This document shows, piece by piece, positions 1 through 64,000 of a stretch of 64,000 nucleotides of DNA (positions within the stretch are counted from its first letter, which is position 1; each line of letters opens with the position of its first letter). The DNA is from Candidatus Aenigmatarchaeota archaeon (lineage in GTDB: Archaea; Aenigmatarchaeota; Aenigmatarchaeia; Aenigmatarchaeales; JACQIB01). Location of the stretch: assembly GCA_016198755.1 (NCBI GenBank), contig JACQIB010000001.1:129178-193177 (forward strand), in the 5' to 3' direction. The notes beneath the pieces were generated by a model, which saw only the letters and a list, made by a program, of their open reading frames with translations, searched no databases and was not told the DNA's origin. Both the position numbers and the translations under genes were made by a program.

Positions 1-966
1 CACTGTACCATTTGAAAGCCCTATAATTTTCCTGATAACAAGGCAGAGATAATTTGCTTTTATCTTTCTGCTTTTTGAATCCTGCCCTAAATGAGGGAAA
101 AGATATCTGTCCAGAATCTGTTCAATCCTTTCTTTCTGGCTCTCTTTCTGCACAACTTTCATATGATTAGCCATAAACTCTATGGCATCTTTTTGTGTTT
201 TAACATCAGTTTCGTACAAATTCCCATAAAATTCCTCAGAAACTTTCTCCCCTCCTCCCACAGCTTCTACAATTTCCTTATCACTTTCCAAACCAAGTGC
301 CTTAAGCAGTGCAATAACAGGCAGCCTCCTTATGTTTGCAAAGGAAATAGAAATAGAACCATCATTTTTCCTTTCTATAGCATGCCTCTGAACATATCCC
401 CCTCTTTCAGAGTTTACTCTTGCAATCTCAGTATAGTTTCCTATATCCTGCTTCTGTACAATAATCCTGTTGGATGCTATCTCTTCTATCAAAATCAAAA
501 CTCTTTCTGTCCCGTTGATAACAAAATATCCGCCTGGATCCAAAGGATCTTCTCCTGCAGCTTCCAGTTGATCAGTTTTCATTTTACCCAGCGGACAGAA
601 TTTTGATTTTAACATTATTGGAAGAGATCCAACCTGCACATTAACTGTCTCCTGCTCAACCTTATTCACAACAGGAGTCATTTCCACATAAACCGGTGCA
701 GCATAAGTAAGATCCCTTAACCTTGCCTCCAGCGGCATTATTTTCCTTACAGTTCCGTCAGCCTCAGAAACGCTTGGTTCCCCAATGCTAACAGCCCCAA
801 ACTTTATTTTCAGCTCCCCAATCTCAGGCACTTCCGGAACTATTTCCCCTATATCATCCACTATTTTCTGCAGCCTGTTATCCACAAAATCATTAAAACT
901 CTCTATCTGGAACCTTACAAATCCCACCTCATTCGCAAAAGAATTGAGAATAGGTTTTAGTTCCAT
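1..966 (-). CDS. rpoB: DNA-directed RNA polymerase subunit B, N-terminal part (truncated by window start)
   Basis: Minus-strand reading from 966 gives MELKPILNSFANEVGFVRFQIESFNDFVDNRLQKIVDDIGEIVPEVPEIGELKIKFGAVSIGEPSVSEADGTVRKIMPLEARLRDL..., typical RpoB N-terminus; ATG overlaps the rpoH stop by 1 nt. Not in the ORF track because it is open-ended. Confidence 0.93.
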   Translation of the reverse strand, partial: MELKPILNSFANEVGFVRFQIESFNDFVDNRLQKIVDDIGEIVPEVPEIGELKIKFGAVSIGEPSVSEADGTVRKIMPLEARLRDLTYAAPVYVEMTPVVNKVEQETVNVQVGSLPIMLKSKFCPLGKMKTDQLEAAGEDPLDPGGYFVINGTERVLILIEEIASNRIIVQKQDIGNYTEIARVNSERGGYVQRHAIERKNDGSISISFANIRRLPVIALLKALGLESDKEIVEAVGGGEKVSEEFYGNLYETDVKTQKDAIEFMANHMKVVQKESQKERIEQILDRYLFPHLGQDSKSRKIKANYLCLVIRKIIGLSNGTV

Positions 967-1229
967 TATTCATCAGCCTCCTTAATAACAATCCTAAAGT
1001 ATTCAGAAGTTCCCGCGGTGTGGCTGCTTCTGATAACTTTCAATACATCCCCAACCTTTGCCCCAATAGATTTTACAACCGGATCCGTTGAATCAATCTT
1101 TGGAAGCTGCTGCGGAATAATATTATATTTATCCATTAAAACCTTTTTTTCAGCTTCACCCAAAATAGTATGCTCTGGAACTAAGCGATGTTTCAGAATA
1201 TCAAATGTTTTTTCCTCTTCCTTTTTCAT
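966..1229 (-). CDS. rpoH: DNA-directed RNA polymerase subunit H (RPB5-like)
   Basis: MKKEEEKTFDILKHRLVPEHTILGEAEKKVLMDKYNI..QLPKI...DPVVKSIGAKVGDVLKVIRSSHTAGTSEYFRIV; followed by rpoB. Confidence 0.96.
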   Translation of the reverse strand: MKKEEEKTFDILKHRLVPEHTILGEAEKKVLMDKYNIIPQQLPKIDSTDPVVKSIGAKVGDVLKVIRSSHTAGTSEYFRIVIKEADE

Positions 1230-1247
1230 GGGGGCACCTGTTGACAG

Positions 1248-1282
1248 AGCCAGCCAATCCCGAAGGATTATCAGGGCTAGCT
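1248..1282 (-). promoter_or_regulatory. stable hairpin in rpoH-rpoB leader
   Basis: Minus strand AGCTAGCC-ctgat-AATCC-TTCG-GGATT-GGCTGGCT ~19 nt upstream of rpoH ATG. Confidence 0.6.
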
Positions 1283-1355
1283 TGTAATTTTGGTTAAAAC
1301 CTTCTTTCTTTTCCTCTACCTAACCTTATAAAGCTTTCGGTTTTGCTTCATTCTC

Positions 1356-1661
1356 CTACTTTACCCCTTCCAGAACCAGACCCTTCCTAAACCCTCCCCT
1401 TTCACCCAGTTTTTTCAGCCTTATCCTCTCAATCTCCCCCATATCAAATCCCCTGAACTCGCAGATAGCATTTACAACTTCCAGAATATCAGCAACTTCC
1501 TCTTTACTTTCATTTGCAGAAAATTCCATAACCTCCCCTTCCAGCTTTTCTTTCAGTTTATCCCAATATTCCTTCCCTTCCACTATTTTAAAAACAGGTT
1601 CCTTTCCAGCCCTTTTCATTATCTCAGGCATATTGTCCCTAACTAGTTTTCCGAGCCTCAT
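1356..1661 (-). CDS. MazG-like / phosphoribosyl-ATP pyrophosphohydrolase-like NTP pyrophosphatase
   Basis: MRLGKLVRDNMPEIMKRAGK...KLKEKLEGEVMEFSANESKEEVADILEVVNAI. Confidence 0.75.
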   Translation of the reverse strand: MRLGKLVRDNMPEIMKRAGKEPVFKIVEGKEYWDKLKEKLEGEVMEFSANESKEEVADILEVVNAICEFRGFDMGEIERIRLKKLGERGGFRKGLVLEGVK

Positions 1662-1708
1662 TCAACTCCATTCTATCCATACCTACTTAAAGAAAACGGT
1701 TTCAGAAT

Positions 1709-2098
1709 CTAAGAAGCACTAAAAAAGCCCTTGTTTTTAACTACCTTTTTCTGCATATCCTTTCTAATCTTTTCCCCGGCTTCCTTTAATTTATCTCCCT
1801 CAGTATCATTTCCTCTAGCAGACGTCTGCAAATCCCATGCAGCTTTCTCTACACCAGAATATCCATCCAAAAGTACTTCTTTTGTCTTTCCAACAGCACC
1901 TCTATATCCTAATACAACCCCTTTTGTAAGCTCGTCCTTCCACCTGAACAGAGCATATGTTAAAACAAGCACAGGTGCCAGAATAAACGGGTGGTAAAAC
2001 GGAAGTCTAAAAAAAGAGCCCGCATGTTCTATGGCAAGAGTTGCAGCAATATCCATGCCAGCAGCCACCTGTACAGAAGTTTTTGAATTTACATACAT
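1709..2098 (-). CDS. hypothetical membrane-associated protein
   Basis: ORF with one hydrophobic segment (HPFILAPVLVLTYALF). Confidence 0.55.
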   Translation of the reverse strand: MYVNSKTSVQVAAGMDIAATLAIEHAGSFFRLPFYHPFILAPVLVLTYALFRWKDELTKGVVLGYRGAVGKTKEVLLDGYSGVEKAAWDLQTSARGNDTEGDKLKEAGEKIRKDMQKKVVKNKGFFSAS

Positions 2099-2162
2099 AC
2101 TACACTTTTAACATGGCTTACTTATAAGGTTTTTTGCACTCCAACATATAGGTATTTAAAAC

Positions 2163-2657
2163 TTGCCTTTCATCCCTATATTGGTAAAAATGCCAGTATA
2201 CAACAGAGCACGCTTTAAGGTTAGCGATAAAGAAGTTGTTCCAGCCAGAGTTAGGCATGTTGATTTAGGTAGATATCAATTCGATGTGGTGCTCCCTGGG
2301 GGAGTATATGGAGGCCATGTTATGGTTCTGCAACCAGATGGGGACAGAAAAGACCAAGCAGTTGGGCGCAGATACTATCACAGGGATGTTGTCATAACTT
2401 TAGATCCTACACAGTATAGGCCACCAGTTCCTTCTGGAGATCCATTACATCCTTCAAGTGGAACTCCTGTAAGGGTTTCAAGAGACCATGGAATAATAAA
2501 GCAGGGTACCAGGAGAATAGGCTGGGTAGCTAATCCAGATTCTCTGCCACATATTTTAGAAGCTTTGGATCAAATACCAGACGAAAAACCTCCGCTTGGG
2601 ACAGCTAAAACAATTTTAGGAAAAGTAGTTGGAAGGCGCATAACTCCTACATTCTAA
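2163..2657 (+). CDS. hypothetical protein
   Basis: 164 aa ORF between opposite-strand genes; start may be the internal Met at codon 9. Confidence 0.55.
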   Translation: MPFIPILVKMPVYNRARFKVSDKEVVPARVRHVDLGRYQFDVVLPGGVYGGHVMVLQPDGDRKDQAVGRRYYHRDVVITLDPTQYRPPVPSGDPLHPSSGTPVRVSRDHGIIKQGTRRIGWVANPDSLPHILEALDQIPDEKPPLGTAKTILGKVVGRRITPTF

Positions 2658-2704
2658 CTGCTCTAATAGCAGCTTTTTATATCTGCAACACAAAAGGGAA
2701 AGGC

Positions 2705-3958
2705 ATGTCTTACAAAGTAAAAGATATTGGACTGGCAGAGCAGGGTAAATTAAAAATAGAATGGGCAGAGCAGCAGATGCCAGTTCTAATGAGCATAAGG
2801 AAGGACTTTGAAAAAGCACAGCCCTTCAAGGGAGTAACAGTTGCAGCCTGTTTGCATGTTACTAAAGAGACAGCAGTTCTTGTGCGTACTCTAAAAGCAG
2901 GCGGTGCTATAGTTGGGTTGTCAGCTTCCAATCCTCTATCCACACAGGATGATGTTGCAGCTGCTTTAGCTTCAGAGGGGATAACTGTTTTTGCATGGAA
3001 AGGGCAGAACAATGATGAGTATTATTGGGGACTTAACCAGCTTCTGGAATTAAAGCCTAACATAACTTTAGATGATGGCGCAGATGTTATTTCCACTATC
3101 CACTCTAAAAGAACAGATTTGCTGAAGAATGTTTTCGCTGGACAGGAAGAAACAACTACTGGAGTAATAAGGCTGAAAGCTATGGCTGCTGACGGAGCCT
3201 TAAAGTATCCTATAATAGCTGTTAATGATACCCCAACAAAGCACATGTTCGACAACTATTACGGTACAGGCCAATCCACAATAGATGGTATACTTAGGGC
3301 AACAAACATAATGCTTGCTGGAAAGACAGTTGTTGTATGCGGGTATGGCTACTGCAGTGCTGGTATTGCACTGCGCTCAGATGGTATGGGAGCAAATGTT
3401 GTAATAACAGAAGTTGATCCATTAAAAGCACTGAAAGCTGCAATGGACGGTTACAGAGTTATGCCTTTGAAAGAGGCTTCAAAAATAGGCGATATTTTCA
3501 TAACAGCCACAGGTGACAAGAATATTCTGCGCGCAGAACATTTCCAGCTAATGAAAAGCGGGGCAATTTTAGCAAACTCAGGGCACTTTAATGTGGAAAT
3601 AAGCATTCCAGATCTGGAATCCCTTTCAAAAGAAAGGAAAAAAATAAATGAAAATACTGAAGAATTTACTCTGAAAACAGGAAACAAACTTTACTTTTTA
3701 GCTGAAGGTAGATTGGTAAATTTAGCAGCAGCAGAAGGCCACCCTTCAGCGGTTATGGATATGAGCTTTGCAGACCAGGCTTTAGTTTGTGAGTGGCTTG
3801 TTAAAAACTATAAAACCCTTACTCCTGTTGTACATGATGTTCCAAAAGAGATTGACGAGAAAGTAGCTAGGCTAAAACTAAAGAGCATGGGCGTGGAAAT
3901 AGATTCTTTAACAGATGAACAGAAACATTATTTAGGAAGCTGGCAGGAAGGGACTTAA
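2705..3958 (+). CDS. ahcY: adenosylhomocysteinase
   Basis: DIGLAEQGKLKIEWAEQQMPVL...DDGADVIS...GKTVVVCGYGYCSAGIALRSDGMGANVVITEVDP...NSGHFNVEI. Confidence 0.96.
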   Translation: MSYKVKDIGLAEQGKLKIEWAEQQMPVLMSIRKDFEKAQPFKGVTVAACLHVTKETAVLVRTLKAGGAIVGLSASNPLSTQDDVAAALASEGITVFAWKGQNNDEYYWGLNQLLELKPNITLDDGADVISTIHSKRTDLLKNVFAGQEETTTGVIRLKAMAADGALKYPIIAVNDTPTKHMFDNYYGTGQSTIDGILRATNIMLAGKTVVVCGYGYCSAGIALRSDGMGANVVITEVDPLKALKAAMDGYRVMPLKEASKIGDIFITATGDKNILRAEHFQLMKSGAILANSGHFNVEISIPDLESLSKERKKINENTEEFTLKTGNKLYFLAEGRLVNLAAAEGHPSAVMDMSFADQALVCEWLVKNYKTLTPVVHDVPKEIDEKVARLKLKSMGVEIDSLTDEQKHYLGSWQEGT

Positions 3959-4023
3959 ACGGAACCCCCCCAAACTATTAATCACTTTATAGTAGTGATA
4001 GCTTTATATATCGCGAAAACCTA

Positions 4024-5280
4024 TTGTTTGTTATGGCAGAACAGGAAACTGGATGGTTCGACCTGTCCATAGAGCAGAGGTTTTCTACCCTTATTTCTGC
4101 ATTAGGAAATGATCTAAGAAATGTTATGGTAGCACATGTTCTGCCCAGACAGGCATTCAAAGATAGGAGACAAATAGCTGCAGATTTTTCGAGCTTCGTA
4201 GACGCATCAGACAAAAGGCTGAAAATGCCAATTCCAACTTCTATAGAATCCCACCTTAACAATGTTTTGGTTCCATTATGGGCAGAGGAAAGTCCTGATG
4301 GAGGCAGCTGGAGACTTACACAAGCAGGTTACAGGATAGCAGCACCAGCCGCTGCGCATGCAATAGCTACATCTGTAGAGCTAGGCACAATGAACTCTAT
4401 TTTAGGCTTTACAAAAAAGGGCGGTTTTACAACATCCCCATACAAAAGGGCAATAATATTGGAGAATCTATACGAAACAACAGGAGGTGATGGAAAGCAT
4501 ATTTCTATAAGCGAAAGCGATTTGCAGCGCAGAATAGGATTTAGAAATTCTTCTCTATCCAAGCACCTTCCAGCCCTAAAGGATGCTGGAATGGTAAAGT
4601 ACGATTCTGTTTCAGCTGAGGATATGGGAGCGCAACTATACAAGTGGAAAGAGGGCAGACCAGAAGATGTGCCACCGCTGCCAAAATTTGCAATAACCTT
4701 GGATGTGGCCAGAGCTCTCAAAAACTCTAAGGATCCGATGGACTATAAATCCATTGCCTCTATGTTAGGAATACCTCCAACAAGAGTTTCAACTGTACTG
4801 AATTATCTTTCAGAGAATGGTTATGTAGAAAGTGTAAGCGGTTTTGTAAGGGGAAAGAAAATGTCAGTGGTTAAAATTTCTGACAATGGAGTAGCTTTGA
4901 TAGATAGGTTTATAGAACCTTTGAGAGCTACTTCTGTCACCAGACATCCTTCAAAAGAACTTAGAGATTCATCAGACATTTATGGAGGTCGCAGGACACT
5001 TGCTGTCGAGCATAACACAGCAGTTATGGTAGCTTATCAGAGCGAGCTAACTAGAGGAGAGACAAACAGGCATTCACAGGTTATTGGTATGCTCGGGGAA
5101 AAGCCTATGAGAATAGTTGATATAGAAGAGGTTATTGGTGTTCCTCCAGCCAGATATTTGAGGGACTTAGTTGCTGGTGGCTATGTTCAAAAGAGGAGAG
5201 GTTGCCCATCAGACCCTGGAAAAGGACATGGAGTTTGGTACAGCCGCACATCAAGGCCATTTTCCAGCCCAGCACTTTAA
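4024..5280 (+). CDS. hypothetical protein with winged-helix-like segments
   Basis: 418 aa; several HTH-like stretches (e.g. DYKSIASMLGIPPTRVSTVLNYLSENGYVES). Confidence 0.6.
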   Translation: MFVMAEQETGWFDLSIEQRFSTLISALGNDLRNVMVAHVLPRQAFKDRRQIAADFSSFVDASDKRLKMPIPTSIESHLNNVLVPLWAEESPDGGSWRLTQAGYRIAAPAAAHAIATSVELGTMNSILGFTKKGGFTTSPYKRAIILENLYETTGGDGKHISISESDLQRRIGFRNSSLSKHLPALKDAGMVKYDSVSAEDMGAQLYKWKEGRPEDVPPLPKFAITLDVARALKNSKDPMDYKSIASMLGIPPTRVSTVLNYLSENGYVESVSGFVRGKKMSVVKISDNGVALIDRFIEPLRATSVTRHPSKELRDSSDIYGGRRTLAVEHNTAVMVAYQSELTRGETNRHSQVIGMLGEKPMRIVDIEEVIGVPPARYLRDLVAGGYVQKRRGCPSDPGKGHGVWYSRTSRPFSSPAL

Positions 5281-5283
5281 TTA

Positions 5284-5730
5284 TTATTTCCCTTCCAGAG
5301 TTTTAGGCCCAAAGGGGTAAGGAAGCAGATCTTTTATTGTTGCAATCAAAACCCTGTCCTTCCTTGTGTTTGAAGAGATAACCTCAACCCCCCCTCCCGC
5401 AAACTCAAACAAAATCTGTCTACACTCCCCGCAGGGACCGCAAACATCCTTTGTATCATGATTATCTCCCTTTGCAATAACAGCCATAGATTTGAACTTT
5501 TTGTGTCCCATAGAAACAGCTTTTGCAATAGCAGCCACCTCAGCATGCACAACATGGTATACAGCATTCTCCACATTCGTTGCCCCAACAATTTCTCCAC
5601 TTTCAGTAAGAACAGCGGCTCCAACTGAAAACCCAGAATATGGACTATATGAGTTTTCCATAACCTTCTCAGCAGCATCCAAGAGCATTTTTTGTTCTTT
5701 GTTAAGTTTAGTATAGTTTGTTTCAATCAT
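5284..5730 (-). CDS. cdd: cytidine deaminase
   Basis: YSPYSGFSVGAAVLTESGEIVGATNVENAVY..HAEVAAIAKA...CGPCGECRQILFEF. Confidence 0.92.
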   Translation of the reverse strand: MIETNYTKLNKEQKMLLDAAEKVMENSYSPYSGFSVGAAVLTESGEIVGATNVENAVYHVVHAEVAAIAKAVSMGHKKFKSMAVIAKGDNHDTKDVCGPCGECRQILFEFAGGGVEVISSNTRKDRVLIATIKDLLPYPFGPKTLEGK

Positions 5731-5877
5731 AAAAGAACTCTGAAAATCAAGGATATAAATCTATTTGCCAAGCCAATATGCAAACTCCCCCCTTTCTCTG
5801 CATAACAAAACCTTCCTGTTTCGTATTATCAGTCTCTGTGCATATGAGCTATTTTAATATGACTATTTACACTCCAA

Positions 5878-7188
5878 CTATCCAATAGGGGTTGTTGTGA
5901 AGAAATTTACTGTGTACGTTTTCCCATTTAGGCTAATGGACTGCATACCCCTGAAATTTTCCTTGTTAAAATCTATTGAAATATTTGCAGAGAAAAACCT
6001 TTTGACTTTTGAAGAACCGTCCCAAACAAGGCTGTCCCTGACTCCCTGATCAACTTCGTACGTGCCGGAAATTGTAAAATCATTGTTCTCTATTATCTCC
6101 CCCGCATAAAGCCACTTTCCCCCCTCAAAATTCAGCTCCCCAGTAAACCCGCGCGGGTCGAATTCTACCATTGTAGAATTTACAAAATTTACTTTGCTGT
6201 TTTCAAATGGAAACAGCCAAATGCCATCCGAGTCTTTAATTGTAACATTGCTGTTCCTCAGGAACAGCCCCCACTCATTGTAAACATTTACATTTTCAAT
6301 ATGCACACTTCCGAAATCCAGATTTGTATATGTTTCACTCTTCAATCCCTCGAATTGCGTTGTTTTGTTTTTTATTTCCTGGAAAACAAACTTGTTAAGG
6401 TTGGAATTTTTTACTGTCACTTTTGAGGTCTCGTCTGCAAATACGCTCCAACCACGCTCATACGGCCCTTTTTTCTTTGGAGGGAGTATTTTTGAATTTT
6501 CGATTGTAATTCCCAATACAGAAAAGTTATCAATATTTCCGGTCTTTAGGTTTTCAATTGTTCCAGCTTCCCCAGGCCCATAAAAAAGGCCTATAGAACC
6601 CACTTCAGAATCCTTTATAGAACCTTTAACTTGACAGCAAACCTGCAAAATTCCAAAAGCCCCATCCTCTTCAGCTATATCATAGCTAGAATGCAGGCGC
6701 GAGCCATTTTTTATTACAAATTCTACCCCGTTAACTAGGTTCATAACATTGTAAAATGTAGAATTATCAATTAAAATTGAAGAGGTATCGTATGCAGTAA
6801 GGTATAGGTTTGCAGGGTCATCAATTGGAGGCACAAGCCTGCTATTTATAATTTCCAGTGTGGAGTTTCCATGCATTAAAATTTCAGCCCGCGGCCCCTG
6901 CTTTTTTACTATAACATTACTGTTTCCAATTGTCAGTTTGGCATTGTCAAACAGTTCAATATTACCTATCTGAACATAGTTAGGCTTGTTTTCTATAACC
7001 ATCTCCTGATTGCCAGAGAGACTTATTTTTCCCTCATGTGTTTCCAATTGGGTTGTAGAAGTTTCAATCTGGGTTGTAGTGACTTCCGCTTGGGATGTGT
7101 TGCTTTCCCCCTGAGATGTTTGCCCTGTGCATCCGGCAGCAAAAACAGCCAAACCCAGCAGCAAAAATAGCAAAACCAGTTTTTTCAT
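5878..7188 (-). CDS. secreted lipoprotein with beta-helix-like repeats
   Basis: Signal peptide/lipobox MKKLVLLFLLLGLAVFAAGCTGQ; repetitive N/S-rich strands. Start taken at the internal Met before the signal peptide. Confidence 0.7.
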   Translation of the reverse strand: MKKLVLLFLLLGLAVFAAGCTGQTSQGESNTSQAEVTTTQIETSTTQLETHEGKISLSGNQEMVIENKPNYVQIGNIELFDNAKLTIGNSNVIVKKQGPRAEILMHGNSTLEIINSRLVPPIDDPANLYLTAYDTSSILIDNSTFYNVMNLVNGVEFVIKNGSRLHSSYDIAEEDGAFGILQVCCQVKGSIKDSEVGSIGLFYGPGEAGTIENLKTGNIDNFSVLGITIENSKILPPKKKGPYERGWSVFADETSKVTVKNSNLNKFVFQEIKNKTTQFEGLKSETYTNLDFGSVHIENVNVYNEWGLFLRNSNVTIKDSDGIWLFPFENSKVNFVNSTMVEFDPRGFTGELNFEGGKWLYAGEIIENNDFTISGTYEVDQGVRDSLVWDGSSKVKRFFSANISIDFNKENFRGMQSISLNGKTYTVNFFTTTPIG

Positions 7189-7218
7189 GGTTCCTATAAC
7201 CTTTGGCAGCATAAAAAT

Positions 7219-7463
7219 TGGTGGGCCCGGAGGGAGTTTCGAACCTCAAGGGAGAGGTTGAAAGGAGATACGTAGTTTCTCCTTCTTCGAACCCTCGACT
7301 CTCGGGTCTGAAGAGTGCTGCTCTCGCAGTATTTCTTCCTGTCATCGCCTGAGCTATGAAGACCCAGGCTGCACATGCTTTTATCTGGTGCGGGCATATT
7401 CTGCAACACTTCTGCGTGCCGCAGATAAAAGCCCGATACTCTACCAGACTGAGTTACGGGCCC
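7219..7463 (-). tRNA. tRNA-Lys(TTT) with two introns, encoded CCA
   Basis: GGGCCCG...CGGGCCC-A-CCA acceptor; anticodon arm TCGGG CTTTTA/A CCCGA; T-arm GAGGG TTCGAAT CCCTC after removing ~118 nt (7308-7425, position 37/38) and ~50 nt (7236-7285, T-loop ~59/60). Confidence 0.88.
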
Positions 7464-7540
7464 AGATAACAGAAATTGGTAAAGAAGCTTATAAAGGCTT
7501 TATATTCAGCCTCTGCAAAGAATATTTGAGGTGTTAGTTA

Positions 7541-7747
7541 ATGCCAACAAAAACAATGTCTAAAACTTCAGGTGGAACCTGTAATGGATGCGGCTGCGGC
7601 TGCCCTCACCACAGATGGGCAATGAGCATAGCCCTTATAGTAGCAGGTGCTGTTTACGTGTATACAGCTAACTGGGGCTATACATTAGCTGCCTTAGGTA
7701 TTTTGGGCCTGCTAAGCGGGTTCTGCAAGTGTTGTGGCCACAAGTAA
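7541..7747 (+). CDS. small Cys-rich membrane protein
   Basis: 68 aa with CNGCGCGCPHH and CKCCGHK flanking hydrophobic segments. Confidence 0.6.
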   Translation: MPTKTMSKTSGGTCNGCGCGCPHHRWAMSIALIVAGAVYVYTANWGYTLAALGILGLLSGFCKCCGHK

Positions 7748-7800
7748 ATTTTTATATTTTCTTTATTTTTCTTCTCCCTAGCTTTGGCTACAGAATAAAA

Positions 7801-7876
7801 TGGCGCTCGGGGTGGGATTTGAACCCACGTTAGTGACTCGACAGGCCACTATACTAGACCACTATACGACCCGAGC
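7801..7876 (-). tRNA. tRNA-Asp(GTC), intronless, encoded CCA
   Basis: GCTCGGG/CCCGAGC-G-CCA acceptor; anticodon arm GTGGC CTGTCGA GTCAC; T-arm GTGGG TTCAAAT CCCAC. Confidence 0.95.
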
Positions 7877-7934
7877 CCAGAAAACTATTGAACCCTATGC
7901 TTTAATAGCTTTACTGGGACGGCATGAGAAAAAA

Positions 7935-7949
7935 TAAAAAGATGGTCAC
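7935..7949 (-). repeat. 15-bp direct repeat of the 5S rRNA 3' end plus T-run (distal copy)
   Basis: TAAAAAGATGGTCAC identical to 9031-9045 at the 3' end of the 5S gene; weaker similarity continues to about 7960. Confidence 0.8.
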
Positions 7950-7960
7950 GGTGTTTTCAA

Positions 7961-8446
7961 TCAAATTAATTTGAACCTTTTCCTTAAGGTTTCTATATCT
8001 TCATTTCCTAAGTTTTTGATTATAAGTTTTAATTGTATAACAAAATTCTCAGCTTTCGATACCATATCGTGCGCGGAGTCTTTTATAACACCGACATTCT
8101 TTTTGGAAGAAACATAATACTGTTTATCTATTCTTTCATCTTTTGCAAATGATATTGTTTTGAACAGGTCCGGTCTATTGAACAATTTTTGCAATAGTAA
8201 AATAGATCCTGAATGATTTTCGCATTTTATTCCTATTTTGAACAGTAGTGCTGTTAAAGAGTTGTACATAGCATAATACGACATTGAAATGGAGTTTTCA
8301 TAGAGGTCATTATTTAGCAAAAGCGTGGCTGATTTTATGCAAGCTTCAGATTTTTCCAAATAAGATGAACATATTTCTTCTGAGGGGTTTACAAGTTCCA
8401 GTGCTTTGCTGGCTTTAAGCTTGCTGAAAAAATCTTGTTTTTCCAT
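7961..8446 (-). CDS. HEPN-domain protein (HEPN/MNT toxin-antitoxin pair 1)
   Basis: Small helical protein MEKQDFFSKLKASKALELV...SKSACIK-like helices, SISMSYYAMYNSLTALLFKIGIKCENHSGSILLLQKLF; overlaps the MNT gene. Start at Met6 of the ORF. Confidence 0.82.
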   Translation of the reverse strand: MEKQDFFSKLKASKALELVNPSEEICSSYLEKSEACIKSATLLLNNDLYENSISMSYYAMYNSLTALLFKIGIKCENHSGSILLLQKLFNRPDLFKTISFAKDERIDKQYYVSSKKNVGVIKDSAHDMVSKAENFVIQLKLIIKNLGNEDIETLRKRFKLI

Positions 8447-8954
8447 AAAAATCCTCCACACCTCTTAATATTATATGGTTTTTTATTATCTCTTTTATAA
8501 GATTTGAATCCAAATCAAAGTCGCCAATTTTCACCTTTATTTTTGAATTTGTAAACTCTATAGAATCCTTTACTTTTTTATTTTTCGTTTCTACGTATAT
8601 ATCTATATCACTTTCATTCTTTGCTGCAAATTTTGCATAGCTGCCAAATAAGATTATAAGATTCTCTTGGCATTCCTTCAGTAGGCCCTCTATTATAATA
8701 CCCAATTCAGGATACAACTTTACTAATTTTATTAAATTGTATCTTTCTGCATTAAAGACATACGTTTGGGCTTCTAAATTCTTCTTTAGATAAAAAACCT
8801 TGTTTTTACCTTCTTTCTTATAGTCTAAAACACAGCACTTTACTAAATTGTTTAATTTCCTCTCTACCGTTGAGTGAGATACCTTCAATTCCTTTGCAAT
8901 GCCCCTCAAGTGCATTCTCCCGCCTATAAGGCGGAGTATTATTTCGTATTCCAT
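8415..8954 (-). CDS. HTH + MNT-type nucleotidyltransferase (HEPN/MNT pair 1)
   Basis: N-terminal HTH (HLRGIAKELKVSHSTVERKLNNLV) and IILFGSYAKFAAKNESDIDIYV nucleotidyltransferase motif. Start placed at Met11 (8954) because a symmetric operator and TATA box lie just upstream; ORF track extends to 8984. Confidence 0.85.
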   Translation of the reverse strand: MEYEIILRLIGGRMHLRGIAKELKVSHSTVERKLNNLVKCCVLDYKKEGKNKVFYLKKNLEAQTYVFNAERYNLIKLVKLYPELGIIIEGLLKECQENLIILFGSYAKFAAKNESDIDIYVETKNKKVKDSIEFTNSKIKVKIGDFDLDSNLIKEIIKNHIILRGVEDFYGKTRFFQQA

Positions 8955-8996
8955 ATTGTACCATTTTTGATACATATGTATCATTATTGGTACAAT
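8955..8996. promoter_or_regulatory. concentric double palindrome, putative operator of HEPN/MNT pair 1
   Basis: ATTGTACCA-tttt-TGATACATATGTATCA-ttat-TGGTACAAT, both palindromes centred at 8975.5; TATA-like TTTATATA (minus strand) just upstream. Confidence 0.75.
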
Positions 8997-9038
8997 ACTA
9001 TATAAAGCTTATGTTTGTCAAATTAAAAGTTAAAAAGA

Positions 9039-9155
9039 TGGTCACAGCGTCTTTCGCTTCCCACGTTTTCCGCAGTACAACGAAAATCCCTGGCGCGATT
9101 CACTACCGTGTTCGGAATGGGAACGGGTCTTGCCGCGCCGGTTTGACCGTGACCA
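9039..9155 (-). rRNA. rrf: 5S ribosomal RNA
   Basis: Minus strand TGGTCACGGTC...AAGACCCGTTCCCATTCCGAACACGGTAGT...GTACTGCGG...GCTGTGACCA; ends pair. Confidence 0.95.
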
Positions 9156-9261
9156 GTATTTCCTACACCCCCAAAGTATAAAAGCCTTAGCTTTTCCGAC
9201 TTTGCCGCTAAAGATATGCTTTTATAGATTGCTGTCCAATAGAGAGCAGTGAGAAAAATGG

Positions 9262-9474
9262 GTGGCCTACAAAAGTTCGGAAGAAAGAATATTGAACTTG
9301 CTTAGCTCCAGCCCCCGCTCCATTTCTGAACTGATTTCTTTAACAGGTGTTCCGGAAAGGACTTTGCGCTTCCATATTTCTGCACTCCGCTCCCGAAGAA
9401 TGGTTTGTGAGGGTTTTTCTGTTTCTGACAGAAGAAGGAAAATACTTTATTCAGGAGGTGCGAAAAATGGGTGA
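9262..9474 (+). CDS. small winged-helix (ArsR-like) DNA-binding protein
   Basis: SSEERILNLLSSSPRSISELISLTGVPERTLRFHISALRSRRMV; start codon probably GTG. Confidence 0.65.
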   Translation: MAYKSSEERILNLLSSSPRSISELISLTGVPERTLRFHISALRSRRMVCEGFSVSDRRRKILYSGGAKNG

Positions 9475-10601
9475 GGAACGGAAGTTCTAGAACAGGAACA
9501 TATACTGGTGGCCCAGAGCTATTTTACAGCTTTGTTTCAGAACATGGATTTGACTATATTAAAAGGGAGGTTGAGCCTTTCATGCCAACATTTCCACACT
9601 GGATTGGCGTTGGTCCCTCAAGGAGAAAAATTGATGCTGTAACACCCTACAGGGATGACATGGAAAGGAACAGAAGAATAAAACCTTCTTCTGAAATAAC
9701 ACCTTTTTCTGTTAGTAGACAGGCTGCGAGGATATTGATTAATAGAATAGATGGAAAAATGGAAATGTACCCGCCTGCTGAAAGGATATGTGATATAAGG
9801 ATTCCTGTGGAGGAGACAGAGTTTACAGTCGGTGTTGCAGATGCGCTCTCAGAAGCCGGCTATATTATAGAGGCAATAAATCCCAATCTCTATACAATAA
9901 ACGGGAAAAACTATACTGTAAATGATTTCGGTAAAACATCGAGGTGTAGGCTTGCCGTATTCCCACAGCGCCAAAGGTTTTTGGCTCGTGTTTTTGAAGA
10001 TGTTATATGGAACCCGCAGGTAAGGCCCTTTTCCTTGCCTGCCCTAAGGGAAAGAATTGTCTCCCTTTCAGATTATGAAATACGCAGGGCTAGGATAGAA
10101 GATAGCGAAGGCATAGTATCTCTCTTGGAGCGGACATTTCCAGTATATGAGACATGCAATCTAAGGGAAACTATGCCAAGAATGATTGCTGATACAAGCC
10201 CTATAGCCCCTGTTGTTTATGCTGCTGTCCGCAAATCAGACAATTCTGTTGTTGCTACCTGCACTAATGAGCGCAATCCCTTCCATTTTGCAGAGCTTAC
10301 AGATGTAGCTTCTGATGCAAACGGCCTAGGCACAACAATATGCTACCTTTCCCTAGTGGCTGCAAGGGAATTGTATGGTGTTAGAAATTACTGGTCAGAT
10401 GATGTGTCCCATCCTTCCATGAACAGAGTTTCAAAACAGCTCGGCGCTGTTTTCTCTGGCATCCACCCCGTCCAAGTCAAAATAACAACCCGCCAGTTCC
10501 AAACAGACCCAAACCCAGTATACAGGCTCACAGAAACCCCTCGGGCTATGGATTTATTTGTCTGGACTGGTTCAACAGACTTTGAGAGAGTGTTGGTATG
10601 A
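9471..10601 (+). CDS. GNAT-family acetyltransferase-like protein
   Basis: C-terminal YEIRRARIEDSEGIVSLLERTFPVYE...VVYAAVRKSDNSVVAT...AELTDVASDANGLGTTICYLSLVAARELYGV. Confidence 0.65.
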   Translation: MRNGSSRTGTYTGGPELFYSFVSEHGFDYIKREVEPFMPTFPHWIGVGPSRRKIDAVTPYRDDMERNRRIKPSSEITPFSVSRQAARILINRIDGKMEMYPPAERICDIRIPVEETEFTVGVADALSEAGYIIEAINPNLYTINGKNYTVNDFGKTSRCRLAVFPQRQRFLARVFEDVIWNPQVRPFSLPALRERIVSLSDYEIRRARIEDSEGIVSLLERTFPVYETCNLRETMPRMIADTSPIAPVVYAAVRKSDNSVVATCTNERNPFHFAELTDVASDANGLGTTICYLSLVAARELYGVRNYWSDDVSHPSMNRVSKQLGAVFSGIHPVQVKITTRQFQTDPNPVYRLTETPRAMDLFVWTGSTDFERVLV

Positions 10602-11266
10602 ACCTGACAGAAATACTGAAAAGAAATAGAGAGCAAATAGGCAGGATTTTTAATTTACAAAATGCCCAAAAGTTCTTTATCTTTGATTTTTCAGCTTCCA
10701 ACAAAGAACTGCAAACAATGGATATGGAAAATGCTCTACAGGCTGATCAGTATGTGAAAAATATTTTAAGGGAAAATTCAGCGGATGTTGGTATAGGGAA
10801 ATACGCTGAAGACAGGGTTATTTACAAACACTCCCCGCTCTTTGGAACAGCTCGCACAATACACTTGGGAATAGATATTTTCCTGCCTGCTGGAACAAAA
10901 GTTTTTTCACCTCTCCCAGCCACAGTACACAGTTTCCAGAACAATAGAGGTATAGGAGACTATGGACCTACAATAATATTGCAGCATGATCTAGAAGGAA
11001 TTTTATTTTTCACACTCTATGGCCATTTAAGCCTCGAATCTTTGGAAGGAAAAACAGTGGGGCAGAAAATAGCGCAGGGGGAAATTATAGGAAAGATAGG
11101 AACTCTGGATATAAACGGTAACTGGCCAGAACATGTGCACTTCCAGATAATTGCAGATATGCTTGGAAAGAAAGGGGACTTTCCCGGAGTATGTTCAAGG
11201 CAGGACAGAGAATTTTACTTAAATAATTGTCCAGATCCGAACCTTATTTTGAAGCTGCAGATTTGA
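10598..11266 (+). CDS. M23-family (LytM-like) peptidase domain protein
   Basis: HLGIDIFLPAGTKVFSPLPATV..., DYGPTIILQHDL...FTLYGHLSLES..GKTVGQKIAQGEIIGKIGT...WPEHVHFQI. Confidence 0.82.
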   Translation: MNLTEILKRNREQIGRIFNLQNAQKFFIFDFSASNKELQTMDMENALQADQYVKNILRENSADVGIGKYAEDRVIYKHSPLFGTARTIHLGIDIFLPAGTKVFSPLPATVHSFQNNRGIGDYGPTIILQHDLEGILFFTLYGHLSLESLEGKTVGQKIAQGEIIGKIGTLDINGNWPEHVHFQIIADMLGKKGDFPGVCSRQDREFYLNNCPDPNLILKLQI

Positions 11267-11272
11267 ACAAAG

Positions 11273-11445
11273 TGGTCCCGCGGGGGAGATTTTCACCCAC
11301 CCATAGGGAGAGGGTGGAGGGAGATACGCAGTTTCTCCTCCTTTGAACTCCCAGCCTCTCGATTTCTTTTTGAACGCAGACTAATCTGCTGTTACTAATA
11401 CGTAACCAGCTACAGTCGAGCGCTCCACCGTTGAGCTACCGCGGG
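11273..11445 (-). tRNA. tRNA-Tyr(GTA) with two introns, encoded CCA
   Basis: CCCGCGG/CCGCGGG-A-CCA; anticodon arm CTCGA CTGTAG/A TCGAG; T-arm GGGAG TTCAAAT CTCCC after removing ~46 nt (11364-11409) and ~52 nt (11290-11341). Confidence 0.85.
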
Positions 11446-11525
11446 TTAACTAAGAATTACACAGCAGGGGTTTAAATCTTATGCAGTGCAGCAATACCTT
11501 TGCAATTTTATTTAGAAAATCTGGT

Positions 11526-12899
11526 TTACTCCTCAACATCCACTTTCAGCTTCAGAGACTCCGGGCTTTGAGGATAAGGCATATCCACAGAGTTTGATCT
11601 CCTGACTATAGAAGAGCTGCCGCGCGTTCCTTTGACAACAGCAGAAGCAAGGCTTTCCTTTCTGCTGGCTCTTATTGTATAGTGCAAAACCCTTTCCTCC
11701 CCCCTTCTCAGGGTTCCAATCCTCCATAACAGTTCAGTTCCTTCCCCAATCTTGCGCACAACAGGTTTTGCAGTTTCAAATCCCTGCAGGCTCAAGAACC
11801 CATGTGGAACAACATCTCTTACAACAGTCCCATCCACTGGTCCTCCTTTGTTTAGAATATGAACTGTAACAGAATAATCATCTCCTTCTTTCCTTCTAAC
11901 ACTCTTGCTTACAACCAAAGCTGTCATTTGCAGATATCCTAATCCAGCTAAAGCAAGAGCCCCAGCCCCAGCAAGTGGAACAGGCCAGTAAAATTGTGAA
12001 TACTTTAATTCTGTTGACTGCCCTGGCTGGAGAGTTGCAAACCAGGTCCAGTCAGCTCCCTTTTGGTCAGGCTCTGGTCCAGAATAGCTTGCCCACCAGT
12101 TTCCTGTTGGAATATCGTTTATAGCAGCATTATCAGGTGCATTACCAGTGTTAGTTGCTCTCAATATTACCTCTGCCCCAAACAGGCTTGGAGTTACAAT
12201 TTTCTCAACCTTTACATTCTTTTTCACTGGAACTGTTATTGTTTTCTCAACTGTTCCTAACAAAAGCCTGTTCCCGTATAGCTCTCCCTTTACATTATAA
12301 TCCCCGGGTTTATACTCATTTACAAAAGAAGATCCGGAAAATACTAAACTCTCTCCCCTGAGCAAATCGCTCTGCCCAATCTCAACCTTATTATCCCCCA
12401 CAGTCAAAAACATAACAACATCCCTTATATTGGAAGTTCCGATATTCTCAGCTTCCATATTCAAAATAACTTCTCCTGAACACTCTGTGCAGCTAACAGA
12501 GGAACTTTTCAAAACTGCAACAGTTCTCCTCTGTAAAACATCCAGTAAAAATGTCTTTTCCTCACTTTCTTTTGTTGCCACATTCTCAACCTTTATAGCA
12601 TACCTGTAGGAAAAGGCTTTTGTATCTTCAGGTGGGGAAAAGTAGAACTTTATTGTAGCGCTTTTACTCCCGTCAATGAAAACATTTGCAGCTTCCTGTG
12701 AAATCCACTGTGCAGGAAATGCAGAAACAGAAAACCATGCTCCATCCCCGTTATTTGTTATTGTCAGTTCATGAACAGCTACATCCCCTGCGAAAATTTG
12801 ATCTAATCCTGGGAATGAAGTTGTAAAATCAGAGGCTAATACAGGGTAAGCTGAAAAGAAAAGTGCAAAAACCGCTGCAATTGACAATTTCTTGAACAT
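11526..12899 (-). CDS. secreted/membrane-anchored beta-sandwich repeat surface protein
   Basis: Signal peptide MFKKLSIAAVFALFFSAYPVLA; DUF11-like RDVVPHGFLSLQGFETAKPVVRKIGEGTELLWRIGTLRRGEERVLHYTIRA. Confidence 0.7.
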   Translation of the reverse strand: MFKKLSIAAVFALFFSAYPVLASDFTTSFPGLDQIFAGDVAVHELTITNNGDGAWFSVSAFPAQWISQEAANVFIDGSKSATIKFYFSPPEDTKAFSYRYAIKVENVATKESEEKTFLLDVLQRRTVAVLKSSSVSCTECSGEVILNMEAENIGTSNIRDVVMFLTVGDNKVEIGQSDLLRGESLVFSGSSFVNEYKPGDYNVKGELYGNRLLLGTVEKTITVPVKKNVKVEKIVTPSLFGAEVILRATNTGNAPDNAAINDIPTGNWWASYSGPEPDQKGADWTWFATLQPGQSTELKYSQFYWPVPLAGAGALALAGLGYLQMTALVVSKSVRRKEGDDYSVTVHILNKGGPVDGTVVRDVVPHGFLSLQGFETAKPVVRKIGEGTELLWRIGTLRRGEERVLHYTIRASRKESLASAVVKGTRGSSSIVRRSNSVDMPYPQSPESLKLKVDVEE

Positions 12900-12937
12900 A
12901 ATTACCAGCTGCTAATTGTTAGCGTAAGCTTATAAAT

Positions 12938-13399
12938 TTACTGCTTCCTTCTGGTTGCAAAATAAGCTATTACAAGCACTGCAATAACAAGCCCTATACC
13001 TCCCAAAACCAGCAAAAACATGCCTTGGAAAGCTTTTAGCAGGTCTTTTAGCCCGAAAACATTCCCAGGTATATCTGTCCCAGTACCCATGAATACAGTT
13101 GATAAAAAGTAAAACACTCCAACTCCAATTTCCAGCACTAAAAGCGTGTAAATTGCGGATTTTATACCTTCTCCTCCACTTGTAGCAGGAGCTGTAGTTT
13201 GGGTTTCAGTAGTGGGTACATGATCCAGGCAGAAAACCCCTTTATCAGTAACCCTTACACACTGTGTGCACACAGCTTTCCTGCAAACCTGACACTGCCA
13301 TTCAACAGGGTTTTTCCCGCAGCGTTCGCACAAAGCTGTAGTTTGTGTACCAGGTACAATAGCTGTTTCAGCCTCCCCAACCATAACCATTCTATGCAA
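12938..13399 (-). CDS. B-box-like zinc-ribbon membrane protein
   Basis: CERCGKNPVEWQCQVCRKAVCTQCVRVTDKGVFCLDH followed by two hydrophobic segments. Confidence 0.65.
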   Translation of the reverse strand: MHRMVMVGEAETAIVPGTQTTALCERCGKNPVEWQCQVCRKAVCTQCVRVTDKGVFCLDHVPTTETQTTAPATSGGEGIKSAIYTLLVLEIGVGVFYFLSTVFMGTGTDIPGNVFGLKDLLKAFQGMFLLVLGGIGLVIAVLVIAYFATRRKQ

Positions 13400-13430
13400 C
13401 CCAAGTATAAAAGTTTATAAGTGTGTTAAC

Positions 13431-14135
13431 ATGATTTTATGTATGAGAAATCTGTTTATTGGCGCGATTTTTATATCACTCTTGGTTGCCGGCTGTACAG
13501 CACAAACTGATGGAGGAACAGGAACCACCCTTCCAGTCCAAACAACAATATCTGTTCCAGTAACAAATCTGGCTTCTATAACACTGGAAAAGATAAATGA
13601 CAAACCAATTACTTTTAAAATAGAAAGCTCTGATAAGGATGTTTCAGCAAAGCAGTTCTATCCAGAAGTAAAGCAGGTTGCTTCAGCAGCTTTGCCTGGT
13701 TATTGCCTTGTTCGTGCTGCAGTTTTAGGTACAGCTCCAGATCCTGTATCAGGCAAGCTTACAGGAAAGGAAAGTTTATGGGACTATAGGTTTAATTCTG
13801 CTTCCCAGAAGAAATCCTATTTGATAAGAATAGATAGATGGGTAAAGTATGATAGCACAAATATATTGGCAAAGCCTGTTTTCAACGCATACAATCTTAC
13901 ATTAATAGAATTCCCAGGATATAATAATGCAGACTGTATGGATCTTGATAAGTATACAGACAGCACAACAGCAGCAGAAAAGTTCAGTTCATCCAAAGCA
14001 TACAAGCCAGATACCTATGTTATTGCAGCAGCCTTTGAGGATGGAAATAATAAGTGGATATTTGCTCCAAAAGGGAGCAATAACTTCGGGACTCAGTTTG
14101 TGGTAGACGGCCTCACAGGAGAATTGAAACCCTAA
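13431..14135 (+). CDS. secreted lipoprotein, unknown function
   Basis: MRNLFIGAIFISLLVAGCTAQ lipobox (start probably at the internal Met). Confidence 0.6.
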   Translation: MILCMRNLFIGAIFISLLVAGCTAQTDGGTGTTLPVQTTISVPVTNLASITLEKINDKPITFKIESSDKDVSAKQFYPEVKQVASAALPGYCLVRAAVLGTAPDPVSGKLTGKESLWDYRFNSASQKKSYLIRIDRWVKYDSTNILAKPVFNAYNLTLIEFPGYNNADCMDLDKYTDSTTAAEKFSSSKAYKPDTYVIAAAFEDGNNKWIFAPKGSNNFGTQFVVDGLTGELKP

Positions 14136-14145
14136 ATTCTTTAAT

Positions 14146-14472
14146 TTAGTTCACACAAACCATACCAGTTACTGCCCCGTCTATAACTATATTATGGCAG
14201 CCAACAGCAGGTTTAAACCCATAGCAAGTTCCAGTTTTATAAACAGGACCAGTTTTAAGTTTACCAGCTTCTGTATCAGACAATTCAGTAACACAGTAGC
14301 TTTCGCACTGGCTTGAGTCAGAGCATACTTTTCCTGCATCTGATGCAGGCAGAACACCCCTGAAGTTTGGGTTAAAAGACGAGAAATATTTAGATCCCCC
14401 TTCCATAGCAAAGCCAACGCCCAACAATATTATAACCAAAGCTACCACAGCATACAGTATTCTATCTCTCAT
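14146..14472 (-). CDS. Cys-containing secreted/anchored small protein
   Basis: N-terminal TM helix, six Cys. Confidence 0.55.
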   Translation of the reverse strand: MRDRILYAVVALVIILLGVGFAMEGGSKYFSSFNPNFRGVLPASDAGKVCSDSSQCESYCVTELSDTEAGKLKTGPVYKTGTCYGFKPAVGCHNIVIDGAVTGMVCVN

Positions 14473-14517
14473 ATAATATACATATAGTTTTTACAATATA
14501 AATTCCACTGTATAAAA

Positions 14518-16743
14518 TCACACTTTCATTTTGGACAATCTAAGAGAATTTGTGACAACAGAAACAGAGCTCAAAGCCATTGCAGCGCTTGCAACTATAG
14601 GATTCAAAAGCATGTATTTTCCAAGTACAGGCTCAAGGAAACCAAGGGAAACAGCTCCGCTAAGGAAGTATAAAGCTCCTGCAGCAATAGGAATTCCCAG
14701 AACATTGTAAATAAAGGCCCAGAACAGATTCTGGCGTATAATTCCCATTGTTTTCCTGCTCAGGTTAAGTGCAGTATATACTCCGTTCAGATCCCCCGAA
14801 ACAAGTGTTATATCAGAAGATTCTATTGCAACATCTGTCCCAGTCCCAATTGCAATACCCAGATCTGCAGCAGCCAAAGCAGGCGCATCATTTATTCCGT
14901 CCCCAACCATTGCAACCTTCTTTCCCTCCTTCTGTAACCCCCTTACTCTCTTTTCCTTATCCTGCGGCAGAACCCTTGAAAAAACCCTTTCAATACCAAC
15001 TTTCTTTGCTATAGCAGCAGCTGTTTCAGGCGCATCCCCAGTAACCATTATAACCTCCTTTCCCAGTTCCCTTAATTTCTTTATTGCTTCCACTGAACTA
15101 TCTTTTATTGTATCAGCAAACCCTATTATCCCAACAACTTTCCCATCAACTGAAACAAGGGAAACGCTCTTCCCTTCTTTCTGCAGTACACCAGCTTCTT
15201 TAGGTATTTTCCTGAAGTAGAGTTCACTTCCCACAACAACTTTCCTTCCTTTTACAGTTCCAATAACAGCCTTCCCAGGAACAGCTTTGAACCCTGAGAC
15301 AGCCAAAGACTTTGCTTTCATTTCTTTCGCTTTTTTAACAACAGCCTTTGCCAGCGGATGTTCGCTTTCACTCTCCAGTGCAGCAGCATAAGCTATTATT
15401 TCCTTTTCTTCCATTCCAACTGATATAATATCTGTAACAGCAGGCTCGCCCTTTGTTATTGTTCCAGTCTTATCCAGCAGCACAACATTTATTTTTCCTG
15501 CAGTTTCCAAAACTTCAGCACTTTTTATTAAAATCCCCTTCTCAGCCCCTCTTCCAGTTCCTGTAATTATAGCTGTTGGAGTTGCCAGTCCCATTGCACA
15601 TGGACATGCAATTATTAGCACAGCAATCATTGCTGTTAGGGCTACAGTAAAGTTTCCAACAAAAACCATCCATGCCCCAAAGGAAACTATAGCAATCAAA
15701 ATAACTATAGGCACAAATACAGCAGCTACCCTGTCCACAAGGTTCTGTATAGGCGCTTTAGAGCTCTGCGCCTCTTCCACTAATTTTATTATCTGTGCTA
15801 ATGCAGTTTCAGCTCCTATTTTTTCAGCCTCTATTTTCAAGCTCCCTGATTTATTTATTGTCCCTCCTATAACCTTTCCATTTTTCTCTTTATCCACAGG
15901 CAGACTTTCACCTGTTATCATGCTCTCATCCACAGCTGAAAACCCGCTCAGAACAATACCATCAGTTGGTATTTTCTCCCCAGGCTTTACCAAAACTATA
16001 TCCCCCTTCTTCACATCCTCTATCCTGACCTCAACAATTTTGTTTCCCTTAACCAAGTGGGCTGTTTTTGCCTGCAGTCCAATAAGTTTCTGCAAAGCTT
16101 CCGATGTCCTGCCTTTTGCCCTTGCTTCCAAGAATCTTCCAACCAAAATCAGTGTTATTATGGCAGCTGAAGTATCAAAATAAGTTCCTGTTCCCAATCC
16201 GGAGCTTTTAAAAAATTCAGGCAAAAAAGTTACAGCTAGGCTGTAAAAATAGGCAGCACTTGTTCCCACAGCTATCAGTGTGTTCATATCAGCTGTCCTG
16301 TGCTGAAGAGAAAGTAAAAAACCTTTATAGAACCTTAAACCAGACCAGAACTGCACAGGAGTAGCCAAAGCAAGAAGTATATAGTTTAAAATCCCTTCAG
16401 GCAATATCATAAAAACAGAAAATAAAACAATCGGTAGTGTTAGAGCAGATGAAACAATAACAAGTTTCTTTGTTTCTTCAATTGCTGCTTTCCTTCTCTC
16501 CTTTTCCTCATTCAGGCTTATTTCTTCCTTGATAACATCATACCCTATATCCTCTATAGCTTCTGCGATTTTGCCCAGAGAAGTCTTCCCGCTCTCATAT
16601 TCTATGGCAGCTTTTTCAGTAGCCAAATTAACAGAAACAGAACTTACCCCATTTACCCCCTTAACAGCCTTCTCAACCTTTGCAATACAGGAGGCACATT
16701 CTAGCCCTTTCACTGTTATTATAGCCTTTTCTTTTCCCAACAA
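14518..16743 (-). CDS. copA: copper-translocating P-type ATPase
   Basis: HMA GLECASCIAKVEKAV; CPC motif ACPCAMGLATP; DKTGTITKGEP; GDGINDAPALAAADLG. Confidence 0.96.
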   Translation of the reverse strand: MLGKEKAIITVKGLECASCIAKVEKAVKGVNGVSSVSVNLATEKAAIEYESGKTSLGKIAEAIEDIGYDVIKEEISLNEEKERRKAAIEETKKLVIVSSALTLPIVLFSVFMILPEGILNYILLALATPVQFWSGLRFYKGFLLSLQHRTADMNTLIAVGTSAAYFYSLAVTFLPEFFKSSGLGTGTYFDTSAAIITLILVGRFLEARAKGRTSEALQKLIGLQAKTAHLVKGNKIVEVRIEDVKKGDIVLVKPGEKIPTDGIVLSGFSAVDESMITGESLPVDKEKNGKVIGGTINKSGSLKIEAEKIGAETALAQIIKLVEEAQSSKAPIQNLVDRVAAVFVPIVILIAIVSFGAWMVFVGNFTVALTAMIAVLIIACPCAMGLATPTAIITGTGRGAEKGILIKSAEVLETAGKINVVLLDKTGTITKGEPAVTDIISVGMEEKEIIAYAAALESESEHPLAKAVVKKAKEMKAKSLAVSGFKAVPGKAVIGTVKGRKVVVGSELYFRKIPKEAGVLQKEGKSVSLVSVDGKVVGIIGFADTIKDSSVEAIKKLRELGKEVIMVTGDAPETAAAIAKKVGIERVFSRVLPQDKEKRVRGLQKEGKKVAMVGDGINDAPALAAADLGIAIGTGTDVAIESSDITLVSGDLNGVYTALNLSRKTMGIIRQNLFWAFIYNVLGIPIAAGALYFLSGAVSLGFLEPVLGKYMLLNPIVASAAMALSSVSVVTNSLRLSKMKV

Positions 16744-16749
16744 AACCCC

Positions 16750-16950
16750 CTACAAAACCTTGTATCCGCTTTTTTCTATCGTTTTCCTTGCATTTTCATC
16801 TGTTCCTTCAACTTCAAGTTTGGCTTTCCCGCCCTTAAAACTGACCTCAGCAGATTTTATTCCCGTAGTCCTTAAAAGGGCTTTAGTAAGGGTTTTTGCG
16901 CATCCCTCGCAGTGCATACCTCCTATCTTCAGCTCTATTTTGTTTGACAT
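16750..16950 (-). CDS. heavy-metal-associated domain protein (copper chaperone-like)
   Basis: IGGMHCEGCAKTLTKALLRTTGIKSAEVSFKGGKAKLEV. Confidence 0.88.
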   Translation of the reverse strand: MSNKIELKIGGMHCEGCAKTLTKALLRTTGIKSAEVSFKGGKAKLEVEGTDENARKTIEKSGYKVL

Positions 16951-16951
16951 G

Positions 16952-16972
16952 TCTAAATTTAGATATATCTAA
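16952..16972. promoter_or_regulatory. overlapping palindromes in the copper-gene intergenic region
   Basis: TCTAAATTTAGA (16952-16963) and TTAGATATATCTAA (16959-16972) between divergent chaperone and regulator genes. Confidence 0.55.
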
Positions 16973-17005
16973 CTATTTAAATATATCCTATAATGAATAT
17001 ATTGA

Positions 17006-17392
17006 ATGAAACTTGTAAGTATACTCAAGCTACAGCTGCTTTTACAGTTAAGAGAGGGTAAAAAATACGGCTATGAGTTAATGAAGGGAAGCGAGGTTTT
17101 GCTCGGGAAAAAAATAAGCCCAAGCCAAATATATCCGTTTCTTGCAGAACTGCAAAAATCCAGACTGATTAAAATAGTAAAAAGGAGCGCACGCGATAAA
17201 AAACTCTATTCTTTAACAGAAAAAGGAAAAATATTCTCAGAAAATACTCTCCAACGATTGGACAGCATGTTTGCCCTTGCCAACAGGGACAGGATTAAAA
17301 AATGCGCACACTGCGGGTGTTTTGTTTATGGAAAATCATTTACAAAATCCGGAAAGCACTTTTGCTGCGGTTCCTGCGCCAATAATTTTTAG
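17006..17392 (+). CDS. PadR-like winged-helix + TRASH-type metal-binding regulator
   Basis: LQLREGKKYGYELMKGSEVLLGKKISPSQIYPFLAELQKSRLIKIV...LYSLTEKGK; C-terminal CAHCGCFVYGKSFTKSGKHFCCGSCANNF. Confidence 0.8.
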   Translation: MKLVSILKLQLLLQLREGKKYGYELMKGSEVLLGKKISPSQIYPFLAELQKSRLIKIVKRSARDKKLYSLTEKGKIFSENTLQRLDSMFALANRDRIKKCAHCGCFVYGKSFTKSGKHFCCGSCANNF

Positions 17393-18576
17393 TGTATTTC
17401 TCCCCAGCCAATTAATTTCCAGCCCTCTCCCGTAAATCTTGAGAAAACAGCCCTGCTACCCGCAGAACAGACTGGCAGCTTGAGTTCAAATTCTATATTA
17501 CCCTTTTTAATAGTTTTCACAACACCAACAGTTCTGGCAGCCCCAATGCTTATCATAACCTGCTCCCCCAACTTAATAGGTTCTATCTTCCCTATTGGTG
17601 AGAACTTTATAGTTAGTTTTTCTATAACAGCTGGCATTTTTCCGGAAATCCCAGCCACAGAACCTGCAAGGCTGTCAGCTTTTGTAAGCGAAGGATCCAG
17701 TTCTGTTAACACTCCCAAAAGCCCCCCAGGCCCAGCTTCCTCTATATCTTTCCCAGCCTTCTGCAGCCCAACAATCTTGCTTACAATCGGAACATACTGC
17801 CCTTTTATTTTTATTCCAGGCCTTATCTCAATCTTTTCTCCAACCTTCAAAAATCCCTGTAACAATGCACCGCCAACAACACCACCTTTCAGGTCTTTTA
17901 TTTTTGATCCTGGTTTGTTAACATCAAAAGACCTTACAACAAGCATCTGTGTATCAAGTTTATTGTTCCTGTCAGGAGTTGGTATAATTTCCTCAATAGC
18001 TTCTATCAATTCCGGTATACCAACCTTCATCTGTGCACTCACTGGTATTATGGGAGCATTCTCAGCCACAGAACCTTTCAAAAACTCCTTTATTTCCTTA
18101 TAGCTTTGAATTGCTCTCTCTTCTGAAACCAAATCTACTTTGCTCTGTACAACAACAATTTTTTTCTGTCCAATTAAATTCAAAACATTCAAATGTTCAG
18201 CAGTCTGAGGTTGCGGGCATTTCTCGTTTGCAGCAATTAAAAACAAGACCCCGTCCATTAGCGAAGCAGCTGAAAGAACAGTAGCCATTAAAGTTTCATG
18301 CCCAGGTGCATCCACGAAAGAAATAGTCCTCTCCGGTTCACACTCTTTCCCATGCTGCAAACATTTAGCATGTGTTGTAAAATGCCCATCACACTTGTAA
18401 ATTGTAGCATCCGCATACCCCAACTTTATAGTAATCCCTCTTTTCAATTCCTCCGAGTGCTGTGCAGGCCATTTTCCTGTTAAAGCTTCCACAAGAGTAG
18501 ATTTTCCATGGTCCACATGCCCCAGCGTTCCTATATTTACCTCAGGTATAAGCCTTTTATCCACTTCCTTTCCCAT
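17389..18576 (-). CDS. translation initiation factor aIF2 gamma
   Basis: PEVNIGTLGHVDHGKSTLVEALTGKWPAQHSEELKRGITIKLGYAD...FVDAPGHETLMATVLSAASLMDG; start at internal Met. Confidence 0.96.
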   Translation of the reverse strand: MGKEVDKRLIPEVNIGTLGHVDHGKSTLVEALTGKWPAQHSEELKRGITIKLGYADATIYKCDGHFTTHAKCLQHGKECEPERTISFVDAPGHETLMATVLSAASLMDGVLFLIAANEKCPQPQTAEHLNVLNLIGQKKIVVVQSKVDLVSEERAIQSYKEIKEFLKGSVAENAPIIPVSAQMKVGIPELIEAIEEIIPTPDRNNKLDTQMLVVRSFDVNKPGSKIKDLKGGVVGGALLQGFLKVGEKIEIRPGIKIKGQYVPIVSKIVGLQKAGKDIEEAGPGGLLGVLTELDPSLTKADSLAGSVAGISGKMPAVIEKLTIKFSPIGKIEPIKLGEQVMISIGAARTVGVVKTIKKGNIEFELKLPVCSAGSRAVFSRFTGEGWKLIGWGEIH

Positions 18577-18665
18577 GCGCACCAATAGGGGGGAGAGGCT
18601 TAAAAACCTTTTCCGCACGCACATCTTTCATAAGGTATTTATCCTTTCCTTCCTAGAGATTTTAC

Positions 18666-20006
18666 ATGGTTAATACATTGATTGTTGGAGCCCAGTGGGG
18701 AGATGAGGGAAAGGGAAAGTTTGTAGATGCACTCGCAGATGGACATAGAGTTGTTGCAAGGTATAACGGAGGTGATAATGCTGGTCACACTGTTGTTTAT
18801 GGAGGAAAAAGATACGCTGTGCATGCAATCCCCTCAGGAATTTTCCATAAAGATATAATGAATGTTATGGGAAGGGGAATGGTTGTAAGCCCGCGCAGGT
18901 TGGTTGCAGAAATGAAGCAGCTACAGCAGGCAGGGATAGAAGTAAGCAAAGACAATTTAATGATAGACTATGGAATACACTTGATACTTCCATATCATGT
19001 TGCGCTGGATAGCGCGGGAAGCGGGAATATAGGAACAACTGGAAAGGGTATTGGGCCAGCTTATGCTGACAAGGCAAACAGGATTGGTGTAAGGCTGGCA
19101 GACCTGAAAAAACCCAGAGAACTAAAGGAAAGGGTAGAAAGGAATGTTAAGCTTCATAATAACACAATTGATTCCAACACACCTGTATTCGATGAAGACC
19201 GGCACGTTGATTCTCATGATATACTGAAAGAGCTGGAGGAAGAGGGTGCTGCTCTGCTAGAATATGCTGGTGATGTTGGAGAATTCCTAGATGGGAAGGA
19301 TAGTATACTTGTTGAAGGTGCACAGGGAGTGCTTTTGGATATAGATAACGGAACCTATCCTTTTGTTACAAGTTCCAGTATTGTAGGAGTTGATGGTGGT
19401 TTAGGCTGTCATATTCCAATAGAGCGCAGGATAGGGGTTGTAAAATTAACCCAGAGCAGGGTTGGGAATGGCCCTTTCCCAACAGAGTTGGGAACACAGG
19501 ATGATTTGAAACCTGAGAGAAAGGTTGATGGAAAAGAGAGGGAAGAGCTTTTGAGAGCGCTCAGGGAAGGAATAAACGATGGCACAGCAACTCCCTATGA
19601 AACAGGAAGGTACCTGAGAGTTAAAGGCGGGGAATATGGAACAACCACTGGCAGGCCAAGGAGGATGGGCTGGCCAGATATACCTCTAATTAGGTATGCA
19701 AGGAGAGTAGCAGGCTTAACAGAGCTGGCTGTTACAAAGCTGGATATATTAACGGGATTAAAAACTGTTGAGCTATGTACTGATTATAAAAAACCAGTGT
19801 TTGTTCCAACAGATCTTGGGAACGCAGAACCTGAATATGCAAGCCGCCCAGGTTGGGAAGGGGGTATAACAGAAGCAGTTGACTGGGAAGATTTGCCTGA
19901 AACAGCCTGCAACTTCTTAAGAACTATAGAATATTTAGCTGGTCTTGAAATCGGATTGCTTTCCACAGGTCCTGACAGAAACCAATTGATAGATACAGAA
20001 GCATAG
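18666..20006 (+). CDS. purA: adenylosuccinate synthetase
   Basis: LIVGAQWGDEGKGKFVDALADGHRVVARYNGGDNAGHTVV...GTTGKGIGPAY. Confidence 0.95.
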   Translation: MVNTLIVGAQWGDEGKGKFVDALADGHRVVARYNGGDNAGHTVVYGGKRYAVHAIPSGIFHKDIMNVMGRGMVVSPRRLVAEMKQLQQAGIEVSKDNLMIDYGIHLILPYHVALDSAGSGNIGTTGKGIGPAYADKANRIGVRLADLKKPRELKERVERNVKLHNNTIDSNTPVFDEDRHVDSHDILKELEEEGAALLEYAGDVGEFLDGKDSILVEGAQGVLLDIDNGTYPFVTSSSIVGVDGGLGCHIPIERRIGVVKLTQSRVGNGPFPTELGTQDDLKPERKVDGKEREELLRALREGINDGTATPYETGRYLRVKGGEYGTTTGRPRRMGWPDIPLIRYARRVAGLTELAVTKLDILTGLKTVELCTDYKKPVFVPTDLGNAEPEYASRPGWEGGITEAVDWEDLPETACNFLRTIEYLAGLEIGLLSTGPDRNQLIDTEA

Positions 20007-20007
20007 C

Positions 20008-20787
20008 TCACTCATACTTCTGGAAAAATCCAGTTCTTAGAGAATGTCTCATTTGTGCCTTAAGTACAATCCAGAAAATTCCAATGTAAATTAAATCTGC
20101 AATGTAGAATTTTGCAATCATTACCCAGTCATAAGCTCCATGTATGAAAGCTCCTCTCAATCCTTCCAGACCATAAGTTGGCGGCAGCCCATAGGAAACA
20201 AACTGCAAAACAGGTGGCAGGACAGAAACAGGGAAAAACACCCCCGACAATAAAATTAATGCATCAGCCACAGACCAGATTAAAACCTCAGCGTTTACTC
20301 CGTATCTCAAAATTGCAGATGAAATTATTATGCCTATGCCCATACCAAACAGGCTCAAGCCAAAGAAAACAGCAAAAAGATAGAGCAGGTTTATTGAAAA
20401 GAGATTAAACCCAAAAACAAAAAAGGCTATTGTAGATGTAATTGCAATCATTGCAGCAGATCTGAATAATCCAAACAGCCAGTTTCCTATAATAAGCTGC
20501 CACTCAGGAATCGGAAGCATTCTGAGTTTTTTCAGGCTCCTGTGCCATATATCCCTCACAAATGTATAGGAGGTATCCACATGGGAAGTAAACATATAGC
20601 TCCAGGCAATGCTGCCTGTTACAAGTATAACAAGCCCTTCTTTGCTCTGGATAAAAGTTGCAAAGAAAGCCAGAGAAGACATTATAATAACAGGCCAGAA
20701 AATAATGGAAAAAACCTCTACACCAGTCCTTTTAAGGTAAACAAAATTCCTTAACATTAAGGCCTTAAAAACAGTTAATGCGCTCAT
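20008..20787 (-). CDS. ABC-2 type transporter permease
   Basis: Six hydrophobic segments; overlaps ABC ATPase gene. Confidence 0.85.
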   Translation of the reverse strand: MSALTVFKALMLRNFVYLKRTGVEVFSIIFWPVIIMSSLAFFATFIQSKEGLVILVTGSIAWSYMFTSHVDTSYTFVRDIWHRSLKKLRMLPIPEWQLIIGNWLFGLFRSAAMIAITSTIAFFVFGFNLFSINLLYLFAVFFGLSLFGMGIGIIISSAILRYGVNAEVLIWSVADALILLSGVFFPVSVLPPVLQFVSYGLPPTYGLEGLRGAFIHGAYDWVMIAKFYIADLIYIGIFWIVLKAQMRHSLRTGFFQKYE

Positions 20788-21500
20788 TCCAGCCCCTCCC
20801 TTGCCAGTTTTATGAAAGCCTTTTCAAGTGTTTTGCTTTTTGTCTTTCTCAAAAGTTTTTTAGGTGTGTCTATTGCAATAATCCTCCCTTTGTCTATGAA
20901 CGCAACCCTGTCACAAATCTCCTCTGCCTCATACATGTTATGTGTAGTGATTAAAACAGCAGAGCATTTGCTTTTTAGCTTTTTGATGTATTTTCTGACA
21001 ACAACTGCAATTTGCGGATCCAGCCCAATTGTTGGCTCGTCCAGCAAAACAACTTCCGGCCTGTGCTGTAAGGCTATAATCAATCCTAATCTCTGCAGCA
21101 TTCCACTCGAGTAATCCTCAATAAGCGTGTCCAGCTTATTTTCCATCTGGAACTCTTTCGCAAGCTTAAAATCAGGTTTTACACCATAACAGTCTGCATA
21201 AAATTTCATATGTTCCCTTCCTGTTAGCTTTGGCAGGAATCTTGCATACCCACCGCTCAGTCCAATAATTTTTCTCAGCTCCAGAGAGTCTTTTGCAGGA
21301 TCCAATCCCATAACCCTTGCTTCCCCCTTTTCAGGCAGCAAAAGTGTAGAAAGAATATTTACAAGTGTTGTTTTCCCAGCCCCATTAGGTCCAAGCAAAC
21401 CAAAAATCTCCCCCTTTCCAACTGTAAAAGAAACATTAGATAGTGCTCTAACTCCCCCAGCAAATACTTTCTCAAGTCCATTCACAACTATAGGTTCCAT
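20784..21500 (-). CDS. ABC transporter ATP-binding protein
   Basis: GLLGPNGAGKTTLVNIL; YSSGMLQRLGLIIALQHRPEVVLLDEPTIGLDP. Confidence 0.93.
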   Translation of the reverse strand: MEPIVVNGLEKVFAGGVRALSNVSFTVGKGEIFGLLGPNGAGKTTLVNILSTLLLPEKGEARVMGLDPAKDSLELRKIIGLSGGYARFLPKLTGREHMKFYADCYGVKPDFKLAKEFQMENKLDTLIEDYSSGMLQRLGLIIALQHRPEVVLLDEPTIGLDPQIAVVVRKYIKKLKSKCSAVLITTHNMYEAEEICDRVAFIDKGRIIAIDTPKKLLRKTKSKTLEKAFIKLAREGLE

Positions 21501-21537
21501 ATCGCACTTTATCTATTGCGCAGAACTTAAACCTTTC

Positions 21538-21945
21538 TCAGGCCTTCTTCTCTTCTGTTCCCTCAGCCTTTTGCTTTGGTGGGATACCCAGAATAGTTGG
21601 AATATCCCCATCCCCCTCAACAACTTTACAATTAACTTGTCCTGTGCGGTCAGAAATAGTATTCCCAACAATATTTTTCCTTTTCCTCTGCCCCTCTTTC
21701 TTTGGAATAAACCCTGGTGGTCCAGATAGCAAAATTCTTTTCCTCCCAGGCCCATCCACCTCAGCTCTCATAGGAAACCCTTCCTTATCGCTCCCTCCAG
21801 TTATCTGTAGAACAAATCCCCCTAATCCAATCAAAGAACCCTCAATTTTCTCCCCAATCTTTCTTCCAATAAGTGTCGGCACATCCTTTTCTATCTGCCA
21901 GCTCTTCTTTGTTTTTGGTTCGTTTATTACAATTCTCAATGCCAT
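21538..21945 (-). CDS. rps6e: 30S ribosomal protein S6e (eS6)
   Basis: MALRIVINEPKTKKSWQIEKDVPTLIGRKIGEKIEGSLIGLGGFVLQITGGSDKEGFPMRAEVDGPGRKRILLSGPPGF. Confidence 0.93.
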   Translation of the reverse strand: MALRIVINEPKTKKSWQIEKDVPTLIGRKIGEKIEGSLIGLGGFVLQITGGSDKEGFPMRAEVDGPGRKRILLSGPPGFIPKKEGQRKRKNIVGNTISDRTGQVNCKVVEGDGDIPTILGIPPKQKAEGTEEKKA

Positions 21946-22053
21946 TATTTCCACCTCAGTTCTGCTGGAAAACCAGCTCACTACCGAGTGCTTACTCTAT
22001 TGCTCAGAGCCTATTTAAGTCTTTCCTACACACGTTTGGTAACTGGTTATTTG

Positions 22054-22458
22054 TCATAAGTTTTTATTTAATAGTGTCCTTAGTTTTTCAATAATATCCT
22101 TAATATCTTTCTCTCTTCTGATTAAAAAATGTTCTTCTGCAAAAAACCCCTCGTAAGTAATCCTATTTCTAATAACACGAAGCATATCTATCAAATCGAG
22201 CTCGCTCCTTTTGAAATGGGTTTTATAGTTATTGCCCAAATATTCGACTAGCTTTTTGTGGCTCAGTGTTTTGAAGCCATCTATAAGCAATAGAGCTGTA
22301 ATAAGCTCTTTAATAATTTCATAATATCCCTCCAGAACTAAAGATGTGAACCGTTTCCTATCAATAGTTTTCAAATTCTCTTCGCGTGCTGCAGCCATTG
22401 CTATTATGCTTTTAGCTCGTTCTATGTCTGGAGAAACCTTAACAATATCATTTTCCAT
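22054..22458 (-). CDS. HEPN-domain protein (HEPN/MNT toxin-antitoxin pair 2)
   Basis: AREENLKTIDRKRFTSLVLEGYYEIIKELITALLLIDGFKTLSHKKLVEYL...LDLIDMLRVIRNRITYEG. Confidence 0.82.
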   Translation of the reverse strand: MENDIVKVSPDIERAKSIIAMAAAREENLKTIDRKRFTSLVLEGYYEIIKELITALLLIDGFKTLSHKKLVEYLGNNYKTHFKRSELDLIDMLRVIRNRITYEGFFAEEHFLIRREKDIKDIIEKLRTLLNKNL

Positions 22459-22997
22459 TAAAACACCTTAAGATAACCGTGTAATACAATGCCATTTATA
22501 ATGTTATTCCTGAGTTCTTTACTGAGCCTATTAAAGTTTTCTTCCCATATGATATTTATCTGCTTGTCAAGGTATTTTTCAAACTTTGCTATATCTAGCT
22601 GTTTTTCCTTTGCAACCATAAATAAATCTATATCACTTTCCTTCACGTCTTCCCCCCTAGAAAATGAACCGAAAAGAACGATGGCATCTGGCATGCAGTT
22701 TCTATCCAAAAAATCTATAAGACCAGATTCCTTTATGCTAAGTATGTTGTCCATCTTTTTAAGAAATAAAAAGTCTGTACTGGAGCGATTAGGCCAATAT
22801 ACAGGGTACTTGTATATACTGTGCTCGGATTTTATTATAAGACCTTCATTTGCCAGTTCATTCAAATACTTTGCAACAGATTTTGGAGTTATTTTTACAA
22901 TCCTGCCTATTTGCCTGAGCTGAAACCCAGTCCCTGCAGGGTTAGGGTCGTTAAAAAACACACGCAATATTTTATATCTGTTGTCTTTATACAACAT
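22458..22997 (-). CDS. HTH + MNT nucleotidyltransferase (HEPN/MNT pair 2)
   Basis: FQLRQIGRIVKITPKSVAKYLNELANEGLI; AIVLFGSFSRGEDVKESDIDLFMV. Confidence 0.87.
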   Translation of the reverse strand: MLYKDNRYKILRVFFNDPNPAGTGFQLRQIGRIVKITPKSVAKYLNELANEGLIIKSEHSIYKYPVYWPNRSSTDFLFLKKMDNILSIKESGLIDFLDRNCMPDAIVLFGSFSRGEDVKESDIDLFMVAKEKQLDIAKFEKYLDKQINIIWEENFNRLSKELRNNIINGIVLHGYLKVF

Positions 22998-23014
22998 ATG
23001 TTGTAATATTACAA
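22990..23014. promoter_or_regulatory. two overlapping palindromes, putative operator of HEPN/MNT pair 2
   Basis: TACAACATATGTTGTA (22990-23005) and TTGTAATATTACAA (23001-23014) spanning the start codon; TATA-like ATTTATATA upstream on minus strand. Confidence 0.7.
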
Positions 23015-23080
23015 CTACTGTATATAAATTACTACTATTCTATAAAACATATATTACACTATATAAGTATGATGAGGATT

Positions 23081-24796
23081 TTAGTGACTGAGTATTCTCC
23101 TTGCCAGCTCAGCTTCCGGTCTCTCAAGTTCTTCCAGAATATTCAAATCCTGCACAGAAACTTTAGTAGCCAGTTCATCCCCCTCTCTAATGTTTCTTCC
23201 AACAACTCCCCCTTCAATAGAAACAGCAACTCTCTTCCCTTTCTCAGCGGAATCCAAATGTTTTCCTTCATCCTGCAAATCCTTCACACTTCCTATCTCC
23301 TTATCCCCCTTTATCAGCCCTGCTCCTGATCTCAGCTCCCCCTCCAAAACTTCTACTCCAACAACAGCAGGATCACTCTGCCTGAAAACAAATCCTGGCA
23401 GAATTTTTATTAACGCAGGCAATGTTATATTGGAAAGCTTCTCTTCCATCTCTTTCTTTTTCTCTTCCCCTTTCCACAAATCATACTGCTCAAACAGCCT
23501 GTAAATAATATCACTGTTTATTATTTTCACTCCAGTTCTCTCAGCTTCAGCAGCAATATCCTTTGAAACAGGTACATTAAAGCAGAACACAACTCTTTTG
23601 TACCTATCCTGTACACTCTGCAAAGCAATCAAATCCTTTTTAGCTGGCCCGCCAACCTCAGCTTTCTGCATATCAATTCCCCTCTCCTGTAAAAGCTTTA
23701 CAAGTGCTTCTATTCCCCCGAGAGTATCAGCCCTTACTATAATTCCTTCCCTAGAAGTCTCAAACTCTATTTCCTGTACTTCAGCTTCCAGCTCCCGCTT
23801 AACTTCCTCAATTCCCTTTTCCTCCCTTACAGCCCTCAAAGAGCTCCCAGCAATAACATTCTCAAGCCCAGGAGCAGCAATTTTAACTGCAACAGCAGCA
23901 GAAACCTCCTCTAAATTTTCAAATTCCTTCTCAGTTCTTATCTCTTTTAATGGCTTTGGCTTTAGCAAAGCTCTGACTTTTGCCACAGTAATTTCTTTTC
24001 CCCCAACCACAATCCAGTCCCCCTTTCTCAAAATTCCATCATACAAAACCACATCTATTGTTGTCCCCAACCCTGGATAGTCCCTAACTTCCAAAACAGA
24101 ACCCTTCCCAACTTCCCCCGCAACCTCGAGATTTTGTTTCAAAAACTGCTGTGTAATCCCAACAAGCGCAGCTAACAATTCAGGTATTCCCTCTCCCGTT
24201 ATTCCAGAGCATGGAACAATAGCAACCTGCTTTTTAAAATCAGTAATTCTGTCTATCCTTTCAGAATCAAATCCTTTCTCAGAGAGCTGCCCAACAAGCT
24301 TGTAAACATTCCTGTCCAGCTCTTCCTTAACAAATTCAGGCTGTTTTTTCAGACTTTCAGTAAAAAAGTTTCCTTCATTCTGAATCCAGCCGTTTATTTT
24401 ATCCAGCTTTGTTGCAGCAACAATAAAGGGAGTTTTAAACTGTTTCAAAATTTCTATACTTTCTTTCGTTTGTTCCTGCACCCCTTGCAAAAGATCTATA
24501 ACAAGTATAGCCAAATCAGCAATAGCTCCCCCCCTCTTTCTCATCCCAATAAAAGCAGCATGTCCAGGAGTGTCTAACAGCAAAAGCCCTGGTATTTCAA
24601 CTTCTGTTTTTCCAAGCAAAGGTCCTGTAATCCTTTTTATTGTTTCCAGCGGTAGTTCAGAAGCACCTGCAGCCTGCGTTATTGCTCCAGCTTCTTTGGC
24701 TGCTATAGCAGTTCCCCTAAGCTTATCTGCTAAAGTGGTTTTCCCATGGTCCACATGCCCTACTATTACAACTATAGGTTGCCTTATCCTTGGCAT
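23081..24796 (-). CDS. infB: translation initiation factor aIF5B
   Basis: MPRIRQPIVVIVGHVDHGKTTLADKLRGTAIAAKEAGAITQAAGASELP...LLLDTPGHAAF. Confidence 0.96.
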   Translation of the reverse strand: MPRIRQPIVVIVGHVDHGKTTLADKLRGTAIAAKEAGAITQAAGASELPLETIKRITGPLLGKTEVEIPGLLLLDTPGHAAFIGMRKRGGAIADLAILVIDLLQGVQEQTKESIEILKQFKTPFIVAATKLDKINGWIQNEGNFFTESLKKQPEFVKEELDRNVYKLVGQLSEKGFDSERIDRITDFKKQVAIVPCSGITGEGIPELLAALVGITQQFLKQNLEVAGEVGKGSVLEVRDYPGLGTTIDVVLYDGILRKGDWIVVGGKEITVAKVRALLKPKPLKEIRTEKEFENLEEVSAAVAVKIAAPGLENVIAGSSLRAVREEKGIEEVKRELEAEVQEIEFETSREGIIVRADTLGGIEALVKLLQERGIDMQKAEVGGPAKKDLIALQSVQDRYKRVVFCFNVPVSKDIAAEAERTGVKIINSDIIYRLFEQYDLWKGEEKKKEMEEKLSNITLPALIKILPGFVFRQSDPAVVGVEVLEGELRSGAGLIKGDKEIGSVKDLQDEGKHLDSAEKGKRVAVSIEGGVVGRNIREGDELATKVSVQDLNILEELERPEAELARRILSH

Positions 24797-24844
24797 TTTT
24801 CTCACGCACAGAAAGGCTTTGGGTTTACTGTTTATAAACAAGCA

Positions 24845-25315
24845 CTAGAGAGCCCGTATCCAGCTCTCTTCAGGCACAAATACATCTTCTCTATATACAA
24901 TTTTTGCAGTAAAGAGCTTGTTTTCCAGAACAAAGGGAAGAAACCATTTATCCCCGCCATTCAGGTTTAACTCCAACAACTTCCCATTATCAATCCATTC
25001 CAGTTCCCCTTCTTTGCTATTTTCAATTAGTTGCCCTTCAAACTTTTCAGCAGAGAAAACAAAAACAATCCAACTCTCCCCAGCTTTACTGACATTAAAA
25101 GGGAAGCTTATAACTCCAACCAGTTTCGGTTTAGTTATTTTTAATCCAGACTCCTCAAAAACCTCGCGCACAGCACACTCCTCCGGCGTTTCCCCTTCAT
25201 CTATCTTTCCTCCAAGTCCGTTCCACTTCCCCTTATGCATTCCACCTTCCTTCTTTACATTAACCATAAGGGTCTTTCCTTCGCTTTGCACATAACAGAG
25301 AGTTGCAACCTTCAT
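24845..25315 (-). CDS. Nudix hydrolase (MutT-like)
   Basis: GLGGKIDEGETPEECAVREVFEESGLKI Nudix box. Confidence 0.92.
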   Translation of the reverse strand: MKVATLCYVQSEGKTLMVNVKKEGGMHKGKWNGLGGKIDEGETPEECAVREVFEESGLKITKPKLVGVISFPFNVSKAGESWIVFVFSAEKFEGQLIENSKEGELEWIDNGKLLELNLNGGDKWFLPFVLENKLFTAKIVYREDVFVPEESWIRAL

Positions 25316-25345
25316 AGAAACAATTAACCTGAGGTAGAATAAATA

Positions 25346-25522
25346 TTATGCTTTCGTTTTCCCTTTAGAAGTAACCCACTTTACATGAGCAGGATCCCTT
25401 CCAAGATTAGAATTGTTCTCGCACTTGCTCTTGCAGAAATAGAAAATCTTCCCATCTCCGCGCACAAACATTTTTCCTGTTCCAACAGAAAGCTCATCCC
25501 TGCAGAAAGAACATTTTGCCAT
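25346..25522 (-). CDS. rpl24e: 50S ribosomal protein L24e (eL24)
   Basis: Translated by hand (58 aa, not in ORF track): MAKCSFCRDELSVGTGKMFVRGDGKIFYFCKSKCENNSNLGRDPAHVKWVTSKGKTKA. Confidence 0.93.
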   Translation of the reverse strand: MAKCSFCRDELSVGTGKMFVRGDGKIFYFCKSKCENNSNLGRDPAHVKWVTSKGKTKA

Positions 25523-25523
25523 A

Positions 25524-25739
25524 TTAACGCATCTCCATTGTTCCAGCGCTTTCCATTTCAGTTTCTCTTAACATTAGCATATCTCCAACCCTTACAGGCC
25601 CAACCACATTCCTTACAAGAACCTTTCCAGCATCCCTGCCCCCAAGAACTTTACACCTAACTTGTGTAACTCCCTTTATTCCGGATCTTCCTAGAACCTG
25701 CACAACTTCTGCTGGCGTAGACTCCTGTGTGGCTGCCAT
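25524..25739 (-). CDS. rps28e: 30S ribosomal protein S28e (eS28)
   Basis: [55 protein letters not shown]. Confidence 0.95.
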
Positions 25740-25745
25740 TTAATA

Positions 25746-26078
25746 TCACTTTGCAGATTTTGCTATATCCTCAACTTCTTTCCTTGCTTCTCCTGTTTCA
25801 AGAATTGCAACTGCTGCAGTTGGCACATTTATGCCTACAGCCCTGCCCAAATCCTGCTTGCTTGAAACCTGCACCAAAGGTATTTTCTTTTCAGAACAAA
25901 GCGGAGGCAAATGCATTACAACTTCTTTTGGGTTAACATCCTCTGCAATAACAATAAGCTTTGCAGCTCCTCTTTCCACTTGTTTTGTAGCTTCATTTGT
26001 TCCTATTCTTACTTTTCCAGTATTCTTGGCTATCTCCACAGCCTGTAAAATCCTGCTCTCCATTTGTTTGTCAGCCAT
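25746..26078 (-). CDS. rpl7ae: 50S ribosomal protein L7Ae
   Basis: [63 protein letters not shown]. Confidence 0.96.
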
Positions 26079-26154
26079 TCAAATCACCTCAACCTTTCAT
26101 AGGTTCATTTTTCAGAAACTCAGTCAGCAAAGTATTTAAAGCTACTATATGTCC

Positions 26155-27810
26155 TCACTTGTGGGCAAAATAAAACACTAACGGTTTTGTTGAATCAACC
26201 CTGCAGAATCCTATTCTCTCAAACTGCAGCGTTTCCCCAGCTTTAATCTTTCCCACAGCAGGCTCAGCCAGCCCATTCAAAACAGCCCCAGTATCCATTA
26301 CAAGCTTTGCTTTCACAGCCTTCTCAGGAACCCAGTGTATTTTAGGTATATCCTTTACAGGCTTTCCAGTATACTTTGCTTCCTTATCCAGAACAAAATT
26401 TGCAAAGTGCATTAGCCTCACTTCCTTCCCTCTGTTTGCAATAAAATCAATTTTGTCCACAAAAACCTTTTTACTCACGGGGATTTTTCTCATTTTCCTT
26501 TTTCCTGGATAAAGAGGAGCAGAAACTGTTCTGGTTGGTATTTTACTCAGGGTTATTTGGATAGGTTCTGCAACAAAAAAATACCTATTTGAGTTCTTGT
26601 CTATATGTTTCCTGTTTTCAGAGTTTATAATATTCCAGTCAAAAGTTGCAGATCCCGGCCTTAATCCAACTCTCTGAGCCAGATAAAAGAAAGTTTCTTT
26701 TACATATCCCCTCTTCTTCAAAGCTTTTATTGTAACCAATCTTGGATCATCCCAGCCGGAAACCTTCCCCTCTTCTATAAGCTTTCTAATTTCCCTCCCC
26801 TGTGTAATAGCCCCCTCAACACCAAATCTTCCATACTGCATAACAAACTGCTTATTGAAACCCAACAGTTCTTTTAGCTTGTTCTGCAGTTCAATTCTCA
26901 TTTCCCCGAATTCAGCACTTCTAAGAATATGCGTAATTCCACAAAGTTCATCCTCTACAACATTCTGGAAATCATAGAGAGGCCAGACCTTAAACTTTTT
27001 GCCAAGCTTGAAATGTGGTGTTAAACATACTCTGAATATTACAGGATCTCTTAATGTTTGATTATCTGCTTTCATATCCAGTTTAAGCCTGAGAACAGCA
27101 CCTTCCTCCCCAAACCCTCCTTTTAACATTTTTTTCCAAAGTTCCATGCTATAAGTTCTTACCCTGCACTCACACTCCTCTCCTTTATGTCTCATATCCT
27201 TAATTTTTTCCCTCGCGCATGTACAAACATAAGCATTCTCATTCTCTATTAGCTTTTCAGCAAAAGAATACATTTTCTCTAAATCATTGCTAGAGAAAAC
27301 AATTTTATCAGGTTTTATTTCCAAAAACCCCAAAATATCCTCCTTAAAAGCATCCACATATTCCTGATTTGATTTTTCCGGATTTGTATCTTCAAATCTA
27401 AGAATACATTTCCCTTTGTATTTCTTGGCATAAAGATAATTTATCAGAAAGCTGATAGCATGCCCTATATGCGTATATTTGCTGGGCTCCGGAGGTATTC
27501 TTGTAACAACCTTCCCCATTTTCGCCCCTTCCAATTCAGGCAATCCCTTCCTCTCCTTCTTTTCAACAGCAGCAGGCTCGCCAATTTTCTTCAGTTCTTT
27601 TCCCTGCTTTTCCAAGCCCCACTCATTTACATCCTTTACAATATCAGAAACCAATTTTCCAATACCAGCCATGTTTTCCTTCAGCTCAGGCTTGGCAGCA
27701 ATAATTTTCCCTATAACAGCCCCAGCATTAGCCTTTCCCCCATACTGCAGAGCATTAGCTAAAGCAAACTGCAGAATTAGCTTTTCCAGCCCTTTATCTA
27801 CTGATACCAT
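26155..27810 (-). CDS. gltX: glutamyl-tRNA synthetase
   Basis: TRIPPEPSKYTHIGHAISFLINYLYAKKYKGKCILRFEDTNPEKS...LRPGSATFDWNIINSENRK. Confidence 0.95.
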   Translation of the reverse strand: MVSVDKGLEKLILQFALANALQYGGKANAGAVIGKIIAAKPELKENMAGIGKLVSDIVKDVNEWGLEKQGKELKKIGEPAAVEKKERKGLPELEGAKMGKVVTRIPPEPSKYTHIGHAISFLINYLYAKKYKGKCILRFEDTNPEKSNQEYVDAFKEDILGFLEIKPDKIVFSSNDLEKMYSFAEKLIENENAYVCTCAREKIKDMRHKGEECECRVRTYSMELWKKMLKGGFGEEGAVLRLKLDMKADNQTLRDPVIFRVCLTPHFKLGKKFKVWPLYDFQNVVEDELCGITHILRSAEFGEMRIELQNKLKELLGFNKQFVMQYGRFGVEGAITQGREIRKLIEEGKVSGWDDPRLVTIKALKKRGYVKETFFYLAQRVGLRPGSATFDWNIINSENRKHIDKNSNRYFFVAEPIQITLSKIPTRTVSAPLYPGKRKMRKIPVSKKVFVDKIDFIANRGKEVRLMHFANFVLDKEAKYTGKPVKDIPKIHWVPEKAVKAKLVMDTGAVLNGLAEPAVGKIKAGETLQFERIGFCRVDSTKPLVFYFAHK

Positions 27811-27844
27811 AAAGAACTATTCCTTCCCATGTTTAAAAATTAGA

Positions 27845-28501
27845 CTACTTCCTGCGTGGGCCGCCGCGTCCCCTGGATTTCTTTATTTTCTCCTTCTCCA
27901 TCCTTTCTAGCTTCTCTTCTTTGCTTTCCTCAGTCATTTCGAAATCCTCAGCTTTTGCAGTAAATTCCTCATCAGTCTTTATTGTTCCCCTTTCCTTCAG
28001 AATCTCTTTTGCAAGAGCCCAGTAAATCATTGCTAGACTCTTCCTTCCCTTGTTATTACAGGGTATAACAAAATCAATATAAGAAGTTTCATTAAAGGTA
28101 TCGCAGAGGGCAATTATAGGTATCCTCATTTTTACAGCCTCTTTTAGTGCCTGCTTGTCAACCATAGGGTCTGTAAGCAAAATAACATTCGGCTCATAAT
28201 AGTTTTTGAATGAAGGATTTGTGATTGTTCCTGGAAGAAACCTTCCTATAGAAGCTTTCCCGCCAATCATTTCTGCAAATTTTACAGCAGGCTTCTGCCC
28301 AGGTCCCTTTCTGGAAACAATAAGTATATTGTTTAGCCTGCTAAGGAACTTTGCAGCAGTATTTACTCTCTCTTCTATAAGGGAAACATTCAAAACAGCC
28401 AGTCCATCAGATCTTATCTTATAGATAAACCTTTCCATATCTTTTGCTCTTTGTTTCATCCCAATATGGACTCCTGCAGACAGGAAATTCTCATTAGCCA
28501 T
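27845..28501 (-). CDS. rpsB: 30S ribosomal protein S2 (uS2)
   Basis: FLSAGVHIGMKQRAKDMERFIYKIRSDGLAVLNV...RFLPGTITNP...EPNVILLTDPMVDKQALKEA. Confidence 0.95.
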   Translation of the reverse strand: MANENFLSAGVHIGMKQRAKDMERFIYKIRSDGLAVLNVSLIEERVNTAAKFLSRLNNILIVSRKGPGQKPAVKFAEMIGGKASIGRFLPGTITNPSFKNYYEPNVILLTDPMVDKQALKEAVKMRIPIIALCDTFNETSYIDFVIPCNNKGRKSLAMIYWALAKEILKERGTIKTDEEFTAKAEDFEMTEESKEEKLERMEKEKIKKSRGRGGPRRK

Positions 28502-28545
28502 GTCCCAGAGTTCTGTAACAGAAGTATTTAAATCCTACCGCAGAC

Positions 28546-29796
28546 TCAAACCCATCCTCTTAATTTCATTGCTTCTGCAACACGCTTAATTGCCACAGCA
28601 TAGGCTCCCATTCTCATATCCACAGAATGCTCGCGTGCAGCTTTCAGTGAGCTCTCAAAAGCTGTTGTTATAATCTTATCCAACTTTTCAAAAACCTCTT
28701 CCTTTGTCCAGTAATATCCATACAGGTTCTGCACCCATTCAAAGTAGGAAACTGTAACCCCTCCCGCATTGCACAAAAAGTCAGGTATAACAAAAACCTT
28801 ATTCCCGAACAAAATCTCATCAGCTTCCGGAGTTGTGGGTCCGTTAGCAGCCTCAGCAATTATTTTCGCCTTTATTTTTCCAGCATTCTCCCCTGTTATC
28901 TGATTTTCTAAAGCAGCAGGAACTAAAATATCCAGTTCCAGTTCAAGCAGTTCAGAATTGGAAATTTCCTTTGCACCAGCAAATCCCAGAACAGTTCCAT
29001 ATTGTTCCTTGTGCTTTGCCAAATCCTTTGCAGCCAGCCCATTCTCATTATAAATGCCCCCGCGCGAATCAGAAACAGCAACAATACTTGCCCCCATCTC
29101 TGAAAGCTTTGTAGCCACAAAAGAACCAGCATTTCCAAATCCCTGAACAGCAACTTTAGCTCCTCTAAGTTCAATCCCAAGAACTTTAACAGCCTCCCTT
29201 ATAGTATAGACAACTCCCTGTGCAGTAGCATCCTCCCTTCCAGCGCTTCCCCCCAAAGCCAAGGGCTTTCCAGTTATAACACCCGGAGCAGCCCCCCCAA
29301 CTATTTTCTCATACTCATCCAGCATCCATGCCATTATCTGCGGTGTAGTGTAAACATCAGGAGCTGGCACATCCTTATCCGGTCCAATAAACTGTGCAAT
29401 AGCTCTTATGTATCCCCTGCTTATTCTTTCCAATTCAGTTGAAGAAAGCTCTTTTGGGTTGCAGATAACACCCCCCTTCCCCCCTCCGTATGGTATGTTT
29501 GCAACAGCACACTTCCAAGTCATCCAAGCAGCCAGTGCTTTAACAGTATCCAGAGTCTCAGCAGGATGAAATCTTATCCCCCCTTTACAAGGTCCCCTAG
29601 CATTGTTATACTGCACTCTAAATCCATTGAAAATCCTTGTTTCCCCAGAATCCATTTTAACAGGAAAATGAACATCTATTATTCTCATTGGTTCCCGTAA
29701 AATAGAATGTACAGCAGGTTCCAGCCCAATAATTTTAGCAGCTTTTTCCAGCTGTTTCTGCGCATTCTCAAAAGGATTTTCTCCCATATTGAACAA
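28546..29796 (-). CDS. gdhA: glutamate dehydrogenase
   Basis: [61 protein letters not shown]. Confidence 0.96.
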
Positions 29797-29821
29797 TAGA
29801 ACTATCCAGTATATAAAAACT

Positions 29822-30643
29822 TCAGTATGGCAGCTCAGCCCACTTTACCTTTTCCCCAATCTCAAGTGCAATATCCAAAAGCCTGTTAAACTTTATAATC
29901 CCCTCCTTCTTTCCTAAAGATCCTTTAAACAATGCAGCTCCAACACCTACAGCAAAATCAGCTGAAAAACTATCCAGCGAATCAGCAGAATCAGCAACTA
30001 TAATACCCTTCCCAGATTCCTTTATTTTTATAACAGCTTCCAAAGCCTTTGTCACACTACTAAAATCAGATAACTGAATAACAGAACCCCTTTCCAGTAC
30101 AAAAGTTCCGAAAGCTTTTTTAGCTCCTTCCAGAAGATCTCCTTCCCCATCCACTCCAATAGAACAGTTGTTATCACTGGCTATCTGAGACAAAATCTCA
30201 AAAACCTTCAAATCATCCTTTGGATTTTTAGGTATTTCCATAAACCTTCTGTATGCTGTATTGCAGGTTTTCAAAGCCTCGTTCATACCGCCAGCGAATT
30301 TTGGAAAAACAAAAAATTCCTTTATACCATCTTTCTTTTCAAGCACAACAACAGCAGGCATAGGAAGATTATTTACAGTTCCCTGTGAAAAAAGCCTCCA
30401 AAGCTTTGTTCTAGCCTGTGCTTTTGCAAGGCATTGTGTCACTGCCAGGGAAACTTCTTTTGGGAGTGAAGAAACTTCCTGTTCAAATCCTTTAAAATCA
30501 GGCTCTTTTCCAACAATCCATTCCAAATTTTCAACAGCAGCTTCCCCTGAAACAGAGCTGGAAAATTCCCTGCCACCCGAAGTCAGGAAAACTTCTGTTC
30601 TCCCGTTTGCAGAGCGCATCCAGGCTTTTTCTATAATAGGCAT
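29822..30643 (-). CDS. truncated, divergent enolase homolog
   Basis: [42 protein letters not shown] and [38 protein letters not shown] match enolase patterns; 273 aa; lies next to rpoK. Confidence 0.8.
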
Positions 30644-30669
30644 AAGAAAAATATGGAAAGATAAAACTC

Positions 30670-30861
30670 TTATAGCTGCATCCTTGGAGGCATTTTCTTT
30701 TTAACTGTCATAGGCAAAACCCCAGAATCCAGTTCCATTTCAGCAAGCCTTATAGGATCTTCTGTATTTCCCTTTACAAGCGGTGGAGCTCCGGCAGCTA
30801 TCTGAAGAGCCCTTGCCCCTATTAATCTAGTCCTCTCAAACCTTGTTAATATGTCGCTCAT
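30670..30861 (-). CDS. rpoK: DNA-directed RNA polymerase subunit K
   Basis: LTRFERTRLIGARALQIAAGAPPLV...DPIRLAEMELDSGVLPMTVKKKMP; start at Met32 of listed ORF. Confidence 0.94.
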   Translation of the reverse strand: MSDILTRFERTRLIGARALQIAAGAPPLVKGNTEDPIRLAEMELDSGVLPMTVKKKMPPRMQL

Positions 30862-30922
30862 GGATAAGATTAAGGGTAATGTGGAGTATTTAAAATTTTG
30901 CATTGTATAGATTCTGATAGAT

Positions 30923-31768
30923 ATGCAGATACCAGCCAGTTTCCTTTCAGACAAACCCCCGCTTTCTACTGTTACTTCTCTCAGCCACAGGACTAGGAGA
31001 GGTGTGGTTTTTCCAGATTTGTCATCCTTAGAGGCAGCTTTTTACGATATTGGTGGTTCACATGAGTGGAATAGGCCACAATATATGAGGGAAGATATAG
31101 CTACTATAAAAGCCACTGGCGGTCTGCATGAAAAGCATGGATATGAAGCTGCAGGAACATTATTTTTCGGGACAGAAATTGATGTAAAAATACTGGGTAC
31201 AGTTTATATGCTCTTTCTTTACAGGGAACCTCTTAGAATTAAAGGAGAAGACAGTAAATACAGACAACACCCAGGAACAATAACTGATATGAACGTTCAT
31301 ATAGCACGCCAATTTACACGGCCTCTCTGCACAGACCATTCTCTTGTTGGGAATATCACGCCAGTAGAAGATGGCTGGATTAATCTCGATATACCAGCTT
31401 TTCTAAACCCGGTTTTTCCCCAGAAACCAGCCATAGAGGTTTCCCCCGCACTTGTAAATAATCGTGGAAGAGCCCTAACAAATATACAACATGAAAACAG
31501 GGATATGTTCTTAGAAGTTAGCATAGAAACTGGAGGAAAAATCCAACCAAAACAATTGCCTCTTGGACTGCATAATGGGAGGCTTATCTGCGGCCCCCTC
31601 ACAGGATATAGAAGGATGGTTCTTTCTTTTTATCATAAGTCTCCAACAAACATCCCCCTACCTTCCGTAACACCAGATGAAGATAGTGTAATAAAACAAG
31701 AAACAGATTATTTATATGGGATTCTATCACACACAGCCCAGCCAGATCAAACCCCCGTCAGTCCCTAA
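30923..31768 (+). CDS. hypothetical protein
   Basis: 281 aa ORF, no family recognised. Confidence 0.55.
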   Translation: MQIPASFLSDKPPLSTVTSLSHRTRRGVVFPDLSSLEAAFYDIGGSHEWNRPQYMREDIATIKATGGLHEKHGYEAAGTLFFGTEIDVKILGTVYMLFLYREPLRIKGEDSKYRQHPGTITDMNVHIARQFTRPLCTDHSLVGNITPVEDGWINLDIPAFLNPVFPQKPAIEVSPALVNNRGRALTNIQHENRDMFLEVSIETGGKIQPKQLPLGLHNGRLICGPLTGYRRMVLSFYHKSPTNIPLPSVTPDEDSVIKQETDYLYGILSHTAQPDQTPVSP

Positions 31769-31780
31769 TTGCAACTAATC

Positions 31781-32554
31781 TTAACCAATATACTTCAGAT
31801 CTTCCTTTCCCTTTGTTTTCTGAAGCTGGTCCATTGCCTGCGATTGTATATCATGCAATTTTTTAATGAAATCATGCATTGCCTCTACCTTTGCTTTTAG
31901 TTTTACAAGGTCAAAATTAATTTTGTATATTTTTTGTATAACTCTTAATACAGCAGAAGCTGCTGTAGGATCTGTTATAATTGGGAAGCCTGAAGTTTCC
32001 CCTAATAGGCAGTATCCAGCCATCCCATACAAATCAGCCAACCCAGGTAAAAGACCTGAAGCACCAACAACAGTTGCAATTTGCCCTGAAACTTTCATTT
32101 CCACTCCACTTCCTTTAAATTCAGCTTCCTGCTCTTTACTGTTTAAAACAGCAAAAACCTTTGGTTTTTCACTCACATTCCCCGTGCTAAACCCGCCAAT
32201 TGTAATAACTTTCTTGCATCCCATACCTTTCAAAAGATCCAGTATTTTTCCCGCAACCTCATAATGACCTTTCGGGTCATAAGTCTGTACATCCCCTATA
32301 AGGAAAATATAGTCCTTGCCCTTCTGCCTTGTCCAGTAAAATTCGTTCCTTAAAGTGTGTATCCTGTTTTCATGCACAATAATAAAGGGGAAAAAATATG
32401 GTGAATAAAGCTCTGCAAATTTTTTAGCTTTTGTCTCATGCACAAGATATTCAACAGCTATCCTTCCAATATGCCCAATCCCAGGCAAACCAATAAAACA
32501 GGTTGGATTCTTCAGCTTTACCTTTTCCAGAACTTTTATCTGCGTCTCAATCAT
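31781..32554 (-). CDS. PAC2-family protein (proteasome assembly chaperone-like)
   Basis: PTCFIGLPGIGHIGRIAVEYLVHETKAKKFAELYSPYFFPF...LIGDVQTYDPKGHYEVAGKILDLLKGMGCKKVITIGG. Confidence 0.9.
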   Translation of the reverse strand: MIETQIKVLEKVKLKNPTCFIGLPGIGHIGRIAVEYLVHETKAKKFAELYSPYFFPFIIVHENRIHTLRNEFYWTRQKGKDYIFLIGDVQTYDPKGHYEVAGKILDLLKGMGCKKVITIGGFSTGNVSEKPKVFAVLNSKEQEAEFKGSGVEMKVSGQIATVVGASGLLPGLADLYGMAGYCLLGETSGFPIITDPTAASAVLRVIQKIYKINFDLVKLKAKVEAMHDFIKKLHDIQSQAMDQLQKTKGKEDLKYIG

Positions 32555-32600
32555 ACAAGAACTTCTGTTCCGCGGAATTTAAAGCTTTCTTTCTATATAC

Positions 32601-33104
32601 TCATACAGGAACAACTTCTACTGTCCTCCTCACATATTTCAATGCTTCTGAAACATAGGTATTCCCATCTGAAACAAGAGCAAAAAGTTCAGGATGAGTT
32701 TCCTTAAGTTCTGCCAGCAGCGTTCTATCCATAGAAACATCTCCTGTTCCATTAGCCAGCCTTTCTCCTCTCCCCCTCCAAAATTCAACCAATGCCTGTG
32801 CAACTCCCTCTCTTGTTGGCTCAGGTACAAGTCCCTCAGATCTAAGCCTTATTGCAGTTGCCAGCCCCTGCACCCCGCTAGGAAAACTTCTGTATGTTCT
32901 CACAAGCTCATGGTGGTAAGCAGATCCTGCGCTATCAGGGTCCCTTTCAATTCTTTTACGCAAAGTTCTATAATCATTTGCTCTATCCCTTCTATAGGCT
33001 CCCCAGAGCATGTCTCTTTCCCCCATGGGCAGACTTTTAGTAGCTGCTACCATCAAATCAGTTGCAGCAACTCTATTCCACAAATTCATAACAATCAAAA
33101 ACAA
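32601..33104 (-). CDS. hypothetical protein
   Basis: 167 aa ORF, no family recognised. Confidence 0.5.
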   Translation of the reverse strand: MFLIVMNLWNRVAATDLMVAATKSLPMGERDMLWGAYRRDRANDYRTLRKRIERDPDSAGSAYHHELVRTYRSFPSGVQGLATAIRLRSEGLVPEPTREGVAQALVEFWRGRGERLANGTGDVSMDRTLLAELKETHPELFALVSDGNTYVSEALKYVRRTVEVVPV

Positions 33105-33133
33105 TTATTGTTGTAAATCTTTAAAAACCTCTA

Positions 33134-33283
33134 TCAAGCCCCTGCTCTCCTGTACTTCCCATACTTCCTTTCCTTTTCCAAAGAAAACACAGGCGGATGC
33201 GCTGAAATTGTTTCCTTCCCACACTTCCCGCACTTCTCTTTCAGTGTATAAACCCTGCAATACCTACATACATTAATTCTCAT
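33134..33283 (-). CDS. nop10: Nop10 (H/ACA RNP protein)
   Basis: Hand translation (not in ORF track): MRINVCRYCRVYTLKEKCGKCGKETISAHPPVFSLEKERKYGKYRRAGA. Confidence 0.94.
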   Translation of the reverse strand: MRINVCRYCRVYTLKEKCGKCGKETISAHPPVFSLEKERKYGKYRRAGA

Positions 33284-33285
33284 TT

Positions 33286-34056
33286 TCACTCCTCAATTTT
33301 CTTATAACCCCCTTCCCCAACACTCTTTATTGCAGCTGCAGCAATCTGCTCCATTTTCCTATCGCCTGCTTTTGCATCCTTTGTTCTCATGCTAAGCCTG
33401 TAAACAGGGGCTGAAATATACTTTACATCTATACCAGTGCTTTCAATCCCAAGCAATGCTTTTTTGATTTTTTCAATTCCATCCCCAACACTGCTTTTCA
33501 GCTCAAGCTCAGCTCTTAGTTCTATTTCTTTTATCTCTATATTTTTTTCAGCAACAGAACTAATAGCCTGAACCCATTTTTCCGGAATTCCTTTCTTCAA
33601 AAGCTGCTCTTTTCCTGTGGGTGTTAGAGAAAGTACAAAAGCCTTGTAAGCCTCCCCAAAAAGTTCTTTCAACTTCTCCCCCATATTTTCCTTTGCCTGT
33701 GCAGCAGGCAGTCCAAGTTCTTTTGCAGCCATTTCAATTAGCCTTTCAGCCTTCTGCCCCCGTTTTATTTCTTTCAGCTTCTCATCAGCTTCTCTCTGAG
33801 AAACTCTTTTCAGGCTGAGAGAAACATGTCCCTTTTCAGGCTCAACTTTCAGTACAAGTACAACAGTCTTTTCCCCCTCTTTTGCAAATTCTCGTATATC
33901 CTTTACCCACTTCCTTGAAACCTCAGAAATATGCACCATTCCCTCTATTCCTTTATACTCATCCAGTGCAATCATTATAGAAAACGGATTTACCTTTGTA
34001 ACAGTTCCAATGACCTTTTCCCCAGGTTCAGGATACTTTTGCTTTATCATTCCCAC
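33286..34056 (-). CDS. translation initiation factor aIF2 alpha
   Basis: YPEPGEKVIGTVTKVNPFSIMIALDEYKGIEGMVHISEVSRKWVKDIREF. Confidence 0.95.
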   Translation of the reverse strand: MGMIKQKYPEPGEKVIGTVTKVNPFSIMIALDEYKGIEGMVHISEVSRKWVKDIREFAKEGEKTVVLVLKVEPEKGHVSLSLKRVSQREADEKLKEIKRGQKAERLIEMAAKELGLPAAQAKENMGEKLKELFGEAYKAFVLSLTPTGKEQLLKKGIPEKWVQAISSVAEKNIEIKEIELRAELELKSSVGDGIEKIKKALLGIESTGIDVKYISAPVYRLSMRTKDAKAGDRKMEQIAAAAIKSVGEGGYKKIEE

Positions 34057-34084
34057 TCTTTTGTTGTCAGCATTTAAATCCTTT

Positions 34085-34621
34085 CTACTCTGCCGGAATC
34101 AGAATGCCTTCAGGCCCCAAAATCGAGTCCAAACAAAACGTCTGCAAGCCAAGTATATACTCTAAATCAATAACATTCGCGACAACAGCACCAATAGTAC
34201 CCTCAACTTCCGGCTTAACATCAATACACCCAATAGCAGCAATACCCTTAATTTCCAGCCCCACTATAGCTTCGCCCATGCTTGAGCATCTCCTCCATGG
34301 TCTCATATCAGCCCCTGCAAAAACAGCGCCCTGATTAGGTAGTCTATCTATCAACTTTCTCTTACGAAATACCTCCACATCCCCAACATTTACCCCATGC
34401 CTCTCCCTAACATTAATAGCATCCTGAGGGAACGTTGGTTCATACTTTATAGAAAAATCCGGTCCCAAATTTCTATAGGTTCCTACAGGATACAGTGCAA
34501 TACCATAATCCGTAAATTGCGGCTCCTGTCCACTCTTCGCATAAATATAACTTATTGCAACTCTGTTAGCAACCTCAGCAATTCTGTGCAGCTTTGGCAA
34601 TTCCCTTGCAACAGGATCCAT
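34085..34621 (-). CDS. hypothetical protein within translation cluster
   Basis: 178 aa ORF between aIF2-alpha and S27e; no family recognised. Confidence 0.55.
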   Translation of the reverse strand: MDPVARELPKLHRIAEVANRVAISYIYAKSGQEPQFTDYGIALYPVGTYRNLGPDFSIKYEPTFPQDAINVRERHGVNVGDVEVFRKRKLIDRLPNQGAVFAGADMRPWRRCSSMGEAIVGLEIKGIAAIGCIDVKPEVEGTIGAVVANVIDLEYILGLQTFCLDSILGPEGILIPAE

Positions 34622-34657
34622 AACAAACCATATAGAAATAAATCTTTTTAAACCAGT

Positions 34658-34846
34658 CTATTCCATGACTTCCAAAACTTTTGTTTTAACAGCAGCTTTC
34701 CCGCCCATGCTCTCAGCCAGAGCAGCACCGCAAACAAGGCACTTTACATTTTGTGCAGCCTTGTTAAAAATAATCTGCTCATTCTTGCACTTTGAGCAAT
34801 TTACCTTCAAAAACCTGCTTTTTGTCTGTTGAAAAATTTCTCTCAT
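34658..34846 (-). CDS. rps27e: 30S ribosomal protein S27e (eS27)
   Basis: SRFLKVNCSKCKNEQIIFNKAAQNVKCLVCGAALAESMGGKA. Confidence 0.94.
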   Translation of the reverse strand: MREIFQQTKSRFLKVNCSKCKNEQIIFNKAAQNVKCLVCGAALAESMGGKAAVKTKVLEVME

Positions 34847-34849
34847 TTT

Positions 34850-35137
34850 TTACACCTTTTGCAATTCATATTTTTTAACTCTAAACCCCTTTCCAATAAC
34901 CTGCTCTTTCCCGCATACTTTGCACTTATACCTCAGGTCTAACTTGCGTGTAGGCTTCTGCCTGTCTTTAGGATTGGGACGTGGAAAGCTACCGAAACCC
35001 AGTAATTTCCTGTTAAACCTCCTTTGTCCCTGAGCCATAGACCTTCTCTTCTTCCCAGTGCTCTCTCTGCTAATCTCCTGCTCAGTATGCTTTTTGCAGT
35101 ACCTGCAATAATGTCTCTGTATCTTTGGAGCTTTCAT
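34850..35137 (-). CDS. rpl44e: 50S ribosomal protein L44e (eL44)
   Basis: KIQRHYCRYCKKHTEQEIS...RRSMAQGQRRFNRKLLGFGSFPRPNPKDRQKPTRKLDLRYKCKVCGK. Confidence 0.95.
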   Translation of the reverse strand: MKAPKIQRHYCRYCKKHTEQEISRESTGKKRRSMAQGQRRFNRKLLGFGSFPRPNPKDRQKPTRKLDLRYKCKVCGKEQVIGKGFRVKKYELQKV

Positions 35138-35186
35138 ACCCTTTCCCTTATAGCAGAAACTATATAAAAGCCTTTCCAGTATCAGT

Positions 35187-35840
35187 TTAAATCAAAGCTT
35201 CCACAGCTTTTCTCCCTTCCAGTGCAATGCCCATCCCCTCTTCCAGCTCTATATCCTGCCCAGTCTTCCAAGGTCCATACTCTTTCATATCACTCCAAAC
35301 AAACCTTGGTATATCCATTTTAACCCTGAACCGTTTCCCCCCGTTCCCATTTGTTATCTGTGGCTGTTCAGGCTCTGTTTGTTTAATTTCCACTGGAGGT
35401 TTTTCAGCCTCTTTCACAAATTCTACTTTGCTTTCTTTCATTTCTTCCAGCAGCCCGCGTGCCTGTTCTAATCTTTCGCGGGCAAGTAAATCCTCGCTTA
35501 GTAACTTTTCTCTCATTTCCTTCTGGAACCCCTTTAAAATCAGGACCAAATGATCAAAAACTTTCTGTTCATCTATATCCAGACCATGCGGAGGCACATC
35601 CCCCCTTATTGTATGTAAAGCAGCCAAAACCAGTTTTCTCTGCCTCCTGCTTATAATCTCATCTAACAGCCTTTTAGCACTCTCAACTTCCATTAGCGCA
35701 GTTGTATCTCCTTTTGAGAGTTTATGGGCAATCCATGCGCGCACAGAATCAAAGAAACCTGCTGGCAATTTCTGTAATTGATCTCCTTTCTCAGCCCTGT
35801 GTGCAGCCCTTATTGTTTCATATGTAATCAGGTCAGCCAT
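35187..35840 (-). CDS. GINS-like replication protein
   Basis: TYETIRAAHRAEKGDQLQKLPAGFFDSVRAWIAHK...ESAKRLLDEIISRRQRKLVLAAL; C-terminal FRVKMDIPRFVWSDMKEYGPWKTGQDIELEEG. Confidence 0.8.
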   Translation of the reverse strand: MADLITYETIRAAHRAEKGDQLQKLPAGFFDSVRAWIAHKLSKGDTTALMEVESAKRLLDEIISRRQRKLVLAALHTIRGDVPPHGLDIDEQKVFDHLVLILKGFQKEMREKLLSEDLLARERLEQARGLLEEMKESKVEFVKEAEKPPVEIKQTEPEQPQITNGNGGKRFRVKMDIPRFVWSDMKEYGPWKTGQDIELEEGMGIALEGRKAVEALI

Positions 35841-35917
35841 ACCAATCCTTACTCAGGGAAGCAATAAATTGCTTTCTATCCAGTGCTTTTAAGAACAAGT
35901 ATACCCAAAAACCAATA

Positions 35918-37369
35918 ATGCTTCCTATATCCGAGTTTTCTGCCCTTGATAGGAGCGCAGAGTTTTTTGGTGTTTCAATAGCCCAGCTTATGGAAAATGC
36001 AGGCGAGGGAATTTCGAAGGAAATTTTAAAACACCATCCACCCCCACACAGGCTTTTGTTTGTATGCGGAACAGGGAATAACGGGGGAGATGGGTTTGCA
36101 GCTGCTCACAAGCTGGCTGGAAAGGGTTATGAAATCAGGATTTTTTTGGCAGAACCCACAGAAAAAATAAAAGGGAAAGAATCAAGGGAAAACTTTGAGC
36201 GCGCGAGAAAATTGGTTTCGTACGAATCAATTGAAAAGCTGTTAGACTGGGCAGATGTTGTTCTGGACTGTTTACTTGGCACGGGTTTAGAAGGAAAACC
36301 CCGCGAACCTTACTCAGGAATAATAAAAACTCTGAATAAAAGCAGGAAACTAATAATTTCCATTGATGTGCCTTCGGGCTTCCCCTCTTCCCTGTCTGTA
36401 AAACCCAGCCTGACTCTTACTCTCCATGATACAAAGGAAGGTATGAACAAAAACAACTCAGGAAAAATTATTATTGTTCCGATAGGCTTCCCTGCTGGTG
36501 TAGAGTCTATTGTAAACCCTGCAATACTCTCTCTTTTGGATTCACGTCCTGAAGAATCCCATAAAGGGCAGAACGGTTCTGTTCTTATTATAGGTGGAGG
36601 CCCCTATGTTGGCGCTCCAGCTTTAGCAGGATTAGCTGCGCAGCGCTGTGGAATTGATTTGATTTACGTTGCAGTTCCCTCTTCTGTTTTCACAGCTGTT
36701 GCAGGCTTTTCTCCAACACTTATAACAAAAGAACTCTCAGGCAATATTTTCACTGAGCATTCTGTGCACACATCACTCAATATGGCACAAAAAGCTTCTG
36801 CTGTACTTATTGGGAATGGGCTGGGAGACTCGAAAGAAACAGCCCATGCTGTGCGTTTTTTCCTAAAAAAACTGAATAAACCAGTTGTTATAGATGCAGA
36901 TGCAATTGCTGCAGTCGGGGCAGAGCCGAAAATACTGAAAGCGTTTAGGGGAAGGGCTATTGTAACTCCACATTCACACGAGTTTAAGGAACTTACAGGA
37001 AAAACAGTTCCACAGGATTTGGAAAAAAGGAAAAAGCTAGTTTCTGCTGAAGCCAAAAAGCTTGGCTGTACAATACTGCTTAAAGGTAGGACAGATGTTA
37101 TTTCCAACGGGGCAGAAACAAAAACCAATATAACAGGTTCCCGTGCAATGGCTGTTGGAGGAACAGGAGATACTTTAGCAGGAATAACAGCAGCTTTTCT
37201 ATCCAAGGGTTTAGAACCTGTCAAAGCAGCAGAAGCAGCAGCTTTTGTAAATGGATATGCAGGAGAGCTTGCAACCGCAGAGTATGGTCTATCCATGGCT
37301 GCAACTGATTTAATATGGAAAATTCCAGATGTTTTCAAGAAGTTTCTGCCAGAGTGGACAGAAAAATAG
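35918..37369 (+). CDS. nnr: bifunctional NAD(P)H-hydrate epimerase / ADP-dependent dehydratase
   Basis: LMENAGEGISKEI...CGTGNNGGDGFAAA; GRAIVTPHSHEFKELTG; AVGGTGDTLAGITAAFLSKG. Confidence 0.93.
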   Translation: MLPISEFSALDRSAEFFGVSIAQLMENAGEGISKEILKHHPPPHRLLFVCGTGNNGGDGFAAAHKLAGKGYEIRIFLAEPTEKIKGKESRENFERARKLVSYESIEKLLDWADVVLDCLLGTGLEGKPREPYSGIIKTLNKSRKLIISIDVPSGFPSSLSVKPSLTLTLHDTKEGMNKNNSGKIIIVPIGFPAGVESIVNPAILSLLDSRPEESHKGQNGSVLIIGGGPYVGAPALAGLAAQRCGIDLIYVAVPSSVFTAVAGFSPTLITKELSGNIFTEHSVHTSLNMAQKASAVLIGNGLGDSKETAHAVRFFLKKLNKPVVIDADAIAAVGAEPKILKAFRGRAIVTPHSHEFKELTGKTVPQDLEKRKKLVSAEAKKLGCTILLKGRTDVISNGAETKTNITGSRAMAVGGTGDTLAGITAAFLSKGLEPVKAAEAAAFVNGYAGELATAEYGLSMAATDLIWKIPDVFKKFLPEWTEK

Positions 37370-37400
37370 ATTTTTATATCAGCTTGTGTAACAAATAGTT

Positions 37401-38036
37401 ATGAAAAACATATATTTTCTTCTTGCGACCCTTGCAATAGCAGTTGTTTTCACAGCAGGCTGCACTTCTCAAACACCCAACAAAACCAGCACAACCCTTC
37501 CTGCAGCATATACAGGCTCAATTGAACCCTGCAAACCTCCCACTTCTGTTACTCCCTCCTCAGAATTAATAAATTTCAAAAGCTTAGATTCAGGTTTTAA
37601 TTTTAACTATCCTGCAGTATGGGATAAGGGAGATTGGCAGATTCTTATAGTTTTTGGAGACCCTTCTTTCAGCTCTGATTCTGAGGGTCATCCAGAGGTT
37701 TCAGTTTCTTCCCATTTATCCCTCGGAACCTCATCAGAAACTCCAACGCTTGAAAAGTATACAGGTTACATGCTGGATTTGATACAGAACAGGGCGCGGG
37801 AGATTGTTAAGGATTCGAAAATATGCTCCACAACCCTTGGGGGGGAAAAAGCCCACAGGCTTGTGTATGATTTGTATAATGATGCTGACAGACCAAACTT
37901 TGCAATAACACAGACAAATGTTTATACTGTTAAAAACGGAAAAATATATGGTATTACATACAGTGTATACAAGGAAAGCTTTTCTAAATACCTGCCAGAC
38001 TTTGAGGCTATTTCCGCTTCTTTCCAGATGAAATAG
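37401..38036 (+). CDS. secreted lipoprotein
   Basis: MKNIYFLLATLAIAVVFTAGCTSQ lipobox; PsbP-like C-terminal half possible. Confidence 0.65.
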   Translation: MKNIYFLLATLAIAVVFTAGCTSQTPNKTSTTLPAAYTGSIEPCKPPTSVTPSSELINFKSLDSGFNFNYPAVWDKGDWQILIVFGDPSFSSDSEGHPEVSVSSHLSLGTSSETPTLEKYTGYMLDLIQNRAREIVKDSKICSTTLGGEKAHRLVYDLYNDADRPNFAITQTNVYTVKNGKIYGITYSVYKESFSKYLPDFEAISASFQMK

Positions 38037-39291
38037 GCTTTTTTTCTGTTCTCGGTTTAGATCTCAAATATCCTTTTATTGCATCGTTCACGGGGTTTTT
38101 GCACCCCTGTGCACAGTGCACTTCCCCTGCACAAAGTCCAATAGATTTGTAAAACAAATCATTCTCGCAGTTTGGTGGCAGCCTTTCTGTGCGGGAGTGC
38201 CACTTGAGCTGTGTTCTTACAAACCTCTCAGGCAATCCAACCGTTCTCCCCCATTCCAATACTCTTTTTTCAATCTGTTCCCCGCCCCAATTCACAGACT
38301 GCAAAAATGAAATGATAGTGAAAACAGACCTTTTCCTTCCATCTGGCAGGCCTGCAAGCATTTTCTTAATACAAGGTGGAAAATACTGCTCAGGAACAGT
38401 TTCAGAGAATTTTCCTTTCGGCTTTTTCGTTTCCATCGCAGGTTCAGGCTTTATTTTTGCAAACCAATCCAGTGACTGTAAAAGCAATTCAGTTCCCTCC
38501 CCCACTTTACTTTCTAGGAAAGGCGCTTCAACTTTTATTTTTTCCGGTACAGCTTGCTCTGGCGAGAAGGAGCGTAGCTTAAACAGTCTAATAGGGAGGG
38601 AAACCAGCCAGGTTCCAGAGTGCAGAGAATAAGGAGCTCTGAACAGGTGACGCGAACCCCAGTTCTCTTCAACTTCCACAAACAAATAAGGGTTCAGTTC
38701 CGAGACAGAAGGCAAAAGTGAGGTAAGTGCTGAAACACCCCCCTCTGTTTCCACAAGCGCATCAAAAATTCTTCCCTTTACTTTTTCTTTGATAAACCTG
38801 CAAATAGCTCTCGGGGCTTCAGGATAGCGGGAACTCAAAGATTTGAAATCCAGAGCAGGCGGAAAAGCCTCTGCAGAAACAGCAATATGGAATCCTCTCC
38901 TTCCTGAGAACTTTACTGTAGGCTGTACTCCAATCTCTTTCAAAAAATCCACAATAACAACAGCAGCAGTTCTCCCATGTTCCAGCTTTATTTTGCTGTC
39001 TATATCAATAATCAAATCCCAGCTCTTTCTCAGCTCATCCAGTTCTGTGGAAGAAAGTTTTGTGCTCAACTGAAGAGGGTTTGTCCAGTGTTCTACAGAG
39101 CAGTGGAAAGCAACAGCACCCCGTTTCACCCTTTCCAAAATATCCTTTGGGTAAAGCAGGTTATCAGGCCTTTTCATATAGGAACCATCAGTAAATGCAC
39201 CCACAACTTCCCTTTCCCTCCCAACAGAAAGAAGCGCTTTCTGTATTTGCTGGGATGAATAGTGCTTTAGAATTTCCTCTGGAGAGAGCAT
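38008..39291 (-). CDS. priS: DNA primase small subunit
   Basis: REREVVGAFTDGSYMKRPDNLLYPKDI; DLIIDIDSK; VKFSGRRGFHIAV. Confidence 0.92.
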   Translation of the reverse strand: MLSPEEILKHYSSQQIQKALLSVGREREVVGAFTDGSYMKRPDNLLYPKDILERVKRGAVAFHCSVEHWTNPLQLSTKLSSTELDELRKSWDLIIDIDSKIKLEHGRTAAVVIVDFLKEIGVQPTVKFSGRRGFHIAVSAEAFPPALDFKSLSSRYPEAPRAICRFIKEKVKGRIFDALVETEGGVSALTSLLPSVSELNPYLFVEVEENWGSRHLFRAPYSLHSGTWLVSLPIRLFKLRSFSPEQAVPEKIKVEAPFLESKVGEGTELLLQSLDWFAKIKPEPAMETKKPKGKFSETVPEQYFPPCIKKMLAGLPDGRKRSVFTIISFLQSVNWGGEQIEKRVLEWGRTVGLPERFVRTQLKWHSRTERLPPNCENDLFYKSIGLCAGEVHCAQGCKNPVNDAIKGYLRSKPRTEKKPISSGKKRK

Positions 39292-39334
39292 ACACAAGCT
39301 TTATTCACAAGCCTTTAAAAGCCTGTGCTTACAA

Positions 39335-40279
39335 TTGCTGGTCATGGACAAGGAAGAGCTGTTGCAGCAGGAAGTTGAAGACTTTAGAGTAGGAAAAGAG
39401 ACAGTTGCAGAACTTGTTGATAAAATGCACTCTGCAGGTGGTTTCTCATCCAAGAATTTGGCAACAGCTGTAAACATACTGAAAAGCATGAATTCTGATA
39501 ACTGTAAAAAAGTTCTTTCATTTACAGCAGATTTGATTGCCACCGGATTAAGGGGAGTTATAGCGCAAATGATTGAACAGGGTATGGTTGATGTTATAAT
39601 AACAACCTGCGGAACTTTAGATCATGATTTAGCAAGAGCATGGGGAGGCAAATACTATCATGGTAGTTTTGAGCTGGATGACCATGAATTGCAGAAATTG
39701 GGGATAAACAGGCTCGGTAATGTTTTGGTTCCGAATGAAAGCTATGGTACAATTTTAGAGGAAAAAATGCAGCCTATCCTTTCTGAGTTATCAAAGCAAA
39801 AAGCCGAGTGGGGCCCGCGCGAGCTTATACATGAGTTTGGATTAAGAGTGAATGACAAAAACTCAATTCTATATCAGGCAGCCAAAAAGAATATACCAGT
39901 CTATGTTCCAGGTATAACTGACGGGGCTTTCGGTGCCAATCTAGTCTGGTTTTCTCAGGAGAACAAATTTAAAGTTGATGTTTTGAAAGATGAAAGGGAA
40001 CTGGCAGATATTTTCTTTTCTAAATCCAAGTTTGGCGCACTAATGCTCGGGGGAGGAATAAGCAAGCACCACACAATCTGGTGGTCCCAGTTTGCAAACG
40101 GCTTGCAGTATGCTGTGCAAATAACAACAGCAACCCAGTACGATGGCTCTCTGAGCGGAGCCAGATTGAAGGAGGCAGTGAGCTGGGGAAAGGTTGCCCA
40201 AACAGCCAAATATGTTAATGTGGACGGGGATGTGACAATTTTACTTCCATTAATTATCTCTGCTATACTTGAAAAATAA
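39335..40279 (+). CDS. dys: deoxyhypusine synthase
   Basis: MDKEELLQQEVEDFRVGKETVAELVDKMHSAGGF; TTCGTLDHDLARAWGGKYYHGSFELDDHELQKLGINRLGNVLVPNESY; GGGISKHHTIWWSQ. Confidence 0.96.
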   Translation: MLVMDKEELLQQEVEDFRVGKETVAELVDKMHSAGGFSSKNLATAVNILKSMNSDNCKKVLSFTADLIATGLRGVIAQMIEQGMVDVIITTCGTLDHDLARAWGGKYYHGSFELDDHELQKLGINRLGNVLVPNESYGTILEEKMQPILSELSKQKAEWGPRELIHEFGLRVNDKNSILYQAAKKNIPVYVPGITDGAFGANLVWFSQENKFKVDVLKDERELADIFFSKSKFGALMLGGGISKHHTIWWSQFANGLQYAVQITTATQYDGSLSGARLKEAVSWGKVAQTAKYVNVDGDVTILLPLIISAILEK

Positions 40280-40282
40280 ATT

Positions 40283-41029
40283 TTAGTCCTCAGAAACTCT
40301 GGGAGCCAAAATGAACGTAATTTTGGCAGCTCCCCCGTCAAATTCCATTTTCATGGGATAATCATTTCCAATAAAAATCCTTGCTTTTTCTGACAGTTTT
40401 TCAGCCTTTACCATTTTCTTCAAGTATTCTAACGGGTAGCGGGATTTTACAGGCTGTGAAGCCTTTATCCCTGTTAATGCAGGAGATCCTTTTTCCAGCT
40501 TAAGCTCTGTTGCAGACGCATCTGTCTGCGCAGCAATTCTAAATCCTTCCCCAATCTCAAAAATAACAGAATCAGCAACAGTGTCAGCATCTGCAACACC
40601 CTCAGTTAAAATCCCTGAGGAAATTTCTACTCCAGCAGGGAACTCAAACTGTGTTGTAGAAGGTGTTTCCCCATGCGGTATATCCAGCACAGGAATTGAA
40701 AAGTTTCTTACAGACTCCCCTTTTAATGTTACCTCAACCTTGTTCCCTGCACCAGCTCTTATCATTACCTTATCCTGCGGTCCAGCCCTTTTCAATATTG
40801 TTAGAAAATTCAAAAGGTTTAAGCCAACAGCAACCTCAGAATCTGCCTGTAAACTCTCAAAAGCTTGTGGCCCAATTTTCAAATCCACAACAGCTACAAC
40901 AGCCCTGTCAGCAGCTATCAATTCAATCCCCTGCGGTCCCATCTTGAATATTCCCTCATCTATTATCTGGGCTACAGTATCTATAGTGTCCCTCAAAAGC
41001 TTCGGATCAGGTGCTATTGCTGTAAACAT
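40283..41029 (-). CDS. pcn: DNA polymerase sliding clamp (PCNA)
   Basis: LLRDTIDTVAQIIDEGIFKMGPQGIELIAADRAVVAVVDLKI; C-terminal YPMKMEFDGGAAKITFILAPRV. Confidence 0.93.
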   Translation of the reverse strand: MFTAIAPDPKLLRDTIDTVAQIIDEGIFKMGPQGIELIAADRAVVAVVDLKIGPQAFESLQADSEVAVGLNLLNFLTILKRAGPQDKVMIRAGAGNKVEVTLKGESVRNFSIPVLDIPHGETPSTTQFEFPAGVEISSGILTEGVADADTVADSVIFEIGEGFRIAAQTDASATELKLEKGSPALTGIKASQPVKSRYPLEYLKKMVKAEKLSEKARIFIGNDYPMKMEFDGGAAKITFILAPRVSED

Positions 41030-41126
41030 ACAAAACCAACTCTAAACTATGTGTTTTCAATATTTATATCCTTTCTTTTTCCATACCGCGCAGTCTATTT
41101 ATGCTTTTTCTTCCCTTATTTTTACT

Positions 41127-42503
41127 ATGGATATAGAAGCCTTGGATAGATTTTCCAGAGATGTTCTTCCAGAGTTTGCATCTGATTTGGGAGGCTTGGT
41201 ACAGATACCAAGCATAAGCGGGGATCCTGTACATTCTGAAGATGTTAGGAAATGTGCAGAGGCTCTTTTAGGTTTCTTGAATAGAACTGGTGCTGATCAT
41301 AGGTTGATAGAAACCGAGGGGCATCCAGCAGTTTTCGGCTCCCTGACTGTAGACGAAAAAAAGCCCACAATTCTTGTTTACAACCACTATGATGTACAAC
41401 CGCCTGGTGAGGGTAAATGGGAATTGGAACCTTTTTCAGGAAAATTAAAGGATGGAGCTGTACATGGACGAGGCGCGACAGATGATAAGGGACCACTTTT
41501 GGCAACTATTGAAACAGTAGATTACTTGAACGGAATAGAAGAGCTTAATGTAAACTTACGTTTTATTTTTGAAGGGGAAGAAGAGAGTGGCAGCCCAAAC
41601 TTTTCTAACGCTCTTAAACAATCAGGAATCGGTGCAAATGATATAGATGGAATTTTGCTTTGTGATACGGTTTGGATGAACGGAAGGCCAACAATAACCT
41701 ACTCCCTTCGTGGTCTTGTCTATGCTGAGATGACTTATAGGTCAGCTAAAGCTCCAGTGCACTCTGGCTTAGTTGGTGGTGCAGTTAAAAACCCGCTTAC
41801 AGTACTTTCCAACGCAATAGCTGCTTGCGATAAAGCATATCGCAATAATCCTAGTGGCGATTTCCTTGATGAAGATGTTGCAGAACCTACAGAAGAAGAG
41901 CTACAAGCATTAGATAATCTGAATTTCGATGCAGAGCGGTTTTTGCGTGATACTGGAATAACAAGACCCACAACCCTAAACTCTTTGACTATGCTCAAAA
42001 GATTATGGATGCAGCCTACAATTGAAGCTCATGGATTTATAGGAGGCTATACAGGTCCAGCTTCTTCAACAGTTATTCCAGATTCTGCAACAGCAAAGAT
42101 AAGCATGCGGCTGGTTCCAAATCAGGATCCGAATAAGGCTGCAAAGACTTTATCCGATAATATAAAAAAGGTAGATGAAGATATAGAGATTAAGTTTACA
42201 AAATCTATACCTCCATTTAAAACCAGAACAGACCATCCCTATATGAAAGCTGCTCATTCGGCTGCTGAACAGGGGTTTGGTATAATTCCAGCATATGTTG
42301 GTTGCGGGGGCAGCATAGGAGCGGTACCAGCTTTCTTAGAATATTTTGGCCAGAGGCCAATTGTAATGCTTGCAATGAGCACAGAAAGAGATAGCTACCA
42401 TGGACCAAATGAAAAGTTTGAATTACAGCAGGCAGCCGGTGGTATAAGAACAGTTGGCAGATTCTTAGACAATGTGGGAAAAATGGGAAGAACTGTGGCC
42501 TAA
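41127..42503 (+). CDS. M20-family metallopeptidase
   Basis: ILVYNHYDVQPPGEGKWELEPFSGKLKDGAVHGRGATDDKGPLLATIETV; FEGEEESGSPNF; start at internal Met. Confidence 0.92.
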   Translation: MDIEALDRFSRDVLPEFASDLGGLVQIPSISGDPVHSEDVRKCAEALLGFLNRTGADHRLIETEGHPAVFGSLTVDEKKPTILVYNHYDVQPPGEGKWELEPFSGKLKDGAVHGRGATDDKGPLLATIETVDYLNGIEELNVNLRFIFEGEEESGSPNFSNALKQSGIGANDIDGILLCDTVWMNGRPTITYSLRGLVYAEMTYRSAKAPVHSGLVGGAVKNPLTVLSNAIAACDKAYRNNPSGDFLDEDVAEPTEEELQALDNLNFDAERFLRDTGITRPTTLNSLTMLKRLWMQPTIEAHGFIGGYTGPASSTVIPDSATAKISMRLVPNQDPNKAAKTLSDNIKKVDEDIEIKFTKSIPPFKTRTDHPYMKAAHSAAEQGFGIIPAYVGCGGSIGAVPAFLEYFGQRPIVMLAMSTERDSYHGPNEKFELQQAAGGIRTVGRFLDNVGKMGRTVA

Positions 42504-42826
42504 GCCTCCCTGGCCTTCCTGTAAAGCTCTAAATTGAAACCTTCCAAGTCCTGCACAGCTTCCCCCCTGCACTCAAACCCTTCTAACAACGGCAAAACTC
42601 TTGCCACAACCCTTACTCTCTTTCCAACTCCAGCTGAGCCTATAAGGTCAGGGTTCTCAAAAACAACTTCAGTCTTTCCAGTTCCATCATCCACTATTAT
42701 TGAGCTGTCATCAGCAGCAATAACAGTCCCGAGCAAGCGCACGCGCACATCCTTTTCAGGATCCACATCAGATATACTCTTCTCAACAGCAGGAAGCTTT
42801 CTCTTGGGTAATTGTGCCTGTTCCAT
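42500..42826 (-). CDS. small OB-fold nucleic-acid-binding protein (RPA-like)
   Basis: VRVRLLGTVIAADDSSIIVDDGTGKTEVVFENPDLIGSAGVGKRVRVVARVLP. Confidence 0.7.
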   Translation of the reverse strand: MEQAQLPKRKLPAVEKSISDVDPEKDVRVRLLGTVIAADDSSIIVDDGTGKTEVVFENPDLIGSAGVGKRVRVVARVLPLLEGFECRGEAVQDLEGFNLELYRKAREA

Positions 42827-42906
42827 GTGAAGCTTTTGTGCCCAAAAGAATAAATAGGCAGGTTGGGAAGGGCAGCTTTAAAAGCCAAAAAAACAATAAA
42901 ACTCAC

Positions 42907-43713
42907 ATGGTTCTGGAATCTCTTTTCCCTGCAAAGGATATTGTGAACAAGCCAATAGACATGTTAATACTCTCGTTTATAGTGGCTATAGCCTGCGTTT
43001 TTATTTCCTATTTTATTTTTCCTTCCTATGCCGGAATTATAGCACCACTTTTGGTTACAGTTGCCATGACACCAGTTGTTTACAGGATTTTTAGCATAGA
43101 GGAAGAGGTTGAAAGGGACGAGGCAGAGAAAAAGCTAACACTCACATTTTTCCAGAGGCACAGGGAAACAATATTGCTCTTTTCCCTGTTTTTTATAGGC
43201 AATTTCCTTGCTATTTTCCTTCTGGCCCTTGTTTTGCCGCAGGAGGTTGCAACATCGGCTTTCTCACAGCAGATAGCTGAAATAAAGCTTATTAAATCAG
43301 TTTCAGCCTCTGCCACTGGTTCTGCAACTTCAGATGCGTTCTTTGCAATAATAACCATGAATAACCTGAAGGTTATGATTTTCTCCTTCCTTATATCCCT
43401 CTTTATTGTAACTGGTTCCTTTTTTATTTTGAGCTGGAACGCTTCTATAATAGCAATATATTTAGCCAGTTTTATTAGACAGGGCTATATTGATGATTTC
43501 TTTTCCCGTTCCCTTGGAATTTTACCGCACGCTCCTGTAGAAATGCTGGCATACTTTTTAGCTGGTATAGCAGGCGGAATTCTATCTTTAGGATTGGTCA
43601 GGGAAAAGCTCTGGAGTCCTGAATTTAGGCTAATCCTCCGAGACTCTGTACTTTTAATGGGACTTTCAATTGCAGCAGTTTTTGCAGGTGCTGTACTAGA
43701 AGTCTGGGCATGA
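42907..43713 (+). CDS. SpoIIM/DUF95-like membrane protein
   Basis: Multiple TM helices; FIGNFLAIFLLALVLPQ... PHAPVEMLAYFLAGIAGGILSLGL; start at internal Met. Confidence 0.75.
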   Translation: MVLESLFPAKDIVNKPIDMLILSFIVAIACVFISYFIFPSYAGIIAPLLVTVAMTPVVYRIFSIEEEVERDEAEKKLTLTFFQRHRETILLFSLFFIGNFLAIFLLALVLPQEVATSAFSQQIAEIKLIKSVSASATGSATSDAFFAIITMNNLKVMIFSFLISLFIVTGSFFILSWNASIIAIYLASFIRQGYIDDFFSRSLGILPHAPVEMLAYFLAGIAGGILSLGLVREKLWSPEFRLILRDSVLLMGLSIAAVFAGAVLEVWA

Positions 43714-43725
43714 CAAATACAGGCG

Positions 43726-44118
43726 CTAGATGCCCCCGCCTTCTAAATTTAGCTTGCCCATTCCCATCTGCATACCCCTTTGTTCCTGCTTATGCTCAGC
43801 TCTGGCAATCATTGTAGGTGTATATCTCAGCAAGGCTATACAAACAAGTCCCAATTCTGCAGCTCTTCTCAGATTCTCCGGAACGTAATTATACAGCAGT
43901 TCAGAATAGACAAATGCCTCTCCCACAGAGTGCCCAACAGCCCCCAGTTTAGTAGAAGCTGAAGCTGTCATACATTTCCATCCCCGTTCTTGTTCCAGAT
44001 AATCATGTGCAGTTCCTGGCCAAAAGAAATATTCTTTCACACCCCTGCCAATGTATTTGACTCCTTTTTTTAAAGTCTCCCCAATTCTAGGTTTACTTGG
44101 TATTGTTGTTTCTGCCAT
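43726..44118 (-). CDS. hypothetical protein
   Basis: 130 aa ORF. Confidence 0.5.
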   Translation of the reverse strand: MAETTIPSKPRIGETLKKGVKYIGRGVKEYFFWPGTAHDYLEQERGWKCMTASASTKLGAVGHSVGEAFVYSELLYNYVPENLRRAAELGLVCIALLRYTPTMIARAEHKQEQRGMQMGMGKLNLEGGGI

Positions 44119-44159
44119 ATTCTCATTTGAACAAAAAAGCTTTTAAACCTTTCAAAAAC

Positions 44160-44172
44160 TGGTGGACCCCTG
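44160..44172 (-). repeat. weak tRNA 3'-end-like remnant (distal to Nudix gene)
   Basis: TGGTGGACCCCTG versus TGGTGGGCCCGCTG of tRNA-Pro 3' end. Confidence 0.4.
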
Positions 44173-44203
44173 CTTTTTATTCTTGTGAAAGCAACCCCAA
44201 GCT

Positions 44204-44647
44204 ATGGAAACCCACATGGTTGTATCAGCCTATATTGTCTATAATAACAAAGTTCTTTTAATCCACCACAAGAAGCTGGATATGTGGCTCCCTGTTGGTG
44301 GGCATATAGAAGAGAATGAAGTTCCTGATGATGCTATTCTAAGGGAAATAAAAGAGGAGGTTGGTATAGAGGCAGAAATACTAAATATTTCAGACCTCCC
44401 AATTGTTGGCTCAGTCAAAAGGAACCTCCACATACCTTTCTATGTTAATGTACATAATGTAGGTGACCATAATCATTGTTGTTTATATTATTTGTGCAAA
44501 CCCCTAAACCCTGAAAACCTGAAAATAAGCGAAGAGCTCAAAGGCTTTCGCTGGCTCTCCCGCGAGGAGCTTTCTGGTCCTGATGTATCGCCAGAAATTA
44601 AGAACAGTGCCAAAAAAGCTTTAGATATATTCTCAAAATTTGTCTAA
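44204..44647 (+). CDS. Nudix hydrolase
   Basis: GGHIEENEVPDDAILREIKEEVGIEAEI Nudix box. Confidence 0.92.
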   Translation: METHMVVSAYIVYNNKVLLIHHKKLDMWLPVGGHIEENEVPDDAILREIKEEVGIEAEILNISDLPIVGSVKRNLHIPFYVNVHNVGDHNHCCLYYLCKPLNPENLKISEELKGFRWLSREELSGPDVSPEIKNSAKKALDIFSKFV

Positions 44648-44667
44648 TGGTGGGTCACTGTGATTTT
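44648..44667 (-). repeat. tRNA-Pro 3'-end remnant (distal to RelBE)
   Basis: TGGTGGGtca-CTGTGATTT versus TGGTGGGcccgCTGTGATTT at 45181-45200. Confidence 0.65.
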
Positions 44668-44705
44668 ACACAAACTTTATAAGTTGTGTGTTACATAGAT
44701 ATATT

Positions 44706-44915
44706 ATGCATTTGAAACCAGAAAAGAACATATACAACAGACTTAGCCAATTACAAAAAGACATAAGGCATGTTAAGACTGATGTGGATATGATAAAGGC
44801 AGTAATAATTGAAGATACTCTACTTACAAAGGAGGAAAAGGCTCATATAGAAAAGAGCATGGAAAACCTAAAGAAAGGGAAAACGGCAGAGTTTATACCA
44901 TTAAATGAAATCTGA
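44706..44915 (+). CDS. RelB-like antitoxin
   Basis: Small charged helical protein 5 nt upstream of a RelE-like toxin; ATG at 44706 preferred over GTG at 44688 (TATA-like CTTTATAAG ~25 nt upstream). Confidence 0.72.
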   Translation: MHLKPEKNIYNRLSQLQKDIRHVKTDVDMIKAVIIEDTLLTKEEKAHIEKSMENLKKGKTAEFIPLNEI

Positions 44916-44920
44916 TACAA

Positions 44921-45175
44921 ATGTTTAACATACTCCTCCACAAGGATGTTGTAAAATTTCTAAAATTCCTTGATAAAGAGTTGCAAGATAGAATAAAGAA
45001 AAAGCTTAGGGTGCTTGAAACAGATCCTTATCCAGCAGGATGTATAAAGCTTGCAGGAACCAGGAATATGTTCAGGTTAAGGGTGGGTAATTACAGAGTT
45101 CTGTATTATGTTGATTACGACAGCTCTACGATAGTTATTGATAAGATAGATAAAAGGAGCAGTGTTTACAACTAA
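44921..45175 (+). CDS. RelE-family toxin (mRNA interferase-like)
   Basis: FNILLHKDVVKFLKFLDKELQDRIKKKLRVLETDPYPAGCIKLAGTRNMFRLRVGNYRVLYYVDYDSSTIVIDKIDKRSSVY. Confidence 0.92.
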   Translation: MFNILLHKDVVKFLKFLDKELQDRIKKKLRVLETDPYPAGCIKLAGTRNMFRLRVGNYRVLYYVDYDSSTIVIDKIDKRSSVYN

Positions 45176-45180
45176 ACTTA

Positions 45181-45326
45181 TGGTGGGCCCGCTGTGATTT
45201 GAATTCCTGGGCATCTTGCGCCGCACAGGTCGCGAGGTCCCGAACCTCGAATCCTACCATTCTAGCATGCGAAGTTGTGCTGGAATCCAGCGAAGCTTGC
45301 TTCGCACGAAGCTAGACTACGGGCCC
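45181..45326 (-). tRNA. tRNA-Pro(CGG) with D-loop and T-arm insertions/introns, encoded CCA
   Basis: GGGCCCG/CGGGCCC-A-CCA; anticodon arm CGAGG TTCGGGA CCTCG; T-arm CTGTG TTCAAAT CACAG after removing ~20 nt (45204-45223); D-loop ~50 nt insertion (45262-45311). Mature length 73. Confidence 0.82.
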
Positions 45327-45348
45327 AAACACTATTCTACAAACTAAC

Positions 45349-46182
45349 CTAAAAAGGATAAGAAATATGCCTTTTTTCCACTTCTGATGTTGGCGGCAGG
45401 TATTTGGGAGGTTCTGTTAATACAGTTGGTTCAGCAGGTTTTTCATATTCCCTTTTCCTTGTTGGATAGAACCATTTAACCCTTCCCAAAAGGCTCCTGA
45501 TATCTTTTCTTTCCTGTTCCATTAAAGACAGTGCAATTCTTACAGGTTCTGTCAGTTCCATAAGCCCCTCATCTTCTGCCAAAAATCCCTGTTCCCTGAG
45601 GGGATGTATTTTAGAATCCATGAATACGTTACGCTCAACTGTTTTTGTATTTGGGTATTGTAACCTTTCCATAATATCAGGCATGCTCAGCGGTTCTTTT
45701 TGCCCATACAGTAACCAGAGTATTGCATAGCCGCAGCCAAGTGCAACATCCCTCTCTTTCTTCATCGTATCAAACACATCATCAATTTCAAAGAAAACCC
45801 TGCTCAAGGCTGCAATTTTGTTTGTAGCAAGGACTTCTGTCTTGTTTGTAAGACGGGCTGATAAGAGGTTTCTTTTTGCATAAGATCCCCTCTCATGCTG
45901 GAATCTGCTTACATTATTTCCAGCTCCCCCCTGGCCAGCCTGCAGCAATGCCATAGCATATACAGACCATGCAGGAGTCTGTGAATGAAAATTGTAGCAG
46001 TGGGATCCTATATCGATTTTTGGGCCAGATGCGGATGTAAAATTATATGATGGAAACAGTTCCCGAATATATTTTAAAACCTCAGTTTGTACCAATCCGA
46101 AATTAAAACCTGAAATATAACTGTCTATCCTTCGTTTTAGTTCCCTCCGCTGCTCAACAGGCAGAAGTCTCTGGGAAGCCAT
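45349..46182 (-). CDS. hypothetical protein with possible winged-helix C-terminus
   Basis: 277 aa ORF; LSMPDIMERLQYPNTKTVERNVF...LREQGFLAEDEGLMELT. Confidence 0.55.
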   Translation of the reverse strand: MASQRLLPVEQRRELKRRIDSYISGFNFGLVQTEVLKYIRELFPSYNFTSASGPKIDIGSHCYNFHSQTPAWSVYAMALLQAGQGGAGNNVSRFQHERGSYAKRNLLSARLTNKTEVLATNKIAALSRVFFEIDDVFDTMKKERDVALGCGYAILWLLYGQKEPLSMPDIMERLQYPNTKTVERNVFMDSKIHPLREQGFLAEDEGLMELTEPVRIALSLMEQERKDIRSLLGRVKWFYPTRKREYEKPAEPTVLTEPPKYLPPTSEVEKRHISYPF

Positions 46183-46238
46183 ATAACAAATATATACTCT
46201 ATATTACTTATCCCTTTGTGATTTCTCTCCAGTAAGGA

Positions 46239-46946
46239 CTAAACCTTCCTGCCGAAAACCAGAAAGCCTGTGTGTGCCATGCTCCATGTTTTTGGCCGGC
46301 TCTTCCCATATCCATACTGCCATTCTTTCTGTATATTTTCCAATCCCTTTATCCCGGAAAATCCAGCTTTCTCAAGCGCAGCCCAGACCTTTCCCAAAGT
46401 TTCAGCATGCAAACAGTAAACAGCAACCCAGCCCCCAGTCTTTAACAGGGAAAAAGCCTTTTTTATAAACCTATCCGGATTTTCTAAATCTAAAGTAACC
46501 AAATCTACTTTCCCTTTTGCTTTTGAGAAATCTTTGTTCACAAACTTAATTTTTACCCCGCAGAATTCCGCATTTTTATTTGCAATCTCAAAAAACCCCT
46601 TATCCCTCTCATAACTTGTAACAGAACAACCTTGCATAGAAAGAAAAATAGAAAGCCACCCGCTCCCGCCACCAGAATCTATAACTTTCCAATCGGTCCC
46701 AGCACCAGTTATAGAAACAATTGCGGCAGCATCCTTCGGAAGAATAACCTGCGGCCCTCTCTTGCAGTGCAAAAGCAAATCAAGTGTTGAAGGTTTTAGA
46801 ACTGAAAAAACAGCCTTCCCAACTTTTATCCTCTGTCCAATTTTTACTTTCCTAAGATCAGCCTTCCCATATTTTGTATCATAAACTTTCCCAGTGCCCA
46901 GAAGGTAGCTCTTTTCCTTCCCCACAATCAGAACCCTCTCTTCCAT
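46239..46946 (-). CDS. SAM-dependent tRNA (adenine-N1) methyltransferase, TrmI-like
   Basis: GPQVILPKDAAAIVSITGAGTDWKVIDSGGGSGWLSIFLS...TYE/SYERDKGFFEIANKNAEFCG...SMAHTGFLVFGRKV. Confidence 0.8.
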   Translation of the reverse strand: MEERVLIVGKEKSYLLGTGKVYDTKYGKADLRKVKIGQRIKVGKAVFSVLKPSTLDLLLHCKRGPQVILPKDAAAIVSITGAGTDWKVIDSGGGSGWLSIFLSMQGCSVTSYERDKGFFEIANKNAEFCGVKIKFVNKDFSKAKGKVDLVTLDLENPDRFIKKAFSLLKTGGWVAVYCLHAETLGKVWAALEKAGFSGIKGLENIQKEWQYGYGKSRPKTWSMAHTGFLVFGRKV

Positions 46947-47009
46947 ATCTTTCAGTTCCTATCAACCACTATTTATATACAAGTTTGGTATGGGCAGGGA
47001 AAAAAATAT

Positions 47010-48011
47010 CTAGGCAACAGCTTCTGCCCCGCCGAACAGAATACTCTTTGCTACCCCAACTCTTTCAGACAGAACATCTAACATATCGCTTCCTCCCCAG
47101 TATGCACCCTCGGGTACAAAAACTCTTCCGTCAGCCATTGTAATAACAGAAGGCTTGTCTATATGCACAGTTCTCTCTTGTATTTCAGCCCTGTGCAGCA
47201 GCGCCCCAACAAGCATATCCACGCTCCTGTTCGCAATTTCCGGAGAAAAACTATTATCTATAACCGGCGGTCTGAAAATATCGTATATTGACATTATTCC
47301 CCGTTCTGAAGGGGCAGAACTTTCTGTTATTAATTCTTCCCATGAGCGTGCATCCCTCCCACTGACCCGTTCAAATCTCTCTTTCTCCTCGCAGTGCACA
47401 AAAACAATATCCCCTCCCAGCTTTTTAATTGTAGAGGCTTCAGCCACAGTTCTCACACCATCAAACACAGCACCCCCAACAACCCTCTCCAGCAATTTTT
47501 TAACAACAATATCCCCGCCATACTCAGCTCTCATTCTCTCCCCCATCATCTGCATATTATCCCTTGTTGGCTCCAGCCCCTCCCCTGCCAGTTCCTCTCT
47601 AATAACATCTGAGCAAACCAAGTGCTGCAGCCCAAACCTGTGGGCTATATACTTTGATATTGTCCCCTTTCCAGATCCTATAAGTCCAGCCACCCCAAGA
47701 TAAAAATCATCTCCAGCACCTCTTCTATTTACAACAGCCTGCCCATCGCAGCAGCCTATATTTGACAGCTTTGCTCTTACTGTGTAAACTGTTGGCTCCC
47801 CCACAGTCCTATAAAGATGAGCAAAATCCCATGTGTAGGCGTCGCAAGAAAATGTCCCCCGCCTTGTTATAATTGCAACTGCTTCTTTTGGAATATCCAG
47901 CTGCAGCAAGCCATATGTTGGCCCTATTTCATCAGAATTTCTGCTAAACCCCTCTACAACAGCATTAAAACCCAGTTCAACAGCCCCAGCCATAGAAAAG
48001 CTTGCGCACAA
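47010..48011 (-). CDS. P-loop kinase-like protein with extra N-terminal domain
   Basis: LGVAGLIGSGKGTISKYIAHRFGLQHLVCSDVIREELAGEG...VFDGVRTVAEASTIKKLGGDIVFVHCEEKERFERVSGR. Confidence 0.75.
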   Translation of the reverse strand: MCASFSMAGAVELGFNAVVEGFSRNSDEIGPTYGLLQLDIPKEAVAIITRRGTFSCDAYTWDFAHLYRTVGEPTVYTVRAKLSNIGCCDGQAVVNRRGAGDDFYLGVAGLIGSGKGTISKYIAHRFGLQHLVCSDVIREELAGEGLEPTRDNMQMMGERMRAEYGGDIVVKKLLERVVGGAVFDGVRTVAEASTIKKLGGDIVFVHCEEKERFERVSGRDARSWEELITESSAPSERGIMSIYDIFRPPVIDNSFSPEIANRSVDMLVGALLHRAEIQERTVHIDKPSVITMADGRVFVPEGAYWGGSDMLDVLSERVGVAKSILFGGAEAVA

Positions 48012-48034
48012 AACCTTTTAAACCCAGTATTTTC

Positions 48035-48724
48035 CTAGCTAATAGGATAAGCAAGCCCTGTGCGCGCAGAGTTTGTGTTTCTAAACTTCCTTAGGGATTC
48101 CGGCCCAAAATCATCTATAAACCTTCTAATGCAAATCCCTCCAACTTTCCTATTGCTGTATTCTACTCTTTCAGGAAGCGGATCATCTGCAAACTCCCCC
48201 AATTTCACAAGCTCAGGCACTATCCCATTTCCAAAATTAAACAGCCCAACTTCCCGTTCTGTACCCACATACCCTTTCCCCAGCATCTCTTCCATAACTG
48301 TTGCAGGCCATGTCATACTTTTGTCCCTGTCTGGAATAACTTTAATTTTTCCATCTTCCTCTGTTAACAGGCAAACACTTGACCAGTCATAGCTTGTCTT
48401 TTTCTGCTCCCCAATCCCGCGCAGAACAGCAGGCTCTGCAAAACCAGCACCAATCAAATGCATTCTTGACATTCCACACCCGTCCACCCCTTCCGGAGCT
48501 TCCCATGTCATTGTCTCAGAGCTTATTCCCCTTACATCCTCCCGCGTATGGTATATTGTTGTTGGAATTGAAGAGAGAATGGCAGCATAAATCCCATTTA
48601 GGAACTGGAAGCTTGTTGCAGCAGACAAATCAGCTCTACCAGCATAAGTCAGCCTTACAGGGTACGATCCAGTCCTGTCCCTTGCAGCCTCTACAAAGAA
48701 TGTGGTTTCTGACATGTTTACCAT
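48035..48724 (-). CDS. hypothetical protein
   Basis: 229 aa ORF, no family recognised. Confidence 0.55.
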   Translation of the reverse strand: MVNMSETTFFVEAARDRTGSYPVRLTYAGRADLSAATSFQFLNGIYAAILSSIPTTIYHTREDVRGISSETMTWEAPEGVDGCGMSRMHLIGAGFAEPAVLRGIGEQKKTSYDWSSVCLLTEEDGKIKVIPDRDKSMTWPATVMEEMLGKGYVGTEREVGLFNFGNGIVPELVKLGEFADDPLPERVEYSNRKVGGICIRRFIDDFGPESLRKFRNTNSARTGLAYPIS

Positions 48725-48739
48725 TCGAAAGAAATCTAT

Positions 48740-49606
48740 TTAAGCAGTAGCTTTGATGTGCCAGAATCCATTCCTTTCCTTAAGGTCATCTATACGAAGC
48801 CTAGCTTGTTCAACAACTTCTCTAATTCCTATTTGTTCCCATCCTACTTCTTTTCCCTCCCTGTTATAAACACGGCATACACCTTTCTGGAACATTATAT
48901 AATCTTCTGTTTTTTCTCCTCGGGGCCCATGTGTATTAGACATTGTGACCATACTCAGCTTGCCCCCAGGCTTAAGCACACGCTTAATTTCTTCCAAGGC
49001 ACTGATGCAAACATCTATCGGTCTCTTTCTCCCTCCAAAAACCTTTTCAGAGTGCGGAAGCATCATTAAAACTCCATAAAACCCAACACCATCCATAGAC
49101 CCCCTTTCAAATGGGAGGCTTGTTGCAGAACCCCATCTCACATCCCTATTAACAGTATCATTCCATTTCATGATCCTTGTCTGTTCATCCGGAACCCCTC
49201 TCCTGGCAAGTTCACCTTCAACATAGGAAAGGTTCACACCAGAAACCTGAAACCCCGCATTCTGCAAAGCCCACAAACTATAACCCTCACCGCAGCCAAC
49301 GTCCAATACTCTCTTCTCCCTCACTCCACCTAGAGTTTCCCTCCAGTAGTCAGGAGCTTTAACGCCATATCTATACGCTGTAGCAGGATCAAAAGCAGCT
49401 CCACCTGTTTTTCTAGAGAAAATCTCCCTCTCATATCTTAACTGCGCAGGGCTTAGCATTTTGAGGTGCACTGCATTTGGTGGTATATTATGATCTTTCA
49501 TAAAGTCCAGAATTGGGCTATTATCTTTTCCCATAATTAAATTTGGAAATAAAACCTTAAATAGGCTTCTGTCTCGTGCTAGTATAGTAAAGTTAAAAGC
49601 CCACAA
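48740..49606 (-). CDS. class I SAM-dependent methyltransferase
   Basis: KRVLDVGCGEGYSLWALQNAGFQVSGVNLSYVE...ALEEIKRVLKPGGKLSMVTM. Confidence 0.88.
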   Translation of the reverse strand: MWAFNFTILARDRSLFKVLFPNLIMGKDNSPILDFMKDHNIPPNAVHLKMLSPAQLRYEREIFSRKTGGAAFDPATAYRYGVKAPDYWRETLGGVREKRVLDVGCGEGYSLWALQNAGFQVSGVNLSYVEGELARRGVPDEQTRIMKWNDTVNRDVRWGSATSLPFERGSMDGVGFYGVLMMLPHSEKVFGGRKRPIDVCISALEEIKRVLKPGGKLSMVTMSNTHGPRGEKTEDYIMFQKGVCRVYNREGKEVGWEQIGIREVVEQARLRIDDLKERNGFWHIKATA

Positions 49607-49620
49607 ACCAAATAAATCCC

Positions 49621-50385
49621 ATGGTTTTCGAGCTTGTTAGATTTGCGGTTGTGCTTGCAGCAGTTGGATACTGCGGATACAAGGATTTGAAAACTTCAGA
49701 TGTGCCTGCAGAGCCAATAATTGTAGGAGCCATTTTAGGATTAGTTTTATTTTGGGCAGATGGATTTTCAAATATTCAGGCTGCTTTTACAAACCTGCTG
49801 ATTTTCTCTGGAATTGGCGCCTTATTTTATTTTACAGGCAGCTGGGGAGCAGGCGATTCAGCTGTTCTGGTTCTGTCAGGCTTCCTTTTCCCGAAAGATC
49901 CTTTGTTAACAATTTTCACTGTCTTTTCAGTTGGTTTAGCTTACTCAACTTTCTATATACTATTTTATTCCTGGAAAAACGGGAAACTTGGGAAAATAAA
50001 GAGTGCCTGTAAAGGCTTTCCTCTCCTCTCTTTACCAATAGCTCCTGCAGCAGCTTTAACAGTTTTCTTTTTGTCTCCAGCACCCCTATCTCTTTCAGCA
50101 ATCCTTTCATTAGCAGTCCTTTTCGTTCTTTTAATGCCTATATTATATGTAGTTTTCAAGGAAAGTGAAACCCTGTTTAGAAAAAGAATACCAACAAAAC
50201 AGCTGAAAGAGGGTGATATGCTTGCAGAGCCTGTTGCAGGAGTTGGTTCAAAGCTTGTGCGTGGTTTGACCAAAATAGAAATAGGCAGAATTAAAAAAAT
50301 TAAAAAGTTTATTTTAATTAAAGACGGAGTAAGGTATACTCCGGTTTTTTTCATTTCACTTTTGGTTCTGTTACTTTTAGCCTGA
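49621..50385 (+). CDS. A24-family prepilin/preflagellin peptidase
   Basis: YCGYKDLKTSDVP and GSWGAGDSAVLVLSGFLFP (GxGD) with TM helices. Confidence 0.85.
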   Translation: MVFELVRFAVVLAAVGYCGYKDLKTSDVPAEPIIVGAILGLVLFWADGFSNIQAAFTNLLIFSGIGALFYFTGSWGAGDSAVLVLSGFLFPKDPLLTIFTVFSVGLAYSTFYILFYSWKNGKLGKIKSACKGFPLLSLPIAPAAALTVFFLSPAPLSLSAILSLAVLFVLLMPILYVVFKESETLFRKRIPTKQLKEGDMLAEPVAGVGSKLVRGLTKIEIGRIKKIKKFILIKDGVRYTPVFFISLLVLLLLA

Positions 50386-51681
50386 ACTCCACCTAAACCA
50401 GTCTGCTGTTTCAGAGGTTGTTGTAAGATTGAGGGTTGCAATGTTGTTTGTTTCATTAAGTTCAGAAACTTCTTCCAGATCATCCAGCTTAACAGCAAGT
50501 AGAGGCGCTGTGCTGTTCAATGGGCCATTTGAAACAGTAGAATTCAGGAAAAGGAAGGAAAATACATAAGACTGGTTTACAGTCAATCCTGCATGGTTCA
50601 ATTTTGTTGTGTTGAATATTGTTCCGGATGAGTTTGAGAGAGTAAGATTTACAAGGAAGCCAGTGCTGGCTGCAGTTCCTGTGTTGTTAACAGTTAAGTA
50701 AATCCTGTAGTAATTCTCAGTGTAATTATAACGAACAGAAGCATTTCCAACCACAAAGTCAGGCTTTGGGGCTTGAGTAGTGGTAGTTGTGCTGGTAGTG
50801 GAAGTTGTTGTTGTGTTTGCAGTTGTTGTAGTTGTGTTCAGTGTTGTAGTTGTTGTATTTGCAGTGGTTGTTGTTGGAACTGTTGTTGTAGTTGAAGTTG
50901 TTGTTGTAGAGCTGGTTGTAGTAGTGGTTGTTGTAACAGCTCCGGAGAAAATATCCAGCCAGCCTATGTATCTAGTGAAGTTCCCTCCTGAGCAGAGTGT
51001 AAGCTCAACACTTCCAGTTGAGTTTGGAACATCAAATCCACCTTTACACTTCCCTTCAGATATAGTGCACTCACCTAAAACAGAGCCTGTGCAGGCAAAG
51101 CGGGAGCTCTCATTCTCCCCGGCAATTTTAAGGGAAAGTTTTGTTCCAGAGCAGCTGTTGCATAAAAGATCTCCGGTAAATTCAACCCTCTCCCCAAAAG
51201 AAACATTGCCCTTTGAAAAGCCTAAAATATGGTTTATACCCCCAGTATAGCCAACATATTTCCCTGGGAATGTGCATGTGCTGTTAGCTGGAGGAATCAT
51301 GCACAAATAGTCTGGCCTGTACTGCTGCGGGCTAAGTATATCCTGCTGCAGCCCTAAAGCAACAAAACAGAGGGGCTGGTTAGTAAATGAATCCATCCAG
51401 ACAGTGAGAGAGCTCTTGTTTTCCGGTGTGGAAGCTATAACTCTCCAATAAGGTTTTATTTCCATCTGCTCTCCGCAGCTCTGCCTTATGTTTCCTATAT
51501 TGTTTGAAATAGTGTTATTGTCCAGAAAAACAGCTGTTACTGTTGAGTTTGGGAAACTGGAAAGGAAGTTTTTGAAAATCTCAGTTCCCTTTGCAACAGA
51601 AGCAGGATCAGACTGCCCTGTGCACCCAGCAGCAAGTACAACAACAAGAGCAAAAACAATTATTCCTTTCAATTTTGTCAC
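50377..51681 (-). CDS. lipoprotein with Thr-rich linker and CARDB-like domain
   Basis: MTKLKGIIVFALVVVLAAGCTGQ lipobox; ~55 aa T/S/N-rich linker; PDFVVGNASVRYNYTENYYRIYLTVNNTGTAAS. Confidence 0.8.
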   Translation of the reverse strand: MTKLKGIIVFALVVVLAAGCTGQSDPASVAKGTEIFKNFLSSFPNSTVTAVFLDNNTISNNIGNIRQSCGEQMEIKPYWRVIASTPENKSSLTVWMDSFTNQPLCFVALGLQQDILSPQQYRPDYLCMIPPANSTCTFPGKYVGYTGGINHILGFSKGNVSFGERVEFTGDLLCNSCSGTKLSLKIAGENESSRFACTGSVLGECTISEGKCKGGFDVPNSTGSVELTLCSGGNFTRYIGWLDIFSGAVTTTTTTTSSTTTTSTTTTVPTTTTANTTTTTLNTTTTTANTTTTSTTSTTTTTQAPKPDFVVGNASVRYNYTENYYRIYLTVNNTGTAASTGFLVNLTLSNSSGTIFNTTKLNHAGLTVNQSYVFSFLFLNSTVSNGPLNSTAPLLAVKLDDLEEVSELNETNNIATLNLTTTSETADWFRWSSG

Positions 51682-52488
51682 TTCTTCTCTTTCTTTTTCC
51701 TAATCTCCTGTTTTACTGTCTCCAGTCTTTCCCTCCAGCCAGCTTCAGCAGCATGCTTTTCCCTTACCTTTTTCAATCTATGTAACTTGCCCTGTATCTC
51801 CCTCAACTGCTGCAGCAAAGTTCCATGCAAAGTATCAGTAAAGCTCATTGTCCCGTTCTCATAGATCGTGTTTCCAACAACTATAGTGGCCCACTTGCTC
51901 ATTTCTTCAGCCCTTTCTTTCGTGTTTACACCGCCCCCATAAAACAAATGAGCTTTTTTCAAGTTCTCTTTAACAGCCTGTACAATAGCAGGATCCCCAT
52001 AGGTGCCAGAATACTCTATATACACACTAGGCATGTTAAAGAAACGTTCAGCTAATACAGCTGTTGCAACCACATCCTCCTTCGGTATTGGCTTAGCTTT
52101 GGAAATTTTGGCAGCAGCACATTTAGGATTTAAAATAATCAGGGCTTCCGGAACAACAATATCCCAGTTTATCTCTTTCGAGTCCCTTTTTATCCAGTCT
52201 ACATGTATCCCGTTGATAAACTTTGAAACATCAGTGTTAAAAACAGACTGCACAAAAATCCAGTCCACACCCTTATAGATAAGGCAGTTTGGATTTGAAG
52301 GCTTCAGAACCACAGGCACATCATAGTTTTTAAGCATCCTTAGAACTTCCAGAACATTGTTCCTGTTCATGTTCTGGGATCCAGCTACAATAATGGCATC
52401 AGTATCAGTTTCCATTATCTGGTCCAGAACCTTTTCCGATATTTTCCTGTCAGGATCCAGCTGTGTAACATGCTTCCATTTTCTCCAT
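51678..52488 (-). CDS. geranylgeranylglyceryl phosphate synthase (apparent frameshift near N-terminus)
   Basis: SQNMNRNNVLEVLRMLKNYDVPVVLKPSNPNCL...VYIEYSGTYGDPAIVQAVKENLKKAHLFYGGGVNTKERAEEMSKWATIVVGNTIYE; conserved KHVTQLDPDRK lies upstream of the listed ATG. Confidence 0.85.
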
Positions 52489-52516
52489 TCTTCGCTGATT
52501 CAAACCCCCTCTGAGC

Positions 52517-53566
52517 TTAAGCTATAACCCCTGTTTTTCTTGCCAACTCTTCCGCGGTTTGAGCATTTAAGGCTTTCTGCTCGAGTATAGTATATCTATC
52601 CTTTCTTATATTGCCTGCCAGAACCAGCGCTCTTACTATATCCCTTTCCCCAACCCCCAGCTCAGAAGCAGTTATAGGGCAGCCAATTTCCCTTATTGTT
52701 GCCCGTATCCTCTGCCATGGTAACCCATGTAAATAGCTCATCATTATACACCCTATAGCAACCTGTTCCCCATGAAACCTTCTCCCTTCAGGCAGAATAG
52801 AGTCTAAAGCATGGGAAAACATATGCTCAGACCCTGAAGCAGGCCTGCTGTTCCCTGTTATGCACATTGCTATACTCGAGCTTATCAATGACTCAACCAA
52901 ATTTCTTAATCCTCTCTCTTCCCTATTCCTTATCATTTCAGCAGAGTCTACAACCATGTTTGCGCTTAACAAAGTTAAAGCAGAAGCATAGTCTGAAAAT
53001 GTCTCTCCTGTTACTTTAGAAGAGAGCTTCCAGTCCTCTATAGCCGTTAACTTCCCAATCATATCCCCTGCTCCAGCAGCTATTAACCTCTGCGGAGCTT
53101 TAGCCATTATTGTTGTATCAGCTACAATAGCTTCCGGTACATGAGCAAGAAAAGAGTAGTTTGTATGGTTTTCGCTCAATGTAGCCCTTGGACTGGCAAT
53201 CCCATCATGGGAAGGGGCTGTTGGAACTGAAATAAACGGAATCCCTGCACGGAAGCTCGCATATTTTGCAATATCTATAACCCTGCCTCCCCCAACAGCA
53301 ACCACAAACCTATACTCTCTAGCTCTTTCAATCAGCTTTCCAAGTTCATGCTTCTCTATACTTTCCACAACCTCTGTTTCCACAGGATATCCAGCTCCTG
53401 AAAGAACTTCAGAAACCCTTTTCCCTCCAATTCCCATTGTTTTAGGCCCAGAAACCAGCAGACAGGCTCCCGATAGCAAAAGGTCTTTGCAAACATCCCC
53501 AACCTTCTCTGTAACCCCCTCCCCTATCAGAATCTCAGCAGGCATCTGTATCTTATGGATACCCAT
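52517..53566 (-). CDS. egsA: sn-glycerol-1-phosphate dehydrogenase
   Basis: VAVGGGRVIDIAKYASFRAGIPFISVPTAPSHDGIASPRATLS...GSEHMFSHALD. Confidence 0.94.
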   Translation of the reverse strand: MGIHKIQMPAEILIGEGVTEKVGDVCKDLLLSGACLLVSGPKTMGIGGKRVSEVLSGAGYPVETEVVESIEKHELGKLIERAREYRFVVAVGGGRVIDIAKYASFRAGIPFISVPTAPSHDGIASPRATLSENHTNYSFLAHVPEAIVADTTIMAKAPQRLIAAGAGDMIGKLTAIEDWKLSSKVTGETFSDYASALTLLSANMVVDSAEMIRNREERGLRNLVESLISSSIAMCITGNSRPASGSEHMFSHALDSILPEGRRFHGEQVAIGCIMMSYLHGLPWQRIRATIREIGCPITASELGVGERDIVRALVLAGNIRKDRYTILEQKALNAQTAEELARKTGVIA

Positions 53567-53573
53567 AACAGCT

Positions 53574-54734
53574 CTATTCTCCTTTAAGGCTTTTATACCT
53601 TTTCAGCCAGTCTAAAAATCCAGTTTTCTCCCCTTCTTTAGCAAGCTTTTCCAGCTCTTCTCTCCCTATCCACTGCAGAACCTCTCCCTTTTCCAGTTCT
53701 GTTGTTAAAACAGTAAGCCCAGTTTCCTTTAACCTTTCCCCTATCTCCTGCGAACAAAAAACAGCAGCAGGCTCTTTTTCAACCAAAAACTTCACTGCTC
53801 CAGTCCCCCTCTCCTTTATTATAGCAACAGCCTTTCCTTTCAGTGTTCCAAACTCCCTCTCAGCCCTTTCAATACTCTCCCTGCTCAAATCAAACACCGG
53901 ATAAACAGGTATTCTCCCTTCCAGCACAATTCCAGCAGCCTCCTTTGCTGCAACCTCCCTTTTCTCAGAATCTCTTCTCAGCCCTCTCTCTTTCTGCAGT
54001 TCCCACTGCAGCTGTTTTATCATTCCCTCCCTCACAGCTATCTCCCGTTCTTTTAACACAGCCCTTCTTGCTGTTTCATTCCTCTTCCTCTGTTCCTCCT
54101 GCTCCCTTTCTAAATTCTTTTCCAGCCCCTTTATTTTTCCCTCTATTTTTTCAATATACTGCTTTTGTAATTTTACTCTGTTTTCCAGTTCTTTTCTCAG
54201 TTTTTCCTCTGCACTCTTTATTCTCGGCTTTTCTATCTCCCTTTCTATTTCCTTTTCCTCCATAGGTTTTTCTATCCTTTCCAGAGCCTCAGCAATATTT
54301 TTAGCTTTTCCCCCAATCAAAAGTTCCCTAACTTCCCCAGCTTTCTCCCCCACAGAATCCTTTATTTTCGCAAACCCCCGTGCATGTGCTCTGTAAGCAA
54401 TCAAAGCAGCAGCCAGCGCATCCCTCTCATGCTGGTTTTTCAGCTCCTCCCCTTTAGCAATCTCAATCTTCTTTTCAACCTCAATATCCCTCTCAGGCAA
54501 AAATAATTCACAGTTAAAGCTTGCAGCAATTTTTCTCAGCGCCTCTCCAGCCCTTTCTCTATCCCCAGCAACCAAAAAAGGCTTCCCAAACTCTATTGCC
54601 CGCTCAATAACCCAGTTTATTCCCACAGTTTTCGCACTTTCTACAGCAAGAATATTCCCCTCTAAATCCAGAACAGCAAATGCAGTTGTTAATCCCGGAT
54701 CCACACCCAGAATAATTTCCTTTCCCATGCGCAA
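53574..54734 (-). CDS. DUF460-like RNase H-fold protein with coiled coil
   Basis: ILGVDPGLTTAFAVLDLEGNILAVESAKTVG...HERDALAAALIAYRAHARGFAKI. Confidence 0.85.
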   Translation of the reverse strand: MRMGKEIILGVDPGLTTAFAVLDLEGNILAVESAKTVGINWVIERAIEFGKPFLVAGDRERAGEALRKIAASFNCELFLPERDIEVEKKIEIAKGEELKNQHERDALAAALIAYRAHARGFAKIKDSVGEKAGEVRELLIGGKAKNIAEALERIEKPMEEKEIEREIEKPRIKSAEEKLRKELENRVKLQKQYIEKIEGKIKGLEKNLEREQEEQRKRNETARRAVLKEREIAVREGMIKQLQWELQKERGLRRDSEKREVAAKEAAGIVLEGRIPVYPVFDLSRESIERAEREFGTLKGKAVAIIKERGTGAVKFLVEKEPAAVFCSQEIGERLKETGLTVLTTELEKGEVLQWIGREELEKLAKEGEKTGFLDWLKRYKSLKGE

Positions 54735-54761
54735 TTATTGTGTCCAGAAACTTAAATAAGC

Positions 54762-55082
54762 TCATCGCCTAGCAATTGGGTGCTGGCTGCGGACATGCCT
54801 AAGCATTTCCCCAACATTCTTAAATGGCCCATGAGGCTTCTCATTTCCCCTATCCAAAAGCTCCTTCACAACCTCTGGCCTGAGTCTCTCAGGCTTTCCT
54901 GTTACAGGACAGGTATATTCTATGGCTGCCGTTTCCAGTACCCTTTGATCATATTCCCTTCCCCGATTCCCATAACCTTCTGCCATAGATAAAATCTCTC
55001 TTTGCCCTATATAAATAAAATCTTTTTTATCCGCTAATCGTCGGTTTTTTCCAAACAAAATCGATGCCTTTACATCTCTCAA
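54762..55082 (-). CDS. hypothetical protein
   Basis: ORF; start possibly at Met32 (MAEGYGNRG...). Confidence 0.45.
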   Translation of the reverse strand: MRDVKASILFGKNRRLADKKDFIYIGQREILSMAEGYGNRGREYDQRVLETAAIEYTCPVTGKPERLRPEVVKELLDRGNEKPHGPFKNVGEMLRHVRSQHPIARR

Positions 55083-55123
55083 AAACCTATAATCTATCAG
55101 TGGAAGAATATTCTGTTCTCTAT

Positions 55124-55375
55124 ATGCCTAAAGCAGAAAACGCTATAGATAAACACACAAGGAAGAACATCCACCAGAGAAGAATAATAGATAAAAAGCT
55201 TGATAAAATAAAGCTTAACCCATATTCTTATGGGGAACCCCTCAGAGGGGATTTGAAAGGAAAATACAGCGTACATATAGATACCCACTTTATTCTTATT
55301 TACAGCGTGGACGAGAAAGTGCACAGCATTATAATAGAAGGATACGGGAAGCACGACAAAGAATATAATATCTAA
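55124..55375 (+). CDS. RelE/ParE-superfamily toxin-like protein (no adjacent antitoxin seen)
   Basis: MPKAENAIDKHTRKNIHQRRIIDKKLDKIKLNPYSYGEPLRGDLKGKYSVHIDTHFILIYSVDEKVHSIIIEGYGKHDKEY. Confidence 0.75.
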   Translation: MPKAENAIDKHTRKNIHQRRIIDKKLDKIKLNPYSYGEPLRGDLKGKYSVHIDTHFILIYSVDEKVHSIIIEGYGKHDKEYNI

Positions 55376-55415
55376 GTCCGAAATTTTATTTGCTTTAGAA
55401 ACTTAAAAATCACAA

Positions 55416-58400
55416 CTAGCGTTTTGTTTTCGAAGGTTTATCTCTTAAGTTTAAATTCATAATACGGACAGAATTATCTTTCTGTTTTCTGGCTGCATCT
55501 GCAAACCTTCTCACATCCTGCTTAAGCAGATCGTCATTTATATACAGTTCGTTGTCAGAGCCGGCACGTTGCAAAACAACCACATATTTGTATTTATCGC
55601 CAAATATTGACTCTGGTGGTTGCGGTGGGTTTTTGCCTGTGAAATTTTCGGAGAATACGATATCGTATCTATTTGCACCCAACACATCTAAAACACCTTC
55701 CACAATCTTTCCTATAACATCTTTTCCACCCTTGTTTTTTCTTAATATTGTAAGGCGGTTATTAACATCTTCAGCAGCAATGTGGCTTGTTGTCTGAGTA
55801 TCCAAAAACCCTGTAGCCGGCAAAGAAAACACCTTTTCTGAATCAGAAAGTTTTATTGAGCCTTTCTGCGGATTAGTTAAAGTCCTTTTTCCCTGAGCAT
55901 CATACTTGACAAATGTTATTGAAAACTTTTCTGTTCCATCCGACTGTTTAACAGATTCAGGATGTTTCGCGAAATAATCTTTCAACTTTTTGTTAACAAC
56001 TTTGAACTGCAAATCTTTTGCGGTGTCAGGGACAAAAATATACTCTCCAACTCCTAAATCTCCGGAGGAAATTGTATTTTGTTGGGTTTCATATTTCCCA
56101 GTTTTATAATCCATTCCTATATGATATTGCTTTCCATTCAGAGAATAGTAAGCATGCAAATCCAAGTCCGCTTTTTCATTTGAAGCAGGGCCGCTCGCAC
56201 CTCCGAACAATCCCCCGACAAAATTTGAAACAGAGTCTGCTGCATCTCCTGCGGAATCAGCAATTGCTTCCCCTGCATTCTGCGCAGCTTCTCCTGCTTG
56301 TCCAGCTGCATCAGAAACTGCTCCTATCATGTTTGACATAAATTTTGTTTTAATTTCAACTTCTGCTGAGCCATCCACATCAAGATTATTTTTAGTTAGC
56401 ATGAATTGCGCGTTTGTCATGCCTTCATCTATTATATCACCATTATTTTTTAAAGTTCCTGCGATTGTTATCTGATCAATACCACTTGCTAATGTGTTTA
56501 CTTTGTAAACAACAACCGCTGTATCAGGCGCGCCGCGGTCAAAATAAGTTAATGCTGGGTTGCGCGTTCTTGCTTCAACAAAATATCTCGTCCCAATTAT
56601 ATAAGACAATATTGGAGTTGCTCTTGTTGTAAGAACTTTGTTGGCTTTGTTAGCCTGTTGCAGAGAATATTTTCCATCTTTCAATTTCACATCTTCACTA
56701 CTCCAACCGGCTTTTATTCTTGTGAAGGCGTCCATGAGAGGCGGAAAATTATCTCCAAGTTCATAAGTACTATACATAACACCCCAACTTCTGATATTAC
56801 TCTCTCCAAATAGAGTCGGTTGCCCAGCAAGGCTGGCAGGATAGAGCTCCATAGTCTGTCCCAATGAGTGTCCGAGTTCATGTGAAGGGACTCCCATACT
56901 ACTATATTCTCTGATTAGCATATCACCATCAAAGCCAGTGAAACCATAACCCATTTCCATAATTTTACCTGCAGCGCCGTCACGTGGCAACACGACTATT
57001 ATTTTACCTTCAGTGCCTGTAAAACTTCCCCTTGTTTCTCCGGTTGCCGCTTCTATGGCATCTGCTACCAAAAGTGGAATAAGGCCCACACTGGCGCCAT
57101 GTAGTGGATTCTGGGCAACATAAACCCATTTTCCATTGTTATCGAAAATTTTCCAGGTAAATCCAACTCTTCCATTTGAAGCTTCGTGATAATATTTATT
57201 CGTTCGTGAAAAAAGAATATTTTCATATTCATACTTATCCCAGCCGTCGCAGTCATCGTTTTCTCCGTAGCCTGTGAATCCATCTCCGTCCCTATCGCGA
57301 CCATCGCCGCATCTTATTGGTTTTATATTATCATACAAAGCCAGCACGACCCCAACCTTTATTGTTTTTTGCGCTGACCATTCTGCAACATTTATTTTTA
57401 TTTTTCCTTTATATTCACCGTCAACCGCCATTGAAATGTTATGTTCACCTTCTGCAAAGTACCTGTATATTCCATCGCTATCAAAAACTCTTGTTATCTC
57501 TTTGTCTATACCGAGTGCAGTCAATTCTTTTTTATAATTATTTTTGATCAAAAGTCTTCCGAGGCTTTCTCTGGAAATAGAAGAGCCGTCTATAGGTAGA
57601 GTTATTGAAATATTTTCTATTTTATCTCCATCATCAAATGTGAAATATAAGGAAAAGTTTCTATCAAAATCTTCTGGTATAATAAACTCCCGTTCTCCGA
57701 TGCCAGATCCAAAAAAGTCTGACCCAATTTTTACAGCAGATCCATCTCTCCTTGTATAAGAAGCTGAAAGATATATGATTCCTTCTGAATAGCCGCTTGA
57801 ATTTGTTCTCAAATAAAGTTTGTCTCCTGCTTTCACGTTCATTGCCGGAGAGATATAATTTTTATCTTTAGAAGCCTCTATCTTCATTGATGGAATCCGA
57901 ACGACATAGCTTCTAAAAGGAAGTGGCATGATAATTTTATATTTCTTCCCGTTCCACTCATCAAACCACTCAACTTTTTTTCCAGAAACATTTCCAACAG
58001 GCTCGAACCAAACCAAATCCCCTTCTTTCACTCCTTCAAGCGCGCCGTCTTTGCTTTCAGTTAATACCCAGTCATCTTTGCGGAAGGAGGCTTTCGGAGT
58101 TATGGGTTCAGAACTTCCCTGTGAACCAATTTGGTCTGGTGATGAACCAGATGATTGACTCTGGTCTGATGGCTGTGCAGAAGATGTAGACAAGGTTTTC
58201 GCTGTTATTATACTTTGCTTCAGGTAAACTCCATTTTTAATAGCACCAACTTCGATATCATAAGATATGCCAGGTTCCAAACCCGCAACAGTGTAATAAA
58301 TGCCTGTAACAGTTGCACTTGAAGCCCAGGAAGGCTCTCCGGTTTTTTTGTTTTTTACAGAATAGGAAGAAGCATCTGGGTATGAATTCCAAAGAAGCGA

Positions 58401-60203
58401 TATAGATGATTCTGTAGTGCTTTCTGTTGCAATCTGCAGTTCTATTGCTGTATATGCGGAAGTTTTGGCAGTTATTGTGCTGCTTGTTTTCAAAACTTTA
58501 TCATAAGGGTCTATTGCATTCAACCTTATATCATAAGACGTGCTGGGCTCCAGATTAAAGAGGGTTGTTGAATATTCAGCCCCGTTAACATACGGAGCAA
58601 ATCCCCACTGTGAGGTACCGCTTTTCTTGTATTCTGCCTTGTAGTAGGATGTTCCATAAACACGGTTCCAGCCCAGCGCTATTGTAGCTGAGGTTGTTGT
58701 TCCTGCCTTGAGAGTCAGGTTTTGTGGAAATGTTTTAACTACCAGCAAATTACTGGTTTTTATTATCTGGCCGCTGGCTATAGCCTCCGCTTTAATATCA
58801 TACGAAGTGTCTGGTATCAGGCCTGAAATAGTATAAATATTTTTGGATTTCGCATCTATTATACCTGCCCACGAATTTGCACCTGTTGTTTTATATCTGA
58901 CATTATAAGAAGCCGCTCCAGACACGTTATTCCAGCTCGGTGTAAGTGCTGTATCTGCTGCTTCAGAAATACTCAAAATTAGTGCCGGAACAGCATCGGT
59001 TTTAACCGTCAGTATGTTGCTTGTTTTCAGTATATATCCATCAGCCTTTCTTGCTTCAACTTTTACATCATAAGAACTATCTCTCTCCAAACCAGTAATT
59101 ATATTCGATCTGTCTGTTATAAAATATTTTTGATTGTAAATCCAATTTGTCATGCTGCTTTTTTTGTAAACAACATAATATTTGTCAGCTCCTTGGTAAA
59201 AGTTCCAATTCAACGGAATTTCTGTCTGGGAAGATGTTCCATTGGAAACTTTGAAATCCTGCGCGGCTGTCTTTACCCATATTTCATTGCTAGTTTTAAT
59301 AATATTACTTCCAATACCAGCGTGTACATGTATTTGATACGAAGTTTCGGGAAGCAAATTTGTTAATACATAGGATTTTGGTATGTAATCTCTGACATAT
59401 GCAACTTTGCTCCATTCGACATCGCTTCCTGATGTGCGCACTTCTATAACATACGAGTCTGCACCTGAATAATTGCTCCATAATATCGGAATTGAAGAAT
59501 ATGTAGGTGTATTTGCTGCGACTTTCAAACCTCCTGCGGTTTCAACTCCCCGTTCTCTGCTTGTCTGCAAGATAGTTCCCCCGGACAAGGCGTGAATCCT
59601 TATGCTGTATGATGTCCCGCGCTCCAAGTTGGAAATTGTATATGAAACATTCGCAGTCTCTTTTTCGACTTTCCAATCAGAACTGCCTTGGTTTTTTTCT
59701 ATCCTATATGAGTCAGCACCCGGATAGGAACCCCAACTTAAAGAGATTGAATTCTCTGTTACAGTATTTATGGTAAATTTGAGCTCTTGTTTAAGTGTTT
59801 TTGCGGTCAGTACACTACTTACTTTTAGAAGTTGGGCGGTTTGTTGTTTTTTTGCTTCTGAAAAAGCTGTTACCCTGAAATCATAAGAAGTGTCGGCTTT
59901 CAGGCGTTCAATTTTAATGTGTCTCTCAGTCACGTTTTTATCTGAAATCCATGCTGTATCAGACGATTTTTTGTATTCCACACCATACGAGCCAACCCTG
60001 TTTACGCCGTCATTGTACTCCCCCCATTTTATTTCTATCGAATCTGATGTTACAATGCCGGTTGAAACCGTAAAATTATCAGATTTTGTCTGAAATCCCG
60101 TAGGAAACTCTGCGGAAATGAAAAAAGACCCAGCTACTATTAAAAGTGAAAAAATCAGCGGAGCAACTCTGCCAAGAAAGGAATTTGACGGCATTTCAAC
60201 CAT
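55416..60203 (-). CDS. giant secreted fibronectin type III-repeat metalloprotease-like protein
   Basis: 1595 aa; signal peptide; about seven FN3-like repeats (e.g. SISLSWGSYPGADSYRIEKNQGSSDWKVEKETANVSYTISNLERGTSYSIRIHA); HELGHSLG Zn-binding motif near 56868-56882. Confidence 0.88.
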   Translation of the reverse strand: MVEMPSNSFLGRVAPLIFSLLIVAGSFFISAEFPTGFQTKSDNFTVSTGIVTSDSIEIKWGEYNDGVNRVGSYGVEYKKSSDTAWISDKNVTERHIKIERLKADTSYDFRVTAFSEAKKQQTAQLLKVSSVLTAKTLKQELKFTINTVTENSISLSWGSYPGADSYRIEKNQGSSDWKVEKETANVSYTISNLERGTSYSIRIHALSGGTILQTSRERGVETAGGLKVAANTPTYSSIPILWSNYSGADSYVIEVRTSGSDVEWSKVAYVRDYIPKSYVLTNLLPETSYQIHVHAGIGSNIIKTSNEIWVKTAAQDFKVSNGTSSQTEIPLNWNFYQGADKYYVVYKKSSMTNWIYNQKYFITDRSNIITGLERDSSYDVKVEARKADGYILKTSNILTVKTDAVPALILSISEAADTALTPSWNNVSGAASYNVRYKTTGANSWAGIIDAKSKNIYTISGLIPDTSYDIKAEAIASGQIIKTSNLLVVKTFPQNLTLKAGTTTSATIALGWNRVYGTSYYKAEYKKSGTSQWGFAPYVNGAEYSTTLFNLEPSTSYDIRLNAIDPYDKVLKTSSTITAKTSAYTAIELQIATESTTESSISLLWNSYPDASSYSVKNKKTGEPSWASSATVTGIYYTVAGLEPGISYDIEVGAIKNGVYLKQSIITAKTLSTSSAQPSDQSQSSGSSPDQIGSQGSSEPITPKASFRKDDWVLTESKDGALEGVKEGDLVWFEPVGNVSGKKVEWFDEWNGKKYKIIMPLPFRSYVVRIPSMKIEASKDKNYISPAMNVKAGDKLYLRTNSSGYSEGIIYLSASYTRRDGSAVKIGSDFFGSGIGEREFIIPEDFDRNFSLYFTFDDGDKIENISITLPIDGSSISRESLGRLLIKNNYKKELTALGIDKEITRVFDSDGIYRYFAEGEHNISMAVDGEYKGKIKINVAEWSAQKTIKVGVVLALYDNIKPIRCGDGRDRDGDGFTGYGENDDCDGWDKYEYENILFSRTNKYYHEASNGRVGFTWKIFDNNGKWVYVAQNPLHGASVGLIPLLVADAIEAATGETRGSFTGTEGKIIVVLPRDGAAGKIMEMGYGFTGFDGDMLIREYSSMGVPSHELGHSLGQTMELYPASLAGQPTLFGESNIRSWGVMYSTYELGDNFPPLMDAFTRIKAGWSSEDVKLKDGKYSLQQANKANKVLTTRATPILSYIIGTRYFVEARTRNPALTYFDRGAPDTAVVVYKVNTLASGIDQITIAGTLKNNGDIIDEGMTNAQFMLTKNNLDVDGSAEVEIKTKFMSNMIGAVSDAAGQAGEAAQNAGEAIADSAGDAADSVSNFVGGLFGGASGPASNEKADLDLHAYYSLNGKQYHIGMDYKTGKYETQQNTISSGDLGVGEYIFVPDTAKDLQFKVVNKKLKDYFAKHPESVKQSDGTEKFSITFVKYDAQGKRTLTNPQKGSIKLSDSEKVFSLPATGFLDTQTTSHIAAEDVNNRLTILRKNKGGKDVIGKIVEGVLDVLGANRYDIVFSENFTGKNPPQPPESIFGDKYKYVVVLQRAGSDNELYINDDLLKQDVRRFADAARKQKDNSVRIMNLNLRDKPSKTKR

Positions 60204-60250
60204 ATGAATTTAGTAAATCTCATATAAATACCCTATATTTTGTTTCTGCC

Positions 60251-61180
60251 CTACTTTCCAAAGAGAAAACCAAAGAAACCGAAAAACTGCTCAAGGAAAC
60301 CTTTCCCTGCCCCCTTACTTTGGGATGTAATTGGTATTCTTTCTATATCAGAAAGTGGAATCCTGTCTATTTTTCCAGAGGAAAGAGTTGTTGTGGTTGG
60401 AATTGTGGTTGTTAGTTTAAAGCCCGGTTCATTTAAAACCGGAAGTCTTACTTCCCTTCCCAAATTTTGCGCAGGCTGTGCAGCCTTTGCTGTATCGCTG
60501 TTATCACTCACAACATTCACCTCATAAACATCCTGTATATTAGACCCATGCTCTACATCCCACCCGCCCTTTCCGTTTGAAAAATCAGAATTCACAAGCT
60601 GGTAATTAACCCCATCTATTATAAGCTCAATATTGTCAGCTCTGCTAACATAATCCCATCCATTTCCTGCAACAAGAATCCTGTCTATATGCGTTGGCCT
60701 TCCTTCTGGCAGCTTATCCAAATAGTTAACTATATTCTCAGAAGTAAACTCTCCCCACTCCCCTCTAGGTACAATATTATAATTTTTCAGCCCGTTAGGA
60801 TTTGGCCCAGGTAGGAACCCCCATCTCCATCTCCCATCCTCTGAACTCCCAGAACGGGAGTAGAAAAGATAAATCCCAACCGGATACTCCCCCTCACCAA
60901 TGTTTATATCAGACCACCAGCCGCTCCCTTCAAGTGTATTTGAAATAATCTTTACCCTCGCCTTTACAATAATGCTTGTTGCTCCAGAAATATTCAGCCA
61001 TCCAGCTTTGCATTTAACAGGAGTTTCATGCCCTTCAGGGGAGCAGATAGCCTGCGTTACCCCAATCAGTCCCCCATCCTGCCAAGAATAATCCCTCTTG
61101 AACTCAACTGCTTGGTTCCCCTCAGCCAAAACAAAAGAAGGCAAAACCAGCAGAACAGCAATAATACACACTACTTTCAT
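60251..61180 (-). CDS. secreted protein, unknown function
   Basis: Signal peptide MKVVCIIAVLLVLPSFVLA. Confidence 0.6.
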   Translation of the reverse strand: MKVVCIIAVLLVLPSFVLAEGNQAVEFKRDYSWQDGGLIGVTQAICSPEGHETPVKCKAGWLNISGATSIIVKARVKIISNTLEGSGWWSDINIGEGEYPVGIYLFYSRSGSSEDGRWRWGFLPGPNPNGLKNYNIVPRGEWGEFTSENIVNYLDKLPEGRPTHIDRILVAGNGWDYVSRADNIELIIDGVNYQLVNSDFSNGKGGWDVEHGSNIQDVYEVNVVSDNSDTAKAAQPAQNLGREVRLPVLNEPGFKLTTTIPTTTTLSSGKIDRIPLSDIERIPITSQSKGAGKGFLEQFFGFFGFLFGK

Positions 61181-61245
61181 TCAAATTAATACTGAGAGTG
61201 TAGATTTAAACTTTATAAAAAAGCAAAGCCGGATCCCAGAAAAGC

Positions 61246-62421
61246 TTACTTTCCAGCATTTACAGGCACAGAAGGCTTTCCAGCCTGAACAACTGAAGCC
61301 CCTTTCTTTTTCTTCCAGTATCTCCAAATCCCCACCCCAGCCAATGCAATAGCAACCACACCCGCAGCTATTCCCATAGAAAAGTAATCTATCCCCTTCC
61401 CCGTTGTTTTCACATCTATCTCCATTTTAAGCGTTCCAGTACTTGCTTCAGAAACCAAGCCAGCTCCATCCTCAACAGTTAATTTCCAGTCAGCCTTTCC
61501 ACCCACAAACTCATTTGGGTTTATATCCACTGTTATATCCTTGCTTTTCCCATCCAATAATATAGGCTCCTTTTTCTTCCCATTAATCTCCACATTTAAT
61601 TTTGCAAGCAAAAGATTATCAGAAAGTTTTACTTTCAGTATACCAGTCCTGCTCCCAATCTCATAAACCCCCTCAGCTTTCAAAATCTTAGGCTTTTCAG
61701 TATCAACCCCACCAACCTCAAACCCCTGCGGTCCAGTTGTGTTTGATTTTCCAGCAATATCATAGGCTTTCATACTCCATTGTACATTTGTTCCGCCGGG
61801 CGATCCAGCACTCCATGTATACCTAGCTCTTGCTTTTTTCCCGCTCAAATCAATTTTCTCAGTATATGTTTCAGTGTCTGTTATTGTTATGTCCGCATAA
61901 TCCAGCTCAGAATCAGAAACCCAATCCACAGCAATATCCACTCCCTCCCCCTCTTTTGGTATTGAACTTGACTGCTGTATAGAAAGCCATCTAACCCCAG
62001 TTCCAGCAATTGCAGCCGTTCCCCCAGCTATTGTTGTTCCCGTTTCTGCAGATGGCAAATTCCCCTCAAATGTATCCCCAAGTTCAATAACAGAATCTCC
62101 TGCAGTCAAAACACCAACGGAGCTTTCTTTGCTGGCCTGAAGCACAGAACTTCCTTCTGTCAACCCCTCTCCTCCCATATCCACTGTTAAAACAGTTTCT
62201 TCCCCCGCAGTTACAAATCCCGATGTTCCTTCAGAAACCTGAAAACCATGTGAGAGCGCAGATATAGATATAACAGCAAAGAATATTGCCAGATACATTT
62301 CTATTAGCAGATTCCCCTTTCCACCCCTCTTCCTACTATGTTCCCTCCTTCTTGCCATAGAAAAGACTTGAACCTTTATCTTTATAAAAAGAGCACCACG
62401 TTCCCAAATCAATATACACAC
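61246..62421 (-). CDS. membrane-anchored surface protein
   Basis: N-terminal and C-terminal TM helices (GIAAGVVAIALAGVGIWRYWKKKKG); true start probably at Met21. Confidence 0.65.
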   Translation of the reverse strand: MCILIWERGALFIKIKVQVFSMARRREHSRKRGGKGNLLIEMYLAIFFAVISISALSHGFQVSEGTSGFVTAGEETVLTVDMGGEGLTEGSSVLQASKESSVGVLTAGDSVIELGDTFEGNLPSAETGTTIAGGTAAIAGTGVRWLSIQQSSSIPKEGEGVDIAVDWVSDSELDYADITITDTETYTEKIDLSGKKARARYTWSAGSPGGTNVQWSMKAYDIAGKSNTTGPQGFEVGGVDTEKPKILKAEGVYEIGSRTGILKVKLSDNLLLAKLNVEINGKKKEPILLDGKSKDITVDINPNEFVGGKADWKLTVEDGAGLVSEASTGTLKMEIDVKTTGKGIDYFSMGIAAGVVAIALAGVGIWRYWKKKKGASVVQAGKPSVPVNAGK

Positions 62422-62589
62422 CTAAATTCTGATAATTATTTACCCTCCCCCGCGAGTAAAAAAGCCCCAAACCCAGCTTTTTAACCTTTTCCGTTCCATA
62501 TTATCTATGCTCAGTAGTAATACGACAGACAACGTGCAGAGGACGCCTTTTTATTCCCAGAAAACCATTTCTCTTTTGGGGCATTTGGT

Positions 62590-64000
62590 ATGAACAAATT
62601 ATTTTGTATAGTGGCAGCTACCCTCTTCCTTTTAACTATACCAACTATTTCCTTTGCTTTTTCCACGGACAACCAGTGGACCTATCTGGTTGTTCATTCT
62701 GATACAAATACCAGAGAGTATACAAACAGATGGTTTGATTTAGCTTACAATGATAACTGGTGGACACCAATAACAGGCGATGGAATCAAGCCTGTTTATA
62801 CTTCAGGCTCTAATGCTGTTCTGTTAAGGAAAACAATAAACTGGAACGGGGAGGACTTGTGGTTCAGGGGCTGGGAAGGATATGCAGGAACTTGTTATAT
62901 CAACCAAATAAAAGTCGACTCCCAGCATATACACTTATCAGATTATCTAAAGACAGGAAACAATTTAGTTGCCTGTTCAATCTGGGGAAAAGGTGTCACC
63001 TATTGGGAGAATAGGCAGGCTTATTTTTACGGCCAGTTTATTCCTGTTTCTGAAAATCAGTTAGCTTGGAGCAATAGCAATGATTGGGCAAGATGGTTTG
63101 TTAATAACAGGCCCATTAATACAGGAACAGAAGCCAAATTTTATTTCTGTTATGATAATCCACAGGAATCCTATGGTTGTTTCTTGAACTCTGCCTGGCC
63201 ATGGAATAAGGACAAAGGTGTTTCAGGCACAGCTTTTACAAAATCATTTTATCTGGAGAGCCCAGAAGAAAAGAATATTGTTATAGGAGCAAATGTTATG
63301 GTTTCTGGGGGGCAGTACTGCTGGAACAATGGGCAGTGCTGGCCAACCGCCTACTGCAATTTCAATGGGCAACTTATAGGGTTCTATCCAAATACACATG
63401 AAAAATACAATTATAAAGCAGCTGTTTCAGGCAAGGCTGGAATAAACACTATAACCTGCTATGTTCCCACAATTAAAGAGCCAAATCCAGTTAATAACTG
63501 GAGTTCAACTGGGTATAATAAGTTTGATCTTGCTCTTGCCCCAGCCCTGGAAATTCTTGAGTTAACAGAGTACTCTGTTAGTTCAGAGGACCCAACAATA
63601 ACAATTTTGGTTAACGGTGCTGGGAATGCAACAGTTTATGCTGAGTTGTTTGAAAACGGGAAGAGTGTGAGTGTACCTATAGAAGATACTCTGGATTTGA
63701 ACGGGCAAACAGAAGTTCCGTTAACTTTGGAAGTTAACAATACAGGAAAATACTCTGTTAAAATAACAGCCGTTTACAACGAGTATGGGATTAGCAAGAG
63801 CAAGGATTACAACCTGGAAATAACAGAAACCCCAATTGTTCTGCCAATAACTGGAAACCCGTTTGTGCAGGATTCCGGTGGCGGCTCTAACAGCGCAGGA
63901 ACAGATTCTAGTTCTTCTGCAATCCCGCTCGCTGCCGGTTTAGCTGGAGTAGCTGCTGTTGGAGTTGGTTATGCTGCTCTTAGAAACTCCAACAATAGAA
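62590..64000 (+). CDS. secreted/anchored surface protein (truncated by window end)
   Basis: MNKLFCIVAATLFLLTIPTISFAFSTDNQWTYLVVHSD... open to window end with GGGSNSAGTDSSSSAIPLAAGLAGVAAVGVGYAAL near the end. Confidence 0.75.
   Translation, partial: MNKLFCIVAATLFLLTIPTISFAFSTDNQWTYLVVHSDTNTREYTNRWFDLAYNDNWWTPITGDGIKPVYTSGSNAVLLRKTINWNGEDLWFRGWEGYAGTCYINQIKVDSQHIHLSDYLKTGNNLVACSIWGKGVTYWENRQAYFYGQFIPVSENQLAWSNSNDWARWFVNNRPINTGTEAKFYFCYDNPQESYGCFLNSAWPWNKDKGVSGTAFTKSFYLESPEEKNIVIGANVMVSGGQYCWNNGQCWPTAYCNFNGQLIGFYPNTHEKYNYKAAVSGKAGINTITCYVPTIKEPNPVNNWSSTGYNKFDLALAPALEILELTEYSVSSEDPTITILVNGAGNATVYAELFENGKSVSVPIEDTLDLNGQTEVPLTLEVNNTGKYSVKITAVYNEYGISKSKDYNLEITETPIVLPITGNPFVQDSGGGSNSAGTDSSSSAIPLAAGLAGVAAVGVGYAALRNSNNR

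Follow-up and report, generated by a model that had tools for sequence, protein, structure and literature searches.

Toxin–antitoxin operons between gene ends and their copies in DPANN-type archaea: candidate cassettes without a recombinase of their own

In the archaeal DNA analysed here (the window, 64,000 nt), a RelBE-type toxin–antitoxin (TA) pair sits between a tRNA-Pro gene and a degenerate copy of that gene's 3′ end, and the host genome as a whole has at least six TA-type modules lying between copies of a host gene end. Based on this layout, we propose that gene ends serve as integration sites for TA modules, which would enter as minimal cassettes with the help of a recombinase supplied in trans, a reading to which we assign a probability of about 0.55. 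Its support is anatomical: the sequence shows gene-end duplications, an intact gene, a TA operon and its promoter alone inside, tandem arrays and one pair of occupied and empty sites. The TA status of the modules, including Fic and MNT/HEPN, is predicted from their families only.

A RelBE pair between tRNA-Pro and a copy of its 3′ end

The region comprises the following features.

44204–44647, plus strand: Nudix protein, the neighbour past the copy (ORF list, family match)
44648–44666, minus strand: degenerate tRNA-Pro 3′-end copy (AAATCACAG-TGA-CCCACCA), attR-like (sequence, scan, shuffles)
44668–44692, plus strand: palindrome ACACAAACTTtATAAGTTGTGTGT with a TATA-like box (sequence)
44706–44915, plus strand: antitoxin ORF, RelB-like by position, alternative start GTG at 44688 (ORF list)
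44921–45175, plus strand: RelE/ParE-family toxin, 84 aa (PF05016, E-value 1e-7, above cut-off)
45181–45326, minus strand: tRNA-Pro(CGG) with D-arm and T-arm inserts, CCA encoded (structure-based finder; ARAGORN on the spliced form)

On the genomic sequence, the tRNA-Pro gene is detected neither by ARAGORN nor by Rfam because of its inserts, two non-canonical introns placed one each in the D arm and the T arm (CTGTG^CGGCGCAAGATGCCCAGGAA^TTCAAATCACAG). After their removal, ARAGORN reports tRNA-Pro(CGG), with the acceptor GGGCCCG/CGGGCCC, the anticodon loop TTCGGGA and an encoded CCA. This gene is the predicted target, intact on its side of the pair and with an attL-like 3′ end. The sequence-only reading had located the tRNA-Pro end at 45181 on the minus strand and its copy at 44648 beyond RelBE, and both 20-mers were found as placed. 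Read on the plus strand, positions 45181–45200 are TGGTGGGCCCGCTGTGATTT and positions 44648–44666 are TGGTGGGTCACTGTGATTT; 16 of 20 positions are identical with one gap, on the same strand, and AAATCACAG..CCCACCAT.AG is common to both when the flanks are included. The copy lies on the side of the pair away from the tRNA, where it abuts the stop codon of the Nudix gene (44645–44647) and precedes the RelB ATG by about 40 nt; at the other border, 5 nt separate the RelE stop (45175) from the tRNA-Pro 3′ end. A direct repeat of the target's 3′ end is present at both borders, as in a gene-end-targeting integrative element. That the copy is short and degenerate counts against the cassette reading.

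Between copy and tRNA, only the palindromic promoter, the antitoxin ORF and the RelE/ParE toxin are found. The palindrome is likely the promoter/operator of the pair. A RelE/ParE-fold toxin gene follows a small antitoxin gene, which is the arrangement of a type II RelBE system. The earlier identification as RelBE holds for the toxin through PF05016; the antitoxin, on the other hand, has no family match above the cut-off, and its label “RelB” reflects position and size only. Among the other 17 genomes of the order, none has a RelE relative at an E-value of 1e-5, which fits a recent acquisition, and a search of wider genome contigs gave no confirmed relative.

Chance tests and scan of RNA genes

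The last 25 nt of the tRNA-Pro gene plus 6 nt downstream served as query, and their alignment to the copy scores 15. This score was matched by none of 300 random 3-kb windows. When the 0.89-Mb genome was divided into 2,962 overlapping 630-nt windows (both strands), one only reached it, namely the cassette region, and 2,000 dinucleotide-preserving shuffles of that region gave a maximum of 13. The copy at 44648 is confirmed as more than chance, and it stands out from the background of tRNA-like 20-mers to which it might have belonged.

That further RNA genes might carry such remnants was borne out genome-wide. For the 5S rRNA gene and 37 tRNA genes (n = 38; an incomplete list, at least seven more intron-rich tRNA genes having surfaced later), the gene's own 3′ end was sought in the downstream 3 kb with RNA genes masked. 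A structure-based finder was used to locate the tRNA genes, since most of them carry introns. Copies beating all 300 random windows were obtained downstream of 3 of the 38 genes, tRNA-Pro, 5S and tRNA-Ser(TGA), and each encloses exactly one TA-type gene or operon (RelBE, MNT/HEPN and Fic, respectively); the upstream control with the same RNA genes gave 0 at p ≤ 0.05. The tRNA-Ser(TGA) gene on contig C3 is a newly found and unforeseen third case, in which one gene only, encoding a Fic protein of 314 aa, is enclosed between the tRNA and a 33/34-nt copy 1.03 kb downstream. The 5S case lies within the window.

7929–7958, minus strand: 5S 3′-end copy plus T-tract, distal to MNT/HEPN, reading AAAAAGATGGTCAC.G..T (repeat search and scan)
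7961–8461, minus strand: HEPN protein, ATG start probably at 8446 (PF05168)
8415–8984, minus strand: MNT nucleotidyltransferase with N-terminal HTH (PF18765, PF01909)
9039–9154, minus strand: 5S rRNA gene, target of the second cassette (Rfam)

The two window sites had been described as sharing one geometry. This is correct for the order of RNA gene, TA pair and distal copy but not for orientation: MNT/HEPN runs in the same direction as 5S, whereas RelBE, on the plus strand, is convergent with tRNA-Pro on the minus strand.

RNA genes could also have been partially duplicated in tandem, or be similar to other sequence by chance, with TA genes in between by coincidence. tRNA pseudo-fragments are common, and two Fic loci in other archaea (L089, L094) do lie between two complete tRNA genes. 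However, the window and shuffle tests reject chance, the copies are all downstream, on the same strand and enclose TA genes only, and protein-gene ends behave alike; we regard this explanation as very improbable.

Cassettes at protein-gene ends of the host

A scan of the host for direct repeats (spacing 0.3–2.6 kb, pairs wholly inside coding sequence excluded) returned 28 pairs, the strongest of which, with paralogous coding sequence and a 23S region set aside, enclose TA genes. A second RelBE pair lies behind the TBP gene (score 69), whose C-terminus RAVVKVDKRLKNLNKK is repeated past the pair and once more in between. HicAB is flanked by 66-nt repeats (score 36) whose sequence is that of the adjacent gene's 5′ end. 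Behind the TFS gene, MNT/HEPN is found (score 23), and the copy of the TFS end now codes for the HEPN C-terminus. The TBP and TFS ORFs are intact beside their cassettes. At C2:111985–112404 (HEPN) and C2:49360–49590 (RelE) of the host, the distal gene-end copy apparently became the C-terminal codons of the toxin.

Arrays and single cassettes in other archaea

Relatives of the Fic protein were gathered by organism name, and most of the comparison genomes are metagenome assemblies. In one of them, Woesearchaeota NC_groundwater_562 (locus L212), three modules follow one tRNA-Ser gene with 3′-end copies between them.

1396–1523: tRNA-Ser
1611–2264: MNT
2245–2799: HEPN
2864–2903: first tRNA-Ser 3′-end copy
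3001–3960: Fic
3971–3991: second tRNA-Ser 3′-end copy
4054–4527: antitoxin and RelE

Another Woesearchaeota genome from a different project (locus L213, genome G159) has tRNA-Ser, Fic, copy, RelBE, copy, and then a DUF4258 gene with a zinc-finger/AbrB-like partner. MNT/HEPN is absent there, so that the two loci differ by exactly one TA cassette at the tRNA side. The sequence TTTTATTCTTCCAAATG directly follows the tRNA-Ser gene in L213 and the copy in L212; L213 is consequently a natural empty site for the tRNA-proximal cassette. This comparison of occupied and empty site applies to the tRNA-Ser cassette of these two loci only. An array at a protein gene occurs in a Nanoarchaeota genome (L209).

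1405: end of the protein gene
1598–2808: AbiE pair
2875: first end copy
3001–3951: Fic
4043: second end copy

As in an integron array, a repeated site separates the cassettes of L212, L213 and L209; it is a gene end (tRNA-Ser 3′ end or protein-gene end), not attC. In a genome of another family of the class (G058), 1 tRNA gene out of 23 shows a comparable arrangement: a near-perfect 36-nt repeat (score 34) of the tRNA-Thr end encloses a nucleotidyltransferase-like gene and a 60-aa ORF, and an ORF just past the copy weakly matches an integrase N-terminal domain.

The TA pairs might instead be what remains of larger integrated viruses or plasmids after deletion of the other genes, the integrase included, with addiction keeping the TA genes. 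Proviruses and islands of 9–23 kb do leave such tRNA fragments in archaea (PMC9897764). The ORF beside the G058 copy, with its weak integrase-domain match, also points this way. Decay would, however, have had to trim at least six cassettes of one genome each to a single operon between repeats. Furthermore, the arrays hold TA modules only, each set off from the next by a gene-end copy, a structure that could not result from decay of one island, and L212 and L213 differ by just one such module at the tRNA side. This origin is accordingly improbable.

Single cases at protein-gene ends include Fic behind the end of the TrpRS gene (L210; alone only p = 0.08), Fic behind that of a KH-domain ATPase-like gene (L076) and RelBE behind another long ORF (L255); at L093, Fic lies within 98-nt repeats. 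Codon differences between the end copies are 5 synonymous and 2 non-synonymous in L209 and 4 synonymous and 2 non-synonymous in L076, which looks as though one of the ends had been evolving in another place as part of a coding sequence. Overall, clear flanking repeats were found at 9 of 39 sampled TA loci, some of them doubtful (L089 and L094, pairs of complete tRNA genes; L252, weak), and at 2 of 21 glycosyltransferase control loci, a difference that in this small sample is not significant by itself. That the share of TA loci with such repeats is no more than about a fifth counts against the cassette reading. L089 and L094 were rejected as 3′-end copies, the second tRNA being a complete isoacceptor gene; Fic lies between Ser/Ser and Leu/Leu genes there, and tandem tRNA genes may attract insertions through the same preference. 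Results for the HEPN loci of the class were mixed, with short near-exact repeats at L139, L143, L153 and L159 and long low-complexity matches elsewhere, and were left out of the case. At L215, Fic is located directly behind the TFS gene, and a search for a copy of the TFS end gave none that was convincing. In G038, a genome with 8 detectable tRNAs only, a tRNA gene (C1:683125–683232) has a 19-nt 3′-end copy 68 nt downstream and no gene between; it was not counted and is possibly an emptied site.

The suggestion of a shared mechanism inserting small cassettes at RNA 3′ ends is strengthened by Fic at the host tRNA-Ser and by the occurrence of the same TA types in arrays at one tRNA-Ser in other archaea. 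Ends of protein genes, among them TBP, TFS and TrpRS, are targets as well, which makes the restriction to RNA genes too narrow.

Search for a recombinase and proposed mechanism

No tyrosine recombinase, serine recombinase or Cas1 (PF00589, PF00239, PF01867) was matched in the host, and the same three families had no match in G159, the genome of the L213 array. A search of this genome for a tyrosine recombinase acting in trans had been suggested, and it gave no PF00589 match in the host; the lack of PF00589 in the host and in G159 extends to an IntI-type integrase. XerA-like proteins did turn up in the search that gave no PF00589 match for these two genomes, and are candidate tyrosine recombinases. 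No element-encoded integrase exists either: the cassette had been described as lacking a recombinase, and indeed only the TA operon lies between the repeats. A serine-recombinase origin was rejected, as PF00239 is absent from the genomes tested.

Terminal inverted repeats at the cassette ends are not above background except for Fic at tRNA-Ser, through the hairpin of its operator GTAGTCACC. Most archaeal relatives of this Fic protein (L209–L217), across lineages, have a TATA-like box and then GTAGTCACC ahead of the gene, probably an autoregulatory operator. Repeats of GTAGTCACC were rejected as recombination sites, being located in the promoter of these relatives, most of which have the motif.

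Casposons integrate at tRNA 3′ ends with a duplication of about 14–15 bp. In target and duplication, a transposon or casposon-type insertion would resemble the cassettes. Casposons, however, need Cas1 and terminal inverted repeats; Cas1 is absent from the genomes tested, terminal inverted repeats do not exceed background, and the repeats observed vary in length and are often longer. A casposon origin was rejected on these grounds, and insertion of this general type is the least probable of the explanations weighed.

The main rival is host recombination. Imported DNA consisting of a conserved gene end plus a TA module would recombine within the gene end by homologous or short-homology recombination (Campbell-type or homology-facilitated), requiring no dedicated recombinase, and survivors would be seen at gene ends since inserts inside essential genes are lethal. 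It is to be taken seriously because the targets are highly conserved genes (tRNA, 5S, TBP, TFS, TrpRS) and the repeat lengths vary widely, from about 19 to 107 nt. The missing recombinase genes in the host, the missing terminal inverted repeats and the one case at a gene 5′ end (HicAB) agree with it, as do the partly synonymous differences in L209 and L076, which are expected of another lineage's gene end. Nevertheless, 19–40 nt of homology is short for RadA-type recombination, the 3′-end preference and the tRNA-proximal order of the arrays resemble integrase behaviour, and the origin of a unit of gene end plus TA module would still have to be explained. Taken together, we consider host recombination unlikely, though a stronger contender than any other alternative.

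Integration in trans at gene ends, the preferred reading, would proceed as follows. The cassette of DPANN-type archaea, about 0.5–1.3 kb in size, would consist of a promoter and one TA operon and nothing else, and would carry a copy of the end, mostly the 3′ end, of a host gene for a tRNA, 5S rRNA or a protein. It may be excised, or carried, with one gene-end copy, presumably as a circular intermediate. Recombination inside the common gene-end sequence would then insert it behind the gene, leaving the gene intact and a second partial end on the far side, and successive insertions at one site would line cassettes up in tandem, each separated from the next by one gene-end copy. Once inserted, the TA pair would secure its own maintenance by addiction. 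The recombinase would most plausibly be a tyrosine integrase brought in by a virus or plasmid passing through; visiting elements are favoured as its source because the targets match those of archaeal tyrosine integrases (PMC6563490). A single mechanism may serve all cassettes. Against the model stands the negative recombinase search in the host and in G159; moreover, for one 0.89-Mb genome to show several target specificities, more than one integrase would have had to act in the course of time. More tentatively, and with slightly less than even odds in our estimate, the cassettes may represent a general TA mobility system of reduced archaeal genomes, in which recombinase-less cassettes use housekeeping gene ends as attachment sites, stack in integron-like fashion and are mobilised in trans.

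Relation to known systems

Among Thaumarchaeota elements with tyrosine integrases, 39 of 68 are in tRNA genes and 14 in protein-gene 3′ ends (PMC6563490), and tRNA fragments left by elements of 9–23 kb are well known (PMC9897764). Archaeal tRNA-targeting elements (proviruses, pNOB8- and SSV-type, PYG1) share with the cassettes the insertion at gene 3′ ends, with an intact gene on one side and a partial copy on the other (PMC6563490, PMC9897764), and the use of both tRNA and protein-gene 3′ ends as targets. They differ in size and content, measuring 9–23 kb (archaeal cases, PMC9897764) and encoding an integrase, whereas the cassettes have 0.5–1.3 kb, one TA operon and no recombinase. The short mobile element at tRNA-Thr of Caldiarchaeum (1.8 kb) likewise adjoins a tRNA gene and has a tRNA fragment on its far side, but it carries a DNA recombinase gene, and the fragment left behind is from the tRNA 5′ part (PMC3293823). 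Integrons, including the TA cassettes of chromosomal integrons, also hold small promoter-bearing TA cassettes in tandem with one recombination-site copy each, and in both systems the newest insertion apparently adjoins the anchor. In contrast to integrons, IntI and attC are absent here, a housekeeping gene's end takes the place of the recurring site, and many different genes have received single insertions.

RelBE, HicAB and MNT-HEPN, the gene families found here as cassettes, have been described as mobile two-gene modules of patchy distribution (Makarova et al., 2009; PMC2701414). The parts of that work drawn on here do not give the insertion mechanism and junctions, whereas junctions are read in the present data. 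According to a 2020 review, how TA systems move and integrate remains unelucidated (PMC7167474), and no description of recombinase-less TA cassettes at gene ends was found in the open-licence literature. With single-operon cassettes between gene-end copies, arrays and one occupied/empty pair, TA junctions are now readable and the question of integration becomes testable. In addition, unknown ORFs enclosed by a gene end and the partial repeat of that end can serve as a simple marker for new TA pairs, an example being the nucleotidyltransferase and 60-aa pair at tRNA-Thr.

Further tRNA genes and repeats of the host

About half of the host tRNA genes have a T-loop insert (TTCAA^..^AAATC), e.g., C1:55789–55948, C6:104057–104222 and C5:94398–94567. 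The inserts are drawn from few repeated sequence families common to many isoacceptors, and these introns look as if they had spread through the host genome. Outside the window (C5:31586–31784 and C5:32870–32931), the 23S rRNA gene contains two occurrences of a sequence of about 60 nt (CTTGCCAATAGAAATATTGGTTTGCAAAGCAAGCTT), a third lying 0.8 kb past the end of the gene; this sequence is perhaps related to rRNA introns. Within the window, just downstream of tRNA-Asp, positions 7217–7463 (minus strand) contain a further tRNA-like gene (GGGCCCGTAACTCAG...) which ARAGORN and Rfam did not detect; it has a T-loop insert and ends with CGGGCCCACCA.
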